Shown here: positions 1 to 64,000 of the stretch, piece after piece | Layout of the letters: every line of letters starts with the position of its first letter | Position numbering within the stretch: the first letter of the stretch is position 1 | From: Halobacterium salinarum DSM 3754 | Lineage (GTDB): Archaea > Halobacteriota > Halobacteria > Halobacteriales > Halobacteriaceae | Assembly: GCF_008124605.1 (NCBI RefSeq) | Contig: NZ_VRYN01000002.1 | Location: 434,001-498,000, forward strand | DNA: 64,000 nt | Reading direction: 5' to 3' | Made by a program: the position numbers and the translations under genes | The notes under the pieces: generated by a model | Databases searched by the model: none | What the model was told of the DNA's origin: nothing | The model's input: only the letters and a program-made list of their open reading frames with translations

Positions 1-288
1 GTAGCCGCCGTAGTCGCCGGCTTCGATGCGGCCGCCGAGCTCGTCGGCGATCAGCTGGTGGCCGAGGCACACCCCCAGAATCGGAACGTCGAGTGTGAGG
101 TACTCCCGGCAGTGGCCGATGTCCGCCATGGTGGGGCCACCGGAGAGCACGAGGCCGTCGGCGTCGATGTCGGCCGGCGGGGTGGTGTTGTCGGTCAGGT
201 CGACGGTCACGCCATCCATGTCACGGAGCAACCGGTGCTCTAGGTGCGTGAACTGGCCGTGGTTGTCGACGACGAGGATGTGCGTCAT
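1..288 (-). CDS. guaAA: GMP synthase, glutamine amidotransferase subunit (5' end only)
   Basis: This is the N-terminal 96 codons of a class I glutamine amidotransferase; the rest lies left of the window. The protein starts MTHILVVDNHGQFTHLEHR, the usual start of the free-standing archaeal GuaA glutaminase subunit. The oxyanion stretch LVLSGGP is near residues 46-52, and ILGVCLGHQL contains the nucleophile cysteine at about residue 75. In archaea this subunit supplies ammonia to a separate GuaB-type synthetase subunit, converting XMP to GMP in the cytosol. The ATG at 286-288 is the only sensible start. The gene is divergent from the DUF192 gene. Other amidotransferases such as PabA/TrpG share the fold, but the N-terminal sequence favours GuaA. 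Confidence 0.85.
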   Translation of the reverse strand, partial: MTHILVVDNHGQFTHLEHRLLRDMDGVTVDLTDNTTPPADIDADGLVLSGGPTMADIGHCREYLTLDVPILGVCLGHQLIADELGGRIEAGDYGGY

Positions 289-379
289 TGCCGGCGGGTA
301 GGCAACACCGGCGTAAAAACCCACTCGTTCGCCGGGCGGCCGGGAGAACGCTTTTCGGGCGCGCCGTCCGACTGCGACT

Positions 380-742
380 GTGCACGTCCGCCACGATCCC
401 GACGACGGCGACGGCGCGCGAACGCTCGCCACCACCGTCGAGACGGCCGAGTCGTTCCTCTCGCAGGCCCGCGGGCTGATGTTCCGCACGTCGATCCCCG
501 ACGACTACGCGCTCGTGTTCCCGTTCGGCGACCCCGAGGTGCGGGACGCCCACATGGTGTGTGTGCCGTTCGATATCGACGCCATCTGGGTGGTCGACGA
601 GGAGGTCCAACACGTCGAGACCATGGCCGCGTGGACGGGGCGGGCGAGCGCGGACTGTGACACGCTGATCGAGTTGCCGGCGGGCGCTGCGAGCGGCGTC
701 GGCGTCGGCGACCGCGTCCGGGTGACCGAGGAGTCAGCCTGA
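380..742 (+). CDS. DUF192 family protein
   Basis: A 120-residue protein from a GTG start. It matches the DUF192 family: LSQARGLMFRTSIPDDYALVF in the first half, then the conserved stretch around 'HMVCVPFDIDAIWV' in the middle, which resembles the family's MWMKNTLIPLDIIWID core. The C-terminus is the usual 'LPAGAASGVGVGDRV' strand. Members are small beta-rich proteins of unknown biochemical role, often exported in bacteria; this one has no signal peptide. The gene is divergent from guaAA and converges on the HtrA gene, overlapping its 3' end by 9 bp. Family assignment is firm; function is unknown. Confidence 0.75.
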   Translation: MHVRHDPDDGDGARTLATTVETAESFLSQARGLMFRTSIPDDYALVFPFGDPEVRDAHMVCVPFDIDAIWVVDEEVQHVETMAAWTGRASADCDTLIELPAGAASGVGVGDRVRVTEESA

Positions 743-1804
743 GGGGCGCGCGCCGAGCTCCACGTCGACGGTTCGGCGGTCGCCGTCCCGAAGCAGCCTG
801 ACGCTGACGGTGTCGCCGGGACTGGTGTGTAACGCCAGCAGGCTCAACACGTCTTCGAGCGTGTGGACGCGGGTGCCGTTCACCGCGAGCACGATGTCGC
901 CGCCGACGCGAACGGCACCGCCGTCGACGATGGTCGTGGCGTCGCTGCCCACCAGCCGGCCGGCGGACGGTCCCGAAGGGTCGACGGACATCACGAGGAG
1001 GCCGCGGGACTCCGTGAGCCCGTTGGCGTCCGCGACGGTGGGGGTGACCGGGGTGAACGACACCCCGAGGTAGGCGTGCTCGTAGTCGCCGGTGTCGATG
1101 AGGCTGGGAACGACCCGGTCGGTGAGCGCGGCGGAGATGCCGAACGCGATGTTGTCCCCGCCCCCGGAGTTCACGACCGCGACGACGTCGCCGTCGAGCG
1201 ACACCAGGGGGCCGCCGCTGTTCCCGGGGTTCACCGCGGCGTCGGTCTGGACGGCGTCCGGAATGCGGTAGCCGGTCGGCGCCGGGATGGCGCGGTTCGT
1301 GCCGCTGATGATGCCCGTTGTCACAGTGCCGTTGAGCGCGAACGGGTTGCCGATGGCGACGACCTCCGTGCCGGCGACCGGCGACGCGGTGCGCAACGCC
1401 AGCGGGGTGGCGGCGGCCGGGGTGTCGGTGACGGTGACGGCCGCGAGGTCGCTGTTCGGGTCCGTCCCCCGCACCCGGCCGGTCTCCCAGGTGCCGTCGT
1501 TGAACCGGACGTTGACCGTCTCCGAGCGCCCCACGACGTGGGCGTTGGTGACGAGTGTCGTGTCGTTGTACAGCCAGCCCGTCCCCTGCCCGGACTGCGT
1601 GCGGATCATGACGACGGAGTCGATAACGTCCCGATAGACCGCCGTGTACGGGCTCTCGGAGCGCGAGTCGGTCGTCGTCTCTCGGGTGGTCGTGGCCGCC
1701 GTCTCGGCCGCGGCCACACGGTTCGGTGCAGTGTCGGTGCAGCCAGCGGTGCCTGCGGCCAGCACTCCGGCTCCGAGCCGGAGCACGTCGCGTCGACTCG
1801 GCAT
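734..1804 (-). CDS. htrA: HtrA/DegP-type S1C serine protease, Tat lipoprotein
   Basis: A 356-residue trypsin-fold protease. The chosen start gives MPSRRDVLRLGAGVLAAG, a twin-arginine signal with a lipobox ending at C22 (AGC), so the protein should be exported folded and lipid-anchored outside the membrane. An upstream in-frame start near 1891 would put 29 unrelated residues before the signal and is rejected. The catalytic triad is visible: H89 in TNAHVVG, D119 in NSDLAAV and S196 in NPGNSGGPL. The last ~90 residues (from about 'YLGVSFTPVTP') form one PDZ domain ending 'TVSVRLLRDGDRRTVDVELG'. HtrA proteins degrade misfolded exported proteins. The gene is single, with tRNA-Ser upstream on the same strand. 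Confidence 0.9.
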   Translation of the reverse strand: MPSRRDVLRLGAGVLAAGTAGCTDTAPNRVAAAETAATTTRETTTDSRSESPYTAVYRDVIDSVVMIRTQSGQGTGWLYNDTTLVTNAHVVGRSETVNVRFNDGTWETGRVRGTDPNSDLAAVTVTDTPAAATPLALRTASPVAGTEVVAIGNPFALNGTVTTGIISGTNRAIPAPTGYRIPDAVQTDAAVNPGNSGGPLVSLDGDVVAVVNSGGGDNIAFGISAALTDRVVPSLIDTGDYEHAYLGVSFTPVTPTVADANGLTESRGLLVMSVDPSGPSAGRLVGSDATTIVDGGAVRVGGDIVLAVNGTRVHTLEDVLSLLALHTSPGDTVSVRLLRDGDRRTVDVELGARPSG

Positions 1805-1918
1805 CGGATCAGTCACGAACGGATCGTACGCGTGAGCGACACGAATAGCTTGTGGGCAGCCCCCTGGCGGCGCGGGGCGAGACGGGGGCACCGCTGTCGG
1901 CGTGGTGGTCCGAGAAGC

Positions 1919-2002
1919 GCCGAGGAGGAGATTTGAACTCCTGAGTCCGTGTGGACAGTTGCTCTCGAAGCAACCGCCTTGGCCAGGCTAGGCTACCTCG
2001 GC
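1919..2002 (-). tRNA. tRNA-Ser (anticodon CGA)
   Basis: An 84-nt tRNA read on the minus strand. The acceptor arms GCCGAGG (1996-2002) and CCTCGGC (1919-1925) pair fully. The anticodon stem GTTGC/GCAAC encloses the loop TTCGAGA, giving anticodon CGA for codon UCG. A long variable arm with pairing potential (GTCC...GGAC) marks it as a class II tRNA, as expected for serine. The T arm is AGGAG-TTCAAAT-CTCCT. No CCA is encoded. Confidence 0.95.
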
Positions 2003-2104
2003 TCGTTCGATACGATGCCGGCCGCGAGTTTAGTGGTTTCGGTTCTGCGAGCGGGTGGCGTGTGACCGGTACGCATAACCCACCAGCGGGGGAGATCGTG
2101 TGGT

Positions 2105-3061
2105 ATGGACGCCAGCAGTGTGCGGGATGGCTGCAGTGCCGTTGTGGACGAGGTGGCGGCGGCGGTCATCGCCGACCGTGAGTTCCTCGAAACGGTTCTC
2201 GTCGGGTTCCTGGCTGACGGGCACGTGCTCCTCGAAGACGTCCCGGGGACGGGCAAGACGCTGACTGCGCGCAGCGTCGCGACAGCGCTCGGTCTCGAAT
2301 TCAGCCGGGTGCAGTTCACGCCGGACCTGTTGCCAACGGACGTGTTGGGGACCCACGTGTTCAACGAGCGGAGCCGGGAGTTCGAGTTCCGGCCCGGCCC
2401 GGTGTTCGCGAACGTCGTGTTGGCCGACGAGATCAACCGCGCACCCCCGAAGACGCAGGCAGCGTTGCTGGAGGCGATGGAGGAAGGACAGGTGACGATC
2501 GACGGCGAGACGATGGCCCTGCCCGAGCCGTTTTTCGTCATCGCGACCCAGAACCCCGTCGACCAGGAGGGGACGTTTCCCCTGCCGGAGGCACAACTCG
2601 ACCGGTTCGTCGTGTCGGCGGCCATCGGCTACCCCGACGCGGCCGGCGAGCGCGAGCTGTTGGCGCGGCGTGCCAGCCGGGACGCCCGGAGTCCGACCGT
2701 CGACGCCGTGCTCGACGACGAGCGCGTGCGGGCCCTGCGGCGCGCCTCCGAGGACGTGCGCGTCGGCAGCGACCTCCGCGAGTACATGGTGGCGGTGGCA
2801 CGCGCGACCCGCGAGCACCCCCGCGTCGAGGTGGGCGTCAGCCCGCGGGGCACCCAGCGGCTGTTCGAGGCGGCGCGCGCTCGCGCGGTCGTGGCGGGCC
2901 GCGAGTACGTCGTGCCGGCGGACGTGAAGGGGCTGGCGGGGAGCGTGCTCGCACACCGGCTCGTGTTGACGCCGGACGCGGCCGTCGAGAACGTCGCCAA
3001 AGGCGGGATCGTCGAGGGCGTGCTCGACGAGGTGCCGGTGCCCACCGTCGACGCGGCTTAG
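2105..3061 (+). CDS. moxR: MoxR-type AAA+ ATPase
   Basis: A 318-residue MoxR-family AAA+ ATPase. Walker A is VPGTGKT at residues 46-52 and Walker B is VLADEINRAPPKTQAALLEA near 103-122, followed by the family's MEEGQVTIDG and ATQNPVDQEGTFPLPEAQLDRF. The C-terminal lid domain contains GVSPRGTQRL. MoxR ATPases act as chaperones for maturation of VWA-domain or metal-containing complexes, and usually sit beside DUF58 and DUF4129 genes. Here that set (3058-6351) lies immediately downstream but on the opposite strand, with the stop codons overlapping. The functional link is inferred from family context. Confidence 0.9.
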   Translation: MDASSVRDGCSAVVDEVAAAVIADREFLETVLVGFLADGHVLLEDVPGTGKTLTARSVATALGLEFSRVQFTPDLLPTDVLGTHVFNERSREFEFRPGPVFANVVLADEINRAPPKTQAALLEAMEEGQVTIDGETMALPEPFFVIATQNPVDQEGTFPLPEAQLDRFVVSAAIGYPDAAGERELLARRASRDARSPTVDAVLDDERVRALRRASEDVRVGSDLREYMVAVARATREHPRVEVGVSPRGTQRLFEAARARAVVAGREYVVPADVKGLAGSVLAHRLVLTPDAAVENVAKGGIVEGVLDEVPVPTVDAA

Positions 3062-3552
3062 GTCCGGAGGGCGGCGGCCAACAGCACCCCGCCGAACAGC
3101 AACGCGAGCAGCGCCGCCACCGGGCGCGTGCTCGGGCCGAGCGTGTAGGCGGCCAGCGCGACGGTCGCGGCCGTCAGTGCCAGCGCCGTCGTCGAAAGCA
3201 CGTGGACGACGACGGACTGCGTGACGCGGGCGTGCCGGCCGACATCGACCCCGAGTCCGACGGCGTGCTCGGCGGCGTCGTACGCGACCACAGTGCCGAC
3301 GCCACCGACGAGCGCGTACCCAGGGTCGATGCCGGTCGCCGCGCCGAGGACGACCCCGACGGCGAGTGTCGCTGCGCCGGCCGAGACGAACAGCCGTCTT
3401 CCACGGAGGCCGCCGCCGACGACGAGCAGTGCGCCGGAGGCGCCGACAGCGAGGCCGACGCCCGAGCTGAGCGCCGGAACCAGTGCGAGGACTGCGGCGA
3501 GAGCCGCAGGAACGACCGCGCGAGCCGGCGGGCGCGCGTCGAACTCGCTCAC
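3058..3552 (-). CDS. haloarchaeal membrane protein of the MoxR/DUF58 cluster (DUF7519-like)
   Basis: About 164 residues, starting at a GTG (3550-3552) that overlaps the TGA of the DUF58 gene (GTGA). A slightly longer start at 3561 is possible. After a short cytosolic N-terminus (SEFDARPPARAVV) nearly all residues fall in hydrophobic Ala/Val/Leu/Gly segments, probably five to six membrane helices. No catalytic motif is seen. It is the last gene of the four-gene cluster DUF4129-DUF7269-DUF58-this, and its stop overlaps that of the convergent moxR gene by 4 bp. The position suggests a membrane partner of the MoxR/DUF58 system; the function is unknown. Confidence 0.65.
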   Translation of the reverse strand: MSEFDARPPARAVVPAALAAVLALVPALSSGVGLAVGASGALLVVGGGLRGRRLFVSAGAATLAVGVVLGAATGIDPGYALVGGVGTVVAYDAAEHAVGLGVDVGRHARVTQSVVVHVLSTTALALTAATVALAAYTLGPSTRPVAALLALLFGGVLLAAALRT

Positions 3553-4811
3553 GCGGACCACCCGCGTTCGGCGTCGGCGACCGCCACCGCCAGCGAGTCG
3601 CCCGCCTGCCAGTCGATGACGCGGACGCTCGCCGCGCGCAGCGATCGGACGCGGACAGCGCGCGCCACGCCCGCGAACCGCTGGCCGAGCGTCTCTGCCC
3701 CCGTGACGTCGGGCGACACCACCGTGACCGGGTGGCCGCTGGCCTCCAGCCGGCGGACGTACTCGGCGGCGGTGTCATCCACCAGCGGCGAGCAGAAGAC
3801 CACCTGTGCGTCGTCGGGGAGGTGTGTGCGGAGCCGGCGGAACACGAGCGCACTGAGGAACCGCCGGTCGGGCGGCGACACCGAGAAGCCGCGGTCGCAC
3901 GCGAGTAGTGCTTCGAGGCGAGCGCGGTGCTCGCGGCCGAGCCCGGGCGCGAGCCACGCCCAGTGTGGGCCCAGCGACGCCACGCCGACCTGGTTGCCGG
4001 CGTCGAGGAGTGCTGACGCGACCCCGCCCGCGGCTTCGACGCCGTACTCGACGGCGTTCGTGCCGTCGGCGTCACTGACGTGGGCAACGCGCCGGGTGTC
4101 GACGACGGCGACGGCGGTGGCGGCTCGCTCCGCCCGGAACTGGACGGTGGCGAGTTCGCCGTCGCGGGCGAGGCGCGTCCAGTCCACTCTGCTCAGCGGG
4201 TCGCCCGAGCGGTACTCGCGGGTGGCGTGGAACGCCACGCCCGAGCCGCCGGTCGGCGTTGGGGTGGGGCCGGCGCGCTGGGTGGGCTGTCGGCGCAGCG
4301 GGAACGCGGCCAGACGGGGGAAGTCGGGGACGCAGGTGAGCGTCGTCGCGGCGGGGACGGTGGTGCGCGTCTCATGGCTGCCGGAGATGTCGCGGGCGAT
4401 CACCGCAACCGGGTCGAACTCGTGGTCGCCCCGGGTGGCTTCCACGGTGTACGTGACGGTCGCCGACTTGCCGGCCCGGAGCGCGGTCGCCAGCCGGGGC
4501 GTCCCGTCGGCGACCGCCAGCGTATCGGGAACGCCGTCGATGAGGCGGAGGTCGGGCAGAAACGACCCGTCGTTGGTCACCGTCAGCGTCACGTCGACCT
4601 CGTCGCCGGCGGCCGGGGCGTCCTCGGACACCGACCGTTCGACGGACAGCGACGGCGCTGGGGGCGCGAACAGGGTCGCGTAGCCCGCACCGGCGACGCC
4701 GAGCACGCCGAGCACGAGGACGGCGGGTACGCGTGTCGTCGCGCCGGCGGCGATCACGGCGAGCGAGAGCGCGACCGCGCCCCGCCAGCGGTGGGTGCGT
4801 TCGGCCACCAT
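3549..4811 (-). CDS. DUF58 domain membrane protein
   Basis: A 420-residue protein with two hydrophobic segments at about residues 12-28 and 30-48, then a beta-rich extracytoplasmic-type domain (about 50-155). The DUF58 signature REYRSGDPLSRVDW is at 198-211, followed by a VWA-like fold. The ATG (4809-4811) overlaps the stop of the preceding gene (ATGA), which fixes the start. DUF58 proteins are typical partners of MoxR ATPases and of DUF4129 (transglutaminase-associated) proteins. The cluster order here is DUF4129, DUF7269-like, DUF58, membrane protein. Molecular function is not established. Confidence 0.85.
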   Translation of the reverse strand: MVAERTHRWRGAVALSLAVIAAGATTRVPAVLVLGVLGVAGAGYATLFAPPAPSLSVERSVSEDAPAAGDEVDVTLTVTNDGSFLPDLRLIDGVPDTLAVADGTPRLATALRAGKSATVTYTVEATRGDHEFDPVAVIARDISGSHETRTTVPAATTLTCVPDFPRLAAFPLRRQPTQRAGPTPTPTGGSGVAFHATREYRSGDPLSRVDWTRLARDGELATVQFRAERAATAVAVVDTRRVAHVSDADGTNAVEYGVEAAGGVASALLDAGNQVGVASLGPHWAWLAPGLGREHRARLEALLACDRGFSVSPPDRRFLSALVFRRLRTHLPDDAQVVFCSPLVDDTAAEYVRRLEASGHPVTVVSPDVTGAETLGQRFAGVARAVRVRSLRAASVRVIDWQAGDSLAVAVADAERGWSA

Positions 4812-5383
4812 CAGTGCGCACCGCCCTCGATCCCGGTGAGCCGCTGGAGTTCCGCGACGACGTGGCGGGCCTGGCGCTCGCGGGCCGGATCGGCGCTGAC
4901 GACTGTCGTGATGACAGCGGGTGCGGGCGAGTCCACGTCCTCGGCGAAGAACGCCGCCGCAGTCCGGTCGTCGGTCCACGTCCCCTCGTCGAGTCGGCGT
5001 TCCGCTTCCGCCGGGGCGATCCCGTGGGCGTCGGCGAGCGCGCGCACGGTCACGGTCCGAAGGCGGGCGCTGAACTGCGGGCCGCCAGCGCCGGCGTCCC
5101 GGCGGTCCGCGCGCTCGTGGCGCCGGGCGTCGATGTCCGCCCCCGGTCGCGGCGCTTCGATCCGGGGTTCGAGCGTCTCGTTGCGCGCCTCGTCGGCGGT
5201 CCGGAACGCGGTGTGATGGCGGTCGATTCCTCTGGTGAGCGCGAACACGGCCGCCAGTCCGGCGACAGCAGTCGTCGGGGTGGGTGGGAGCCCGAGGACG
5301 GCAGCCACGCCCGGCTCGACCGTGACTGCGAACCCGGCGGCGGCGAACAGCAGCCCGGCCAGCAGCAGGAAGCGCCGCAGCAT
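4811..5383 (-). CDS. DUF7269-like membrane protein in MoxR/DUF58 cluster
   Basis: A 190-residue protein beginning MLRRFLLLAGLLFAAAGF. Two hydrophobic segments (about 4-20 and 25-48) are followed by a charged, mostly helical cytosolic part that ends EGGAH. The start ATG (5381-5383) overlaps the stop of the upstream DUF4129 gene, and its own stop overlaps the DUF58 start, so the three genes are translationally coupled. No enzymatic motif is seen. Similar small two-helix proteins occupy this place in haloarchaeal MoxR/DUF58 clusters; the DUF number is from memory and should be treated as tentative. Confidence 0.6.
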   Translation of the reverse strand: MLRRFLLLAGLLFAAAGFAVTVEPGVAAVLGLPPTPTTAVAGLAAVFALTRGIDRHHTAFRTADEARNETLEPRIEAPRPGADIDARRHERADRRDAGAGGPQFSARLRTVTVRALADAHGIAPAEAERRLDEGTWTDDRTAAAFFAEDVDSPAPAVITTVVSADPARERQARHVVAELQRLTGIEGGAH

Positions 5384-6351
5384 CACTGGCCACCGTCCGT
5401 GTAGCGCGCTTCGATCGCACGCAGCGCGTCGACGGCGCGCGCCTCGCGGGCGGGTGACGGGTCGGCGTCGCCGTACCGGACTGCGCGGAACAGCGCGGTG
5501 AGCGCGTCGACGTGGCGGGCGTCCATGCCGGCGTCGCGGGCGGCGGCGGCGAACTCCCGGGGCGTGCTCGCCTCGGGGTTCGAGACGTCGACGTGCGCGG
5601 CCATCTCCCGCCACGCGCGGTAGACCTCGTTGTCGACGTCGGCCACGGTCTCGATGCGGGCAGCCGCCTGGCCGGCGGCGGCACCGACGGCCGCCAGCCG
5701 GGGTTGGGCCGCGGGCTCGCGTGTCGCCGGGTCGGGCGACCGGTCAGTGGCGGTGTCGTCGCCGGTGGCGTGGTAGGCGAGCACGACGAACAGCACGGCG
5801 ACGACGGCGAGCACGCCGACGGCCAACGACGGGGTGACGAGTTGGGTGACCGGCTGTCCGCCGGCGGTGCCGCCGCCCACGCTGCCGTTTGCAGGGGGAG
5901 ACTGCGCGGAGCCGGCGGCCCCGGCGTGCTGCGGTGACATGCTGGCGGGCGCTCGGCAGTCCGTGAGTGCGCCGTACGAGAGCACGAGAAACGGCACCAC
6001 CGGGATCACGACGGCGAGCGCGTAGGCAAGGGGGTTGCGGCGTGCCAGCAGCCAGACCGCGCCGACGAGCGCGATCCCGATGCCGATCAGGACGGCGGGG
6101 GACTGCAGGACCGGGACACAGAGCGCGTCGAAGGGCGTGGGGGTCGTGGCGGTCGCTCCGGACTGGCCGCCGGTTGCGGACGCCGCGGCGCCACTGGTGT
6201 GGCTTGGAGCGGCTCCGCCGGACTGGGTGTTCCCGCCGGTGCCGGGGCCAGCGCCGGACTGGGGGCGCGGCGCAACGAGCGTGGACGCCGCCAGGGAGAT
6301 GGCAAGCACACACAGCACTGCGATGACCGGACCGCGCGCGTTTCGACCCAC
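5383..6351 (-). CDS. DUF4129 domain membrane protein
   Basis: About 322 residues from the GTG at 6349-6351 (VGRNARGPVIAVLCVLAISL); the next in-frame ATG further upstream, at 6507, would run into the divergent pilB leader, so the GTG is preferred. Helix 1 is near the N-terminus and helices follow at 'AVLIGIGIALVGAVWLLA', 'YALAVVIPVVPFLVL' and 'SLAVGVLAVVAVLFVVLAY', with a Gly/Ser/Thr-rich low-complexity stretch between the first two. The C-terminal ~85 residues form the DUF4129 domain: VYRAWREMAAHV..TPREFAAAARDAG..ALTALFRAVRYG. DUF4129 is commonly found with transglutaminase and MoxR/DUF58 proteins. First gene of the cluster; divergent from pilB. Confidence 0.75.
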   Translation of the reverse strand: MGRNARGPVIAVLCVLAISLAASTLVAPRPQSGAGPGTGGNTQSGGAAPSHTSGAAASATGGQSGATATTPTPFDALCVPVLQSPAVLIGIGIALVGAVWLLARRNPLAYALAVVIPVVPFLVLSYGALTDCRAPASMSPQHAGAAGSAQSPPANGSVGGGTAGGQPVTQLVTPSLAVGVLAVVAVLFVVLAYHATGDDTATDRSPDPATREPAAQPRLAAVGAAAGQAAARIETVADVDNEVYRAWREMAAHVDVSNPEASTPREFAAAARDAGMDARHVDALTALFRAVRYGDADPSPAREARAVDALRAIEARYTDGGQ

Positions 6352-6449
6352 GCGCCAGGGGTTGACAACTCGAATCCATAGGTGTTGCGAACAGGCATCG
6401 CGGTACGCGATAGCACGATACTGGCGTCGTGGAGTGGCCTCCGCCCCCA

Positions 6450-6460
6450 GGTTTAAATCC
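6450..6460 (+). promoter_or_regulatory. candidate TATA-like element of the pilus operon
   Basis: AGGTTTAAATC lies about 25-33 bp upstream of the ATG at 6483, the correct distance for a haloarchaeal TATA box driving a leaderless or nearly leaderless transcript. The intergenic space to the divergent DUF4129 gene is about 130 bp. Not experimentally supported. Confidence 0.45.
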
Positions 6461-6482
6461 AGGAGCGAGGCAGCCGGGCGTA

Positions 6483-8627
6483 ATGGCCCCCCTCGTTCCC
6501 CCGCCAACGCCGCCCGGCAGCGACGCGGCGTGGTACGCCCCGGCGGTCACCGCCCAGTACACCGTCCATCCCGGCATTGTGGCCACCGTCACCGCGCGCG
6601 ACGGGGCACGCCCGACCTACGAGCTGCGACGGCCGCAGCTCTCCGCGCGGGACGCAGACGCGCTGGCGGACGTGTGCGAGCAGTTCGCCGACGCGACGCT
6701 CCCACCGCCGCTGACGCGCGCCGACGCCCGGGACCGCCTGGCGGCCGGGTTCGAGGCCAAACACCGGCGGGTGATCGCGGCGCTCACCGACGCCACGCCG
6801 GCCGCACGCCGCCGCATCACGGTGCACGCGCTGTGCGAGGCGCGCTGCCTGGGGGACCTGACCGGGGTGGCGGCCGACGACCGTGTGACCGCGGCTGTCG
6901 CCGACGACGAGACGGTGGTCGTGCACACCGACGCTCAGCCGCCCGCTACCACCGGGTTGCCCGCGAACACGCCGGCCCACGACCGGCTTCGTGCCACACG
7001 GATCGCGGCGTACACGGTGCCGTTCCGCGGGTTCGACGTGCCCGTGCGGATCTACCGGACGCCCGGGGACGACGCGGACGCGTTCACCACGACGTACGCC
7101 GTCCGGGAGCCCGACCGGCTGCCCGGCGACGACGCCCGCATCGCCGCCTGCAAGGACCGCATCTGGACCAACGGCGTCGCGACGGGCGACAGCGACGCCG
7201 GCGACGACCACGCCGCGGCGACCGCTGACCGCGCCCGCAGTCTGCTTGCGCGCCGCCACACGGCGCCGAAAACGCGGCACTGGTGTGGCGCCATCGCCGA
7301 CCGGGTCCGGGAAGCGGTGGCCGACCGCGGCCCCGCGGTGCCGCCGGTCGGCGACGACCACGTCGCGGATCTGGCGTACTACGTGGTGCGTGATCTCGTC
7401 GGCGACGCCGAGCTCACGATCCCGATCCGCGACCCCAACCTCGAAGACGTGGAGGCGAACCGGGTGGGCGAGCGCGTGAAAGTGGTGGCCCGCGACCGCG
7501 TGCACGCGGCCGACGACCGCATCCCCACGAACCTCGTGCTCGACGACGAACAGCGGTTCGTGGACCTCGTGACGGGGCTGGCCGCCCAGGACGGCGTGGA
7601 GCTGAACGCCGCCACGCCGGCGGCGAAGGTGAACCTCGAACCGGACGGGGTCGCCGACGACGTGACCATCCGGTGTGCGGTCGCGCTCCCCGCGATCAGC
7701 GAGGGCGGCCCCCACGTCTCCATCCGGAAGCAGGCCGCCGACGCGCTCACGCCGGTCGACCTGCTCCGGCAGGGCAGCCTCACGGCGGGCATCGTGGCGC
7801 TGCTGTGGCTGGCGTACGAACACCACCGCGTGGTGCTGTTCTCCGGCCCGACGGGCGTGGGGAAGACCACGCTGATGAACGCCCACATGCCGTTCGTGCC
7901 GTTCGACGACCGCCCGGTGAGCATCGACGAGGGCAGCCGGGAGGTCCGGCTGCCCCACGAGACCGGCGTCTCGCTGAGCACCCGCGAGCACGAACAGGCG
8001 TTCAAGCGCGTGTCGATGGCCGACCTGATGACCGCGACCAACTACCTCAACCCGGACATCGAGGTGATCGCGGAGATCAACACGCGGGCCAGCTTCGAGA
8101 GCTTCGCGCAGATCCTCAACACCGGCCACGGGGTCGTGGGCACCACGCACGCCGCGGGCGTCGACCCGCTGGTGAACCGCGCCGTCGAACAGGGCGTTCC
8201 GGCGCACCTGCTCCGAGAGATCGACCTCGTGGTCTTCCCGCGACGCACCGACGGCGACCGGTACGTGGGCGAGGTCGTGGAGTTCGTCGACGACGCCGGC
8301 CCGGCGACGACGGCCGTCAAAACGGACGCCACGACGGTCCACGTGCGCCGCATCGCCACCCGCGGCCCGGCGGCCGCCGACGAGGGGCTGCACTCCAGCG
8401 GCGAGTACGCCGTCCGGGACGCCGAGGACGTGCGGTTCTTCGACGCGGTGGCGGCGCGCACGGACCGCGCACCGGCGGCGGTTCGCCGCGAGTTCGCGCG
8501 CAAACGCCGGTACGTTCGGGCGCTGGATCGCGCCGGTGTCACCGACTTCGAGGCGCTGTTCGAGCGGGTGGCGGCCCGACGCAGGACGGCGTCCAGTGCT
8601 GAGCCGGACGGGGGCGGGCCGGCGTGA
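6483..8627 (+). CDS. pilB: type IV pilus assembly ATPase, PilB/GspE family
   Basis: A 714-residue type II/IV secretion ATPase. Walker A GPTGVGKT is at residues 455-462 and is followed by MPFVPFDDRPVSIDEG (the Asp box region), the Walker B/His-box stretch 'YLNPDIEVIAEINTRASFESFAQILNTGHGVVGTTHA' and 'LVNRAVEQGVP'. The first ~400 residues form the large variable N-terminal region typical of haloarchaeal PilB proteins. The ATPase powers polymerisation of pilin subunits at the cytosolic face through PilC. ATG at 6483 chosen because of the TATA-like box 25-33 bp upstream; an ATG at 6429 would lie upstream of that box. The stop overlaps the GTG of the next gene, so pilB and the first pilC part are coupled. 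FlaI of the archaellum is a paralogous alternative, but no fla genes are nearby. Confidence 0.9.
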   Translation: MAPLVPPPTPPGSDAAWYAPAVTAQYTVHPGIVATVTARDGARPTYELRRPQLSARDADALADVCEQFADATLPPPLTRADARDRLAAGFEAKHRRVIAALTDATPAARRRITVHALCEARCLGDLTGVAADDRVTAAVADDETVVVHTDAQPPATTGLPANTPAHDRLRATRIAAYTVPFRGFDVPVRIYRTPGDDADAFTTTYAVREPDRLPGDDARIAACKDRIWTNGVATGDSDAGDDHAAATADRARSLLARRHTAPKTRHWCGAIADRVREAVADRGPAVPPVGDDHVADLAYYVVRDLVGDAELTIPIRDPNLEDVEANRVGERVKVVARDRVHAADDRIPTNLVLDDEQRFVDLVTGLAAQDGVELNAATPAAKVNLEPDGVADDVTIRCAVALPAISEGGPHVSIRKQAADALTPVDLLRQGSLTAGIVALLWLAYEHHRVVLFSGPTGVGKTTLMNAHMPFVPFDDRPVSIDEGSREVRLPHETGVSLSTREHEQAFKRVSMADLMTATNYLNPDIEVIAEINTRASFESFAQILNTGHGVVGTTHAAGVDPLVNRAVEQGVPAHLLREIDLVVFPRRTDGDRYVGEVVEFVDDAGPATTAVKTDATTVHVRRIATRGPAAADEGLHSSGEYAVRDAEDVRFFDAVAARTDRAPAAVRREFARKRRYVRALDRAGVTDFEALFERVAARRRTASSAEPDGGGPA

Positions 8628-9562
8628 CCCTGGGCGTCGTCGACCGCACGCTGTGCGCGCTGTTCGCCCGCCACGCCGACCGCGACCGCCACACCACCAC
8701 CCGCACGCGGTACCGGGAGGCGCGGCCCGGTGTCGGGTTCGGTGCGTTCGTCGCACGTGTGTACGCAGTGTCGTGGCTCGCGTGTGCGGCCGTCGGGGCC
8801 GCGGTCAGTGTCGGCGGCGTCGCGTCCGGGGTGCGCGTGCCGGTGCTGAACGAGGGCCAGCAGGTGGCGGGCTGGCTGGCCTGTGGGGCGCTCGTCGGCG
8901 CGGCGGCGAAGCGCGCAACCGTCCGGGCGGGCGACCGGTATCTGGCCTGGCGGGCGGGCCTGCGGCGGGCCGCGATCCGCGCCACGCTCCCGGGCGCGGT
9001 CCGGTATCTGTCGGTGTTGGCGTCGGGCACCCCCAGCGAGCGCGATCTGCTGGCGCGTGCCGCGGCCCGAACCGGGGCCTACGGGGAGACGGCGGCGGCG
9101 TTTCGCGGCGTGCTCGCCACCGCGGACCTCACCGGCAGCGTCGACCGCGGACTCCGCGTTGCGGCCCGCGACACGCCCAGTCAGGCGCTGCTCGCGCCGT
9201 TCCTCGTGAAGTTCCGGGAGCACGCCGCCCAGGGACCGGACGCACTCAGGCAGTATCTCGACATGGAGGCGCGGATGCTCGCTGACAGCCGCGAACGCGC
9301 CCAAGAGCGCGCGGCAAGCGCCCTGGAGTTGGTCGCAGAGCTGTTCGTGGTGGTGTTGGTGCTCCCGGTGTTGGTGGCGATCATCACGACTGTAGTGGGC
9401 GTGCTCGAGCCGGGGTTCAGCGCGCCGATCGCGGTCCCGCACACCACCCACACCACGACGGTGCGGGCGCTGCTCGTGTACGGCAGCGCGGCGTTCGTCC
9501 TGGGTGTGGGCGCGCTGGCGGCGTGGCTGGTCGGTGCGCTGCGGCCGCGCGGGCTCACCTAG
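8624..9562 (+). CDS. pilC: type IV pilus membrane platform protein PilC, N-terminal part
   Basis: A 312-residue integral membrane protein starting at a GTG that overlaps the pilB stop. It contains one T2SF (GspF/TadC) domain: early helices around 'VYAVSWLACAAVGAAVSVGG' and 'VAGWLACGALVGAA', a cytosolic helical region (ARAAARTGAYGETAAAFRGV...TPSQALLAPFLVKFREH), then helices 'LFVVVLVLPVLVAIITTVVGVL' and 'LLVYGSAAFVLGVGALAAWLVG'. PilC anchors the ATPase at the membrane. It stops at TAG 9560-9562; the next pilC part continues in the same frame after ten codons. Haloarchaeal PilC proteins usually carry both T2SF domains in a single chain, so this could be a split gene or an in-frame nonsense mutation. 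Confidence 0.8.
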   Translation: MTLGVVDRTLCALFARHADRDRHTTTRTRYREARPGVGFGAFVARVYAVSWLACAAVGAAVSVGGVASGVRVPVLNEGQQVAGWLACGALVGAAAKRATVRAGDRYLAWRAGLRRAAIRATLPGAVRYLSVLASGTPSERDLLARAAARTGAYGETAAAFRGVLATADLTGSVDRGLRVAARDTPSQALLAPFLVKFREHAAQGPDALRQYLDMEARMLADSRERAQERAASALELVAELFVVVLVLPVLVAIITTVVGVLEPGFSAPIAVPHTTHTTTVRALLVYGSAAFVLGVGALAAWLVGALRPRGLT

Positions 9563-9592
9563 AACGCGCACCGACGGTCGCGGGGGGTCGCC

Positions 9593-10456
9593 ATGCTCAC
9601 GAACGCGCCCCGGAACCCGGCGGACACGGCGGTCGTCGCCGCGCTGCCGAGCGTCGGGGTCGCGTGCTGGCTGGCGGCCCACGAACTGGGCGCGGTGAAC
9701 GCAGTCCTGATGGGGTACGTGGCGTTCGCGCTCCCGGTCGGGGCGGTGGCCGCCCGGCGCGCCCGCATCGACGACGCGAAAGACCGCGAGCTGCAGGCGT
9801 TCGTGCACGCGGTCGCGGGCCACGTCGGCCTCGGTCGGCCGTTCGGCGGCGCCGTCTCGCGGGTCGCCCGCGGCGTCGATCTGGGGGCGCTGAACCCCGA
9901 CGTCGACGACCTCGCGGTCGCGCTCGCAGCGACCACGACGCCGCGGGCCGGCGGGGTCAGGCGCGCCGCGCTCGCGGGGTTCGTCGAGCGCGTCGATACC
10001 CAGCTTGCGGCCCAGACGGTCGGCCTCGTTTCGGGGGCCCTCGACGCGGGCAGCGACGCCGACGCCACGTTCGAAGCGCTCCAGTCGGAGGTGGGGCGAC
10101 TCTACCACGAGAAGCGGTCGGTGCGCTCGCGGCTGCTCGTGTACGTCGCCGTCGGCTGGACGACCGCGCTGCTGGTCGTCGGCATCACTGTCGCGGTCAG
10201 CCACACCGTGCTGGGGAGTTTCACGCAGCTGTCGGCGGTGTCGGACGCCGCCAGCGCGGGCGGGCTGTCGATCGACCCGCGCGCCGTGGACGTGGCCCGC
10301 GACCGGTTCCGGTTCTACGTCGTCACGCAGGCCACGATGCTGGCCTGTGGCTGGTTCGCGGGCGCAGCCAGCCGTGGGCGGTACAGCGCGGTGCTGCATT
10401 CGGGGGTGCTCGTCGCGGTCGCGTACGCCGTCTTCACCGGGGTGGGGCTGGGATGA
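9593..10456 (+). CDS. pilC: type IV pilus membrane platform protein PilC, C-terminal part
   Basis: A 287-residue membrane protein with a second T2SF domain: HVGLGRPFGGAVSRVARGVDLG..DDLAVALAATTTPRAGGVRR, then 'RLLVYVAVGWTTALLVVGITVAVS', 'FYVVTQATMLACGWFAGAAS' and 'SGVLVAVAYAVFTGVGLG'. It lies in the same frame as the preceding gene, separated by one TAG and ten sense codons; joined, the two would give about 610 residues, the size expected for a two-domain PilC. Its own ATG (9593) could allow separate translation. TadB/TadC-like two-gene arrangements exist, so a genuine split is possible. The stop overlaps the next gene's ATG (ATGA). Confidence 0.75.
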   Translation: MLTNAPRNPADTAVVAALPSVGVACWLAAHELGAVNAVLMGYVAFALPVGAVAARRARIDDAKDRELQAFVHAVAGHVGLGRPFGGAVSRVARGVDLGALNPDVDDLAVALAATTTPRAGGVRRAALAGFVERVDTQLAAQTVGLVSGALDAGSDADATFEALQSEVGRLYHEKRSVRSRLLVYVAVGWTTALLVVGITVAVSHTVLGSFTQLSAVSDAASAGGLSIDPRAVDVARDRFRFYVVTQATMLACGWFAGAASRGRYSAVLHSGVLVAVAYAVFTGVGLG

Positions 10457-11175
10457 CGCGCGGACAGTCGGCGGTCGTCGGCGTTGCCGTGTTGGTGGCT
10501 GCGACCGTGGTCGCGGTGGCCGCGCTCACGGCGAGCGTCGGCACCGTCGTGACCGAGCACGCCGCGGCGGCCGACAGCCGCCGTGTCGCCGCCGACCTGC
10601 GGACGGCGCTCCACCCGGCGCGGACGACCGGAACCACGACCGGTCGCGTCGCGTTCGCGCGCGGCCGGCTGGCGCTCCAACCCCGGGACGTGCGCGTCCT
10701 GAACGAGACGGGGCCGGTCGCGACAGTGCACGCGAACGCGCTCCGGTTCTCGACGGGCCGCCACACCGTCACCTATCTCGCCGGCGGTGTGCTCACGTCG
10801 GCCACGGCGCGGACAACCTGGGACGCCCCGGTGGCAGTGCGTGCGGACGCCGACAGCCTGGTGGTCGGCGTGCCCGCGCTCCGCGGGTCGGTCTCGATCG
10901 CCGCCGGCCGCACAGCCCGTGGGGACGGCGCTGCCCGGTGGACGTTGCGGTCGACGGTCACCCACCGCCGCCGCCGGCTCGGCGCTGGCCGCTACCGGAT
11001 CGCGATCGAAACCACGCACACCGACGCCGTCAGCGCCCGGCTGGCGGCGGCCGGCGCGACCGCGACGACGGTCCGGGCGTTCGACGACGACGGCGTTCCG
11101 AGCGTCGTCGCCGCGATCCCGGGACGACCGACGGGCACACTGCTCGTGCACGAAACGACGGTGAGCGTCTCGTGA
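10453..11175 (+). CDS. pilin-like protein, R-G-Q prepilin-type N-terminus (1 of 5)
   Basis: A 240-residue protein beginning MTRGQSAVVGVAVLVAAT. The short basic head, the Gly-Gln pair and the following ~25-residue hydrophobic helix look like an archaeal class III (PibD-processed) signal cut between G4 and Q5. The remainder is beta-rich with repeats of short strands (VRVLNETGPVATVHANALRFSTG) and no cysteine. ATGA overlap with pilC and GTGA overlap with the next gene show tight coupling. It resembles haloarchaeal DUF7289-type pilin-like proteins. Likely a minor pilin or pseudopilin of the system; this is inferred from the signal and operon. Confidence 0.6.
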   Translation: MTRGQSAVVGVAVLVAATVVAVAALTASVGTVVTEHAAAADSRRVAADLRTALHPARTTGTTTGRVAFARGRLALQPRDVRVLNETGPVATVHANALRFSTGRHTVTYLAGGVLTSATARTTWDAPVAVRADADSLVVGVPALRGSVSIAAGRTARGDGAARWTLRSTVTHRRRRLGAGRYRIAIETTHTDAVSARLAAAGATATTVRAFDDDGVPSVVAAIPGRPTGTLLVHETTVSVS

Positions 11176-11675
11176 CCCGGCATCGCGCGAGCGCACCGGT
11201 CGTGGGCAAGGCCGCGGAAGCGGGCATCGGGGTGCTGGTGATCGCGGTGTTCACCACCACGCTGTGCGGTGGCGTGGTGCCGGACGCGCGGACCGCGGCG
11301 GCCAGCGCGGTGGCGGACCGGGCGCTCGAACACGCCGCCGCCGGCGTCGAGGCGAGCGTGCCGCCGCCACGGGAACACGCGCGTGTTGTGCGCCGCGTGT
11401 CGGTGCCGGCGACGATCCGCCATCGCGGGTACACGATCACCGCGACGAACCGGACGCTGCGCCTCCGCCACCCCACGCCGGGCGTCGGTGGCACCACGCC
11501 GCTGGTGCTCCCGGCGCGCGTGGACCGCGTGCGTGGCGACTGGCAGCCCGGCCACCGCGCCAACACCACCTGGGTTGTGCGCGTGTGCACGCCGGAGTCC
11601 GGCGGCGACCTGGTCGTTGTGCTGGCGTCGCGCCGGGCCGGCGACGCGGGAACGAGGCCGGGGTGTTCGGCGTGA
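11172..11675 (+). CDS. small membrane-anchored pilus-operon protein (DUF7266-like, 2 of 5)
   Basis: A 167-residue protein from a GTG overlapping the previous stop. The N-terminus VTRHRASAPVVGKAAEAGIGVLVIAVFTTTL has a basic head and one hydrophobic helix (about residues 17-35) but, unlike its neighbours, lacks the R-G-Q motif. The rest is a single soluble domain with two cysteines (about residues 138 and 165) that might pair outside the cell. The stop overlaps the next ATG. Its role as a minor pilin or assembly factor is inferred only from position and topology. Confidence 0.55.
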   Translation: MTRHRASAPVVGKAAEAGIGVLVIAVFTTTLCGGVVPDARTAAASAVADRALEHAAAGVEASVPPPREHARVVRRVSVPATIRHRGYTITATNRTLRLRHPTPGVGGTTPLVLPARVDRVRGDWQPGHRANTTWVVRVCTPESGGDLVVVLASRRAGDAGTRPGCSA

Positions 11676-12352
11676 TGCAGCGCGGGCAAGCGAACCTGGT
11701 GGCGCTTGTGGTGGGCGTTCTGCTCGTCGGCGCGGCTGTGACGCTGGCGGTGGGGGCCGGGGCCGACGCGTTCGCGCGCGCCGACAGGTCGCCCGCGGAG
11801 GCACGGCTGGCCGCATCGCTCGCCGACCGCCTGGTGTCGCCGCGCGGACCGCTGGCGGCGCGCGAGAACGTCGTGCGCGCGGACGCAGTGGCGAACGTGA
11901 CGGGCGACGTCTGTCCGGCGACCACGGCCTGTCGAGTCACCGTCGGCGACACGACAGTGGCTGCAGCGGGGACGCCCGCGGGCGGCACAACGGTGCGACG
12001 CATCGTCGTTGTCGCCGACACGCACTCCCAAACGCGCACTGGCAGGGCGACGCGACTGTCCGGCGGCGGCCCCGCGCTGTCGCTTCCCCGTGGGACGACC
12101 ACAGGGTCGCTTACGATCCGTGCGCCGGACTGTGCGCGCGTGCGGACCGTTCGCGCCGGCGGCCGCGTCATCCTGCACGCGCCGCGTGGGCTCAACGGAA
12201 CCTACCGGGTGTCCCCGCCGGGGGGCGAGGGCACGGCGCTCTCGTTCACCGGCCGGGACTGCCGGCCGCCCCAGCCGGTCGCGGCTGTGGTGCGCGTCGA
12301 AGCCGTGAGGATCACCGAGCCCGCAGTCATGGCGGTGACAGTCGATGCCTGA
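11675..12352 (+). CDS. pilin-like protein, R-G-Q N-terminus (DUF7263-like, 3 of 5)
   Basis: A 225-residue protein beginning MQRGQANLVALVVGVLLVGA: basic head, Gly-Gln and a hydrophobic helix, as expected of a prepilin cut between G4 and Q5. The outer domain is beta-rich and has four cysteines (VCPATTACRV, DCARV, DCRPP), an even number that could form two disulfides. The ATG overlaps the stop of the previous gene; a GTG one codon upstream is an alternative. The 3' end overlaps the start of the next gene by 8 bp. Confidence 0.6.
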   Translation: MQRGQANLVALVVGVLLVGAAVTLAVGAGADAFARADRSPAEARLAASLADRLVSPRGPLAARENVVRADAVANVTGDVCPATTACRVTVGDTTVAAAGTPAGGTTVRRIVVVADTHSQTRTGRATRLSGGGPALSLPRGTTTGSLTIRAPDCARVRTVRAGGRVILHAPRGLNGTYRVSPPGGEGTALSFTGRDCRPPQPVAAVVRVEAVRITEPAVMAVTVDA

Positions 12353-12713
12353 ACGGGGCCGTCGCGGCCAGGCGTCGCTGCCGGCCGTCGAAGCGGCGAT
12401 CGGTGTGTTCGTGATCCTCGCCGTGGCGGCCACGTTCACGGTGGGCGTCCCCGGCGACGGCGGGCACACGCGGACGGCGCAGCTGGATCGGTACGCCGCC
12501 GACGCCGCGACGATCATCGAGACGACGCCGCCACACGGGAGTGGGTCCCGGATCGACGACCGTCTGAGACGACTGCTGCCGGCGTCCGTGCTGTTCAGTG
12601 TGGACACCACCAGCGGGCGGCTCGGACGGCAGCCACCGCGGACAGCACCGACGGGGCGCGCCACCGTCCACAGGGCCAACGGCACGGTCACGCTGCGGGT
12701 GTGGGACGCATGA
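12345..12713 (+). CDS. pilin-like protein, R-G-Q N-terminus (DUF7262-like, 4 of 5)
   Basis: A 122-residue protein starting MPERGRRGQASLPAVEAAIG. Cutting between G8 and Q9 would leave Q-A-S-L-P-A-V-E followed by a hydrophobic helix. This is very close to the Gln(+1), Ser(+3), Glu pattern of archaeal prepilins of the DUF361 type, making it the most pilin-like of the five. The mature part is only about 85 residues beyond the helix, with no cysteine. Overlaps both neighbours (8 bp at the start, ATGA at the end). Confidence 0.65.
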   Translation: MPERGRRGQASLPAVEAAIGVFVILAVAATFTVGVPGDGGHTRTAQLDRYAADAATIIETTPPHGSGSRIDDRLRRLLPASVLFSVDTTSGRLGRQPPRTAPTGRATVHRANGTVTLRVWDA

Positions 12714-13378
12714 CCCAGCGCGGCCAGTTCGTGCTCGCGGGGGCTGCGGTCGCGGCGCTCGCGCTCGCATCGGTGGCGGTCGCGTACCTCCAGTTCGGAT
12801 ACGCCCCGTCGGTGGCGACGCCACGGCCGACCCCGAGCAGCCAGGCAGCCACCACGGTTGAGCGCGCTGTGGCGGCGGCGGCCACCGGCGCAACCGGCGT
12901 GCCGTGGGCGCAGCGGCGGCGGACGCTCACCCGCGTGCAGGGAGCGCTCGCTCAGCCGCCGCCGGCCACCGCCGGGGGCGCGGCCGCCCTCGAGGTGACT
13001 GGGAACGCGACCGCGGCGGCCGGCGTCGACTGTCCGACCGGCCGCGGCCGTCGGTTCGGGGGCTGCGTCCGTGCGGGCGGGGTTGTCGTGCAGCGGCGGG
13101 CGGCCGAGGCGGTGGTGGTGGCGGTGGCGTACGACATCCGCGTGAGGACAGTGACCACGAGCACGGAGTGGACGCGGGTACAGCGGCCGGGGTGTTGGCT
13201 GCCGAACGGCTGTCAGTCGGGGGCATCGCCGTCGTCGGCCGGCGGCGACGAGCGGAGGGCGGCCGCCACGGTCCAGGCGTCGGTGGGAAGCGATGCGAGG
13301 CGCGCGTCGGCGTCGCTGCGGGCGTCCTCGATCGCGTCGTCGGGCGCGCCAAAGGTGTGGGTTCGGCACTGCTCGTAG
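12710..13378 (+). CDS. pilin-like protein, R-G-Q N-terminus (DUF7261-like, 5 of 5)
   Basis: About 222 residues beginning MTQRGQFVLAGAAVAALALA, again a basic head, Gly-Gln and one hydrophobic helix. The outer domain contains four cysteines (DCPTG, GGCVR, PGCWLPNGC). ATGA overlap with the previous gene fixes the start. The last ~55 codons run over the 3' end of a convergent gene (13213-13734), a 166-bp antisense overlap. The tail past 'GCQSGASPS' is Ala/Ser/Arg-rich and does not look like a folded domain, so the real end or the reading frame near 13,210 deserves checking. Confidence 0.55.
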   Translation: MTQRGQFVLAGAAVAALALASVAVAYLQFGYAPSVATPRPTPSSQAATTVERAVAAAATGATGVPWAQRRRTLTRVQGALAQPPPATAGGAAALEVTGNATAAAGVDCPTGRGRRFGGCVRAGGVVVQRRAAEAVVVAVAYDIRVRTVTTSTEWTRVQRPGCWLPNGCQSGASPSSAGGDERRAAATVQASVGSDARRASASLRASSIASSGAPKVWVRHCS

Positions 13379-13734
13379 AGGGCCGTGACCGACTGGTGGT
13401 ACGCTGCGGTGGTGCGGGCCTGCGCGACCGCCTCCCGGATCGACTCCGGGGCCGCCTCTCGCGGCGGCGGGCACTCGATGTCGCCGGCTGGCGTCCCCAC
13501 GCCAACCACGACCGCTGCCGGCGGGGCGGCGTCCCGGATCGCCGTGACGACGGCCTGGGGGTCGGCAACTGCGGGCGCATCGACGACCACCACGGCGGGG
13601 TCGTGGGCGGCGATGGCGTCGGTGAGTGCAGCCGTGGTGGCTGTCGCTGTTGGCCCATCCAGGACGTCGCACAGTGCAGACGGTGTGTCGTCTGCAACCA
13701 CTAGCGTCACGGCCGACTGGTTCGGGTCACGCAC
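13213..13734 (-). CDS. receiver-like protein of unknown function
   Basis: A 173-residue protein from a GTG start at 13732-13734. The first ~110 residues alternate beta strands and helices (AVTLVVADDTPSALCDVL, PAVVVVDAPAVADP, PPAAVVVGVGTPAG), reminiscent of a response-regulator receiver but without a clear phospho-acceptor Asp/Lys set. The second part is helical (REAVAQARTTAAYHQSVTALYEQCRTHTFGAPDD), recalling the coiled HalX-type tail. The only longer in-frame start (13911) adds arginine-rich translation of the divergent promoter. Overlaps the last pilin-like gene by 166 bp. No confident family. Confidence 0.5.
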   Translation of the reverse strand: MRDPNQSAVTLVVADDTPSALCDVLDGPTATATTAALTDAIAAHDPAVVVVDAPAVADPQAVVTAIRDAAPPAAVVVGVGTPAGDIECPPPREAAPESIREAVAQARTTAAYHQSVTALYEQCRTHTFGAPDDAIEDARSDADARLASLPTDAWTVAAALRSSPPADDGDAPD

Positions 13735-13738
13735 GGGA

Positions 13739-13763
13739 ATATTTTTGGATTTCACTGGTGAAA
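13739..13763. promoter_or_regulatory. AT-rich promoter patch with TTTCAC-TG-GTGAAA palindrome
   Basis: Between divergent genes 13734 (minus) and 13887 (plus), the stretch AATATTTTTGG next to the 14-bp inverted repeat TTTCACTGGTGAAA (13750-13763) stands out from the GC-rich surroundings. The palindrome begins 16 bp upstream of the minus-strand GTG and could be an operator or part of a bidirectional promoter. No regulator is assigned. Confidence 0.4.
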
Positions 13764-13886
13764 AGAGTGGGACGGAACGCCGATAGCGCTGCGGTGGCGG
13801 GTCGAAACGCGTCGCGGTGGAGCCACGCGCTAATCGACGGGCAAAAGGCAACCGGCGGCGTGTGCCCCCACAGAGGAGAGTCCGCG

Positions 13887-14915
13887 ATGAACACAGCCCG
13901 CGTCTGGTCAACGATAGTCGGGTTCGGTGCCGCAGCGGTGGTGTTCGCGGTGTTGTTCTGGCTGATCGGCATCCAGGAGATCATCACCGCGCTGGGGCGG
14001 GCGCGCATCCCGCTGGTGGTGGTTGCGGGCGCGCTGATGCTGGGGTGGATCGTCCTCCAGGGCACGGCGCTGTGGATCGTCTGGCGGATCCTAGACATCA
14101 CCGTGTCGGTTCGGTCGGCGATCCTGGTGTTCGCGGGCACGTCGTTCGCGAACAACATCACGCCGTTCGGGCAGGCCGGCGGGGAACCGGTCGCCGCGCT
14201 GCTCACGACGAACGTCTCGGACGCCGACTACGAGACCGCGCTGGCCGCGATCGCCGGTGCCGACGCGCTGAACTTCGTGCCCTCGATCGGGCTTGCGCTC
14301 ACCGGAACGGCCGCCTACGCGATCGTGAACACGGTCTCGCCGCGGCTCCGGTCGGTCGTCGGGATCGTCGGCGCGTTCGTCCTGATCGTAGGGGGGCTGG
14401 CGGTCGCCGGGTGGCGGCTGCGGACCACCATCCAAGCCGCGGTGGTGCGGGTCGCAACGCCGGCGCTGCGGTGGCTGGCACGCGTGCTCCCGCGAGTCCC
14501 CGTGCCGTCGCCCGAACGCATCGAGGCCGGGATCGAAGAGTTCGTCGCGTCCGTCGAGCGCCTGGCCGCGGATCGAACGGGCGTCCTGAAGGTGATCGGG
14601 CTCGCGACCGCCGCGTTGCTGTGTCAAGCGATCGCGATGTGGGTGGTGTTCATCGCATTGGGGTCGCCGATCCCGATCTACGTGCCGCTGTTCGTCGTGC
14701 CCGTCGGGACCATGGCGGGCATCGGCCCGACGCCGGGCGGCCTCGGCGGCATCGAATCCGTTCACGTGGCGCTGCTGACCGCGCTCACCAGCGCCGCCGC
14801 GCCGCTGGTCGCCGCCGCCGTCGTCATCCACCGCATCGGCGGGTTCTGGCTGACGATGACGGTCGGCGGCGGATCGCTGGCGGTCCTGCGAGCCGGCGGC
14901 AGCGACGCCGACTGA
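13887..14915 (+). CDS. AglD/YbhN-type flippase-like membrane protein (UPF0104)
   Basis: A 342-residue polytopic membrane protein of the lysylphosphatidylglycerol synthase TM / AglD family. It begins with two helices (VWSTIVGFGAAAVVFAVLFWLIG; IPLVVVAGALMLGWIVLQG), then the conserved segment 'RSAILVFAGTSFANNITPFGQAGGEPVAALLTT' near 80-112, and near the C-terminus 'VPVGTMAGIGPTPGGLGGIESV' at about 275-296, both hallmarks of the family. Relatives take part in lipid-linked sugar transfer or in flipping of lipid intermediates; substrate here is unknown. Single gene with its own upstream region, divergent from the receiver-like gene. Confidence 0.8.
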   Translation: MNTARVWSTIVGFGAAAVVFAVLFWLIGIQEIITALGRARIPLVVVAGALMLGWIVLQGTALWIVWRILDITVSVRSAILVFAGTSFANNITPFGQAGGEPVAALLTTNVSDADYETALAAIAGADALNFVPSIGLALTGTAAYAIVNTVSPRLRSVVGIVGAFVLIVGGLAVAGWRLRTTIQAAVVRVATPALRWLARVLPRVPVPSPERIEAGIEEFVASVERLAADRTGVLKVIGLATAALLCQAIAMWVVFIALGSPIPIYVPLFVVPVGTMAGIGPTPGGLGGIESVHVALLTALTSAAAPLVAAAVVIHRIGGFWLTMTVGGGSLAVLRAGGSDAD

Positions 14916-15023
14916 GCGCCGACGCCACCCCGGCGGTGGCGACAGCTCCCCCACGACAAAAATGGGTATGTCCGGGATGTCGCTGCTTCAATTCAGGACC
15001 GAATTCGAGCGCGCTCGAGGGAT

Positions 15024-15305
15024 GTGGATTATCTGAATGGAGTGATGACCCGGCGAATCGCCATCGAACTCCACATCGTCAGCAAAGCCAGCGACTACGT
15101 CGAGAACGTCTCCGGCCTGACCGAGACAATCTTCACCGAACACGGAGGCCACGAGAACGAAGCCGCACTCCTCAATGAGATTCGTAAACGCGACAAGACG
15201 ATTTTCCGGATGCTCAAGGAAGTCGGCGTGCTGGATGACCCAGAGAGTCAGAAAGCGGATGCGCTCGAATCGTGGCGTTCCTTCGTAGAGGGAGAGGATT
15301 CCTGA
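15024..15305 (+). CDS. orphan ORF in a compositionally odd segment
   Basis: A 93-residue ORF (or 86 residues from the ATG at 15045: MTRRIAIELHIVSKASDY). The protein is mainly helical and acidic (ENEAALLNEIRKRDKTIFRMLKEVGVLDDPESQKADALESW) with no membrane helix or recognised motif. The DNA around it has visibly lower GC and less third-position bias than the neighbours, which suggests acquired or decaying sequence near the tRNA-Tyr gene. It could be a fragment of a larger gene. Function unknown. Confidence 0.4.
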   Translation: MDYLNGVMTRRIAIELHIVSKASDYVENVSGLTETIFTEHGGHENEAALLNEIRKRDKTIFRMLKEVGVLDDPESQKADALESWRSFVEGEDS

Positions 15306-15710
15306 GATTCACTGAGCGCGGCGAGAAAGCGATGGAGTAGCGAGCAATCGTCTTCTGCTCGATAGTTCTGGAGTCGCCTGAGAGGAGCGAAGGGGAGCGA
15401 GAGGGATAGCTGGATGATGACTCCCATCTCGGAGTGGGAGTGACCCATCAAACCCTACGGGAGTCTCTCGTACCTGAGCCGGCGTTGCTGAATTCCCGTA
15501 TTCCGAGTTTCAGACGAACCCCGATTTTGGAACCACGACACGACTCATCTACTACGCTAAGGTCTAAGCGCGTTCCTCTCTTCGGCCACGATGAACCACC
15601 AGATGGCTACGACTGGACTTGCTGATCAAGTGAACCCCGAGGCGTTTTCGGGGCAGTATAGCGCCGAATCGGGGCGTTATCCTGTGAATCTGGAAATCAG
15701 GGTGAGGAAA
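15306..15710. other. 405-bp gene-poor stretch with hairpin, between orphan ORF and tRNA-Tyr
   Basis: No convincing coding sequence on either strand; short ORFs here are unsupported and one runs into the tRNA. A clear inverted repeat ACTCCCA (15420-15426) ... TGGGAGT (15435-15441) with an 8-nt loop could form a hairpin, perhaps a terminator or the remnant of an element end. The composition is less GC-rich than the chromosome around it, continuing from the orphan ORF. No transposase fragment recognised. Confidence 0.4.
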
Positions 15711-15784
15711 TCCGCCCTCCCCGATTTGAACGGGGGGCAAGTCGATCTACAGTCGACTGCTCTACCAGTCTGAGCTAAGGGCGG
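15711..15784 (-). tRNA. tRNA-Tyr (anticodon GUA)
   Basis: A 74-nt tRNA on the minus strand. Acceptor CCGCCCT (15778-15784) pairs with AGGGCGG, discriminator A at 15711. The D arm includes TAGCTCAGACTGGTAGAGCA, the anticodon stem GTCGA/TCGAC encloses CTGTAGA (anticodon GTA), and the T arm is CCCCG-TTCAAAT-CGGGG. No encoded CCA and no intron. Confidence 0.95.
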
Positions 15785-15899
15785 ACGCACTCGTATGTAG
15801 GCTGTGGCCGAAATTTAAGGGTTGTCATTCGCGGTGGGTGGATGCCGCCCCCATGCCCAAAGCTTATCCCGGAACCGTTCAGTGATGTAGCTAGTTGCA

Positions 15900-16418
15900 A
15901 TGTCGAAAGTCACGTTCCGCGCGGACGACGACCTCGTTGCCGCGGTCGAAGACCTCGACGCCTCGAAAAGCGAGGTGATGCGCAACGCGCTCCGTGCGTA
16001 CCTCACCACCCACGCTGCGGCCGACGACGTCCCCGTAGAGAGCGTAAACACGCCAGTGCGTGGGGCTGCGACCGACGCGCAAAAGGACGTAAACGTCACG
16101 ATTCGCGTGTCGTCCCCGTCGGCGGTTGAGGAGGTGCGAACGACCCCGGCCAGCGGGGGGCGCGCGGACGCCGAGGAACCCGGAGACGACGGCGAGACCG
16201 ACGCGGAGCACGCCGACACATCGGCGACGGGCGACGAGAGCGTGTGCAGTCAGTGCGGGGCGGAGCTGTCAGCCGACCACGTCTACTGTCCGAACTGCGG
16301 TGGGAAGGCGACGCATCGCGTGTTCTGCGAGTGCGGCGACGAGATCCGGGCGGATTGGGCGTTCTGTCCGCGGTGTGGCCGCCGAACGGTGTCCGGGGAC
16401 GCCCTCGACAGCGCATAG
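15900..16418 (+). CDS. cdrL: CdrL-type regulator: ribbon-helix-helix plus double zinc ribbon
   Basis: A 172-residue protein. Residues 1-36 (MSKVTFRADDDLVAAVEDLD.. SEVMRNALRAYL) form a ribbon-helix-helix DNA-binding domain. A long acidic linker follows, then from about residue 117 four CxxC pairs (CSQCG, CPNCGG, CECG, CPRCGRR) making two zinc ribbons. This matches CdrL, the 'long' partner of CdrS in Halobacterium salinarum, reported to act upstream of cdrS-ftsZ2; that identification is by position and architecture from memory. Its stop codon touches the first of four GTAAGAC boxes (16418-16424). A TATA-like AAGCTTATC lies about 32-40 bp before the ATG. Confidence 0.8.
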   Translation: MSKVTFRADDDLVAAVEDLDASKSEVMRNALRAYLTTHAAADDVPVESVNTPVRGAATDAQKDVNVTIRVSSPSAVEEVRTTPASGGRADAEEPGDDGETDAEHADTSATGDESVCSQCGAELSADHVYCPNCGGKATHRVFCECGDEIRADWAFCPRCGRRTVSGDALDSA

Positions 16419-16424
16419 TAAGAC
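16418..16424 (+). promoter_or_regulatory. GTAAGAC box 1 of cdrS-ftsZ2 upstream region
   Basis: First of four copies of a 7-bp motif in the cdrL-cdrS interval. This copy is in forward orientation and overlaps the cdrL TAG stop (catAGTAAGACat). Confidence 0.5.
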
Positions 16425-16439
16425 ATCTGTTTACACCGC

Positions 16440-16458
16440 CGTTAATTATTTATTCTAA
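16440..16458 (+). promoter_or_regulatory. AT-rich candidate promoter for cdrS-ftsZ2
   Basis: CGTTAATTATTTATTCTAA is the most AT-rich stretch between cdrL and cdrS and a plausible TATA/BRE region. If used, transcription would start near 16,470 and the cdrS mRNA would carry a leader of over 100 nt containing boxes 2-4. This is unusual for haloarchaea, so an additional promoter closer to the cdrS ATG is possible. Confidence 0.4.
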
Positions 16459-16489
16459 GCTCCTGTGTGTTCTCGTACGTGAGACGGTC

Positions 16490-16496
16490 GTCTTAC
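16490..16496 (-). promoter_or_regulatory. GTAAGAC box 2 (inverted, GTCTTAC)
   Basis: Second copy, inverse orientation, flanked CGTCTTACAC. It follows the AT-rich stretch by about 30 bp. Confidence 0.5.
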
Positions 16497-16541
16497 ACAG
16501 AACCACCGGACTGCGCTGCCCCTTGGCGTCAGAACGGCCGT

Positions 16542-16548
16542 GTAAGAC
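16542..16548 (+). promoter_or_regulatory. GTAAGAC box 3
   Basis: Third copy, forward orientation (TGTAAGACAC). With box 4 it forms an inverted repeat whose halves start 29 bp apart, a geometry compatible with two ribbon-helix-helix dimers on the same face of DNA. Confidence 0.55.
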
Positions 16549-16570
16549 ACGGAGACGGGAAACCGGGTCC

Positions 16571-16577
16571 GTCTTAC
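16571..16577 (-). promoter_or_regulatory. GTAAGAC box 4 (inverted, GTCTTAC)
   Basis: Fourth copy, inverse orientation, 18 bp before the cdrS ATG. Boxes alternate +,-,+,- across the 170-bp interval. Confidence 0.55.
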
Positions 16578-16595
16578 CAACACGGGGATACAACA

Positions 16596-16763
16596 ATGGA
16601 GCGTGTGACACTCCGGATTCCGGAACAACAGATCGACGAGGTGGAACAGATGGTCGAACGCGGGAAGTTCCCTAATCGGAGCGAGGCGATTCGCTCCGCT
16701 GTTCGAGAGATGATTGATGAACACACCGACAAGACTGGTGCAAAGAGCTGGGCGAAAGTTTAA
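16596..16763 (+). CDS. cdrS: CdrS, short ribbon-helix-helix cell-division regulator
   Basis: A 55-residue protein, [20 protein letters not shown].., that is entirely one ribbon-helix-helix (MetJ/Arc/CopG) domain: the beta strand RVTLRIP, helix A to about residue 23, the turn [11 protein letters not shown] and helix B to about residue 42, then a short basic tail. The size, fold and position directly before ftsZ2 match CdrS of H. salinarum, reported to control ftsZ2 and cell division. The stop is 2 bp before the ftsZ2 ATG, so the two are co-transcribed and probably co-translated. The four GTAAGAC boxes upstream are natural candidates for CdrS and/or CdrL operators. Confidence 0.88.
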
Positions 16764-16765
16764 CC

Positions 16766-17947
16766 ATGCAAGATATCGTCCAGGACGCACTTGACAACGC
16801 CGAGGCGGAACAGCGCGAAATGGATGGCGACGGCGATGGTGACGAGTTCGGAGACCCCCGGATCGTCATCGTCGGTTGTGGCGGCGCAGGCAACAATACG
16901 GTCAACCGACTGTACAACATCGGCGTCGAAGGCGCGGACACGGTAGCGATCAACACTGACAAACAGCACCTGAAGATGATCAAAGCCGACACGAAGATCC
17001 TCGTCGGCAAGTCCCTGACCAACGGCCTCGGTGCGGGTGGCGACCCCTCGATGGGCGAGCGCGCCACCGAGATGGCCCAGGGAACGATCAAAGAGGTGCT
17101 CGGGGACGCGGACTTGGTGTTCGTCACCGCCGGCATGGGCGGTGGCACGGGGACCGGTGCAGCGCCGGTCGTCTCGAAGATCGCCAAAGAGCAGGGCGCA
17201 ATCGTCGTTGGGATGGTGTCGACGCCGTTCAACGTCGAGCGCGCTCGCACGGTCAAAGCCGAGGAAGGCTTGGAGAAGCTGCGCGAGAAAGCCGACTCGA
17301 TTATCGTCCTCGACAACAACCGGCTGCTGGATTACGTCCCGAACCTCCCGATCGGGAAGGCGTTCTCCGTGATGGACCAGATCATCGCGGAAACCGTCAA
17401 GGGGATCAGCGAGACGATCACCCAACCCAGCCTCATCAACCTCGACTACGCCGACATGACTGCGATCATGAACCAGGGCGGCGTCGCGGTGATGCTCGTC
17501 GGGGAGACCCAGGACAAAAACAAGACCAACGAGGTCGTCAAAGACGCGATGAACCACCCACTGTTGGACGTCGATTACCGGGGTGCCAGTGGCGGCCTCG
17601 TCCACATCACTGGTGGGCCGGACCTCACGCTGAAGGAGGCCGAGGGCATCGCGGACAACATCACCGAGCGGTTGGACGCGAGCGCGAACGTCATCTGGGG
17701 GGCGCGGATCCAGGAGAGCTACAAGGGCAAGGTGCGCGTCATGGCGATCATGACCGGCGTGCAGTCCGCGCAGGTGCTCGGCCCGAGCACGCAGAAGCAG
17801 GCGGACAAGTCCCGCCGCGAGCTGCAGGACGTCGACTCCAAGCAGCGCGCGGCCGACGACGCTGGAGCCGGCGGGTTCGGTGGCGCACACTCGGACGGCG
17901 GCCAGGACGAAGTCGAGCAGGAAAACGGCCTCGACGTCATCCGATAA
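16766..17947 (+). CDS. ftsZ2: cell division GTPase FtsZ (FtsZ2 type)
   Basis: A 393-residue tubulin-superfamily GTPase. After a ~30-residue acidic extension the GTP-binding domain starts ([20 protein letters not shown]). The tubulin signature GGGTGTG is at 125-131, and the T7 loop [17 protein letters not shown] is near 228-244. The C-terminal domain has '[15 protein letters not shown]' and '[26 protein letters not shown]', then an acidic linker to a short terminal peptide ENGLDVIR that may bind SepF. It polymerises into the division ring in the cytosol. Many haloarchaea encode FtsZ1 and FtsZ2; the linked cdrS favours FtsZ2, though older annotation labels this gene ftsZ1. Convergent with ncsA. 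Confidence 0.93.
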
Positions 17948-17985
17948 CGGACCGTGGGGCCGTCGGCCGATTCTTTTCGCGCGTG

Positions 17986-18948
17986 TTAGACGGACGTGAC
18001 GGCGTCGACGAGCGTGCATTTCCGGCAGCGGTCGCGGGTGGTCGGCGCGCCACAGTCGCTGCATTCGCCGACGTCAGCGTCGTCAGTGTTGTATTCGTCG
18101 GCAGCGATGCCGGCGAGTTCCTCGTAGCCGGCCATGATCGAGTGACGGGTGCCGGGGCGGCGGTCTTCGAGTTCGAGGAGGACCTCCTGGAGGTCGCTGC
18201 GGAAGGACTCACTGGCGTGTGGGCATTCCGCCATGTGCACGGGGAGGTCCCGCAGCTGGGCGTACAGCGCCACCTCTTTTTCCGGGATGTCTCGGAGGGG
18301 TTTCGCGCGCGGGATCATGGCGTCGAGTTCCGCACGGTCGTCGAAGGAGCCGAGGCTGGCGTCGAAGTGGGTGGCGATCTGTGTGACGTTGCCTTCGAGG
18401 ATGTTCATGAGCGCGGTTTCGGCTTCGTCGTCGAGGTTGTGGCCGGTGAGGAGTTTGTCCGCGTCGTACTCGTCGGCGTATTTCGCGAGGAGGTCCCGGC
18501 GGAAGACCCCACAGTACGCACAGGGCGCCATGTCGAGGGGGTCGTCGTCGGCCACGTCGTCCATGGCGACGTCGAACTCCTCGCGGTAGGTGACGAGCTC
18601 GTGGCGGATGTCGCGGTCGGCGGCCAGCGTCGTACAGGCGTCGAGGCTCTCGTCGCGGTAGCCCGCGATGCCCTCGTGGATCGTGAGCGCGATCAGCTCG
18701 ACGCGGGGGTCGTCGCGGAACGTCTCCTCGATGAGGTCCGTGAGCACCGCGCTGTCCTTGCCGCCCGAAAGCCCGATCACCCACGTCTCGGGGTCGTCGG
18801 GAGTGGTGTCCGGGGAGAGCATGTTGTCGGTGCGGATGCGGCGACGCACCCGGCGCTCGACGCTGTCGAGGAAGTGTGGCTCACAGAGGTGCGCGCCTGA
18901 GTACGCCGCGTGCATCACCGCGTCGCGGTCGCACTTCGTGCAGTCCAT
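17986..18948 (-). CDS. ncsA: tRNA 2-thiouridine synthase NcsA/TtuA family
   Basis: A 320-residue PP-loop ATPase. It opens with a zinc finger (MDCTKCDRDAVMHAAYSGAHLCEPH), followed by the PP-loop SGGKDS at 61-66. The catalytic cysteine pair CAYC is at 143-146 and LLTGHNLDDEAETALMN follows. A C-terminal zinc ribbon carries CSDCG...CRKC. The architecture is that of NcsA/Ncs6/TtuA enzymes, which activate U34 of tRNA Lys/Glu/Gln (or U54) by adenylation and transfer sulfur from a SAMP/Urm1-type carrier. Single gene, convergent with ftsZ2. Confidence 0.9.
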   Translation of the reverse strand: MDCTKCDRDAVMHAAYSGAHLCEPHFLDSVERRVRRRIRTDNMLSPDTTPDDPETWVIGLSGGKDSAVLTDLIEETFRDDPRVELIALTIHEGIAGYRDESLDACTTLAADRDIRHELVTYREEFDVAMDDVADDDPLDMAPCAYCGVFRRDLLAKYADEYDADKLLTGHNLDDEAETALMNILEGNVTQIATHFDASLGSFDDRAELDAMIPRAKPLRDIPEKEVALYAQLRDLPVHMAECPHASESFRSDLQEVLLELEDRRPGTRHSIMAGYEELAGIAADEYNTDDADVGECSDCGAPTTRDRCRKCTLVDAVTSV

Positions 18949-19003
18949 CGGTGCGGGGTAGCGGCGGCGGTTGTTTCACGGTTTCGAACGGCCGGTGTCG
19001 CAG

Positions 19004-20443
19004 TCAGGCCGTCGACTCGGCGTGGAACCACGCCGACAGCGTGGTGATCGCCTGCGTTTCGACGCCGTGGGGGACGAAAACGAAGGGGATGGGGGAGTCG
19101 AACGCGCGGTCCCCGTACAGCCCCCAGTCGCCGACCGATCGCGTGGTGCCGCCGTAGGCGATGGGGATGTCTTCGAGGGCTTGTGGCTCGTATTCGGGGA
19201 CGTAGGAGTGTTCGATCCAGACTTCGTGGACCGGCACCCCGAGGGCGTCCGCGAGGCGGGGTTCGAGGCGGTCGGCGTTCCCGGTGAGCCAGTCACTGAA
19301 CGCGTCGATGTCGGCGTCCGTGGCACGTGGAGGGTCGTCGGCGGGCGCGGAGGCCGACGCCGTGGTGTCGCCGACGTCCACGCGGGCGGCGTACGCGACC
19401 CGGTGTTTCCAGCAGGTCTCGGGGAACTCGCGGCTGCGAAACCGCTCGTACAGCGTGGCAAGCGTCGAGTCGGGGTTGTCGCGGGCGGCGACCCGGAGGC
19501 GTTCGAGGATGGTGTTGTCGTCGATGCCGCGATCGAGCACGGCGTCGATGGTGATCGGTGGGGTGTCCCGCATGGCCGCGAGCGCTGCCAGGAGTTCCCG
19601 GAGGAGCGCGTGGGCGAACACCGACTTGTGGTGTTGGGTCACCCACATGTAGAGGGCGATCCGGCCTTCGAGGTAGTTCCCGATGGTCGAGAGGGCTTTG
19701 TCCGACAGCGCCAGCCCCTCGTCGGGGTGGGCGGTGTAGGAGGCGACCATGCGGGCGGTGTCGAAGCTCAGCACGTCCGCGCCGGTCATCTGGTTGTCCC
19801 GCGTGATGTAGTCGAGGCGGTCGACGTCGATGGGGCTGTGGAGGATCTGGGCGGCGACGCCGTGTTGCCAGCGCCCGCCGCGCTCGTAGGCCAGGCTGTA
19901 CCCGAGGATGTGCGCGCACACTGCGTGCGGGTCGACATCCATGGCCGTGATGGCGTCGGCGAACTCCCGGCAGACGAACAGGCAGCCGAACAGTTCGTGG
20001 GGGCTGGCTTCCCGCAGCGGCGCGTTCCCGACGCCGGCGTCCGCGAACGTCGCGTGGAGGCCGTGGTCGGCGAGGCGATCGAGGATGGCGCTGCGGTCGA
20101 GGTAGCGCTCGCCGAGGTGGGAGAACGGCGGGTGGCCGACGTCGTGGAGGAGGGCAGCACACTCGAGCGTGCGCTGGATGGCGTCGAGTTCGGTGGTGGT
20201 GGCGTCCTGGTGGAAGTACGGTTGTGTGCGGAGGTTCTCGAAGACGGTTTTCGCGAGGTGGTAGACGCCCAGCGAGTGCTCGAAGCGGGTGTGGTTTGCG
20301 CCCGGATAGACGAGGGTGGTCGCGGACAACTGCCGGACGTGGCGCAGCCGCTGGAACGGTTTGCGGTCGATGAGCCCATCGACGAGGGCGGCGTCCAGTT
20401 CGATGTAGCCGTGGACTGGGTCTTTGAGTTGCGTGGGTGGCAT
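19004..20443 (-). CDS. HD-domain nucleotide phosphohydrolase (dGTPase-like)
   Basis: A 479-residue HD-superfamily protein of the SAMHD1/dGTPase-like group. The N-terminus has the family's KDPVHGYIELD and FQRLRHVRQLSATTLVYPGANHTRFEHSLGV (H51, H56). The HD pair is at 100-101 in CAALLHDVGHPPFSHLGE, and the fourth ligand region is 'SPIDVDRLDYITRDNQMTG' (about residues 207-225). The C-terminal ~200 residues are less conserved. Such proteins hydrolyse (d)NTPs or other phosphomonoesters; the substrate is unknown. The start ATG gives MPPTQLKDPVHG, the usual short leader. No operon partner is obvious. Confidence 0.82.
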   Translation of the reverse strand: MPPTQLKDPVHGYIELDAALVDGLIDRKPFQRLRHVRQLSATTLVYPGANHTRFEHSLGVYHLAKTVFENLRTQPYFHQDATTTELDAIQRTLECAALLHDVGHPPFSHLGERYLDRSAILDRLADHGLHATFADAGVGNAPLREASPHELFGCLFVCREFADAITAMDVDPHAVCAHILGYSLAYERGGRWQHGVAAQILHSPIDVDRLDYITRDNQMTGADVLSFDTARMVASYTAHPDEGLALSDKALSTIGNYLEGRIALYMWVTQHHKSVFAHALLRELLAALAAMRDTPPITIDAVLDRGIDDNTILERLRVAARDNPDSTLATLYERFRSREFPETCWKHRVAYAARVDVGDTTASASAPADDPPRATDADIDAFSDWLTGNADRLEPRLADALGVPVHEVWIEHSYVPEYEPQALEDIPIAYGGTTRSVGDWGLYGDRAFDSPIPFVFVPHGVETQAITTLSAWFHAESTA

Positions 20444-20512
20444 GGTGACAGAGCGGGTGGCCCGCTGAGAGAGTATTGGACCAACGGCGGGCAGCCGCGT
20501 CCGTGTTTCGGT

Positions 20513-21892
20513 TCAGGCGTAGGCGTCGAACTCGCGGCCGAACACGGCGAAGTACGCGACGCCGAGCAGCCCGGTCACTGTCGCGAGCGTGAACGAGAGT
20601 TCGGGGCCAGCGACCAGGACGGCATCCAGGAGTGGCACGGGGACCGCCCAGTCGCCGCCGTACAGCAGGCCGCCGACGGCCGCACTCGGGATGACGATCG
20701 TGTTCCGGACGAGATAGTAGGTCCCGGTGATGCGACCGCCGGCGTCCTGTTCGGCGGGCCCGACGATGAGCGCCTTGTGCGCGGGGAGGCCGGCGAACCG
20801 CAGCCCGGAGAACGCGAACAGCGCGACGAGCACCCACTGGTCGGCGGGTGCGTTGATGAGCAACACGGGGAACACCGCGTACACGAGGAAGCCGAGACCG
20901 ACGATCGGCTTCAGGCCGGTGCGTTCGGCGAGCTTCGAGACGGGGACCTTCGTGAGGATGGCGACGACCATCTCGACGGCGAGCAGAACGCCGAAAAAGG
21001 CTTCCGGGGAGAGTGAGACGCCGAAGCCGGTGAATCCGACGCCCAGGTATCGTGTAACGACGACGACGAAGAAGACGTAGACCAGCCCGTTCGCGAACCG
21101 GATCAAAGTGTCCGCGATCAGCAGCGGGCGCAGGGTCTCCGGCATCGCCGCCAGATCCGCTCGGATGGTGTCGAGCCCTTCGAAGGAGTCGCCGACGGTG
21201 TCCTCGGACGCGTCGTAGAGGTACTGCTGGGCGACCGTGGCGACGGCCGCGAAGCCGGCCGCGAGCAGGAGGACGTACCGGAAGCCGACCTGGAACTCGG
21301 TGGCGGCGAGCACGGCGGCGGCGATGGCGGGGCCGAGCAGGAACCCCACCCGGCGGAAGATTTCGGTGCTCGCGAACCCCATGGCGAGCCTGCTTGGCTC
21401 GGTGGCTTGTTTCACGATGGCGAACGTCGCGCCGAGCCCGAACGACTTCCAGGCCTGGGTGAGAAAGAGCCCGACGAACACCCACAGCCACGCGCCGACC
21501 GCCCAGCCACCGAGGTCCAGTGGCCCCAGTGCGATCTCGGGGACGACGACGCCGGGCAGCGACGGGGCGGCCGCCCACACCAGGAAGCCGGCGGTGGTGA
21601 CGACGGCGAACGCGGTGAGCGCGACGCGAGAGCCCACGCGGTCCGAGAGCGCGCCACCCGGGTAGGGGTAGACCGCCGAGATGAGGTTGCCGAGGCTGCC
21701 GTAGAGGCCGACGATCGCGCCGCCAGCGCCGAGCGTGTAGATGTACTCGGGGACGTACCGGGTGGTCATCTGGAAGGCGAGGCTGAACACCAGCATCGCC
21801 GCCGACAGCACGAGCACGTCGGGCTGTAGCGCGAAGAACTGGCGATAGGAGTCGAGGGCGTCGACGCCGTCGGTGGTGGTGTCGTCGGACAT
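20513..21892 (-). CDS. MFS transporter
   Basis: About 459 residues with twelve predicted hydrophobic segments. The chosen ATG gives MSDDTTTDGVDALDSYRQFFALQPDVL and a first helix at about 25-45; 44 upstream codons in frame are arginine/proline-rich and overlap the divergent gene's promoter. The motif between helices 2 and 3 reads GGALSDRVGSRVALTAF, the MFS signature. The central loop is acidic (DASEDTVGDSFEGLDTIRADL). No substrate can be assigned. Divergent from the 21988 gene. Confidence 0.8.
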   Translation of the reverse strand: MSDDTTTDGVDALDSYRQFFALQPDVLVLSAAMLVFSLAFQMTTRYVPEYIYTLGAGGAIVGLYGSLGNLISAVYPYPGGALSDRVGSRVALTAFAVVTTAGFLVWAAAPSLPGVVVPEIALGPLDLGGWAVGAWLWVFVGLFLTQAWKSFGLGATFAIVKQATEPSRLAMGFASTEIFRRVGFLLGPAIAAAVLAATEFQVGFRYVLLLAAGFAAVATVAQQYLYDASEDTVGDSFEGLDTIRADLAAMPETLRPLLIADTLIRFANGLVYVFFVVVVTRYLGVGFTGFGVSLSPEAFFGVLLAVEMVVAILTKVPVSKLAERTGLKPIVGLGFLVYAVFPVLLINAPADQWVLVALFAFSGLRFAGLPAHKALIVGPAEQDAGGRITGTYYLVRNTIVIPSAAVGGLLYGGDWAVPVPLLDAVLVAGPELSFTLATVTGLLGVAYFAVFGREFDAYA

Positions 21893-21987
21893 ACGCGATG
21901 GCAGGCGCGCTACCCACGAAACTCCCGGGGTGTGGGCGGCAGTCGGCGTCCCGGAACGGTTTTTCACGCGCGACGGGTATTCAGGGC

Positions 21988-22635
21988 ATGGACCGCGAGG
22001 CCGCCGTCGACCGCGTCGAGGCACTGCTCGATACGGTCATCGACGAGGAGATGCCCGTGCCCGTCCGAGAAGTGTGGGCGTACGGCGACGTGGCGCTCGG
22101 GCTCGATCCCGTCGACAGGCTCGACGTCTACCTCACGAAAGACGTGTTGTTGCGGGGCGACGACGCCGACCGCGCCGACGAGTTCGAGCGCGAGTACGGG
22201 GTGGCGGGCGTCGGGAAGACGGTGCGGGCGTCCTGGGCGGACGCCCACCCCGAGCACGTGCGCGCAAACGACAGCGGGCACGTCGCGCCCGAGCGCTGTC
22301 TCGGTGCGCACCTCGTGGGCGACGACGAACCCATCCACCTGGAGGTCTGCAACGCCGGCTTCGAGGACAACGTCACGCAACGCCTGGAGGGCGCGCTGGC
22401 CACCGAGACCTACGAGCACGTCCTCGATCCCAGGGGGGTGTGCGTGTACGCCGACGGACGCCGCGGCACCGACGCCATGGCGAAGCTCCGGGCCGGCGAG
22501 CTCGTCTTCCCGACGCTCGCGGAGGCCCTGGAGATGCTGGGCGCTGACGAGGCGGACGCCGAACTCGCCGCCGACGCGGTGGACGCGCGCCGGGATCGCG
22601 CGACGGGCGCGACGGTGCGCGGCGACGTGGTGTGA
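21988..22635 (+). CDS. conserved haloarchaeal protein (DUF7095-like)
   Basis: A 215-residue soluble acidic protein, MDREAAVDRVEALLDTVIDE. The first half (VREVWAYGDVALGLDPVDRLDVYLTKDVLLRG) has a pattern recalling a nucleotidyltransferase-like beta sheet but without a clear G[G/S]xxD...DxD pair. Later stretches are 'IHLEVCNAGFEDNVTQRLEGAL' and 'GTDAMAKLRAGELVFPTLAEALEMLGA'. It appears widespread and well conserved in haloarchaea as far as memory goes; the DUF number is tentative and the function unknown. It converges on the aminopeptidase gene. Confidence 0.6.
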   Translation: MDREAAVDRVEALLDTVIDEEMPVPVREVWAYGDVALGLDPVDRLDVYLTKDVLLRGDDADRADEFEREYGVAGVGKTVRASWADAHPEHVRANDSGHVAPERCLGAHLVGDDEPIHLEVCNAGFEDNVTQRLEGALATETYEHVLDPRGVCVYADGRRGTDAMAKLRAGELVFPTLAEALEMLGADEADAELAADAVDARRDRATGATVRGDVV

Positions 22636-22665
22636 GCGCCGGGGGGCCGGCGCTGACACGTCCGC

Positions 22666-23757
22666 TTATGCCTCGAAGCCGTCCTCGAAGACGAACGTGC
22701 CGTTGCGCTGGACGATCTCGCCGTCGATCTCGATGAACGAGTCCTCGCTCATGTCGACGATCATGTCCGTGTGGACCGCGGAGTCGTTGAACTCGCAGTC
22801 TTCGGGCACACACTCGTCGATCGCGCCGCCGACGGCGAGGTGAACGGTGTCACCCATCTTCTCGTCGAACAGCATGTTGTACGTGAACCGGTCGATGCCG
22901 CGGTTCATCCCGATCCCCAGCTCGCCCAGCCGCCGCGCGCCCGCATCAGTGTTCAGGATGCCCGCAAGCACGTCCTCGTTCTGCTCGGCGCTGAACGACA
23001 CGACGTCACCGTCCTCGAAGGTCAGCGCTGCGCCCCGAATCTCGTTGCCCTGGCGCATCAGCGGCTTGTCGAAGTACACCTCGCCCGCCACGGAGTCCGG
23101 AACGGGGGCGGTGAACACCTCGCCCGCGGGCATGTTGTGGTCGCCGTCGTCGTTGCACGCTCGCATTCCGTCGACGCGCATCGTGATGTCGGTGGTGTCC
23201 CCGGAGACGATGTGCACCGTCTCAGCGGGGTCGAGGATCTCCACCAGTTGGGACTGGAACTCGCTTTGCGCGGCCCAGTCCTTGTTCACGGCGTCGTAGA
23301 CGAACTCCTCGTAGGCCGCCGTGCTCATCCCGGCCCGCTGGGCCCCCGCGGCAGTGGGGTGCGTGGTGATGACCCACCGCGTGTCCAGTCGCTGCTCGGA
23401 GATCGGTTTGTGGGCGCGGCTGCCCGCCTGCGACATCTCCGGGGGGACGTCGCTGGTTTCGAACGCGTTCGGGCCGCCGCCGATCAGGAACACCACGTCG
23501 GTCTCCTCCATGGCGGCGAGCTCGTGGTCTTTGGTCGTGTAGTCGGCTTCGTCCATCGCCCGTGCGTACGCCCTGGTGGCCCGCGGGAGCGACCACGACA
23601 GCGACGGCCGGGCGCCCCGCTGGCCGAGCGCCTCGTAGAGCGCGACGACCAGCGCCTCGGCCTGCCGGCTCGCCCTGATGGTCACCATGTCGCCGCGGCG
23701 CACGTCCGCGCACTGGTCGACGAGCACCTCGGCGTGGCGGCGCACTCGTGTGTCCAT
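22666..23757 (-). CDS. M29-family aminopeptidase
   Basis: A 363-residue protein matching thermophilic aminopeptidases (aminopeptidase T, M29). The N-terminal half (VDQCADVRRGDMVTIRASRQAEALVVALYEALGQRGARPSLSW) contains the family's alpha/beta domain. The C-terminal catalytic half holds the metal-ligand region EIRGAALTFEDGDVVSFSAEQNEDVL and 'FTYNMLFDEKMGDTVHLAVG..VHTDMIVDM', supplying the Glu, Tyr, His and Asp ligands for two metals. Start ATG at 23755-23757. These enzymes release N-terminal residues from peptides. It lies 50 bp downstream of the methyltransferase gene on the same strand. Confidence 0.85.
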   Translation of the reverse strand: MDTRVRRHAEVLVDQCADVRRGDMVTIRASRQAEALVVALYEALGQRGARPSLSWSLPRATRAYARAMDEADYTTKDHELAAMEETDVVFLIGGGPNAFETSDVPPEMSQAGSRAHKPISEQRLDTRWVITTHPTAAGAQRAGMSTAAYEEFVYDAVNKDWAAQSEFQSQLVEILDPAETVHIVSGDTTDITMRVDGMRACNDDGDHNMPAGEVFTAPVPDSVAGEVYFDKPLMRQGNEIRGAALTFEDGDVVSFSAEQNEDVLAGILNTDAGARRLGELGIGMNRGIDRFTYNMLFDEKMGDTVHLAVGGAIDECVPEDCEFNDSAVHTDMIVDMSEDSFIEIDGEIVQRNGTFVFEDGFEA

Positions 23758-23806
23758 GCGCCCGGCGATGCTGGCCCGCAAGGTAGTGCTTTCGGAAGCC
23801 CGACGG

Positions 23807-24619
23807 CTACGCGGTGTCGTCGTCGGGAAGGCGGCCAACGGTCACGTAGAACGGCACGGTTTCCCGTCGGACGTACTCGCCGGCCTGCATCTGGGCCACG
23901 ACATCGCGGCCCATCTCGCGCCACGCCGCCCGCAGCTCGTCGTAGGCGCTGTCGGCAAGCCCGCCGGCGGCGAGCTCGGGGCGCTGGTCGGCCAGCCGGT
24001 CGGCGGTGGCCTTCCGGGCGGCCGCGTCCAGGTCGCCGTCGTCGTAGGGCGGCTCGGTGACGCGCACGTGTTCGTGGCGCGTCGTGGACACGTCCCGGAG
24101 GCCGGCGTCGGCCAGCACGTCGGCGGCGTCCGCGCCGAGCGTGACATCCGTGTGGACGCCGTCGACGTAGAACTCGCGGGCGCGCGCCGACAGCGCCGAC
24201 TCCGCGGCGACCGTCGACGCCACGGTGACGGCGCTGTTGTCGGGTTCGATGACGGCGACCAGCTCCGAGGAGACGCGCGCGAACTCCTCGACGGCGGCCG
24301 CCGGCTCCGGGAGGTTGATCAGCAGCGCCTGGCAGGCAACGAGGTCGCAGGCGTCGTCACGGACCGGCAGCCGGGTGGCGTCGCCGGCGACCCGGTGGGC
24401 GGCACCGTCGGCCGTGTGCCCCAGCAGCGTGGTGTCGGCGTCCAGCGCGACCACCGGCGCTGACGACTCGGCGGCCAGGACGCGCGCGAACTCGCCGGTG
24501 CCCGCACCGACATCGAGGATGCGTGACCGGTCGGACAGGCGCAGGTCGGCGAGCGCGTCGCGGTCACGCCACATGCCGCGGCGCGTCTCGGTGAGGTAGT
24601 CGGCGCTGAACTCGCGCAC
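23807..24619 (-). CDS. class I SAM-dependent methyltransferase
   Basis: A 270-residue Rossmann methyltransferase. Motif I is ILDVGAGTGEFAR at about 34-46, motif II VVALDADTTLL, and motif IV region CDLVACQALLINLPEPAAAVEEFARV, as in UbiE/COQ5-like small-molecule methyltransferases. The C-terminal half (REFYVDGVHTDVTLGADAADVLADAGLRDV..) is a substrate domain. No specific substrate can be inferred. It ends 'VPFYVTVGRLPDDDTA'. Likely co-transcribed with the downstream M29 gene. Confidence 0.8.
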   Translation of the reverse strand: MREFSADYLTETRRGMWRDRDALADLRLSDRSRILDVGAGTGEFARVLAAESSAPVVALDADTTLLGHTADGAAHRVAGDATRLPVRDDACDLVACQALLINLPEPAAAVEEFARVSSELVAVIEPDNSAVTVASTVAAESALSARAREFYVDGVHTDVTLGADAADVLADAGLRDVSTTRHEHVRVTEPPYDDGDLDAAARKATADRLADQRPELAAGGLADSAYDELRAAWREMGRDVVAQMQAGEYVRRETVPFYVTVGRLPDDDTA

Positions 24620-24790
24620 GCTCGCCCCGATGTCGTGTGGCGGCGAAAAACTGACGGGTCATCGTCCGCCGCGCACTCCCGGAAGACGGGACCGGCCGGG
24701 AGTGGGGGATGGCAGGCGGACGCACCTGATCCAACGACCCACGATGACTTAGTTCCGGCTGAGACTGAAACGCGGGTTTGACCGACTGGG

Positions 24791-25618
24791 TTACGCCCGG
24801 AGGTCGCGGACGCGGTCGATGTTCCACGCGAAGCCTCTGCCGTCCTCGTGGGGCGTCTCCAGCACCAGCGGAACGTCGGCGATGGCGTCGTGGTTGATGA
24901 ACGCGCGCATGCCCGCCTCGCCGATGTGTCCCTCGCCGATGTGGGCGTGTTCGTCCTTGTTCGTACCGCAGGCGTGCTTGGAGTCGTTGAGATGGACGTA
25001 CTGCAGGTGGTCGAGGCCGACCACGTCGTCGAACGCCGCGAGGGTGTCGTTGACCGCCGCCTCGGTGGAGAGGTCGTAGCCCGCGGCGAAGGCGTGGGCG
25101 GTGTCGATGCAGACGTCGAGGTCCTGGTCGGAGCGAGTCAACACCTCGTGGAGGTGCTCGAAGTCACCGCCGAGCTTCGTGCCGGAGCCGGCGTCGCTCT
25201 CGATGAGGACGGTCACGTCGTCGGGGATGTCGAGCTCGTCGAGGGCGGACGCGGCGTTGTCGAGACCGTCGTCCACGCCGGCGCCCGTGTGTGCGCCGAG
25301 GTGGACGTTGACGTATGGGATGCCGAGGGTGTGTGCGGCATCGACCTCCGCCTGCATGCTGTCGATGGATTTCGCGCGGAGGTCGTCTTTGGGCGTGCAG
25401 AGGTTCACGAGATACGACGAGTGGATGACCCAGGGGCCATCGAGGTCCGCCGCGGTGCCCTCGCGGAACGCCGCCGCTTCGTCGGCACCAATGTTCGGGT
25501 CCTGCCAGACCTGCGGGGAGTGCGTGAAGATCTGCCCGCAGTTCCCGCCGACGTCGAGCTCGTTCGTGACGGCGTTATCAACACCACCCGCGATGGAGAC
25601 GTGTGCACCGACGCGCAT
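24791..25618 (-). CDS. nfo: endonuclease IV (AP endonuclease)
   Basis: A 275-residue AP endonuclease of the Nfo family. The metal-binding residues of the TIM barrel are all visible: H in [11 protein letters not shown] in [11 protein letters not shown] in [16 protein letters not shown] and H in [14 protein letters not shown] in [10 protein letters not shown] in [12 protein letters not shown], and E in VLETPHEDG. The enzyme nicks DNA 5' to abasic sites in base excision repair, using three zinc ions. Start [12 protein letters not shown] is the universal Nfo start. It follows the lipoate ligase-type gene by 49 bp. Confidence 0.95.
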
Positions 25619-25667
25619 ACACGTAGTCTGCCGCCGCCCGGACTTAGCGGCTTCGGAGACGGTGGGG

Positions 25668-26486
25668 TTATGCGTCGCCGGGCGCGGTTCGATCCCGCAC
25701 CCACGCGTCGGCGGCGTACTTCTCGGCGGCGAGGTCCCGGGCGCGCGCCAGTTCCGCGTCGGTCCACTCCCCCTCGTCGGCGTCCGCCCACTCACCGAGC
25801 GCCCGCTCGACGGCCGTGACTGCGTCGGCCCGGTCGACGCCGGCCTGGGATTCGATCGTGGTCACGTGCTCGCGGAACGCCGCGGGCGTGGTGTCGGGGT
25901 CCGAGAACACCGAGAGGTGGCGCTCGGCGTCGAGCGCGAAGCTGAGCGAGCCGTGCTGGATGACCGCGTCCGCCCGGCGGTACTGGGCGTTCCCGCTGAT
26001 CTTGCGGCCGGGATCGCCGGCGACGATGTCGTGGGCGGGGTTGAGTGCGCGGAGGTAACAGGCCGGCTGGTGGAGCGCCGGCTGTTCGGTGTCGGTGAAC
26101 CGGGCGTCGATGCCGAGCCGGTCGAAGGCGTCGAAGACGGGGGTACAGAGCAGCTCGTAGGTGTCCATGAGGTCCCCGGGGAGTTCGTCGGCGGGCGCGA
26201 CGATGGAGTAAGAGATGTCGGCGTGTGCGTCGTGGTAGATGCCGCCGCCGCCGGTCTGGCGGCGCGTCACGTCGATGCCGGCGTCCGCGGCGGCCGCCCA
26301 GTCGACGGAGTCGGTGGCCTGGCGGTACCCCATCGAGAGCGTGTCCGGCGTCCAGGTGTAGACGCGGACCGTACGGGGGCCGCCGTCGGCGGCCGTCTGG
26401 GCGGCGATCTCGTCGAGGGCCATCTGCATCGGCCCGGGGCGGGTGTCCTCGCGAATCAACCGCCAGTCGCGGTCGGCCAAGTCCAT
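25668..26486 (-). CDS. biotin/lipoate A/B ligase-family protein
   Basis: A 272-residue LplA/LipM-type protein. Visible landmarks are [11 protein letters not shown] near the N-terminus, '[14 protein letters not shown]', '[24 protein letters not shown]' (acyl-adenylate binding loop) and the catalytic-lysine region [12 protein letters not shown] near 165-176, followed by '[11 protein letters not shown]'. It would attach lipoyl (or octanoyl) groups to E2 or GcvH domains in the cytosol. Lipoate ligase, octanoyltransferase and paralogues cannot be separated from sequence alone. Confidence 0.82.
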
Positions 26487-26560
26487 GCGCGTGCTTTCCG
26501 GGGGAGCAAGAAAAGCGGTTCGTCACCCTGGGGCCGGGGCGTCTCGTGAGTTGGGGGAGG

Positions 26561-26568
26561 TTATTTAA
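26561..26568 (+). promoter_or_regulatory. TATA box of hop
   Basis: TTATTTAA lies 26-33 bp before the hop ATG at 26594, correct spacing for transcription start within a few nucleotides of the ATG. It is the only AT-rich octamer in the interval between the divergent lipoate ligase-type gene and hop. Confidence 0.65.
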
Positions 26569-26593
26569 TGGCGTGCCGTGTCCTTCCGAACAC

Positions 26594-27418
26594 ATGTCAA
26601 TCACGAGTGTACCCGGTGTGGTCGATGCGGGGGTGCTGGGCGCGCAATCGGCGGCCGCGGTCCGCGAGAACGCGCTGTTGAGTTCGTCGCTGTGGGTGAA
26701 CGTCGCGCTCGCGGGGATCGCGATCCTCGTGTTCGTGTATATGGGACGCACCATCAGACCGGGACGACCGCGGCTCATCTGGGGGGCGACGCTGATGATC
26801 CCGCTGGTGTCGATCTCCAGCTACCTCGGGCTGCTGTCGGGGCTCACCGTGGGGATGATCGAGATGCCCGCCGGGCACGCGCTGGCCGGCGAGATGGTGC
26901 GCAGTCAGTGGGGGCGGTATCTCACGTGGGCGCTGTCGACGCCGATGATACTGCTGGCGCTGGGGCTGCTGGCGGACGTCGATCTCGGCAGTCTGTTTAC
27001 CGTGATCGCGGCCGACATCGGGATGTGCGTGACGGGGTTGGCGGCGGCGATGACCACGTCGGCGCTGCTCTTCCGGTGGGCGTTTTACGCGATCAGTTGC
27101 GCGTTCTTCGTGGTGGTGTTGTCCGCCCTAGTGACCGACTGGGCGGCGTCGGCGTCGAGCGCCGGCACCGCGGAGATCTTCGACACGCTGCGCGTGCTCA
27201 CGGTGGTGCTCTGGCTCGGATACCCCATCGTGTGGGCGGTCGGCGTGGAGGGGCTGGCGCTCGTGCAGTCCGTGGGAGTTACGTCCTGGGCGTACTCGGT
27301 GCTTGACGTCTTCGCGAAGTACGTCTTCGCGTTCATCCTGTTGCGGTGGGTGGCGAACAACGAGCGGACCGTGGCGGTCGCCGGCCAGACGCTTGGCACC
27401 ATGTCAAGCGACGACTGA
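26594..27418 (+). CDS. hop: halorhodopsin, light-driven chloride pump
   Basis: A 274-residue seven-helix microbial rhodopsin; the sequence MSITSVPGVVDAGVLGAQ and the whole chain match H. salinarum halorhodopsin as remembered. The retinal Schiff-base lysine is K242 (DVFAKYVF). The proton acceptor Asp of bacteriorhodopsin is replaced by T111 in R108-Y-L-T111-W-A-L-S115, the chloride-pump signature. It moves Cl- into the cell in the light, supporting osmotic balance and membrane potential. A TATA box is 26-33 bp upstream. No bat, brp or bop gene lies in the window. A hairpin-forming GCCGCC..GGCGGC follows the stop. Confidence 0.98.
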   Translation: MSITSVPGVVDAGVLGAQSAAAVRENALLSSSLWVNVALAGIAILVFVYMGRTIRPGRPRLIWGATLMIPLVSISSYLGLLSGLTVGMIEMPAGHALAGEMVRSQWGRYLTWALSTPMILLALGLLADVDLGSLFTVIAADIGMCVTGLAAAMTTSALLFRWAFYAISCAFFVVVLSALVTDWAASASSAGTAEIFDTLRVLTVVLWLGYPIVWAVGVEGLALVQSVGVTSWAYSVLDVFAKYVFAFILLRWVANNERTVAVAGQTLGTMSSDD

Positions 27419-27502
27419 GCGCCGCCAGGACGGCGGCCGGCTGATCGCGGCGGCTGTGCGCTTCAGGAGGCTTATACCCGGTGGCCGACTACGCGTGAGT
27501 GA

Positions 27503-28405
27503 ATGGTGCGGAACGTCGCCGACGAGATCGCTGCCCTCGACCCGGAGGACTTCCACCTGCTGTCGGGCGTCGAGCACGGGATGCGGTTCTCGGAGTGGGT
27601 GAGCCGCGAGAAGCTGCCGGAGTTCTCGCGGCTCACGCCCGAGGAGGTCGACTACCGGCTCGACAGGATGCTCGACCGGGAGTTCCTCGAACGGAAGACC
27701 ATCCAGTACGAGGGCGTCCAGCTCACGTTCGCGGGCTACGACGTGCTGGCGTTGCACACGTTCGCCGAGCGGGACAGCGTCGAGGGGTTCGGCGCGCCCC
27801 TCGGCGTCGGCAAGGAGAGCGACGTCTACGAGGTGCAGTCGTTTCGGCCGATGGCGCTGAAGTTCCACCGCGAGGGGTACACGCAGTTCCGGGAGGTCCA
27901 CCGGGGCCGGGATTACACCAGCGAGAAAGAACACACGTCGTGGCAGTACACCGCACGGAAGGCCGCCGAGCGCGAGTACGACGCCTTGGAGGCGCTGTAC
28001 CCGACCGTGAACGTGCCGCGGCCGGTCGATCACAACCGCCACGCCATCGTGATGGAGAAGGTCAGCGGCACCGAGCTGTCGAACGCGAAGCTGAACCCCG
28101 AGCAGGCGAGCGGCGTGTTGGATCTGATCCTGCGGGAGGTCGCGGCGGCGTACCGCGAGGGGTACGTCCACGCCGACGTCAGCGAGTACAACGTGTTCGT
28201 GGATTCGGACGGCGTCGTGTTGTTCGATTGGCCCCAGGCGACGCCGACCGACCACGAGAACGCCCGCGAGTTGCTGGCGCGGGACGTGGAGAACATCGTC
28301 CAGTATTTCCGCCAGAAATACCCCAGTGACGTGCCGGCAGTCGACCACGACGCCGTCGTTGGGGCGGTCGCCGACGACGCGTTCGCGTCGGTCACCGAGC
28401 ACTGA
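27503..28405 (+). CDS. rio2: Rio2 serine/threonine protein kinase
   Basis: A 300-residue RIO2 kinase. Residues 1-80 form the winged-helix domain (LSGVEHGMRFSEWVSREKLPEFSRLTPEEV). The flexible P-loop is GVGKESDVYEV near 97-107, and the ATP lysine is in MALKFHREG. The catalytic loop HADVSEYNVFV lies near 223-233, with metal-binding VLFDWPQ shortly after. Archaeal Rio2 participates in late 40S/30S-type ribosome subunit maturation. Separate transcription unit downstream of hop. Confidence 0.93.
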   Translation: MVRNVADEIAALDPEDFHLLSGVEHGMRFSEWVSREKLPEFSRLTPEEVDYRLDRMLDREFLERKTIQYEGVQLTFAGYDVLALHTFAERDSVEGFGAPLGVGKESDVYEVQSFRPMALKFHREGYTQFREVHRGRDYTSEKEHTSWQYTARKAAEREYDALEALYPTVNVPRPVDHNRHAIVMEKVSGTELSNAKLNPEQASGVLDLILREVAAAYREGYVHADVSEYNVFVDSDGVVLFDWPQATPTDHENARELLARDVENIVQYFRQKYPSDVPAVDHDAVVGAVADDAFASVTEH

Positions 28406-28628
28406 ACGCGAGCGCCCACCACCGCCGGGTGCGGCGCGGGACGTGACGTGTGACCGACAGACACCCGCGTATTTATACCGCGGGCGCGGCAACGGCGTTC
28501 CAACGCGGAGTTTCACTCATGGACCGAATTGGGCCAGCAGCCACGACGCGGCGGGCCGGGTGCGGTGGCGACACCGAGACAGCAAGCGGGCGTGGCTGGA
28601 CCACCAACGCAGGCATGGAGGCATCGTA

Positions 28629-29609
28629 ATGTTCGATGAGATGCAGGCGTCGGCGTTCCCCGAGTTCCTGGCCGCGTTCTGGGCGGAGAAGGGCTGGGAG
28701 ACGTCGGTGACCGAAAACGACGACGGCACGTACCTGGTGGCCGGGGACAAGGACTCGGGGACGCGCGGGCTCATGGGCGTGCGCCCGGACGACGGAACGG
28801 AAGTCGACGCCTCGGAGGTCGAGGATTTCCTCGCGTTCTGCGACAAGCAGGGCGTCGACGTCCGGGTGATGGCGACGCTGGGGCGGTTCACGACGGGCGC
28901 GCGGACGGCCGCCGACTCCGAGGACATCCACCTCCTCGACCCGAACGAGTTGGCGAACTCGGTGCGCGAGGAGGGCGTCGAAGAGATGGTGACGGAGTAC
29001 ACGGGCGGTGGCGGCGGTGGGGGCGGTCGCTTGCCGTCGCTGCCGGTGTCGGTGCCGACCGGGGTGCCGGTGATCCCGATCCTGGTGGCGGCCCTGGTCG
29101 TGGCGGCGGCGGTGTTCGTGGGGCCGACGCTGCTCGGGTCGGTGCCGTTCGTCGACGAGTTGCGGGCCGGCTCGGCGAGCGGACAGCCGATCACGGCGCT
29201 GTCGTTGTCCGACGCGGACGCCCCGACGGCGACGGTGCGGTGGACGGCACAACCCCGGGGTGAGATCAGGAACTACACCGCGCCGGCGGGCCAGACGTTC
29301 GTGGTGGTGGCCTTCGAAGCGACGGCGACCGGCAGCGAGCCCGTGACGATCCGAGACGAGACGGTGGCGCTCGCGGCCAACGGGACGTTCCGGTCGCCGC
29401 AGTCGTTCACCAACGCGTCCACGGCGTTCCGGGCGGCACAGCTCCCCAAGCAGGTGCCGGCGAACGGCACGGCGCGTGGGATCGTGGTGTTCCAGGCACC
29501 CGCCGACTTCGACGGGGCGACGCTGGTTGAGCGGTACGGCGGGCCGGGGCTGCGCTTCCAGCGTGCCGACGATCTCAGCACGGACGTGGCGTCGTTCCGA
29601 AGTTCTTAA
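28629..29609 (+). CDS. membrane protein with degenerate Mrr-like nuclease domain
   Basis: A 326-residue protein. Residues 1-120 have the layout of an Mrr/HJR-type restriction-endonuclease domain: FPEFLAAFWAEKGWETSVTENDDGTYLVAGD, then 'DFLAFCDKQGVDVRVMATLGRFTTGARTAADSEDIHLLDPNEL', the usual end of such domains. The expected D...(E/Q)xK catalytic strand is replaced by MGVRP, suggesting no nuclease activity. A poly-Gly linker (about 130-137) leads to one membrane helix (IPILVAALVVAAAVFVG) and a C-terminal beta-sandwich-like domain (QTFVVVAFEATATGSEPVTIRDETVAL) resembling DUF4352 modules. Not recognised as a characterised family. Confidence 0.6.
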   Translation: MFDEMQASAFPEFLAAFWAEKGWETSVTENDDGTYLVAGDKDSGTRGLMGVRPDDGTEVDASEVEDFLAFCDKQGVDVRVMATLGRFTTGARTAADSEDIHLLDPNELANSVREEGVEEMVTEYTGGGGGGGGRLPSLPVSVPTGVPVIPILVAALVVAAAVFVGPTLLGSVPFVDELRAGSASGQPITALSLSDADAPTATVRWTAQPRGEIRNYTAPAGQTFVVVAFEATATGSEPVTIRDETVALAANGTFRSPQSFTNASTAFRAAQLPKQVPANGTARGIVVFQAPADFDGATLVERYGGPGLRFQRADDLSTDVASFRSS

Positions 29610-29741
29610 CCCCGCCGGTGGAGTACCGAACGGTAACTCGCTGGTGGCGGGCTCCAGCGGGCGCCTGACGACGCGTCGGGCCGGGATGTGATTCTCGGTG
29701 CGCCGGGAATTGAACCACACAACGCCCGCGGACACAGAACA

Positions 29742-30332
29742 ATGGCACGAAGTTTCTATTCGCACATCAAGGAAGCGTGGGAGGATCCCGACGACGGGAA
29801 GCTCGCCGAGCTGCAGTGGCAGCGCAAGCAGGACTGGCGCAAGGAGGGCGCGATCGAACGGGTCGACCGCCCGACGCGCCTCGACAAGGCCCGCGAGCTG
29901 GGCTACAAGGCCAAGCAGGGCGTCGTCGTGGTGCGCGTGAGCGTGCGCAAGGGGACCGCCCGGAAGTCCCGGTTCAAGGCGGGTCGCCGCACGAAGCGCC
30001 AGGGCGTCAACCGCATCGGTCGCGCGAAGAACCTCCAGCGCATCGCCGAGGAGCGCGCCAGCCGGAAGTACGTGAACCTCCGGACGCTGAACTCCTACTG
30101 GGTCGGTGAGGACGGCTCCCAGAAGTGGTTCGAAGCGATCCTCCTGGACCCGGAGCACGGCGCGATCCAGAACGACGACGATCTGAACTGGATCTGCGAC
30201 GACAGCCACAAGAACCGCGTGTTCCGTGGGAAGACGAGCGCGGGACGACGCGCGCGTGGCCTCCAGAACCGCGGCAAGGGCACCGAGGGCCTGCGCCCGT
30301 CGACGAACGCCGACAAGCGCAACAAGTCGTAG
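29742..30332 (+). CDS. rpl15e: 50S ribosomal protein L15e
   Basis: A 196-residue basic protein, exactly the L15e family: MARSFYSHIKEAWEDPDDGK, QDWRKEGAIERVDRPTRLDKARELGYKAKQG, RKSRFKAGRRTKRQGVNRI and VLNSYWVGEDGSQKWFEAILLDPEHGAI-like core, ending RGLQNRGKGTEGLRPS..RNKS. It binds 23S rRNA in the large subunit. The start is MARSF; an upstream in-frame ATG would add 18 residues translated from tRNA-like DNA and is rejected. Confidence 0.97.
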   Translation: MARSFYSHIKEAWEDPDDGKLAELQWQRKQDWRKEGAIERVDRPTRLDKARELGYKAKQGVVVVRVSVRKGTARKSRFKAGRRTKRQGVNRIGRAKNLQRIAEERASRKYVNLRTLNSYWVGEDGSQKWFEAILLDPEHGAIQNDDDLNWICDDSHKNRVFRGKTSAGRRARGLQNRGKGTEGLRPSTNADKRNKS

Positions 30333-30483
30333 CGCGAGCGGGCGGCCGATTTCTGCGGTGTGTCGCGGGCCAGCAGTCGCGGTCCCGCGGCGTGAGTACG
30401 GAGCGTGGCCGTGTCCCAGCCACCGGGCATGCCATGTGAAGACACGACAAACCACTAAGTGATCGGACTGCGTACACGAACGT

Positions 30484-31224
30484 ATGAGCGACACCGCCGA
30501 GACGGAGCTCGCGTTCGACCACGACGACCAGAAGCGCCTCTACAACTACGTCGAGCGCCACGGCGAGTGCACGTACGACGACCTCGAAGCGGCGATGCCG
30601 TTGTCCCCGCGGGGCATCCGCCACCACGTCGCCATCCTCCAGCGGGACGGGTTCCTGCGCGTGGACGACGAGGCCGTCACCGTCGCCTTCGACGCCGACG
30701 TGGCGGCCGAGACCCACCGCAGCGACGGCATCGAGGTGGTCGTTCGCCCGGCGCGACAGGGGGATCTGTCCGGGCTCGTCGGGGCGATACGGCAGGTCGC
30801 CGACGACCGCACGTACATCGAGGCCGAATCCGTCGCCGACATCGTCGACCACGAGGAAGTGTTGTTGCGGCACAACGACGTTGAGGAACGCATGTTCTTC
30901 GTCGCGACCGTCGACGAGGCGGTCGTTGGGTGGGTGCACCTGGTCGGCTCCGAGCTGGCGAAGCTCGCACACACCGCCACCCTCACTGTCGGCGTGATCG
31001 ACGCCTACCAAGGCCACGGGATCGGCGGCTACCTGCTGGAGCGTGGGCTGGAGTGGGCCGCCAGCCGGGGCTACGAGAAACTCTACAACAGCGTGCCGGC
31101 GACGAACGACGCCGCCATCGGGTTCCTCGAATCCCGTGGCTGGGAGCGCGAAGCCCGCCGCGCCGACCACTACCAGCTTGACGAGGCGTACGTCGACGAG
31201 GTGATGATGGCCTACCGGCTGTAG
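30484..31224 (+). CDS. winged-helix/GNAT acetyltransferase fusion
   Basis: A 246-residue protein. Residues 1-75 form a helix-turn-helix (DDQKRLYNYVERHGECTYDDLEAAMPLSPRGIRHHVAILQRDGFLRVDDEAVTVAFD). Residues 85-246 form a GNAT N-acetyltransferase domain, with acetyl-CoA motif A in LTVGVIDAYQGHGIGGYLLERGLEWA (about 168-193) and 'AIGFLESRGW' downstream. This arrangement could couple promoter binding to an acetylation substrate or simply use the HTH for protein contact. Substrate unknown. Monocistronic; convergent with trkA. Confidence 0.75.
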   Translation: MSDTAETELAFDHDDQKRLYNYVERHGECTYDDLEAAMPLSPRGIRHHVAILQRDGFLRVDDEAVTVAFDADVAAETHRSDGIEVVVRPARQGDLSGLVGAIRQVADDRTYIEAESVADIVDHEEVLLRHNDVEERMFFVATVDEAVVGWVHLVGSELAKLAHTATLTVGVIDAYQGHGIGGYLLERGLEWAASRGYEKLYNSVPATNDAAIGFLESRGWEREARRADHYQLDEAYVDEVMMAYRL

Positions 31225-31242
31225 CCACGCGCCCGGGGGGCG

Positions 31243-31929
31243 CTATCCGGTGGCGTCCTCGTTGTGTCCGAAGGCATCCGTGACCGACGGGTTCGCGCCC
31301 ACCCCGGAGTACACCGTGAGGAGGTCGCCGGCCTGAATGACGGTGTCCCCGCGGGGCGTGATGGGGTCGCCGTCACCGTCGCGCTCGATGGCGACGACCA
31401 GCACGTCGTCGGGGAGCGCGCCCGTGTTCGCGGCCTCCTGGAGGGTCGTGCCGGCGACGGGTGCCGAGTCGGTGACGCTGATCTCGAAGACCTCGGCGTG
31501 GTCGCCGATGCGCATGTAATCGACGATCGCGGGACGCGTCACGGCCCGGTAGAGGTATTCGGCGATGAGCTGCTGGGGGTTTTCCATCGTGCTCACGCCG
31601 ATGCGCTCGAAGACCCCCATGTGTTCGGGGTTGTGGACCACGGAGAGGATCGCGGGGATGTCGAACTCCGCGGCCAGCAGGCACACCATGATGTTGGTGG
31701 CGTCCTGGTCGGTGGTGGAGATGATGGCGTCGGCGCGCCCGGCGCCGGCGTCAGCCAGCGTGTCTTTGATCGTGGCGTCGTCGTGCAACACGAGGCAGTC
31801 GTAGTCGTCTGCCGCCCGGGCGGCGCGGCTGTCGTCGCGCTCGATGACTGCGACCTCGTTGCCCGACCGGGTGGCGACGTCGATGAGCGGGGTGCCGATG
31901 TCGCCGGCACCCACGATGATGAGATACAT
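31243..31929 (-). CDS. trkA: TrkA-type K+ channel/transporter regulatory protein
   Basis: A 228-residue cytosolic regulator with an RCK-N (TrkA-N) domain opening MYLIIVGAGDIGTPLIDVAT, with the NAD(H)-binding GAGDIG at 8-13 and acidic E30 ending the second strand. An RCK-C domain follows from about residue 140 (EVFEISVTDSAPVAGTTLQE.. GDPITPRGDTVIQAGDLLTVYSG). Such proteins gate Trk/Ktr potassium uptake or other transporters. It lies 5 bp downstream of the permease-USP gene, so here it may regulate that transporter rather than K+ channels. Confidence 0.83.
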   Translation of the reverse strand: MYLIIVGAGDIGTPLIDVATRSGNEVAVIERDDSRAARAADDYDCLVLHDDATIKDTLADAGAGRADAIISTTDQDATNIMVCLLAAEFDIPAILSVVHNPEHMGVFERIGVSTMENPQQLIAEYLYRAVTRPAIVDYMRIGDHAEVFEISVTDSAPVAGTTLQEAANTGALPDDVLVVAIERDGDGDPITPRGDTVIQAGDLLTVYSGVGANPSVTDAFGHNEDATG

Positions 31930-31934
31930 GCGAG

Positions 31935-34331
31935 CTATCCCCCGAACCGTCGTGTGATCGCGTCACGTACTGACATTGGTGTGTTGTCCGGGCCGCGCGC
32001 CATGACGACGGTTTGATCGACGCCCGCACCGACGGCCTCCGGGATCGAGCCGAAGACGGCCTGGGACACCGGCCCCGAGCGCGTTGCGCCGGCGTAAACC
32101 ATATCGAAGTCGGCGGCGGCGTCGATGACGGCGGCCTCGGTGTCCGTCGAGACGACTACTTCGGTGTCATAGGTCATATATTTGATGGCAGCGCGCTCCG
32201 CGAGGGCGTCGATGACCGCCGCCCCGCGCTCGGTGGCCGACGCGTCGGCGTCGTCGTCCGCGGGCGGCTGCACGTTCAGCAGCGTCAGCGACGCGTCCGT
32301 CTCGTCGGCGGCGACGAATTCGGCCGCGCGGCGGGCGGCAACCGGCGCGTGTGGGCCCTCCCCGGCGAGCACCATGATGTCGCTGGCGTCGCTGGCGGCG
32401 GCCGGCCCGAGGCGCACGAGCGTGGCGTCACAGGACGCGTGGCCGACCACGGGGTCGATGGTCGACCCCAGGACGTGGTCGCGGCGACGCGTGCCCCCCC
32501 AGCCGAGCAACACGTGATCGGCGGCCGTGTCCTCGATGACGTCGAGGATGGCGGCCCCGGTGTCGTGGCTGGCGACGGCGCGCGTCCGCAGGCGCACGTC
32601 CAGGTCGGCGGCGGCCGCGCTGGCGGCGTCGAGCAGCTCCTGTTGGCGCTCGACGCGCTCCTCTTCGAAGGCGAGGTCCTGGGACAGCGACGTCTGGCGG
32701 GGGACCTCGATGACGTTCACCGCGATGACTTCGGCGTGCGCGTCGGTGTGAGCGTGCGCGCTCGCGGCCGCCATGCGCAGGAGGTCGTGTTCCGTGTCCG
32801 GGTTCGCAACCGGCACCACGACGGTGTAGGTGTCGGGTGTGTCCGTGTCCGGCGACGAGGACGGCGCGAGTGCGTCGCCGACGAGGCTCTGACTCGGCGC
32901 GCAGGCGCGGGCATAGCAGTAGTACCACGCGATCCCGAACGCCACCAGGACGGTGCCGATCGCGCCGACCGGCGTCGGCGTCACCGGCAGCACGACCGCG
33001 ACGGACGCCACCCCGATCGTCATGGGGGAGAACGTCACGGACATCTGGACGAGGACCGCGACGCACGCCGCCGCGCCGAGCACCGGCACCACCGGGTACA
33101 GCACCGCGGGGATGCGGAACGCCGGGTCGTAGGTGTCGGGGTTCGCGCGCCGCAACACGACCACGGAGACGTGCACGAGGGCGTACGTGACGAGGTACAT
33201 GAAACTCGCCACCTCGGCCAGCGTGCCGACGCCGACGCCGATCCCGATCAACAGCAGCGTGATGACGCCCGTCGCGGCGATCGCGCGGTACGGCGTGCGG
33301 AATCGGTCGTGGACTTCGTTGAGCCAGTTGACGAGGATCTTGTCCCGCCCCATCGCGAAGTTCACGCGCGCCGCCGACAGGATGCTCGCGTTGGCGCTGG
33401 AGACGGTCGCGAGCACCGCGCCGACGATCATTGCGAGCGCGCCGACCGAGCCGGCGGTGGCGGGCTGAACGGAGACGAACGGGAGCCAGGAGACCGCGCC
33501 GGCAAGCGGCTGGAAGATCTCACGGGCGACCAGCGCGACCGGAACGTCGGAGCCCGCGAGCACGGGGATGTCGATCGTACCGGTGGAGACGAACATCACG
33601 CCGACGTACATCAGGGTGGGCGTGACGACGGCGGCGATCATCGCCAGCGGGAGGTTCCGGCTGGGGTCTTTGATCTCCTCGGCGCTGGTGGCGATCACCT
33701 CGAAGCCGATGAACGTCACGTAGACGGTGCCGACGGTCGCGGCGACCGCGGGCCAGCCGTTGGGGTTGAACTCCGTGATCGTCGGGCCGGTGACCGCGCC
33801 GAGCCCGAGGAACGCGAGCACGAGTCCGACCAGCGTGAGCACGATGACGTTCTGGAGCGCGCTGGTTTCTTTGACGCCGTAGTAGTTGACGGCAGTCAGA
33901 AGCGCGGCCATCGCGAGCGCGGCAACGGTGATCCCGAGATCCCCCCAGCCGGCGAGGACGCCGACGTACTCGCCCAGTCCCGGCAGGAGGTATTGGCCGA
34001 ACCCGATCATGTAGAACGCCGACGCGAACGTCAGCCCGGCCCACATCCCCCAGCCGACGATGCTGCCGAAAAACGGCCCCAGCGCGCGGTTGACGTAGTA
34101 GTAGCTGCCGCCGGCTTTCGGCATGCCGGTGGCGAGCTCGGACAACGAGAGCGCGGCGAACAGCGACACCATGCCGCCGACGAAAAACGACACCATGCTG
34201 GCGGGGCCGGCCTGTTCGGCGGCGATCTTCGGGAGCACGAAGATGCCGGCCCCGATCATCGTGCCGAGACCGATGGTGTAGGCTTCGAGGAAGCCGAGGT
34301 CGCGGGCGAGCTCCTGGTCGGTGTTGCTCAC
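31935..34331 (-). CDS. APC-family amino-acid permease fused to universal-stress domains
   Basis: About 798 residues. The first ~430 are a 12-helix APC permease beginning LGFLEAYTIGLGTMIGAGIFVLPKI, with the substrate-binding GAGIF motif. A cytosolic tail of ~320 residues follows with two UspA-type domains (TYTVVVPVANPDTEHDLLRMAAA.. HVLLGWGG and 'DIMVLAGEGPHAPVAARRAAEF.. DMVYAGATRSG'). USP fusions are thought to sense nucleotides or energy state. Two GTG starts (34331, 34340) are equally possible; the shorter is used. Co-transcribed with trkA; divergent from mutS1. Confidence 0.82.
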   Translation of the reverse strand: MSNTDQELARDLGFLEAYTIGLGTMIGAGIFVLPKIAAEQAGPASMVSFFVGGMVSLFAALSLSELATGMPKAGGSYYYVNRALGPFFGSIVGWGMWAGLTFASAFYMIGFGQYLLPGLGEYVGVLAGWGDLGITVAALAMAALLTAVNYYGVKETSALQNVIVLTLVGLVLAFLGLGAVTGPTITEFNPNGWPAVAATVGTVYVTFIGFEVIATSAEEIKDPSRNLPLAMIAAVVTPTLMYVGVMFVSTGTIDIPVLAGSDVPVALVAREIFQPLAGAVSWLPFVSVQPATAGSVGALAMIVGAVLATVSSANASILSAARVNFAMGRDKILVNWLNEVHDRFRTPYRAIAATGVITLLLIGIGVGVGTLAEVASFMYLVTYALVHVSVVVLRRANPDTYDPAFRIPAVLYPVVPVLGAAACVAVLVQMSVTFSPMTIGVASVAVVLPVTPTPVGAIGTVLVAFGIAWYYCYARACAPSQSLVGDALAPSSSPDTDTPDTYTVVVPVANPDTEHDLLRMAAASAHAHTDAHAEVIAVNVIEVPRQTSLSQDLAFEEERVERQQELLDAASAAAADLDVRLRTRAVASHDTGAAILDVIEDTAADHVLLGWGGTRRRDHVLGSTIDPVVGHASCDATLVRLGPAAASDASDIMVLAGEGPHAPVAARRAAEFVAADETDASLTLLNVQPPADDDADASATERGAAVIDALAERAAIKYMTYDTEVVVSTDTEAAVIDAAADFDMVYAGATRSGPVSQAVFGSIPEAVGAGVDQTVVMARGPDNTPMSVRDAITRRFGG

Positions 34332-34626
34332 GACCCCCACCCTCCGGGCGGGTGGGCGACGACGAGGCGGCGGTGGGCTGTGGACGCGGACGGTGCGACG
34401 GGGTGTGTGGTGTGATCACTCATACTGGTGTGGTGGGTCGCAGCGGGTGCACTGTGGCTCGGCGGGAGATGCGTCAGTGTCGAACCGACAGGAGTGACGG
34501 ATCCGTGTGGCGGGAGCGCAGCGGAGCGCATGTGCGTTTCGGATTCGCGTGGTGGGCGGCACCATGGCACCCCGACTGTCCCCGCGATCGGTGGGCATAA
34601 CGGCGTCGCGGTGCTGGCTCCCGTGC

Positions 34627-37218
34627 ATGGACGCGGCGCTTGGACCCCCCGACGCGATGGCTGCCAGCGAGGGCGACCTGACGCCGATGATGAGCCAGTA
34701 TTTCGAGCTCACGCGGCGCTACGACGACGCGCTGGTGTTGTTCCAGGTCGGGGATTTCTACGAGTTGTTCTGTGCGGCCGCGGAGACGGCGGCCCGCATC
34801 TGTGAGGTGACGCTGACGGCGCGCGAGGACTCCACGGGCCAGTATCCGATGGCGGGCGTGCCCATCGACACCGCCGAGCCGTACATCGAGGCGCTGCTGG
34901 ACGCCGGCTATCGGGTGGCGGTTGCCGACCAGGTCCAGGACCCGGACGAGGTGAGCGGCGTGGTGGATCGGGCCGTGACACGGGTGGTGACGCCGGGCAC
35001 CGTCACCGAGGACGAACTGCTCGGGGGCGCGGACAACAACTTCGTGGCGGCGCTGGCCGGCGGCCGGGACGCCGACGCCGGGTTCGGGCTCGCGCTGCTC
35101 GACGTGTCGACCGGCGACTGTTATGCCACACGGCTCGGCGGCGAGGCGCGCGTGCGTGACGAACTGGGGCGGTTCGCGCCCGCCGAACTCGTCGTCGGAC
35201 CGGGGGTCGACGCCGACCGGTTCGCCGACGAGGCGTTCGTCGCCGCGTACGACGACGACGCCTTCGAGCCCGCGGCCGCCCGAGAGCGGGTGGCCGACTA
35301 CTTCGGCGGCGAGGACGCGCTGCCGACGGCCGCTGAACTACGGGCGTGTGGGGCGTTGTTGTCGTACGCCGAGTACACGCGGGGCGGAGCCGGCGACAGC
35401 CAGCGTCTCACGTACTTGAACCACGTGACGCGGTACAGTCCCACGGAGCACCTCCAGATGGACGCCGTGGCGTTGCGCAGCCTCGAACTGTTCGAGCAGC
35501 GCAGCGTCCACGGGACCGACGGCACGGCGCTGGTGGACGTGCTCGACGAGACGGCGTGCGCGCTGGGCCGCCGGAAGCTCACCGACTGGCTGCGCCGGCC
35601 GCTGGTGGATTCGGACGCCATCGCGGCGCGCCACGACGCCGTCGGGGAGCTCGTCGCGGACCCCCTGTCTCGGGAGGAACTCCACGAGCACCTGCGGGAC
35701 GTCTACGACATCGAGCGGTTGGTGTCGCGGGTGTCCCGGGGGCGGGCGAACGCCCGCGACCTGCGGGCGCTTGCGGACACCCTGGCGGTGGTGCCGGAGG
35801 TCCGGGGGTTGCTGGCGGACGCCGACGCCCGGAAGCTGCAGTCGCTTCGGGAAGCCCTCGATGACCTCCCCGAGATCCGGGGGCTGCTCGACCGCGCGAT
35901 CGTGGCGGATCCGCCACAGGAGCTGACCGACGGGGGCGTGATCCGGGACGGCTACGACGAGCGCCTCGACGACCTGCGGGCGACCGAGCGCGCGGGCAAA
36001 CAGTGGGTCGACGACCTCGAAGCAAGCGAGCGCGAGCGCACGGGCGTCGACTCGCTGAAGGTGGGCCAGAACTCCGTGCACGGCTACTACATCGAGGTGA
36101 CGAAGGCGAACATGGACGCGGTGCCCGAGGACTACCAGCGCCGCCAAACGCTGAAAAACGCCGAGCGCTACGTCACGCCGGAGCTGAAAGAACGCGAGGA
36201 GGAGATCGTGCGCGCCGAGCAGCGCGCCCAGGACCTGGAGTACGAGCTGTTCGTCGGGATCCGGGAGCGGGTGGCGGAGGCGGCCGAGCGGATGCAGGCC
36301 GTGGCGCGCGCGCTTGCGGCGGTGGACGCGCTGGCGTCGTTTGCGGCCGTGGCGGCCGCCCACGACTACACCAAGCCGGTGATGGGCGGCGACGGCATCC
36401 ACATCGAGGGGGGTCGCCATCCGGTGGTCGAGCGCACCGAGTCCGGGTTCGTGCCGAACGACACGACCCTGAACGACGACCGCCGGGTTGCGGTCATCAC
36501 CGGGCCGAACATGAGCGGGAAATCGACGTACATGCGCCAGGTCGCGGTGATCGTGGTGTTGGCGCAGGCGGGCTGTTTCGTGCCGGCGGCGGCCGCCGAG
36601 TTGCGGGTGGTGGATCGCGTGTTCACGCGGGTCGGTGCCAGCGACGACATCGCGGGCGGGCGGTCGACGTTCATGGTGGAGATGACCGAGTTGGCGTCGA
36701 TCCTGCGCGCGGCGACCGACGAGTCGCTGGTGTTGCTCGACGAGGTGGGCCGCGGGACCGCGACGACCGACGGGCTCGCGATCGCGCGCGCGGTGACCGA
36801 GCACATCCACGACGCCGTGGGGGCGACGACGCTGTTCGCGACCCACCACCACGAACTCACGGCGGACGCCGACCGCCTGCCGGACGCGCTGAACCTGCAT
36901 TTCGCGGCGACCCGAGGGGACGACGGCGTCGCCTTCGAGCACGCGGTGCGGGCGGGCGCTGCGACCGCCTCCTACGGGGTGGAGGTCGCGCGCACCGCCG
37001 GCGTCCCCGAGCCAGTCGTGGACCGCGCCCGGGAGCTGCTCGATGCGCCTGCGACGGCCGACGGGGGCGACGGCGGGACGACCCCCACAGCGGACGCGAA
37101 CGGCCAGCGCGGGGCGGCCGCCGGGATCGTCGCGGAGCTGCGTGACGTGAGTGTCGCGGAGCTGACGCCCATCGAGGCGTTGAACGTGCTCAACGATCTC
37201 GCGAGCCGGGTGGACTGA
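34627..37218 (+). CDS. mutS1: DNA mismatch repair protein MutS (MutS1)
   Basis: An 863-residue MutS. The mismatch-binding domain I carries the Phe-x-Glu type segment [14 protein letters not shown], as in MutS1-type proteins. Domains II-IV follow ([52 protein letters not shown]-like '[20 protein letters not shown]'). The ATPase has Walker [10 protein letters not shown] at 626-634, '[23 protein letters not shown]' and Walker [17 protein letters not shown], and the chain ends with the helix-turn-helix '[12 protein letters not shown]'. ATG at 34627 chosen; a start at 34507 would add 40 unrelated residues. It converges on nucS with 29 bp overlap. Confidence 0.95.
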
Positions 37219-37912
37219 CCGGCGAGAACGTCAGCCCACGGTCGGCCAGCAGCCGCCTGGTTTTCGCGGTGACGGCGGGCGCGACGAGGATGCCCCGCAC
37301 GGTGGCGTCGGCGTGGAGGGTGCGACGGAGCGCGGCCACGTACCGTTGGAGCTGCGAGGCCGCCGCCGGGCCCGCGCGCACGTTTTTCAGCTCGACGGCG
37401 GTCACGGTGCCGTCGGCGTCCCGGCCGTAGATGTCGATGGGACCGGCGGGCGTGTCGCGCTCGGTGGCCAGCGGCTGGAACCCGGGCTCGACGAGATCCG
37501 GGGTGTCGAGCACGCGGTCTTTGAGCGCGGCCTCCGTTCCGGACACCGTGGTGGCGTCCGCGCCGGCGGCGTCGAACGCTGTCGCTGTGTGGACGGCGTC
37601 GAAGCGGACGCGCAGCGCGCCGGCGGTGTGGCCGCCGTCGCAGGCGACGGTGAGACCGTCGGCGGCGTCGACGGTGACCGGGCCACCGGACGCCCACGCG
37701 TCGGGGTCGCGGCCGCTGGCACCGTGGACCACCACGGTGTCGTCGGGCTTCCAGAGGAGGGTGCGCACGCCGGCCGCGAGGTCGCGCTGCGAGCGCCCGG
37801 TGAGCGTGGCCACGCAGGAGCCGATCAGGGAGACGGTGAGGCCGTCGGCGGCGGCGTCGGTGGCGAACGCGGCCGCACGGTCGGCGGTGGGGTCCGTGAG
37901 CGTTCGCGGCAT
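37190..37912 (-). CDS. nucS: endonuclease NucS (EndoMS)
   Basis: A 240-residue NucS/EndoMS nuclease. The N-terminal half (about 1-110) is the beta-sandwich DNA-binding/dimerisation domain. The C-terminal half is a PD-(D/E)xK domain: [39 protein letters not shown] supplies the catalytic Asp, Glu and Lys (D in IDIYG, E and K in VELKN), followed by '[11 protein letters not shown]' and '[24 protein letters not shown]'. EndoMS cleaves both strands at mismatches in a MutS/L-independent pathway and binds PCNA in archaea. Its last 29 bp overlap the 3' end of mutS1 on the other strand. Confidence 0.92.
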
Positions 37913-37964
37913 GGGCGGGGGTTTGCCTGCGGGGTGGAAAAACGACCGGGTGCAGCCCGCCGTC

Positions 37965-38002
37965 GTTTAAGTGTCTCTGGCGACAAGGAGTATATACGAG
38001 CG
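37965..38002 (+). repeat. 38-bp direct repeat element, copy A (upstream of DsbA-like gene)
   Basis: Begins GTTTAAGTG, contains TCTGGCGACAAGGAGTA and ends ATACGAGCG. It matches copy B (38779-38816) at 35 of 38 positions, counted by eye. A second short match, CCCGGCAGC, occurs 70 bp after the start here and 58 bp after the start in copy B. TTTAAGT is TATA-like, so the element could be a promoter with a conserved leader; it lies ~110-150 bp before the GTG start of the DsbA-like gene. Confidence 0.8.
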
Positions 38003-38113
38003 GCGACGCGCGGTGTTCTGTGGTCCATCCGATGCCCGGCAGCGACGGTCACGCCGTCGGCACACACCCCCGGAGTCGGCGTGTTCTTTTGTTGCGCCGT
38101 CGTACGGAGCGGT

Positions 38114-38743
38114 GTGACGGGATCAATCACGGTGTATTCGGACTACGTCTGTCCGTTCTGCTATCTCGGGCGGCAGTCACTCGAAACCTACCGGGAGGCG
38201 CGCGACGACGCGGCACCCGCCCTCGAAATCGACTGGCAGCCGTTCGACCTGCGCAGCCGGCATCGGCGGCCGGACGGCACGCTCGACGAGAGTGTCGACT
38301 CCGGGAAGGACGAGGCGTACTACGAGGAGGCGCGGCAGAACGTCGAGCGGCTGCGCGAGGAGTACGGTGCCGACGAGATGAGCACCGACCTCGTCGGCGA
38401 CGTCGACGGCTTCCGGGCGCAAGTCGCCTCCCGGTACGTCAAGGAGACGTTCCCGGAGCAGTGGCTCGCCTTCGACGAGGGCGTGTTCGCGGCGCTCTGG
38501 GCGGACGACCGCGACGTGGGCGACGCCGACGTGCTGGCCGACATCGCCGACGGCGTCGGGCTGGACGGCGAGGAGATCCGGACGGTCGTCGACGACGAGG
38601 CGTGGCGGGATCGCCTGCGCGACGAGTTCGCGGACGCCCGCGAGGCCGGCATCACGGGCGTGCCGACGTTCGTCTACGACGGCCACGGCGCTCGCGGCGC
38701 GGTGCCCCCGAGCCAGCTCGAACGGCTGGTGGAAGGCGTCTAG
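38114..38743 (+). CDS. DsbA/FrnE-family thiol oxidoreductase
   Basis: A 209-residue thioredoxin-fold protein with the active site CPFC in VYSDYVCPFCYLGRQSLE (about residues 14-17 of VTGSITVYSDYVCPFC). A helical insert and the cis-Pro motif GITGVPTFVYDG are near the C-terminus. It matches the FrnE/2-hydroxychromene-2-carboxylate isomerase branch of DsbA-like proteins. There is no signal peptide, so it acts in the cytosol, perhaps in redox balance. The GTG at 38114 is the first in-frame start after the repeat element; an upstream GTG near 38081 would add about 11 residues and is less likely. Confidence 0.8.
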   Translation: MTGSITVYSDYVCPFCYLGRQSLETYREARDDAAPALEIDWQPFDLRSRHRRPDGTLDESVDSGKDEAYYEEARQNVERLREEYGADEMSTDLVGDVDGFRAQVASRYVKETFPEQWLAFDEGVFAALWADDRDVGDADVLADIADGVGLDGEEIRTVVDDEAWRDRLRDEFADAREAGITGVPTFVYDGHGARGAVPPSQLERLVEGV

Positions 38744-38778
38744 GGCCGGCGAGCCCGCGGGCGGCGCATCGCGTCGCC

Positions 38779-38816
38779 GTTTAAGTGGTTCTGGCGACAA
38801 GGAGTAGATACGAGCG
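38779..38816 (+). repeat. 38-bp direct repeat element, copy B (upstream of rpoeps-like gene)
   Basis: Begins GTTTAAGTG, contains TCTGGCGACAAGGAGTA and ends ATACGAGCG. It differs from copy A at three positions only. Located 79-116 bp before the ATG of the RNA polymerase epsilon-like gene and about 35 bp after the stop of the DsbA-like gene. Confidence 0.8.
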
Positions 38817-38894
38817 AGGATTCTCGGCGTTCCACACCCGGCAGCCGTGGCTCCGGGCCGAGGATTTATTCCCCGGAAGCACCCAGCAGGGAGT

Positions 38895-39599
38895 ATGCCA
38901 GCAGACGCGGGGCAGCGACTCCAGTGGACGGACCCGGACGACGGCGACCGCGCTGTCGACGCACGCGCAGGGTCGGGGTCGCTGTCCCGCGCGGAAGCCC
39001 GCCGCGACTCGACGGTGCGCCAGTGGGGTGTTGTCTCCCCGAGCGCGACCGTCATCGGCCGCCCGGAGTCCCCGGACGGCGACCTCTCGGACAGCGTGCG
39101 CCGGCTCCACGAGGGCCGCCACCACGCCACCGACGGCACCAGCCAGCGAGCCCACCGCCTGGATCGCCTGCGGACGACCCAGGCGCTGTGCACGGCGATC
39201 GGCGTGACGCCCTGGCAACGCGACGTGGCCCTGGGCGTGATGGACACCATCGACCTCACAGCGTTCGGCAGCCAGCGCGCCATCGAGAAGGTGGCGCTGG
39301 TGGCCATCCGCCACGTCGTCGACATCGACCGCCGCCAGTACCTCGGGCTGGACGACCTCGACGGGGCGGAGCTCACGCAGGGCCGGATGGCGGAGCTGTT
39401 CGACCGCTACAAGCGCCACGACATCACCGACGAGCCCGCGTTCCAGCGGCTCGCGGACCACCACCACCTCGACCAGACGAGTCTCAACCGACTGCGGCGC
39501 GTGCTCACCGACCAGCTCACCGACGGGCTGCCGGCGTACGGCCGGACCCCACACCGCGACCCCCACCTGCCGTCGCCGGCCGACGACGACGCGGCGTGA
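38895..39599 (+). CDS. RNA polymerase epsilon-like haloarchaeal protein
   Basis: A 234-residue soluble protein that resembles the haloarchaeal protein annotated as DNA-directed RNA polymerase subunit epsilon. Landmarks are REWGVVSPSATVIGRPE-like 'RQWGVVSPSATVIGRPESPDGDLSDSVRRLHEGRHH', then 'AHRLDRLRTTQALCTAIGVTPWQRDVALGVMDTIDLTAFGSQRAIEKVALVAIRHVVDIDRRQYLGLDD'. The middle part has a cyclin/TFIIB-like helical look. It starts at the ATG preceded by CAGGGAGT. Whether this is a stable polymerase subunit is uncertain; the identification is from memory. Tail-to-tail with the thioredoxin gene with no spacer. Confidence 0.55.
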   Translation: MPADAGQRLQWTDPDDGDRAVDARAGSGSLSRAEARRDSTVRQWGVVSPSATVIGRPESPDGDLSDSVRRLHEGRHHATDGTSQRAHRLDRLRTTQALCTAIGVTPWQRDVALGVMDTIDLTAFGSQRAIEKVALVAIRHVVDIDRRQYLGLDDLDGAELTQGRMAELFDRYKRHDITDEPAFQRLADHHHLDQTSLNRLRRVLTDQLTDGLPAYGRTPHRDPHLPSPADDDAA

Positions 39600-39932
39600 C
39601 TACGCGTGGTCGGCGATGAACGCCTCGATGGCGTCCCCGCCCTGGAACCCGTCGGCGAGCCGCCCGACCTCGGTGCCGCCCTCGACGAGCACGAGCGTGG
39701 GCACGCTTCTGATCGCCCACTCGTCGACGAGCCCGATGTCGTCGCCGGGGTTGACCATCACCACCGGCACGCCGGTGTCGCGGGCGACGTTGCCGACGAC
39801 GGGTTCGATGGCCTGACACAACGAACACCCGGTGGTGTAGAACAACACGAGAACACGGTCAGCGCCCGCGATCGCGGCGTCGAGGTCGTCGCTGTCGGCG
39901 ACGCGATCGGGGCGGCGGTGCTGTACAGTCAC
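39600..39932 (-). CDS. thioredoxin-like protein
   Basis: A 110-residue thioredoxin-fold protein from a GTG start (or 119 residues from 39959). The active site is C-S-L-C at residues 36-39 in LFYTTGCSLCQAIEPVV, replacing the usual CGPC; the rest (VVMVNPGDDIGLVDEWAIRSVPTLVLVEGG) has the cis-Pro motif SVPT. Such variant thioredoxins may have altered redox potential. Cytosolic, no partner gene on the same strand. Confidence 0.75.
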   Translation of the reverse strand: MTVQHRRPDRVADSDDLDAAIAGADRVLVLFYTTGCSLCQAIEPVVGNVARDTGVPVVMVNPGDDIGLVDEWAIRSVPTLVLVEGGTEVGRLADGFQGGDAIEAFIADHA

Positions 39933-40000
39933 GACTCCCGGTACGGTGCGGGCACGCAAAAGAACTGGTTCCGGTGGGGGATGCTGCCGGGACGACGGCG

Positions 40001-40762
40001 TTACTCCTCGTCGTCGTCGTCGTCGCTGTCGTCGGCGGCGTCCTCGATGTCGTCGATGTACGACTGGGACTCGTCGGCCGCGAGCTCGCGGTAGGTCCCG
40101 GTGTCGGCGTCCACGATCCCGACACCCACGCCGTCACCGCTGAGGGCGTCCTCGCGGCCCTCGTTGAGGGCGCGCAGCGCGAGGTCGATGCCGTCGTCGA
40201 CCGAGAGGCCGGCGTCGTATTCGTCTTCGAGGAACTCCTGGATGTCCCCGCGGTTGGAGCCGATGGCGACGGCCTTCCACTCGTTGGACGTGCCGGACGG
40301 ATCGGTCTCGAAGAGGCGGGGTTCGCCGCCCTCGACGCCAGCGATGAGGAGCGCAACGCCGAACGGGCGCGCGCCGCCGACCTGGGTGTACTGCTGGATG
40401 TGGTCGGTGACGCTCTTCGTGAGCGTGCGCACGCCGATGGGCTCGTCGTAGCGCACGCGCTCGACCTGGGACTGCTGGCGTGCGAAGTCCACGAGCTGGC
40501 GGGCGTCGGCGACGTGGCCGGCGCTGGCAGCGCCCACGTGGTCGTCGATCTTGTGGAGTTTCTCGACGCTGGAGCCTTCGAGCAGCGGCGAACGGGTCTG
40601 CTTGTCGACGACGAGAACGACACCCTCGGGGGTGCGCACGCCGATGCTGGCCGTCCCTCGTTTCACTGCTTCCCGCGCGTATTCCACCTGATAGAGCCGG
40701 CCGTCAGGGGAGAAAATGGTGATTCCCCGGTCGTAGGCCTGCTGCTGGTTCTGACCCTGCAT
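40001..40762 (-). CDS. psmA: proteasome alpha subunit
   Basis: A 253-residue 20S proteasome alpha subunit: MQGQNQQQAYDRGITIFSPDGRLYQVEYAREAVKRGTASIGVRT contains the alpha-type signature. Later 'LTKSVTDHIQQYTQVGGARPFGVALLIAG' and 'AIGSNRGDIQEFLEDEYDAGLSVDDGI' match the family. The last ~20 residues are an acidic tail (DDSDDDDDEE), typical of halophiles. It forms the outer rings gating access to the catalytic beta chamber and docks the PAN ATPase. Start fixed by MQGQNQQQAYDRG; 68 nt upstream divergent transcription begins toward the AIR-synthase-like gene. Confidence 0.96.
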   Translation of the reverse strand: MQGQNQQQAYDRGITIFSPDGRLYQVEYAREAVKRGTASIGVRTPEGVVLVVDKQTRSPLLEGSSVEKLHKIDDHVGAASAGHVADARQLVDFARQQSQVERVRYDEPIGVRTLTKSVTDHIQQYTQVGGARPFGVALLIAGVEGGEPRLFETDPSGTSNEWKAVAIGSNRGDIQEFLEDEYDAGLSVDDGIDLALRALNEGREDALSGDGVGVGIVDADTGTYRELAADESQSYIDDIEDAADDSDDDDDEE

Positions 40763-40896
40763 GGTTTCCTTGGGTTCGTGTTGTGCCCCGCAACGTAAAG
40801 GGCTTTGACTTTCGGTAGTCGATCGCCGGAACAATATCGGATCGACCCGCGGGGCGTCACGCCGGGGTTCTTGTGGCGCGGCGCCGAAGCGCGGCC

Positions 40897-41916
40897 ATGG
40901 ACGATGGGAAGGCCGGCCGGGGGTTCTTCGACGACCACATCGCGGGCCGGACGGGCGCGGACCGCGACGACGTCCGCCTCGGGCCGACGTACGGTGCCGA
41001 CTTCGGGGTGGTTGCGATCGCCGACAGCGTGGTGGCGATGGCGACCGATCCCGTCTTCGTGTTGCGGGCGCTGGGGATCGAGCGCGCGGCGTGGTTCGCG
41101 TTCCACATCTGCGTGAGTGACGTGGCGCTGTCGGGGCTGTCGCCCGCGCATCTGGCCGTCGATCTGAACCTACCCCCGGACACCGCAACGGAGACGTTCG
41201 ACGCGATCTGGGAGGTGTTCGACCGCGAAGCGCGCGCGCTGGGCGTGAGCCTGACGACCGGGCACACGGGCACCTACGAGGGGTGTTCGTTCCCGACGGT
41301 CGGCGGCGCGACGGCGCTGGCGGTCGGTGCCGCCGAGGACGTGGTGACGCCCACGGGGGCGCAGCCCGGCGATCGCGTGGTGGTCACGAAGGGCCCGGCG
41401 GTCGAGACGACGGGCATGCTCGGTGTGCTGTTCGGGGACCGCCTCCCGATCAGCGCGGCCGCCGCGGCGGCGGCCCGCGACCGGTTCGCGGACGCCACGC
41501 CGGTGCGTGACGCCGCGACGATGGCGGCGGCGGGCGAGGTCACAGCCATGCACGACGCCACCGAGCGCGGGCTCGCCAACGGCCTCCACGAGCTGGCGGC
41601 CGCAAGCGGTGTCGGGCTGTCGGTCGCGCGGGACGCCGTCCCCGTGCTGCCGGGGGTGCGGGCGGTCTGCGAGCAGTTCGGGATGGACGCGTGGGCGGCG
41701 TCCAGTGAGGGCACGGTGATCGCCGCCGTCGATCCCGGGAGCGTCGACGCGGTGCTCGGGGCGCTGGGCGACGAGGGCATCCCGGCTGCCGACGTTGGCG
41801 TCGTCGAGGCCGGCAGCGGCGTCACCGTGGACGGCGACCCGCTGGCGGAGCCAGCGGCCGACCCGCTGTGGCCGGCCTACCGGACCGCACGCAGCCGGTA
41901 CGGCGACGACGCGTAG
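40897..41916 (+). CDS. AIR synthase-related protein (HypE/PurM/ThiL superfamily)
   Basis: A 339-residue protein of the PurM-like superfamily. The N-terminal domain (VRLGPTYGADFGVVAIADSVVAMATDPVFVLRALGIERAAWFAFHICVSDVALSGLSPAHLAVDLNL) has the ATP-binding, Gly-rich and 'A/G-D' features of AIRS kinases/amidases. The C-terminal domain is 'TATPVRDAATMAAAGEVTAMHDATERGLANGLHELAAASGVGL'. Relatives include HypE (hydrogenase maturation), ThiL, and an archaeal group of unknown function; no hydrogenase genes are nearby, so HypE function is unlikely. Divergent from psmA; upstream of mutS2 with 71 bp between. Confidence 0.65.
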   Translation: MDDGKAGRGFFDDHIAGRTGADRDDVRLGPTYGADFGVVAIADSVVAMATDPVFVLRALGIERAAWFAFHICVSDVALSGLSPAHLAVDLNLPPDTATETFDAIWEVFDREARALGVSLTTGHTGTYEGCSFPTVGGATALAVGAAEDVVTPTGAQPGDRVVVTKGPAVETTGMLGVLFGDRLPISAAAAAAARDRFADATPVRDAATMAAAGEVTAMHDATERGLANGLHELAAASGVGLSVARDAVPVLPGVRAVCEQFGMDAWAASSEGTVIAAVDPGSVDAVLGALGDEGIPAADVGVVEAGSGVTVDGDPLAEPAADPLWPAYRTARSRYGDDA

Positions 41917-41987
41917 GCGGCGACCACACCGCAAGCCTTCTTGGCTGTGGCTGCGACCATCCACGTGATGCCAACGGAGGCGCTGGG

Positions 41988-44603
41988 ATGGGGATCGTAG
42001 ACGAGTTCCAGGCGTTGAAAGCCGAGACCGACGCGGACCTGCTGGCGATGCAGGTGGGTGATTTCTACGAGTTCTTCGCGGCGGACGCGCGAACGGTCGC
42101 GTCGGTGCTTGACCTGCAGGTGTCGGAGAAGTCCAACCACGGGTCGTCGTATCCGATGGCGGGCGTGCCCGTCGACGACCTGACGCCGTATCTGGCGGCG
42201 CTCGTGGAACGGGGCTACCGGGTCGCGGTCGCCGAGCAGTCCGAGACCGACGCGGGCGACATCGAGCGCGAGATCGAGCGCGTAGTGACGCCCGGCACCC
42301 TGCTGGCGTCGACGGACGCCGACCCCCGGTATCTGGCGGCGGTCGTGCGCGAGGCCGGCGGCGACTGGGGGCTGGCGTTCGTGGACGTGACGACCGGGCA
42401 GTTCCGCGTGACCCGTGGCGCCGACCGCGCGGACGCGGTCACGGAGCTGTACCGGTTCGCGCCCGCGGAGGTGTTGCCCGGGCCGGCGCTGCGCGGCGAC
42501 GACGACTTCCTGGGCGTGCTCCGGGAGCGCACGGACGCGACGCTGACGCTGCACGACGCCGGCGCGTTCGACGCCGGGCGGGCGACACACCGGGTGCGCG
42601 AGCAGTTCGGCGACGGCGTGATCGAGAGCCTGGGCGTGGCCGCCGACGGGCCGGTGGTGCGGGCGGCGGGCGCGGCGGTGGGCTACATCGCGGCCGCCGA
42701 CGAGGGCGTGCTGGCGTCGGTGTCCCGCATCCAGCCGTTCGGCGGCGGCGACCACGTGGAGCTGGATGCGACGACCCAGCGCAACCTCGAACTGACCGAG
42801 ACGATGACCGGCGGCAGCGACGGCTCGCTGCTGGCGACCATCGACCACACCGCGTCGGCGGCGGGGGGCCGCCGGCTCGCGGCGTGGGTGACACGCCCCA
42901 CCCGGGACCGCGCGGAGCTGGACCGCCGGCAGGCCGCGGTGGGCGCGCTGGCGGACGCCGCGCTCGCGCGAGACGCGCTGGGTGACGTGCTGGGTGAGAT
43001 CTACGATCTCGAACGGCTGGCCAGTCGCGCCGCCAGCGGGCGCGCCGACGCCACCGATCTGCTGCGGGTGCGGGACACGCTGGCGGCGCTGCCGGACGTG
43101 GCGGACGCGCTCACGACGACCCCCGAGTTGGCGGAGTCGCCGGCCCGAGACGTGCTGGCGCGGGTCGACCGGGCGGCCGCCGCCGACGTGCGAGCGGAGC
43201 TTGCGGACGCACTGGCGGACGATCCACCGAAGACGCTCTCGGAGGGCGGCCTGCTCCAGGCGGGGTACGACGAGGCGCTCGACGAGCTGCTGGCGGCCCA
43301 CGACGAGCACCGGGCGTGGCTGGACGGGCTTGCCGACCGGGAGAAAGACCGCCTGGGTATCACCCACCTGCAGGTCGACCGGAACAAGACCGACGGCTAC
43401 TACATCCAGGTGGGGAACAGCGAAACCGACGCCGTGCCAGACGGCGAGGACGGCGCGTACCGTCGGATCAAGCAGTTGAAGAACGCCACCCGGTACACCA
43501 TGGCGGAGCTCGACAGCCACGAGCGCGAGGTGTTGCGCATCGAGGCCGAGCGCGCGGAGCTCGAACGGGAGTTGTTCGCGGCGCTTCGCGAACGGGTGGG
43601 GGAGCGCGCGGCGGTGCTGCAGGACGTGGGGCGGGCGCTCGCGGAGGTGGACGCGCTCGTGAGTTTGGCCGAGCACGCCGCCGCGAACCAGTGGGTGCGC
43701 CCCGAGTTGGTGGCCGGCGACGGCCTCGACATCGACGCGGGCCGCCATCCGGTGGTCGAGCAGACGACGTCGTTCGTCCCGAACGACGCACGGTTCGATG
43801 CGAGCCGGCGCTTCCAGGTCGTCACCGGGCCGAACATGAGCGGGAAGTCGACGTACATGCGCCAGGTCGCGGTGATCGTGTTGCTCGCGCAGGTCGGGAG
43901 CTTCGTGCCGGCGGACGCCGCCCGCATCGGGCTGGTGGACGGGATTTACACGCGGGTGGGCGCGCTCGACGAGCTGGCTGGCGGGCGGTCGACGTTCATG
44001 GTCGAGATGGAAGAGCTGTCCCGCATCCTGCACGCCGCCACCAGCGACTCGCTGGTGGTCTTAGACGAGGTGGGGCGGGGAACGGCGACCTACGACGGCA
44101 TCTCCATCGCGTGGGCGGCGACCGAGTACCTCCACAACGAGGTGCGCGCCACCACCCTGTTCGCCACCCACTACCACGAGCTGACGGCGCTTGCCGACCA
44201 CCTGGACGCGGTCGTGAACGTCCACGTGGCCGCCGAGGAGCGCGACGGCGCGGTGACGTTCCTGCGGACGGTTCGGGACGGCGCGACCGACCGATCGTAC
44301 GGCGTGCACGTGGCAGCCCTCGCGGGCGTCCCGGAGCCGGTCGTGGACCGCGCGCGCGGCGTGCTCGATCGGCTCCGGGAGGAGAACGCGGTGGAAGCCA
44401 AGGGGTCGGCCGGCGAGTCGGTGCAGGCCGTCTTCGACGTGGACAGCGGCGGGTTCGTCGACGACGCGGGCGACGACGGCGAGGCGGACGACCCCGAGGC
44501 GGCGGCCGTCCTGGACGAGCTCCGGACCGTGGAGCTGGCCGAAACGTCGCCGGTCGAGCTGCTCGGGACGGTGCAGGCCTGGCAGGACCGACTGGAGGAC
44601 TGA
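41988..44603 (+). CDS. mutS2: DNA mismatch repair protein MutS (second homologue, MutS2)
   Basis: An 871-residue second MutS, named MutS2 in this species although it has the full MutS1-type architecture and no Smr domain. Domain I has LLAMQVGDFYEFFAADA with the Phe-x-Glu-like segment. Walker [10 protein letters not shown] is at 614-622, then '[28 protein letters not shown]' and '[22 protein letters not shown]'. A C-terminal acidic extension (DSGGFVDDAGDDGEADDPEAAAV) precedes the HTH 'DELRTVELAETSPVELLGTVQAW'. ATG 41988 is preceded by GCTGGG; 40 upstream in-frame codons are unrelated. It probably arose by duplication of mutS1, 7 kb upstream. Confidence 0.93.
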   Translation: MGIVDEFQALKAETDADLLAMQVGDFYEFFAADARTVASVLDLQVSEKSNHGSSYPMAGVPVDDLTPYLAALVERGYRVAVAEQSETDAGDIEREIERVVTPGTLLASTDADPRYLAAVVREAGGDWGLAFVDVTTGQFRVTRGADRADAVTELYRFAPAEVLPGPALRGDDDFLGVLRERTDATLTLHDAGAFDAGRATHRVREQFGDGVIESLGVAADGPVVRAAGAAVGYIAAADEGVLASVSRIQPFGGGDHVELDATTQRNLELTETMTGGSDGSLLATIDHTASAAGGRRLAAWVTRPTRDRAELDRRQAAVGALADAALARDALGDVLGEIYDLERLASRAASGRADATDLLRVRDTLAALPDVADALTTTPELAESPARDVLARVDRAAAADVRAELADALADDPPKTLSEGGLLQAGYDEALDELLAAHDEHRAWLDGLADREKDRLGITHLQVDRNKTDGYYIQVGNSETDAVPDGEDGAYRRIKQLKNATRYTMAELDSHEREVLRIEAERAELERELFAALRERVGERAAVLQDVGRALAEVDALVSLAEHAAANQWVRPELVAGDGLDIDAGRHPVVEQTTSFVPNDARFDASRRFQVVTGPNMSGKSTYMRQVAVIVLLAQVGSFVPADAARIGLVDGIYTRVGALDELAGGRSTFMVEMEELSRILHAATSDSLVVLDEVGRGTATYDGISIAWAATEYLHNEVRATTLFATHYHELTALADHLDAVVNVHVAAEERDGAVTFLRTVRDGATDRSYGVHVAALAGVPEPVVDRARGVLDRLREENAVEAKGSAGESVQAVFDVDSGGFVDDAGDDGEADDPEAAAVLDELRTVELAETSPVELLGTVQAWQDRLED

Positions 44604-44618
44604 GGCACCGCCGCCGGG

Positions 44619-46235
44619 TTACCCCTGGCCGACCAGCGACTCCTCGTCGGCGAACTCCGCGGCACGCAGCTCGTACTTCTGGACTTTGCCGGTGGCCGTG
44701 GTGGGGAGTTCGTCGACGAACTCGACCCGCCGCACCGTCTTGAACGACGCCAGCTCCGCCCGGGTGTACTCGACGAGCGCGGTGGTCGTGACGCCGGGGT
44801 TGTTGGGGTCCCCGGAGGCAGGGACGACGAACGCCTTCGGTGTTTCACCCCAGTCGTCGTGGGGGGAGGGCACGACGGCGACCTCGCCGACGGCGTCGTG
44901 CTCGAAGAGCGTGTCCTCCAGTTCGATGGAGGAGATGTTCTCGCCGCCGGAGATGATGATGTCCTTTTTGCGGTCCAGGATCGAGACGAAGCCGGTGTCG
45001 TCGACCACCGCGAAATCACCCATGTGGAAGTAGCCGTCGACGCGGTCGGTGAACGCCCGCTCGGTGGCGTCGGGCTTGTTCCAGTAGCGGTCCATCACCT
45101 GGTTGCCGGAGACGACGATCTCGCCGATGGTCTCGTTGTCGCGGGGGACGTCGTTGCCGTGCTCGTCGACGACGCGCAGTTCGGTGCCCAACAGGCCGAT
45201 GCCCTGGCGTTTCTGCATCGCGGCGCGGCTGCCGCCCCCGGCGGCGAGCAGTCGGTCGGCGTCGGAGGTGGCGATCAGGGGGCCGGTTTCGGTGGCCCCG
45301 TAGACGTGCATGAGCGACCAGTCGAGCGCCGATTCGACGGCGCGGATCGTCGCCTCCGGGGGCGCGCTGCCGGCGGTGGCGACCCGCACGTCGGCGTCGC
45401 CAGTGGCCGCGACGTCGTGGGCCTCGTGGTAGTCCAGGAGCATGTTCAGGACGGTCGGGGCGGCACACAGGTACGACACGGCTTCGGCCTGGATGGTGTC
45501 GAAGACGCTGGCGGCGTCGACGCCCCGCGTGCAGACGTGGGTGGCACCAGCGCCCGTGATGGCGAAGATGTGCCCCCAGCCGTTGGCGTGGAACATCGGC
45601 AGCGTCCAGAGGTAGGTGTCGGTGTCCGTGATGGTGTGGTGGGTGGACAACAACAGCGCGTGCACCACTTCGTTGCGGTGGGTGCGACAGACGCCCTTGG
45701 GGTCCCCGGTGGTGCCGGACGTGTAGTTGATGGTGATCACGTCGTCCTCGGCCATATCGGGGCGGTCGTAGTCGTCGGGATCGGCGTCGGCCAGCAGGGC
45801 GTCGGCGTCCTGCCAGTCGCCGTCGACGGCGGCGGGGTCGTCGGTGATGAACGTGGTCGTCGGGATCTGGTCGCGGACCGCCTCGACGCGGTCGGCGTAC
45901 GCGGCGTCGGCGTAGATGGCGTCCGCGCCGGCGTCGGCGAGGATGTACGCGTAGTCGTCGGGCGTGAGCCGGTAGTTCAGTGGCGTGTGGATGGCCCCCA
46001 GCTGCATCGCGCCGTAGGCGGCTTCGAGGTGGTAGTGGGTGTTCGGGTCGAGGACGGCGACGCGGTCGCCGCTGTCGATGCCGGCCGCCTGGAGGACCGC
46101 CGAAAAGCGGTCGGCGCGGTCGGCGAGCTCGCTGTACGTGTACCGCCGGCCGGTGGTGGCGACGACGGCGGTTTCGTCGCCGTAGTAGGTGCGCGCGCGG
46201 TCGATGAAGTCGGTGACGAGGAGGGGTCGATGCAT
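44619..46235 (-). CDS. alkK: acyl-CoA synthetase (AMP-forming, AlkK-like)
   Basis: A 538-residue adenylate-forming enzyme. The N-terminus MHRPLLVTDFIDRARTYYGDETAVVATTGRRYTYSEL is typical of medium/long-chain fatty-acyl-CoA ligases. The AMP-binding motif YTSGTTGDPKGV lies near 188-199, 'MHVYGATETGPLIATSD' near 318, and 'DRVDGYFHMGDFAVVDDTGFVSILDRKKDIIISGGENISSIELED' with the conserved hinge Asp. The C-terminal lysine is in GKVQKYELR. It activates fatty acids (or related acids) for beta-oxidation or lipid remodelling. The gene ends 16 bp after the end of mutS2 on the opposite strand. Specific substrate unknown; alkK is a family label. Confidence 0.82.
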   Translation of the reverse strand: MHRPLLVTDFIDRARTYYGDETAVVATTGRRYTYSELADRADRFSAVLQAAGIDSGDRVAVLDPNTHYHLEAAYGAMQLGAIHTPLNYRLTPDDYAYILADAGADAIYADAAYADRVEAVRDQIPTTTFITDDPAAVDGDWQDADALLADADPDDYDRPDMAEDDVITINYTSGTTGDPKGVCRTHRNEVVHALLLSTHHTITDTDTYLWTLPMFHANGWGHIFAITGAGATHVCTRGVDAASVFDTIQAEAVSYLCAAPTVLNMLLDYHEAHDVAATGDADVRVATAGSAPPEATIRAVESALDWSLMHVYGATETGPLIATSDADRLLAAGGGSRAAMQKRQGIGLLGTELRVVDEHGNDVPRDNETIGEIVVSGNQVMDRYWNKPDATERAFTDRVDGYFHMGDFAVVDDTGFVSILDRKKDIIISGGENISSIELEDTLFEHDAVGEVAVVPSPHDDWGETPKAFVVPASGDPNNPGVTTTALVEYTRAELASFKTVRRVEFVDELPTTATGKVQKYELRAAEFADEESLVGQG

Positions 46236-46303
46236 GACACCACCACCATCACAAACGTCCGTGATAGTTGTTTGGGGTGTGGGCACACCCAACGCCGTGC
46301 AGA

Positions 46304-47593
46304 TCAGGGCCAGAGCCCACGGGCTTCCTTCGCACGGCCGATGCGTTGCAGCGCGACAACGTAGGCAGCGTCCCGCCAGCTCAGGTCTCCGTCGTCCACC
46401 TCGCTGCGCACGGCGTTCCATGCGGACAGCATCTCGGATTCGAGTTCGTCGCGAACACGCTCCGGCGACCACGTCCGGCGGTTGATGTCCTGGAGCCACT
46501 CGAAGTACGACACCGTAACCCCGCCGGCGTTCGCGAGGATGTCCGGGATCACGGGCACGGCGCGCTCCTCGAGGATTCGGTCGGCGGCCGATGTCGTCGG
46601 GCCGTTGGCCCCCTCAACGACGATGTCGGCCTGAATGCGGTCGGCGTTGGCAGCGGTGATTACGTTTCCGACAGCAGCCGGGATCACCACATCGACGTCT
46701 AGTTCGAGGAGCTCCTCGTTGGTGAGTGTGTTCGGCGCGTCGTGTCGCATCACCGCCGCCGGCTGGTTCCCGTGCGACGGAATCGCGTGTGTATCGAGGC
46801 CATCAGTGTCGAGGACGCCACCGTTGACATCGCTGACGGCGACGACGCGTGCCCCCCAGTCATCGAGCAGCAGTGCAGCGTTCGCTCCGACGCTCCCGTA
46901 TCCCTGGACGGCGACGGTCGCGTCGTCGATGGGGATGTCGTAGTAGTTGATCGCTTCCCTGGTGGCGATGGCGACGCTCCGGCCGGGTGCCTCCGCGCGG
47001 CCGTGGCTCCCACCGGCAACTGGCGGCTTCCCGGTGACGACGCCCGGGACAGTCTCGCCCTGTTGCATGCTGTAGGCGTCCATGAACCAGGCCATCGTCT
47101 GTGCGTCGGTTCCCATGTCCGGCGCGGGGATGTCCTGGCTGGGACCGACCTCGTCGCGGAGCTCCGCCGCGAACCGCCGTGTCAGTCGCTCGTGTTCGTC
47201 GGCGCTGAGGGTCTTCGGATCGACAACGACGCCGCCTTTCGCGCCGCCGAACGGCAGGTCCATGACGGCACACTTCCAAGTCATCCACATCGAGAGGCCG
47301 ACGCATTCCTCGGCGCTCACACCGGGGTGGTAGCGGAGCCCACCTTTGTATGGACCGCGTACGTCGTCGTGTTGGGCACGGTACCCGTCGTATACCGTGA
47401 CGGTGCCGTCGTCGCGCTCGACCGGCACCGATACCTGGACCACGCGCGTAGGGTGGGTGAGTCGCTCGATCACGCCGTCAGCGATGTCGACGTGCTCGGC
47501 AGCCGCCTGCAGCTGGCGGCGTGCGGTCTCCAGGGCGGTCTCGGGCTCGCTGTCGGTGGAGGGCGCGGACTCCGGCGGTGGTGTCTGGGCCAT
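46304..47593 (-). CDS. gdhB: glutamate dehydrogenase
   Basis: A 429-residue Glu/Leu/Phe/Val dehydrogenase. Substrate and catalytic lysines are K83 ([11 protein letters not shown]), K107 (MTWKCAV) and K119 (PFGGAKGGV), with D159 in [10 protein letters not shown]. The Rossmann domain shows '[35 protein letters not shown]'. It interconverts glutamate and 2-oxoglutarate plus ammonia. The species has several paralogues; symbol gdhB is from memory of the gene order. A 48-residue zinc-ribbon gene ends 3 bp upstream and is likely in the same operon. Confidence 0.9.
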
Positions 47594-47596
47594 CGG

Positions 47597-47743
47597 TCAC
47601 TCCAGTGGTGTTGCCCGGTTGCGCATGGTTGTCCCGCAGTCCGGACACGCCCCCGGATGGGTGTCCGAGGTGGTGGTTTCTCCACAGATGTGACACTCGT
47701 AAGCGGCCTGTGCGTTCGGATCGGTGGGTGCGTCTCGTCCCAT
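47597..47743 (-). CDS. 48-residue rubrerythrin-like zinc-ribbon protein
   Basis: A very small gene immediately 5' of gdhB: the start ATG at 47741-47743 and stop TGA at 47597-47599, 3 bp before the gdhB ATG. The protein begins MGRDAPTDPNAQAAYECHIC and contains two CxxC pairs (CHIC and CPDC) 15 residues apart, forming a rubredoxin/zinc-ribbon knuckle (HICGETTTSDTHPGACPDC). Such micro-proteins (often called rubrerythrin-like or DUF7129) are common and poorly studied in haloarchaea. Linkage to gdhB suggests a regulatory or metal-handling role. Confidence 0.7.
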   Translation of the reverse strand: MGRDAPTDPNAQAAYECHICGETTTSDTHPGACPDCGTTMRNRATPLE

Positions 47744-47819
47744 CGCATCTCCGTAGTGGCCGTCCACCAATAGCTATGCTAGCTGAATAGTCACCCGTCC
47801 TGCGCCGAGTCATGGTGGA

Positions 47820-50282
47820 CTATTCAACCCAACTGCAGCCGGGGTCGTCGAACACCGCGTCGAAGACTTTCGATTCGATGCGGTTGACGTGGTCGTAGAA
47901 CGCGGTGTTCGAGATCCCCAGCGTCTCCGCGACGACCGCCCCACTGACGGCGTGTGAGGGATCGAAGAAGCCGCTGTGGTAGGCGACCTGTGCGACCTCC
48001 ACCTGCCGCTCGGTCAGCGACGGACCCTGCGCGTCGTCGGCGCTCGATTGCTGGCGGCGGCGGGCCGTAACGTCCACCGACGCGAACGCGTCCGCGAGCA
48101 GGCTGTCGGCAGCGCGTGCCGTTGCGGCGTCGGGCGCGGCTGCCACGAGGGTCCCCGACTCGGGAGTGGCCGTTAGTTGGCGTCGGGTTACCCCCTGGGC
48201 GGCGAGCGCGCGCGATCGCAACCCCGTCCGGAGGGAGAGGCTCACCACGCCACTATCGCCGGTAGCTTGGACGACATCACCGCTGATCACGTCCACAAGA
48301 GCCGTTGCCCCGGCGACCACGGCGTCCGGATCCGCACCGTCAACGCTGACCACCACGCGGGTGTCTCCCGTGCTCCCGGCCACCTCGCTTTCAACGGTGA
48401 GCTGGCAGTCGAAGTCGGCGGCCAGTCGGCCGAGCAGCCAGGATTGGTCGCGGACTGCGTACGTCACCACCACGGTGGTATCGCCGTCAAGCGCGGCCTT
48501 GCGCTGTGCGGAGCTGATCGCCGCCCCGACGGTTTGTCCGAGTTCCGCGAACACCGCTCGCACCGTCTCGCTGAACGCGTTCGGGGCCGTGTCATAGACC
48601 GTGACAGTGCCGAACAGTACGTCGTCTGAAACTAAGGGCACGGACAACACCGAGTTGAACCCGTGAGCGAGCGCGGCTGCCGGCCAGTCGGCGTCCCGGC
48701 GGCGGTCGGCAACATTCGGCACTAGCGTCACTGAGCGGTCGGCGGCCGTTCGAACGGCTGGCTCGGAGACGCCTGACGCGGTCGGTGACAACGCCGCTTC
48801 GTCGAGGTAGCTGGATGCATCGCCCGCCCACGCCCGTGGCGTGACGTGGTCGTTGTGCGCGGTTGCGTCACCAACCCACGCGAAGGCAAAGCGGTCGCCG
48901 GCAGTGAGCCGCTCGCAGACCGCGGTTTCGATGTCCGCTCGGGAGTCAGCGTCCACGAGCGCGCCGTCAACCTCTCGGATGATCTCGTTCACCTGGTTGA
49001 TCTCGGAGAGGCGGCGGTTCTGTGCCTGCAAGCGCTGGTCGCGCTCCCGGAGCTCGGCCTCCCGGTCGAGGCGGTCCAGTGCTGCCTCAAGCGTGGCCGC
49101 CAGGAGGCGCGCGATCTCGATCCCGACAGCACCCAACGCGTCGTCGGAACGCCCACGATCCGTCCCCGCGAGCACCACGCCGTGGTCGCCGATCGGGAGG
49201 GCCGTCCACTCGGCCAACCCGGCAGCCACCCCCGCATCCCACTCCCCCTCGGCACCGGAGTCGACCACGCGGTCCGCGACGAACGCCGTGCCGACAGGAG
49301 AACGGTCGTCGAGTCGCAACTCGCCGGCGTCTTCGACAGCAGCCGCCAGGTTGTCGGCGGCCGCAACCGGGTACAGTCGGTTTTCGTGGCGATCGAACCG
49401 GTAGACCGCGATGCCACCGGCGGGTAGCGCCGCCGTCCCGTCGTCGACGACCCGAGTCGCCGCCTCGGTGGCGGTCCCGGCATACAGCAGATCGCGGCTC
49501 GTCTCCTGGAGTTGCGCGAGTGCGTCCTCCCGTTGTTTCCGTGTCGTCACATCCCGGCAGCTGTACAGTCGCGTCCCACCCTGAATGGAGACTTCACGGA
49601 CGTTCACGAGTAGCGTGTGTTGGTCGCCGTTCGCGTCCGTTGCCGTACACTCGACGTTCGTCACGACGCCGTTCCGGGACAGCGAGTCACCGCCCACGGG
49701 ATCGCACCCGAGGAGCTCGTCGATGGTTCCGAACGCACGGATTTCCTCGGCCGTGTAGCCGAAAATGTAGTGCGCGTTCGGGCAGACGTACGTGAACGTT
49801 CCGTCGTCATCAGTCACGAGGACGGTGTCGGTCATGTTGTTCAACGTGACGCGGTGGAGTTCCTCGGACGCCCGCAGTTCTTCGGCGAGCTGCTCGCGTT
49901 CCCGGCGTACGTCGCCCTGAACGACAAGCCGGTCGTCGTTTGGGACCGGCTGCACGCGGAACGCCCACTGAACGGACGGCTCGGCGTCGCGGCCGCTGGC
50001 AGCGGGCGTGCGTTGCGTCTCGAAGGCGGCGTCAAAGCTCGCGTACTCGTCGTTAGCGGCGGCACGAACGGCACGCTGGACCTCGTGGCGGGTGGCAGTG
50101 GGGTTCGCCCATGGCAGCCCCCAGAGTCGGCGTCCCTGGAGTGCTGCGGCGGGGGTGGTGGCCGCGTCCGCCGCAGCGTCGTTCGCCGAAAGCACCACGC
50201 CGTCGGCGTCCACCACGGCGACAAAGCGATCCGGATCGTTGAAGACCGGCGCGGAAACCGGCTGGTGGTCGTCGGACACCAT
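47820..50282 (-). CDS. Bat-type sensor/regulator with PAS, GAF and HTH_10 domains
   Basis: An 820-residue regulator of the bacterio-opsin-activator family. In order it has a PAS domain (about 12-130, VFNDPDRFVAVVDADGVVLSANDAAADAA), a second PAS domain (about 143-265, RVTLNNMTDTVLVTDDDGTFTYVCPNAHYIFGY), two GAF-like domains separated by a coiled-coil (ELRERDQRLQAQNRRLSEINQVNEIIREVD), a Bat-specific middle domain, and a C-terminal HTH_10 (LTERQVEVAQVAYHSGFFDPS.. VAETLGISNTAFYDHVNRIESKV). No His-kinase core. The ATG at 50282 is preferred; one at 50333 would add 17 residues. Divergent from mutL. Ligand and targets unknown. Confidence 0.83.
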   Translation of the reverse strand: MVSDDHQPVSAPVFNDPDRFVAVVDADGVVLSANDAAADAATTPAAALQGRRLWGLPWANPTATRHEVQRAVRAAANDEYASFDAAFETQRTPAASGRDAEPSVQWAFRVQPVPNDDRLVVQGDVRREREQLAEELRASEELHRVTLNNMTDTVLVTDDDGTFTYVCPNAHYIFGYTAEEIRAFGTIDELLGCDPVGGDSLSRNGVVTNVECTATDANGDQHTLLVNVREVSIQGGTRLYSCRDVTTRKQREDALAQLQETSRDLLYAGTATEAATRVVDDGTAALPAGGIAVYRFDRHENRLYPVAAADNLAAAVEDAGELRLDDRSPVGTAFVADRVVDSGAEGEWDAGVAAGLAEWTALPIGDHGVVLAGTDRGRSDDALGAVGIEIARLLAATLEAALDRLDREAELRERDQRLQAQNRRLSEINQVNEIIREVDGALVDADSRADIETAVCERLTAGDRFAFAWVGDATAHNDHVTPRAWAGDASSYLDEAALSPTASGVSEPAVRTAADRSVTLVPNVADRRRDADWPAAALAHGFNSVLSVPLVSDDVLFGTVTVYDTAPNAFSETVRAVFAELGQTVGAAISSAQRKAALDGDTTVVVTYAVRDQSWLLGRLAADFDCQLTVESEVAGSTGDTRVVVSVDGADPDAVVAGATALVDVISGDVVQATGDSGVVSLSLRTGLRSRALAAQGVTRRQLTATPESGTLVAAAPDAATARAADSLLADAFASVDVTARRRQQSSADDAQGPSLTERQVEVAQVAYHSGFFDPSHAVSGAVVAETLGISNTAFYDHVNRIESKVFDAVFDDPGCSWVE

Positions 50283-50400
50283 CACTGTGGGCCAGCAGCC
50301 ACGGGCCGAAAAGTCTAGCTGCCGACGCGGCATTGATACGGCAGCCGCGCGTGCGGCCGGATATGAGGATCGAGCGCGCGAACCGGCCGGGGGAGCGTCG

Positions 50401-52380
<1,980 letters not shown>

Positions 52381-52403
52381 GCCCCGGCGCGCGTACGCCG
52401 CGT

Positions 52404-53360
52404 ATGGACGTGGTGACGTTCGGGGAGACGATGCTGCGGCTGTCGCCGCCGGGCCACGAGCGCGTCGAGGCGGCCGACCGGATGGACGTGCGCGTGGCGG
52501 GCGCGGAGAGCAACGTCGCCGTGACCGCCGGCCGCCTCGGGGCAGAGACGGCGTGGCTGTCGAAGCTCCCGGCGTCGCCGCTCGGGCGGAAGGTCGCGGC
52601 GACGCTGCGCGCGCAGGGCACCACGCCGGAGGTCACGTGGACCGACCGCGACGACCTCCGCCAGGGGCTGTACTTCCTCGAACAGGGCGGGGAGCCACGC
52701 GGGACGACCGTACACTACGACCGCCAGGACGCCGCCGTGACGACGGCGACCGCCGACGAACTGGCACCCGCGTTCGTCGAGCGCGCCGGCTACCTCCACA
52801 CGTCGGGCATCACGCCCGCGCTCTCCGAAACACTCGCGGCGACGACCGCGGACCTGCTCGAACTCGCCCAGGAGACGGGGACGACGGCAACCCTCGACGT
52901 GAACTACCGGCGTGGGCTCTGGAGCCACGAGGAAGCCCGCGACACACTGGAGGCGCTGTTCCCGGACGTGGACGTGCTGTTCGTCGCCGAGCGCGACGCC
53001 CGCGGCGTGCTGGACAGAACGGGGGACGCCGACGCCATCGCCAGGGGGCTGGCCGACGAGTTCGCGTTCGGCACTGTCGTCCTCACGCGCGGCGAGGCCG
53101 GCGCACTGGCGGTGCGCAACGCCACCACGGTCACGCAGCCCGTCTTCGAGACGGAGACCCACGACCCGATCGGCACCGGGGACGCCTTCGTCGGCGGCTA
53201 CCTCGCCGCGCGCGTCGACGGCGGGGACGTCGAGGACGCGCTGGCGTGGGGGGCTGCGACGGCCGCGCTGAAGCGCACGATCCCCGGCGACGTGGCGCTC
53301 GTCACGCGCGCGGACGTCGAATCGGTGCTGGCCGACGAGCACAGCGGAATCGACCGGTAG
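52404..53360 (+). CDS. PfkB-family sugar kinase (KDG kinase-like)
   Basis: A 318-residue ribokinase-family protein. The N-terminus MDVVTFGETMLRLSPPGHER resembles 2-keto-3-deoxygluconate kinases, with substrate residues in AGAESNVAVTAGRLGAETAWLSKLP. The second PfkB signature with catalytic Asp, DPIGTGDAFVGGYLAA, is at about 254-269. H. salinarum degrades glucose by the semi-phosphorylative Entner-Doudoroff route that needs KDG kinase, so this is a reasonable candidate; 2-keto-3-deoxygalactonate or other sugars are also possible. It begins 23 bp after mutL and may share its transcript. Confidence 0.72.
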   Translation: MDVVTFGETMLRLSPPGHERVEAADRMDVRVAGAESNVAVTAGRLGAETAWLSKLPASPLGRKVAATLRAQGTTPEVTWTDRDDLRQGLYFLEQGGEPRGTTVHYDRQDAAVTTATADELAPAFVERAGYLHTSGITPALSETLAATTADLLELAQETGTTATLDVNYRRGLWSHEEARDTLEALFPDVDVLFVAERDARGVLDRTGDADAIARGLADEFAFGTVVLTRGEAGALAVRNATTVTQPVFETETHDPIGTGDAFVGGYLAARVDGGDVEDALAWGAATAALKRTIPGDVALVTRADVESVLADEHSGIDR

Positions 53361-53380
53361 CGATGGCTGTCACCGCCGCG

Positions 53381-54613
53381 TCACCCGTCCGGTGGTGACA
53401 GCAGGAGGGTCGCCCCGCCAGCGGCGACGGCGAGGACGCCACCGAGCAGGAACGTCTCCGTCCAGCCGAGCGAGCCGACGAGCGCGCCCGTGACGGTGCC
53501 GCCGAAGACGCCGCCCCACACCTTCCCCGAGTACAGGAGGGCGTAGTTCGCGCTGGAGTGCTGTTCGCCGTAGTAGTCGCCGACGACGCTCGGGAACAGC
53601 GTGTACTGGGGGCTCCAGAAGAACGTCGCGGCGACGACGGCCACGACGAACCCCACGCCGTCGCCGCGGACGCCGAAGAACGCGACGGCGAACAGGCCGA
53701 CGCCGACGGCCGTGAACGTCGCCGCCATCGCGGTCGTGCGGTCGACGCGGTCGCTGACGCCCCCGACGACGAGGCGGCCGACGCCCCCAGCAAGCGGCAG
53801 CAGTGTGGCGGCGGCGGTGGCGATGCCGCCGGCCAGCCCGAGGTGGGCGGCGTAGGAGACGACCTTCTCGGTGAGCATCAGGCCGGCCCCGGAGACGGCG
53901 ACGAACACGACGTACATGAGCCAGAACTGCCACGTGTGGATCAGCTCCCGCCAGCTGAACTGGGGGCCGGTGTGGGCGGCGGTGTCGCCGGCCGACCGCC
54001 ACCCCGCCGGCGGATCGCGGAGCACGAGCGCGCCGCCGAGCACGACGACGAACACCAGCACGCCGAGCGTCCGGAGGACGCCGACGTAGGCGTCCGCGGG
54101 CAGCGCGGGGCCGGTGTTCGCGCGGACGTAGGGGACGAGGGCGGCGCTGCCGGCGGCGAACGCCATCGTGCCGGCGCCGGCGGTGAGCCCGCGGCGGTCC
54201 GGGAACCACTTGAGCGCGGTGTTGACGGCGACGGTGTAGACGATGCCGACGCCCAGCGCGCCCAGCGCGTACGCCAGGTAGAGCTGCCAGACCGTTCGGG
54301 CGACGGACAGCCCGAGGTAGCCGCCGCCGGCGAGGAACGCGGCGACGACGGCGACCCCGCGGGGGCCGTGGCGGTCGCGCCACCAGCCGACCGGGAACTG
54401 GCTGCCGGCCTGCACGACGACGAACAGCGTGAACACCGTCGAGAGCGCGGCCGCCTCGATGCCGAGGTGGCGAGCCACCGGCTCGCGGAGGCTGCTCCAG
54501 ACGTACTGGTAGGGGCCGACGACCGCCATCATGGCGGCCGCCGCGAGCACGAGCCACCACCGGGAGAACCCGAGGTGGGCGCGCGCCCGGGCGGCGTGAT
54601 CAGCGTCGGGCAT
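53381..54613 (-). CDS. MFS transporter, OFA (oxalate/formate antiporter-like) type
   Basis: A 410-residue twelve-helix permease. It opens with helix 1 MAVVGPYQYVWSSLREPVARHLGIEAAALSTVF, the pattern of OFA-family carriers, with the A-motif-like GWWRDRHGPRGVAVVAAF between helices 2 and 3 and 'GTMAFAAGSAALVPY' after helix 4. Helices 7-12 include 'LMYVVFVAVSGAGLMLTEKVVSYA' and 'LFPSVVGDYYGEQHSSANYALLYSGKVWGGVFGG', the latter a conserved C-half motif. Likely organic-acid or monocarboxylate transport; substrate unknown. Confidence 0.78.
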   Translation of the reverse strand: MPDADHAARARAHLGFSRWWLVLAAAAMMAVVGPYQYVWSSLREPVARHLGIEAAALSTVFTLFVVVQAGSQFPVGWWRDRHGPRGVAVVAAFLAGGGYLGLSVARTVWQLYLAYALGALGVGIVYTVAVNTALKWFPDRRGLTAGAGTMAFAAGSAALVPYVRANTGPALPADAYVGVLRTLGVLVFVVVLGGALVLRDPPAGWRSAGDTAAHTGPQFSWRELIHTWQFWLMYVVFVAVSGAGLMLTEKVVSYAAHLGLAGGIATAAATLLPLAGGVGRLVVGGVSDRVDRTTAMAATFTAVGVGLFAVAFFGVRGDGVGFVVAVVAATFFWSPQYTLFPSVVGDYYGEQHSSANYALLYSGKVWGGVFGGTVTGALVGSLGWTETFLLGGVLAVAAGGATLLLSPPDG

Positions 54614-54706
54614 TCGGCGTCACCGGCTGGCGGCTGGGCTGCGCGGGCGGGTGCATGCTGGACCGAACAGCGGGCGCACCGGTATGCCTGCTGATTCCGG
54701 GGCGTG

Positions 54707-55405
54707 TCAGTGGCCGCGGGCTGCGAGGTGCGCGCCCACTTCGGCCATCACCGTTTCCTCGGCGCGCGAGAGGTGCTCCCAGGTGGTGGTGTCGGCGAGC
54801 CCGATCTCGTCGGCGATGTCCGCGACGCGCACGGTCGCCGCTTCGTCGTAGTAGCCCATGCGCGTGGCGAGCGCGAGGACCTCCCGCTGGCGGTCGGTGA
54901 GCGCGTCCAACATCCGGGAGACCGCGAAGTGCTCGCCGCCGGCACCCGCTTCGACGCTGGCCGCGGCGACGAGTTCGGCGTCGCTGCCGGCGGCTTCGAT
55001 CGCCGCCACGGCCTCCGTGGGGTCGGGATCGCCGTCCGGAAGGTACAGCGTCCAGTGTTCCCAGCCGGCGCGAACGACCGAGCCGCCGCGGTGGTGGATG
55101 CCGTGGTCGGCGAGGTGGGCCGTGACGGACCGCCAGTCGGTGGTGTCGTGGGTGACTGCGACGAAGACGTGGTCGGCGTCGCGGCCGGACCACGCGTCGA
55201 CCGAGCGCACCGGGTCGGCGGCGGCGACTGTGTCCAGGAACCCCTGGACGTGGTCCCCGGGGCCGCGAACGGCCAGGATGCGGCTGCGGTCGCCGTCGCT
55301 GCCGGGCAGCGAGGAGACGGCGCGCACCGTCACCGCGGGGTAGTCGGCGCTCACGTCGCTTGCCGGCGCGCCGTGGTTGCGCACCCGCAGGGTCACGTCA
55401 CGCAT
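54707..55405 (-). CDS. HTH_10 (Bat-type) transcription regulator
   Basis: A 232-residue protein without PAS/GAF modules. The N-terminal ~165 residues are the Bat-like N-domain (MRDVTLRVRNHGAPASDVSADY.. WRSVTAHLADHGIHHRGGSVVRAGWEHWTLYLPDG), and the C-terminal ~60 are HTH_10: LTDRQREVLALATRMGYYDEAATVRVADIADEIGLADTTTWEHLSRAEETVM. The ATG at 55405 is preferred; the longer start would include Ser-rich promoter translation. It is divergent from the disulfide reductase gene and may regulate that or itself. Confidence 0.78.
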   Translation of the reverse strand: MRDVTLRVRNHGAPASDVSADYPAVTVRAVSSLPGSDGDRSRILAVRGPGDHVQGFLDTVAAADPVRSVDAWSGRDADHVFVAVTHDTTDWRSVTAHLADHGIHHRGGSVVRAGWEHWTLYLPDGDPDPTEAVAAIEAAGSDAELVAAASVEAGAGGEHFAVSRMLDALTDRQREVLALATRMGYYDEAATVRVADIADEIGLADTTTWEHLSRAEETVMAEVGAHLAARGH

Positions 55406-55520
55406 CCTATGTGTATAGCTGGCCCAGTGACTTACAGTTAGTGACGGTGTGCTGACGGTGATGCCGGCGAGCGCCGCGCGGGGGCCAACCCCTTTGGGTG
55501 CGGCCCGGTGATGTACGGGT

Positions 55521-56918
55521 ATGACTACCGAGCAACCACACGTCGTGATCGTCGGCGCGTACGGCAGCGCGGGCGTGGCTGCCGCCGAGGAACTGGTCGA
55601 CGAGGACGTCACCTTGACGCTGATCGACGACGGCGAGCCGGGCGGTGGGCTCTGCATCCTCCGGGGGTGTATGCCGTCGAAAGAAGTGCTGTCGGCGGGC
55701 GCACACCGCTACCAGGCGCGCCACGACGACCGCCTCACGGGTGCAGTGCCGGACGTCGACTTGGACGCGGTCGTGGACACCAAAGACGACCACGTGTTGG
55801 GGTTCGCGGAGCACCGGCGGGCGGCCGTCCACGACATGGCCGAGCGCGAGCACGTCACGTTCCACCACGACACCGCGCGGTTCGTCGACGACCGCACGCT
55901 GGTCGTCGACGGCGAGCGCATCGAGGCCGACTACGTCGTGCTCGGCACGGGGTCGGCGCTGAACGTGCCCGATCTGCCCGGGATCGCGGACACCGACTGG
56001 ATGGGCAGCCGGGACGTGCTCGACGCCACCGAGTTCCCTGATTCGGGCGTCGTCATGGGGTTCGGGTACGTGGGCGTGGAGCTGGTGCCGTACCTCTCGG
56101 AGGCCGCCGATATGGACCTCACCGTGATCGAGCACGACGACCGCCCCCTGGACTCGTTCCATCCGGTGTTCGGCGAGGAGATCCTCGCCCAGTACCGCGA
56201 GGAGTTCGACGTCGACATCCGCACCGAGGTCAGGGAGGAGGCCGTCGAGGAGACCGACGACGGCGGCGTGCGGGTCCGCCTCGACGACGGGACGACCGCC
56301 GAGGGCGAGCAGCTGTTCCTGTTCACCGGGCGGACGCCGTCGTATCCGGCGGGCATCGAGGAGACACGTCTCACCCCCGATCCGGAGTGGGTGGATCCGG
56401 CGACGATGCAGGCCCGCGACGACGACCACGTGTTCGTGGTGGGTGACGCCATGGGCGAGCGCATGCTGCTGCACAACGCCAAAGAGGAGGGGTACGCGGC
56501 CGGCCGGAACGCGCTGGCCGTCGAGCGTGGGGGTGACTTGGAGACGTACGACCCGTTCTCACACCAGGTGATGTTCTCGGGGCTGGGCGTGTTCCCGTTC
56601 GCGTCGCTGGGGTTGACCGCCGAGGCGGCACGGGCCGCCGGGCACGACGTGGTGACGAGTCAGCGCGACGCGTCAAGCGACGGCGTGTTCAAGACCAAAG
56701 ACGCCGCGCGCGGCGCGGCGCGCCTCGTGGTCGACGCCGACGACGGGACCGTCCTGGGATACCACGGCCTGCATTATCACGCCGACGTGATGGCGAAGAC
56801 CATGCAGGTGGTGTTGGCCGCCGGGATGGACGTGCGTGAGATCCCGGATCGCGCGTATCACCCGACGACGCCGGAGGTGCTCGACGGGCTGTTCGGGGAC
56901 GCCGCGGCCGAGCTGTAG
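55521..56918 (+). CDS. class I FAD/NAD(P) disulfide oxidoreductase (Lpd/MerA-like)
   Basis: A 465-residue flavoprotein. The FAD site is VVIVGAYGSAG (residues 8-18), with one residue more than the common GxGxxG. The redox disulfide C45-x4-C50 is in GGLCILRGCMPSKE, the class I arrangement. The second Rossmann fold is GVVMGFGYVGVELVPYL. The dimer domain ends with the active-site H-P-T-T-P-E motif (YHPTTPEVLDGLF). It may be a dihydrolipoamide dehydrogenase, mycothiol/gamma-glutamylcysteine reductase or similar; the partner is unknown. An E2/E3 operon context is absent. Confidence 0.78.
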   Translation: MTTEQPHVVIVGAYGSAGVAAAEELVDEDVTLTLIDDGEPGGGLCILRGCMPSKEVLSAGAHRYQARHDDRLTGAVPDVDLDAVVDTKDDHVLGFAEHRRAAVHDMAEREHVTFHHDTARFVDDRTLVVDGERIEADYVVLGTGSALNVPDLPGIADTDWMGSRDVLDATEFPDSGVVMGFGYVGVELVPYLSEAADMDLTVIEHDDRPLDSFHPVFGEEILAQYREEFDVDIRTEVREEAVEETDDGGVRVRLDDGTTAEGEQLFLFTGRTPSYPAGIEETRLTPDPEWVDPATMQARDDDHVFVVGDAMGERMLLHNAKEEGYAAGRNALAVERGGDLETYDPFSHQVMFSGLGVFPFASLGLTAEAARAAGHDVVTSQRDASSDGVFKTKDAARGAARLVVDADDGTVLGYHGLHYHADVMAKTMQVVLAAGMDVREIPDRAYHPTTPEVLDGLFGDAAAEL

Positions 56919-56996
56919 CCGGGAGCCGACGCGTTGATTGCAGGCGTCAGACGGGGAGGAACAAGAGTTTTCACCCGGCCCATTCAACGGGCCTAC

Positions 56997-58085
56997 ATGT
57001 CCGACGATACCGAGGACGACAGCGGCGGGGAGTCGACGGCCGACATGGAGTTCGGCGAGCAGCCAGCGCCGCTCGGTGTCAAAGTCGGGAGCACGCGCAC
57101 CGTGGTCGCCGAGGACGACGCCGACAGTCCGTCCGTGACGCAGACGTTGACCTGTCTGGCGACCTACGACGACGCGCTCACCGGCGAGGAACACGTCATC
57201 TACGGGGCGGAAGCCGCCACGGAGTATCCCGACCGCGTCCGGTTCATGCTGCGCTCGGGGCTGCCCGAGGACGAGGAGACCACGGGTCTGGCCAAGCGGT
57301 TCTTCGAGGAGTTCGCGTCCGCGAACGGCCTGGACACGGATTCGGTGGTGGTGTACGCGATCCCCACCATCGACAACGAGGCGGGCCTCGACCGGCTCGC
57401 GGAGATCATCGAGGACGGGCCGGTGGGCGAGCGCCGCATCGCGTCGTACCCCGAAAGCCTGTGCGGGGCCGTGCCCGCGCTGGGCGACGGCCTCGACGCC
57501 ATCGAGGACACGTTCGTCGCGATCAACATGGGGTCGACGAACCTGGAGGCGTGCGCGTACCGCCGCGGCGAGCAGCTCGCGCCGTTCTCGACGGGCGCGA
57601 TCACGGGCACCGAGGTCGACCGCCGGATCGCCAACTACGTCGAGGAGGAAACCCAGGGGCGCGTGAACATCGACCTCACGACGGCCCGGGAGTACAAGGA
57701 GCAACACGCCGATTTCAACGACTACGAGCCGTTCAGCGACATCATCCAGCAGCCCGGCGGCGGCACCTACGAGTTCACCATCGAGGACGCCGTGATGGAC
57801 GCCGTCGACGAGTTCGTGGACGCGGCCGTCGACGAGGTGGCGAACGTCTTCCTGCCGGATCTCGCCAGCGACTACGTGAAGATCTACCAGCAGGCGCTTG
57901 ACAACCCGATCGTGCTGACCGGCGGGATGGGCTGCATTCCGGGCATCGTCTCGGAGTTCGAGACCCGCCTGGGCGAGGAGATCGACCGCGAGGTCGAGGC
58001 GACGACCGCCGACGAACCGGAGACCGCGGCGGCGCGCGGCGCACACCGGATCGCCGAGCGATTGGTCGATCTCGGGGAGTACTAG
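56997..58085 (+). CDS. salactin-like actin homologue
   Basis: A 362-residue actin/MreB-fold protein. The acidic N-terminus leads to phosphate-1 LGVKVGSTRTVV (27-38). Phosphate-2 is FVAINMGSTNLEA (about 175-187) and the adenosine motif is VLTGGMGCIPG (306-316). Length and motifs match salactin, the dynamically unstable actin homologue reported in H. salinarum, which assembles at cell poles and depolymerises rapidly; identification is from memory. The ATG at 56997 gives MSDDTEDDSGG; a start at 56934 would add residues from the intergenic region. Single gene between the disulfide reductase and the redox operon. Confidence 0.85.
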   Translation: MSDDTEDDSGGESTADMEFGEQPAPLGVKVGSTRTVVAEDDADSPSVTQTLTCLATYDDALTGEEHVIYGAEAATEYPDRVRFMLRSGLPEDEETTGLAKRFFEEFASANGLDTDSVVVYAIPTIDNEAGLDRLAEIIEDGPVGERRIASYPESLCGAVPALGDGLDAIEDTFVAINMGSTNLEACAYRRGEQLAPFSTGAITGTEVDRRIANYVEEETQGRVNIDLTTAREYKEQHADFNDYEPFSDIIQQPGGGTYEFTIEDAVMDAVDEFVDAAVDEVANVFLPDLASDYVKIYQQALDNPIVLTGGMGCIPGIVSEFETRLGEEIDREVEATTADEPETAAARGAHRIAERLVDLGEY

Positions 58086-58340
58086 CGCGGTCGCTGGGAC
58101 TGGCGTCGGCGGGCGCAAAAAACTCGGGTACCCCTACCCGGCGGTTCTGCCTGTGTTCCCGGCGGATAAATGTCTTGTCAGACTGTCGCGGGTCGTCCAC
58201 CGAAACCGTGTCTGAGACTCCCCCGCACGGATCGGGGTCCATAACAACGTGGCGGCCGAAGTCCGGACAGACAGCCCCGAGTGTGTCAGAGCGCCCGGGG
58301 TGTGCCCGCAGCGTGGCCCCACAGCCACTGACACGCACCA

Positions 58341-59009
58341 ATGCGCCGACGCACCTACCTGTCGCTGGTCGGGAGTGCCGCGGCCGCCGGAACCGCCGGC
58401 TGCCTCGGTGTCCTGGGCGGCGACGACACACCGACCGTACTGCCCGAGCCCGACCACGAGTACGACGCCAGCGCGCTCCCGTATCCCGCCTGGGGCGAGC
58501 GCGTCCCCGACGCCACGGTTCCGGCGGCGCTCGGGGACGCCACGGTGTCGACCCGGGAGACCGAGACCCCGGCGTTGTACACGTTCTTCTACAGCCACTG
58601 CCAGACCGTCTGTCCGGTGTTGGTGTCGACGCTCCGGAACATCCAGACCCACGCCGCGAACAACGGCTACGCCGACGACATCGCGTTGCGGCCCGTGACC
58701 TTCGACCCCGAGCGCGACACCGCCGACCGCCTGGCGTCGTACGGCGAGCGGATGCACGTCGACACCGACGCCGACAACTGGACGTTCCTGCGGCCGGCGG
58801 GCGTCGACCGCGCGAAGGCCGTGGTGACCGACGACTTCGGCGTGACGTTCAAGCGCACACACCCAGAGGACATGGCGCAGTACATGTTCTCACACGCGGC
58901 GCTGACCGTGCTCGTTAACGCCGACGGCTACGTGGAGCGGACGTACCGGTCGAAGTCGCCGGACGAGCAGCAGCTCATCGCGGACCTGGAGACGGTGAGA
59001 CAAGCGTGA
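58341..59009 (+). CDS. SCO1/SenC-type copper protein, Tat lipoprotein
   Basis: A 222-residue protein with a Tat-type signal and lipobox (MRRRTYLSLVGSAAAAGTAGC, C21). The SCO copper site is C87-x3-C91 in FFYSHCQTVCPVL with distal H185 in YMFSHAALTVLVN; the fold is thioredoxin-like. SCO proteins deliver copper to the CuA centre of cytochrome oxidase or act as thiol reductases. First of three overlapping genes (SCO, TlpA, CcdA). Anchored outside the membrane. No oxidase gene in the window. Confidence 0.88.
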   Translation: MRRRTYLSLVGSAAAAGTAGCLGVLGGDDTPTVLPEPDHEYDASALPYPAWGERVPDATVPAALGDATVSTRETETPALYTFFYSHCQTVCPVLVSTLRNIQTHAANNGYADDIALRPVTFDPERDTADRLASYGERMHVDTDADNWTFLRPAGVDRAKAVVTDDFGVTFKRTHPEDMAQYMFSHAALTVLVNADGYVERTYRSKSPDEQQLIADLETVRQA

Positions 59010-59539
59010 ACCGGCGGCGGGTGCTGGCCGCGCTGGCGGGCAGTGGGTTGACCGGCGCCAGCGTCTGGGTGGCCCGCAACGGCGTCCCCTCGCCCGGCGA
59101 CGAAGACGCCGCCAGCGGCGGTCTCCCGAGAACGGTCGAGACCCTGGACGCGCCGGGATCGACGGCGGGGACAGCGCAGGTCCCCAGCCCGGACGCCCCG
59201 ACGGTCGTGGACCTGTTCGCAACGTGGTGTGCGCGGTGTGACGAACAGCTCGCGTCGATGCGCGCGGTTCGGGGCGACTACCCGGACGTGTCGTTCGTGT
59301 CGGTGACCAACGAGCGCGTCGGCGACACGCTCACCCGCGGCGATCTGGCCGACTGGTGGACTGCCAACGGCGGCGAGTGGACGCTCGGCGTCGACCCCGG
59401 GAGCGGCGTGCTCGCCGCCTTCGGCGCGAACGCCCTGCCGTTCGTCGCCATCACCGACGCCGACGGCGAGATCGTCGCCACACACAGCGGGGTCGCGTCC
59501 GCGGCCACGCTGCGCGAGCGCCTCGACACAGTCACATGA
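59006..59539 (+). CDS. exported TlpA/ResA-type thioredoxin
   Basis: A 177-residue thioredoxin-fold protein from a GTG that overlaps the stop of the SCO gene. An N-terminal signal or anchor (MNRRRVLAALAGSGLTGASVWVA) precedes the thioredoxin domain with active site WCARC (C75, C78) in VDLFATWCARCDEQLASM, plus the cis-Pro region ANALPFVAITDADGEIV. It would reduce apocytochrome or SCO disulfides outside the membrane, with electrons from CcdA. ATGA overlap with the next gene. Confidence 0.83.
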   Translation: MNRRRVLAALAGSGLTGASVWVARNGVPSPGDEDAASGGLPRTVETLDAPGSTAGTAQVPSPDAPTVVDLFATWCARCDEQLASMRAVRGDYPDVSFVSVTNERVGDTLTRGDLADWWTANGGEWTLGVDPGSGVLAAFGANALPFVAITDADGEIVATHSGVASAATLRERLDTVT

Positions 59540-60207
59540 GTGCGCTCCCGTTGGGCGGCGCGGCGGCGTTCGCCGCGGGCGCGGGCGTCACGACGTTCTT
59601 TGCGCCCTGCGCGTTCCCCCTGCTGCCGGGGTACGTCGGCTACTACGTGACCGAGCGCGACAGCGACATCGCGGTGGTGGCGGCCGCCGCCGCCGCCGCC
59701 GTGGGCGCGATCACCACGCTTGGAGCCGTCGCCGGCGTGGTGCTCGCGGCCGGCCAGCCGGTCAAGGCGGCGCTGCCCGCAGTCGAGCCCCTGATCGGAC
59801 TGGGGCTGGTGGTGGTCGGCGTGCTCACAGCGGCCGGGCGCGGGCCCCGGATCACCGTCGTGCTCCCCGAGCGTCCCGCGTCGGTGGTCGGGTTCGGCGT
59901 GTTCGGCGGCGTGTACGCGCTGGCCGCGGCGGGCTGTGTGGTGCCGGTGTTCATCGGCGTCATCGGGCAGGCGGTCGAACACCCGCTGCCCGGCGCGGTG
60001 ACCGTGCTCGGCGTGTACGCCGCGGGCGTGGCCGCGCCCCTGGTCGGCGTGACGCTGCTTGCAGGCGCGGGTGTCGACGCGTGGCGCGAGCTCGGCGCGT
60101 ACACCGAATCCATCGAGCGCGCCGCGGGCGTGGTCATGGTGGCCGCGGGGGTGGGCCAGATCGTCGTTGGGCTCGGGCAGGTGTCGGCGGTCGGCGTCAG
60201 CCTGTAG
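59536..60207 (+). CDS. ccdA: CcdA-type thiol-electron transporter
   Basis: A 223-residue membrane protein, six helices. Conserved cysteines are C25 in TTFFAPCAFPLLPGYVGYY and C134 in AAAGCVVPVFIG, each at the start of a three-helix half as in CcdA/DsbD. It moves electrons from cytosolic thioredoxin across the membrane to TlpA-like proteins for cytochrome or copper-protein maturation. The ATG overlaps the stop of the TlpA gene. The stop is 15 bp from the end of the convergent P-ATPase gene. Confidence 0.88.
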   Translation: MSALPLGGAAAFAAGAGVTTFFAPCAFPLLPGYVGYYVTERDSDIAVVAAAAAAAVGAITTLGAVAGVVLAAGQPVKAALPAVEPLIGLGLVVVGVLTAAGRGPRITVVLPERPASVVGFGVFGGVYALAAAGCVVPVFIGVIGQAVEHPLPGAVTVLGVYAAGVAAPLVGVTLLAGAGVDAWRELGAYTESIERAAGVVMVAAGVGQIVVGLGQVSAVGVSL

Positions 60208-60221
60208 CGCTGGGCCGGCGG

Positions 60222-62495
60222 CTACGGCGAGATGCGGCCCAGCCGGAGGGCGTTGCCGGTGACCCCGAGCGTCATGCCGGCGTCGCCGGCGAGCACCGCC
60301 AGCCAGATCGGCACCAGGCCGAACGGCACCCCGACCGCGAGCGCGGCTTTCAGGCCGAGGCTCGCCCAGATGTTCTGGCGGATGACCGTGTTCGTGTCCC
60401 CGGCCAGCTCGTAGAGGTACGGTAGCGTCGTGATGGCGTCCCCCAGCAGCGCCACGTCCGCCGTCTCGATCGCGGTGTCGGTGCCCGCCGCCCCCATGGC
60501 GATGCCGACTGTGGCAGCCGCCAGCGCGGGCGCGTCGTTGATGCCGTCGCCGACCATCGCCACGTCGCCGTGTTCGTCCTGGAGGTCCGCAACGACGCTG
60601 GCTTTCTCCGCGGGGAGGCAGTCGGCGTACACCGCGTCGACGCCGACCTCGTCGCCGACGGCGCGCGCGGTGCGCTCGTTGTCCCCGGTCAGCATCACGG
60701 TCCGAGCGACGCCGTGCTCGCGGAGCCTGGAGACGGTGTCGGCTGCGCCCGCCCGCACCGTGTCACCGACCGCGATCACGCCGAGCAACGCGTCCGCGGT
60801 GCCCACCAACACCACCGTCTTGCCGGCGGCCTGGAGGTCGGGGATCGTGTCGGCCCGGAGATCCAGGCAGTCGGCGTGCTCGCAGTCGGGCTGGGCCGCC
60901 CGCAGGCCGCCGTCAGTGGTCGCATGCACGTGGGACAGGTCGACGCCGTGTTCCTCGAACAGCGCGGGCTTCCCGGCGAAATGCGGTTGGCCGTCGAGCG
61001 TGGCGCGCACCCCCTGGCCAGTGACGCTGTCGAAGTCCGTGACCGACGGCGCGTCGACGCCGGCTTCGTCGGCGGCGTCCACGATGGCGTCCGCGATGGG
61101 GTGTTCGCTGCGGGCTTCCAGGCCGCGAGCGCACGCCAGCACGTCGCGCTCGCGGTGCCCGTTGAGCCCGCGAACGTCGGTGACCGCAAGGTCGCCCGCG
61201 GTCAGCGTGCCGGTCTTATCGAAGGCGACGACGTCGACGTCGGCCATGGCTTCGAGGTGGGTGCCGCCCTTGACGAGCACGCCGTGGTTGGCCGCGCTCG
61301 TGATGGCCGACACGACTGACACCGGCGTCGAGATGACGAACGCACACGGGCACGCGAGCACGAGCAGCGTCAGCCCGTGGACGACCGCAGTCGGCCAGGA
61401 CACGCCGAGCACGAACGGCGATCCAAGCGTCGTGAGCACCGCGAGCGCGACGACGGCAGGCGTGTACTTGGCGGCGAAGCGTTCGACGAACTGCTCGCGG
61501 TCGGTCTGATTCGACTGGGCGTCCTCGACGAGTTCGACGATGCGGGACAGCGTGTCGTCGCCCGGGGCGGCGGTGACCTCGACTTCGAGATACCCCGTCT
61601 CGTTGACGGTGCCGGCGTACACCTCGTCGCCCGGCTGCTTGCTTTCGGGGACGGATTCACCCGTCACGGGCGACTGGTCGACGGCGCTGTCCCCGTCAAC
61701 GACGACGCCGTCGGCCGGGATCTTTTCGCCCGGCCGCACCGCAACGCGGTCGCCGATCGAAACCGTGTCGGCCGGGACCGTCGTCTCGGTGCCGTCGGGG
61801 TCGATGATCGTCGCTTCATCGGGAGACAGCGCCATGAGCTCGCGCAGCGACTGGCGGGCGCGGTCCATGGCGTACCCCTCAAGCAGTTCCGCGATGCTGA
61901 ACAGGACCGCGAGCGTCGCGGCCTCGAAGTACAGCGGCTTCCCGAACGCGAAGCTGGCGGTGAGCGCGCCGAGGATGGCGATCGACATCAGGAAGTCGAT
62001 GTCCATGCGGCGGTCGCGGGCCGAGCGCGCGCCGTTGCGAAGCGTCTTGAAGCCACCGGCCGCGACCGCGACGAGGAACGCGACGTCGGCGGCGTGCAGG
62101 CTGGTGCCGGCGACCACCCCCAACACGACGTTCGCGTCACCGACGAAGAACCGCAACGCCAGTCCGGCGAGCAGGAACACGCCGCCGACCGCGGTTTGGA
62201 GGGCGCGAGGGCTGGTCCAGACGTCCGCCCGGGAGGTGTCTCGGTCGCCGTCGGTTCCGGTGACGTCGTAGCCGGCGGCCTCAACGGCGGCCACGACGTC
62301 CGGCGTGGTGGCCGTGCTTTCGTCGAGCGTGACGACGACGGAGCCCGTCGTCGGCTGTTCTTCGTGGGCGGTGACGCCGGCGGTGGCGTCGAGGGCGTCC
62401 GCGACGCTGCCGGCGCACGACGAGCAGTCCATCCCGGGCACGTCGAGGCGCAACTCGACCAGGCCGTCGCCGGGCGGGTGATCGCGTGAAGACAT
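60222..62495 (-). CDS. zntA: P1B-type heavy-metal ATPase (ZntA-like)
   Basis: A 757-residue P-type ATPase. An N-terminal HMA domain carries MDCSSC (C24, C27). The membrane ion site is C382-P-C384 in LACPCAF, and the phosphorylated D426 lies in DKTGTLT. Actuator TGES is in SPVTGESVPESKQPGDEVYAG; hinge motifs are in 'GDGINDAPALAAATVGIAMGAAGTDTAIETADVAL'. CPC followed by the SPV/SIAELLEGYAM-type early helices suits a Zn/Cd/Pb exporter, though Cu cannot be excluded. An inverted repeat GTTAA...TTAAC lies 57-72 bp upstream of the ATG and may be its operator. It converges on ccdA. Confidence 0.92.
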   Translation of the reverse strand: MSSRDHPPGDGLVELRLDVPGMDCSSCAGSVADALDATAGVTAHEEQPTTGSVVVTLDESTATTPDVVAAVEAAGYDVTGTDGDRDTSRADVWTSPRALQTAVGGVFLLAGLALRFFVGDANVVLGVVAGTSLHAADVAFLVAVAAGGFKTLRNGARSARDRRMDIDFLMSIAILGALTASFAFGKPLYFEAATLAVLFSIAELLEGYAMDRARQSLRELMALSPDEATIIDPDGTETTVPADTVSIGDRVAVRPGEKIPADGVVVDGDSAVDQSPVTGESVPESKQPGDEVYAGTVNETGYLEVEVTAAPGDDTLSRIVELVEDAQSNQTDREQFVERFAAKYTPAVVALAVLTTLGSPFVLGVSWPTAVVHGLTLLVLACPCAFVISTPVSVVSAITSAANHGVLVKGGTHLEAMADVDVVAFDKTGTLTAGDLAVTDVRGLNGHRERDVLACARGLEARSEHPIADAIVDAADEAGVDAPSVTDFDSVTGQGVRATLDGQPHFAGKPALFEEHGVDLSHVHATTDGGLRAAQPDCEHADCLDLRADTIPDLQAAGKTVVLVGTADALLGVIAVGDTVRAGAADTVSRLREHGVARTVMLTGDNERTARAVGDEVGVDAVYADCLPAEKASVVADLQDEHGDVAMVGDGINDAPALAAATVGIAMGAAGTDTAIETADVALLGDAITTLPYLYELAGDTNTVIRQNIWASLGLKAALAVGVPFGLVPIWLAVLAGDAGMTLGVTGNALRLGRISP

Positions 62496-62909
62496 TGCGA
62501 ACTGGTACGTTCCGGACGGTTATGAACGCTACTGCTATCTACCCGGGTTGAGTTAATCAAAGTTAACAAAAAAATCCGATTGAGTTATTAATTAGGAGGT
62601 TGAGCCGCGGCGGCACAGGGATCACCGGCCGCCACCAGCGTGCCCACATGGCGGCGTTCATCGCGGGGAACCGAGCGCAACGGACGCATCGAGGAGCGAC
62701 AGGAGCGCTTCGACACCGCCGACTGCGTGGCGATGACCCGCCCGATCCGTGACATCGCAAACGAGAGCGGACGTTCCGCGGCCGCGGTCGGATACGCGCT
62801 GTTCGCGTGCGACGCCCACGTTCGTTCGGGCACGCTGTGTTAGCAACGTGGACCGTCAAACGCGGCTTGAATGGTATTTTTTAATACTGAGTGCGGACTG
62901 TGTTGTTAT
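62496..62909. other. 414-bp intergenic region, AT-rich near zntA and nikR
   Basis: No convincing gene; short ORFs in the GC-rich middle (62640-62843) look like chance. Near zntA an AT-rich patch 62550-62600 includes the inverted repeat GTTAA (62552-62556) / TTAAC (62563-62567) and 'TTATTAATTAGGAGG', possible promoter/operator for zntA. Near nikR, TTTTTTAATACTGA (62877-62890) is a likely TATA region for nikR, 20-33 bp before its ATG. Confidence 0.5.
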
Positions 62910-63338
62910 ATGAGCGTTGTCAGCGTCTCGATGCCCGAAGAACTGCTCGAGCGACTCGACGACTTCGCGGACGATCACGGATACACCGGTCGCAGCGAGG
63001 TCGTCCGGGAGGCCAGCCGAAACCTGCTCGGCGAGTTCGAGGACAAGAAACTGGAGGGGCGGGAGCTGATGGGCGTGGTCACTGTGGTCTTCGATTACGA
63101 GACGACGACCGTCGAGGAGAAGATGATGCACCTGCGCCACGAACACGAAGGGTTGGTGGCGTCGAACTTCCACAGCCACGTCGGCGGTCACCACTGCATG
63201 GAGCTGTTCGTGCTGGAGGGGTCACTGGAGTCCATCTCGACGTTCGTCGGGAAGATCCGCGCGACCAAGGACACACTAACCATCGATTACTCCGTGCTTC
63301 CGGTTGACGAGTTCGGGGGGCTGGCTGACGTGAGCTGA
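62910..63338 (+). CDS. nikR: NikR-type nickel-responsive regulator
   Basis: A 142-residue CopG/NikR protein. The ribbon-helix-helix is at 1-45 ([39 protein letters not shown]), then the ACT-type metal domain. The nickel ligands of E. coli NikR are all present: H77 in LRHEHEG, H88 and H90 in NFHSHVGG, and C96 in HHCMELFVL. It represses nickel uptake (or other) genes when Ni is bound. The neighbour zntA and the small HTH gene may be targets; no nickel transporter is in the window. Confidence 0.92.
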
Positions 63339-63342
63339 CGCG

Positions 63343-63579
63343 CTACGTGTGTTGAGCGATCCAGCGCCCGTCTTCCTCAGCGACCAAGCCGTTGTCCTGG
63401 AGGTCCGGGAGGACACGAAGGAGCGTGAGCAACGGCAACTCGAGGTCGGCCTTGAGGTCGTCCAACGTTGCCCCACCCTGGGTCGCGAGATAGAGGTAGA
63501 CGAGCTTCCGACGGTTCGAGTCGATGGCACGAACCGATGACACGACGCCAGCTGACTGCTCGTCACGTTGCGTGCTCAT
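63343..63579 (-). CDS. small winged-helix protein
   Basis: A 78-residue protein, MSTQRDEQSAGVVSSVRAID, with one helix-turn-helix: SNRRKLVYLYLATQGGATLDDLKADLELPLLTLLRVLPDLQDNGLVAEEDGRWIAQHT, a typical MarR/TrmB-like or ArsR-like wing. It lacks any effector domain. It converges on nikR with 4 bp between the stops. Target unknown. Confidence 0.65.
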   Translation of the reverse strand: MSTQRDEQSAGVVSSVRAIDSNRRKLVYLYLATQGGATLDDLKADLELPLLTLLRVLPDLQDNGLVAEEDGRWIAQHT

Positions 63580-64000
63580 ATCCGACGGCAGTACTTCGAC
63601 GATAATAAAACTGGCCTACCACGTCTGTCGAAATCGGTGGGCGACAGGAACCGCCACAAGCGAAGCGACACGCTGGGCCGTCGACAACGGCTGTGGAACT
63701 GCGTGGAGCGACGGCCACAGCAATGCCGTAACTCCTTACGCGTGGAGGGCCGACGGGGCGTCAACTGACGGCATCGTGCTCGCGGGCCCAACCGCGAGCA
63801 CGTCACCACCGCTGCACCGCTGCAGCGTGTGAAGGGTGGAGGGAGAGAGGAGAGACTGTGAGACCGAACGCTGCGATGTGGATTGCCGACACCCCCACTG
63901 CACGCACGTTCGAAGCCTCACGATCGACACGAGCACGGGAAGCCACATAAATCAGTGTCGGCGTTCTCTGGCGCTGCAAGTGCCCCGGAACGCACAGGGC
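63580..64000. other. 421-bp stretch without supported gene at window end
   Basis: No ORF here has an initiation context, domain or codon pattern that supports it. The composition is slightly less GC-rich than the average (TTATTATCG upstream of the small HTH gene near 63,602-63,608, and CATAAATC near 63,946). The latter could be the TATA box for a gene beyond the window. No tRNA or repeat seen. Confidence 0.4.

Follow-up and report, generated by a model that had tools for sequence, protein, structure and literature searches.

Ribbon-helix-helix (RHH) repressors such as Arc, MetJ, CopG and NikR recognise DNA via a ribbon and bind as paired dimers to half-sites that lie approximately one helical turn apart. 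The closest described system to the locus examined here is the CdrSL network of Halobacterium salinarum (Darnell 2020, PMC7439475), which comprises the same genes in the same order. ChIP-seq with CdrL-FLAG in that organism returned the region upstream of cdrS-ftsZ2 as the sole reproducible target, with a peak spanning the whole of the upstream region, i.e. binding was described at the level of the region (PMC7439475). No motif appears in the main text of that paper. What the present analysis contributes is the operator, with its ancestry and its single occurrence per genome, and the leader RNA. The second comparator is the CdrS regulon of Haloferax volcanii (Liao 2021, PMC8406309), in which an RHH regulator likewise uses a symmetric site, and whose deduced sites share an 18-bp geometry with the present one. 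However, the half-site in that case is GTCNGAC as opposed to GTAAGAC, the targets are many as opposed to one, and the cdrS promoter is not listed amongst them. Since FtsZ2 supply governs haloarchaeal division, it is of some consequence that the regulator which binds its promoter is without a defined site in the literature found.

Among proteins of solved structure, those closest to CdrL in sequence include NikR and CopG-type proteins, from which CdrL differs in having a double zinc ribbon and in that its array of boxes runs on through the transcribed leader. The latter resembles structured mRNA leaders (riboswitches and protein-binding leaders) in having covarying stems in a 5' leader that end at the ribosome-binding site, but here there is no Rfam match and the stems are built on operator boxes.

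Boxes and core palindrome between cdrL and cdrS-ftsZ2

The window, i.e. the whole 64-kb stretch of DNA that was analysed, contains four exact copies of the heptamer GTAAGAC, at 16418 and 16542 on the forward strand and, as GTCTTAC, at 16490 and 16571, and no others. The first-pass annotation had described these as four perfect boxes in alternating orientation, the first overlapping the cdrL stop codon and the last two set 29 bp apart start to start; all were found where it had placed them, with the first box beginning on the final base of the TAG (16416-16418). The features to which the text refers are as follows.

15900-16418, forward strand: cdrL, encoding an RHH domain, a disordered linker and a double zinc ribbon (ORF, Pfam, AF2)
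16418-16424, forward strand: box A, GTAAGAC, upstream of the BRE/TATA and overlapping the cdrL stop codon
16440-16454, forward strand: predicted BRE (16440-16445) and TATA box (16446-16453), a T/A block conserved in 81 loci
16479-16485, forward strand: box B, GTGAGAC (GTAAGAC in relatives), from sequence and locus comparison
16490-16496, reverse strand: box C, which with box B forms the core palindromic operator (putative), 16479-16496
16479-16577, forward strand: predicted leader RNA element comprising P1 (B:E), P2 (C:D plus extension) and P3, from folding and covariation
16497-16541, forward strand: P2 stem-loop sequence between boxes C and D (arm-swap z -7.9)
16542-16548, forward strand: box D, in most relatives the predicted pairing partner of C within the leader RNA
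16549-16570, forward strand: P3 hairpin between boxes D and E (arm-swap z -5.8)
16571-16577, reverse strand: box E, in most relatives the predicted pairing partner of B within the leader RNA
16583-16587, forward strand: Shine-Dalgarno-like GGGGA immediately after box E
16596-16763, forward strand: cdrS, encoding a 55-residue RHH protein with ribbon R3-V-T5-L-R7 (Pfam RHH_1, 37.4 bits)
16766-17947, forward strand: ftsZ2 (Pfam Tubulin and FtsZ_C)

The window-wide count of GTAAGAC is by itself not significant (4 versus 2.1 expected). However, since the whole genome (2.36 Mb) contains only 27 copies, four of which fall in this interval, four boxes in a span of 160 bp greatly exceed what chance would give (approximately 1e-8 clusters of this kind expected). 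There is also a fifth box, GTGAGAC at 16479-16485, which departs from the heptamer at a single base. It lies 11 bp ahead of the 16490 box and had been overlooked in the original inventory of four, which otherwise stands. This box is an exact GTAAGAC in all 80 of the other haloarchaeal loci first compared. The inverted repeat previously assigned to the last two boxes has the spacing claimed for it, but the tight inverted repeat is formed by the 16479/16490 pair. The resulting 18-bp core in the window reads GTgAGAC-GGTC-GTCTTAC and is situated at the predicted transcription start.

Conservation of the core palindrome was examined across 394 haloarchaeal genomes, in 311 of which an exact GTAAGAC-N4-GTCTTAC is present, as a single copy in 310 and as two copies in one; the reversed-motif control was found in 1 of the 394. 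The palindrome was located 75-105 nt ahead of the sequence ATGGARCG, this being the distance range tested, in 201 of the 394. At the level of individual loci, 78 of 80 have a perfect GTAAGAC-N4/5-GTCTTAC upstream of cdrS (60 with N4, 18 with N5), and the remaining two, both from Haloquadratum, have a degenerate right arm. Box B and position C-1 are invariant across the compared loci, save for the single G in the window. Twenty further genomes were opened, comprising 19 without the exact palindrome and one positive control; in 18 of the 20, those with a cdrS match, the core is kept in the same place, with a spacer of 2, 3, 4 or 5 bp or a change in one arm. Outside the haloarchaeal class the palindrome was found in just 1 of 77 relatives, with a 2-bp spacer. 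Alignment with other Halobacteria had been put forward in the first-pass annotation as a check on the boxes, and these data indicate that they are indeed kept. Half-site spacing between B and C, measured in 94 promoters, is 11 bp in 63, 12 bp in 28 and 9-10 bp in 3, and falls within the separation of about one helical turn (8-12 bp) expected of an RHH operator occupied by two dimers. The single genome with a second palindrome (G241, L093:1501-1518) carries it some 320 bp ahead of a frame for a DDE transposase; given its position near a transposase gene, this copy was set aside as likely due to chance.

The layout of the surrounding promoter was compared in 81 loci, in which a TATA-like block is present at -33 to -26 relative to box B and a BRE-like block at approximately -40 to -34. 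The positions of these blocks lead to the expectation that transcription starts at about 16474-16478, just before box B, with the core on top of the start. The reported length of the Haloferax cdrS mRNA, approximately 250 nt, is shorter than predicted from a 125-nt leader and counts against a start at this position. Box A is more variable. In relatives it is mostly found either in the forward orientation 61-65 bp upstream of box B, or in the reverse orientation approximately 52 bp upstream; its helical phasing with the core is inconsistent (65, 61 or 52 bp), and an exact copy is absent from 22 of 99 promoters. Downstream, a purine run separates box E from the ATG in 96 of 96 loci.

CdrL and CdrS as candidate readers of the boxes

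The genes on either side of the interval both encode RHH proteins. The ribbon of CdrL reads S-K3-V-T5-F-R7, with helices at residues 10-17 and 23-39. Its RHH fold is indicated by a Pfam RHH_1 score of 19.7 bits, just under the cut-off of 20.5, by profile matches to CopG and NikR chains, and by the helix-helix topology of a low-confidence AF2 model; the double zinc ribbon (DZR) scores 34.7 bits. Foldseek searches with the CdrL model returned zinc-finger matches only and were of no value. Residues K3, T5 and R7 are conserved in 98 of 98 CdrL homologues, and the CdrS N-terminus, MERVTLRIP, in 99 of 99 loci, as are its R3, T5 and R7.

An operator array read by CdrL, CdrS or both had been proposed for the interval. 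The CdrL part of that proposal is supported by the conserved position of the palindrome and by its occurrence once per genome upstream of cdrS-ftsZ2 (310 of 311 genomes; 78 of 80 loci), which matches the single reproducible target of CdrL in ChIP-seq (PMC7439475). The predicted CdrL site can be given base by base, and accounts for that single target. The CdrS part is not supported. ChIP-seq with CdrS in Hfx. volcanii identified 18 sites, and the cdrS promoter is not among them (PMC8406309). A CdrS site was deduced here from the DNA upstream of ftsZ1 in ten genomes, where GTCNGAC-N4-GTCNGAC, with at most one mismatch, is present within 160 bp before ftsZ1 in 10 of 10 (0.003 expected). The deduced site is directly upstream of the ftsZ1 promoter in 9 of 10 genomes, and in Haloferax relatives it coincides with the position published for Haloferax (-50; PMC8406309). 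GTCNGAC was judged by paired spacing and position, since counts alone were uninformative in a control with GC-rich haloarchaeal DNA. Haloarchaeal cdrS promoters do not have this arrangement, having A at position 3 of the box where the ftsZ1 sites have C.

Ten independent non-haloarchaeal cdrS promoters contain 23 GTCNGAC boxes, versus 0.23 expected, spaced by 11, 22 or 33 bp, and these arrays, phased at 11 bp, suggest ancestral autoregulation by CdrS. No cdrL was seen amongst the flanking genes of cdrS outside the class, an absence also reported in the published work, and the presence there of GTCNGAC arrays indicates that operators of this family predate CdrL. Judged by sequence, the haloarchaeal cdrS promoter boxes look like a one-base variant (C3 to A) of the CdrS-type box.

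That the boxes are CdrS sites, via which CdrS controls its own operon, is consistent with this sister box in CdrS-linked promoters outside Halobacteria, and with the decrease in ftsZ2 on deletion of cdrS in Hbt. salinarum (PMC7439475), such that some CdrS input is possible in this genus. Nonetheless, the Haloferax ChIP-seq data (PMC8406309), the GTCNGAC rather than GTAAGAC form of CdrS-type sites at ftsZ1 promoters, and the restriction of the A3 form to the class that possesses CdrL render this explanation very unlikely. Assignment to CdrL is preferred, and we infer that Lys3 of CdrL would read the A3 half of the box. The array would then descend from an older CdrS-type operator, with GTCNGAC every 11 bp, in which a change of C3 to A in each box was matched to the paralogue (Arg3 in CdrS, Lys3 in CdrL), perhaps freeing the promoter from CdrS. 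The proposed change in specificity that separates the paralogues would be minimal: one residue and one base. CdrS boxes are symmetric (GTC-N-GAC), whereas CdrL boxes are asymmetric (GTA-A-GAC), and a mixed CdrL-CdrS dimer is possible on that account.

Exact CdrS-type palindromes are found at only two places in the genome of the window. GTCAGAC-N4-GTCTGAC, at C1:724525-724542 (L189:1501-1518), lies between an OapB-linked GTPase operon and a gene for an AAA ATPase; the latter may be Orc1/Cdc6-like, and the site hence possibly at a replication origin. GTCTGAC-N4-GTCCGAC, at C2:236093-236110 (L190:1501-1518), immediately precedes a frame for a bactofilin (polymer-forming cytoskeletal) and lies downstream of a proteasomal-type AAA ATPase.

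Direction of control at the promoter

The boxes are probably an operator for CdrL, most plausibly a repressing one, that overlaps a structured leader RNA. Two CdrL dimers, or mixed dimers, would bind core B/C, over the point where transcription is predicted to begin, with roughly one helical turn between them, the exact contacts being conjectural, with box A, upstream of the BRE/TATA, assisting binding. Access of the polymerase would most likely be limited as a result, making CdrL a putative governor (repressor) of FtsZ2 and CdrS supply. Repression or throttling is favoured by the location of the best-conserved element, which coincides with the predicted start site, although the position of box A upstream of the BRE means that activation, or a two-sided complex, is conceivable. 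Second-site mutations in the published cdrL deletion strain prevent those data from deciding the direction of control (PMC7439475).

If CdrL were instead an activator, box A would be the working site and B/C would merely modulate. Activators in archaea usually bind the DNA ahead of a promoter (PMC8406309), the cdrS-ftsZ2 promoter is very strong, and binding of CdrL was seen in both growth phases (PMC7439475), all of which would fit. Conversely, the core at the start site, which is a repressor position, is the most conserved element, and 22 of 99 promoters have no exact box A; activation via box A is considered rather unlikely on these grounds.

The leader RNA

Folded from 4 nt before box B, the leader in most species pairs B with E and C with D, the latter extended by a long stem, with a third hairpin between D and E. 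To judge from these predictions, the leader in most relatives appears to form a three-way junction. The operator array originally proposed is supported, but the description missed the core palindrome and the signs that the second to fifth boxes belong to a transcribed, base-paired and conserved leader. A model of the leader (R1), when searched against the genome, matched only this leader well (E 5e-16; next place 0.13), and Rfam scans of the leader returned no family match. Where box D is lacking, a hairpin after C is still predicted, with varying strength.

Support for the stems was derived from stem-keeping changes across species. The sequence of P2 varies while its complementarity is kept, as judged by arm swaps and pair counts. 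When halves of the stems were swapped among 31 species sharing less than 75% identity, pairing was destroyed, with z scores of -7.9 for P2 and -5.8 for P3, and the effect was stronger on the sense strand, as expected of an RNA in which G-U pairs form. Of six control regions nearby, five were within ±1 on the sense strand, the exception being the start of ftsZ2 (z -3.3). Pair counts revealed changes on both sides of stems adjoining the boxes, including GC to AU in P1; covariation was 0.123 compared with 0.077 in shuffles, and both measures exceeded all 500 shuffles. The native fold has B:E at 0.77, C:D at 0.80 and B:C at 0.14, whereas shuffling between the boxes gave local B:C hairpins (0.69), indicating that the fold is not a trivial outcome of the repeated boxes. 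RNAalifold on a MAFFT alignment returned local B:C and D:E hairpins and was set aside; arm swaps and box-preserving shuffles were preferred since variable stems were misaligned by MAFFT.

Could the boxes act only as RNA, as the paired strands of the leader, with DNA binding elsewhere? The strong covariation between the boxes and the B:E and C:D fold would be expected in that case. However, box A, with an identical 7-mer in one orientation or the other, precedes the TATA box and is no part of this transcript, all of the boxes have one invariant sequence, of which pairing alone has no need, and single-arm changes that break pairing do occur (D = GTATGAC). A role confined to RNA is accordingly judged highly improbable, and the preferred reading is still that of a CdrL operator, the transcribed part of which (B-E) would, in most species, fold into a junction that ends beside the ribosome-binding site and probably tunes translation or stability.

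The species of the window is itself finely balanced, the three-way junction having a predicted energy of -49.6 kcal/mol versus -50.0 kcal/mol for local hairpins (B:E 0.25, B:C 0.73), and the median advantage of the junction across 68 species is only 2.6 kcal/mol; a two-state leader is conceivable as a consequence. Rather tentatively, the same sequences may serve both as the CdrL operator and as the arms of such a leader (B:C plus D:E versus B:E plus C:D), with the box GTA-A-GAC, half CdrL-like and half CdrS-like, perhaps being read by a mixed CdrL-CdrS dimer. If this is true, a single sequence would encode control of the FtsZ2 operon at both the transcriptional and the post-transcriptional level. 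Post-transcriptional control of cdrS-ftsZ2 in Hbt. salinarum has been proposed from a comparison of RNA-seq with Ribo-seq (PMC8303175), while the leader RNA as a second layer of control has, as far as found, no earlier description. If functional, it would rank among the few cis-regulatory RNAs of archaea, and might account for the reported disagreement between the amount of the operon's mRNA and its occupancy by ribosomes (PMC8303175).

Finally, the early part of ftsZ2 that stood out amongst the controls, approximately 250-298 nt past the cdrS start codon (z -3.3; 31 loci), may contain RNA structure of its own, and a processing site has been reported inside ftsZ2 near this region (PMC8303175).
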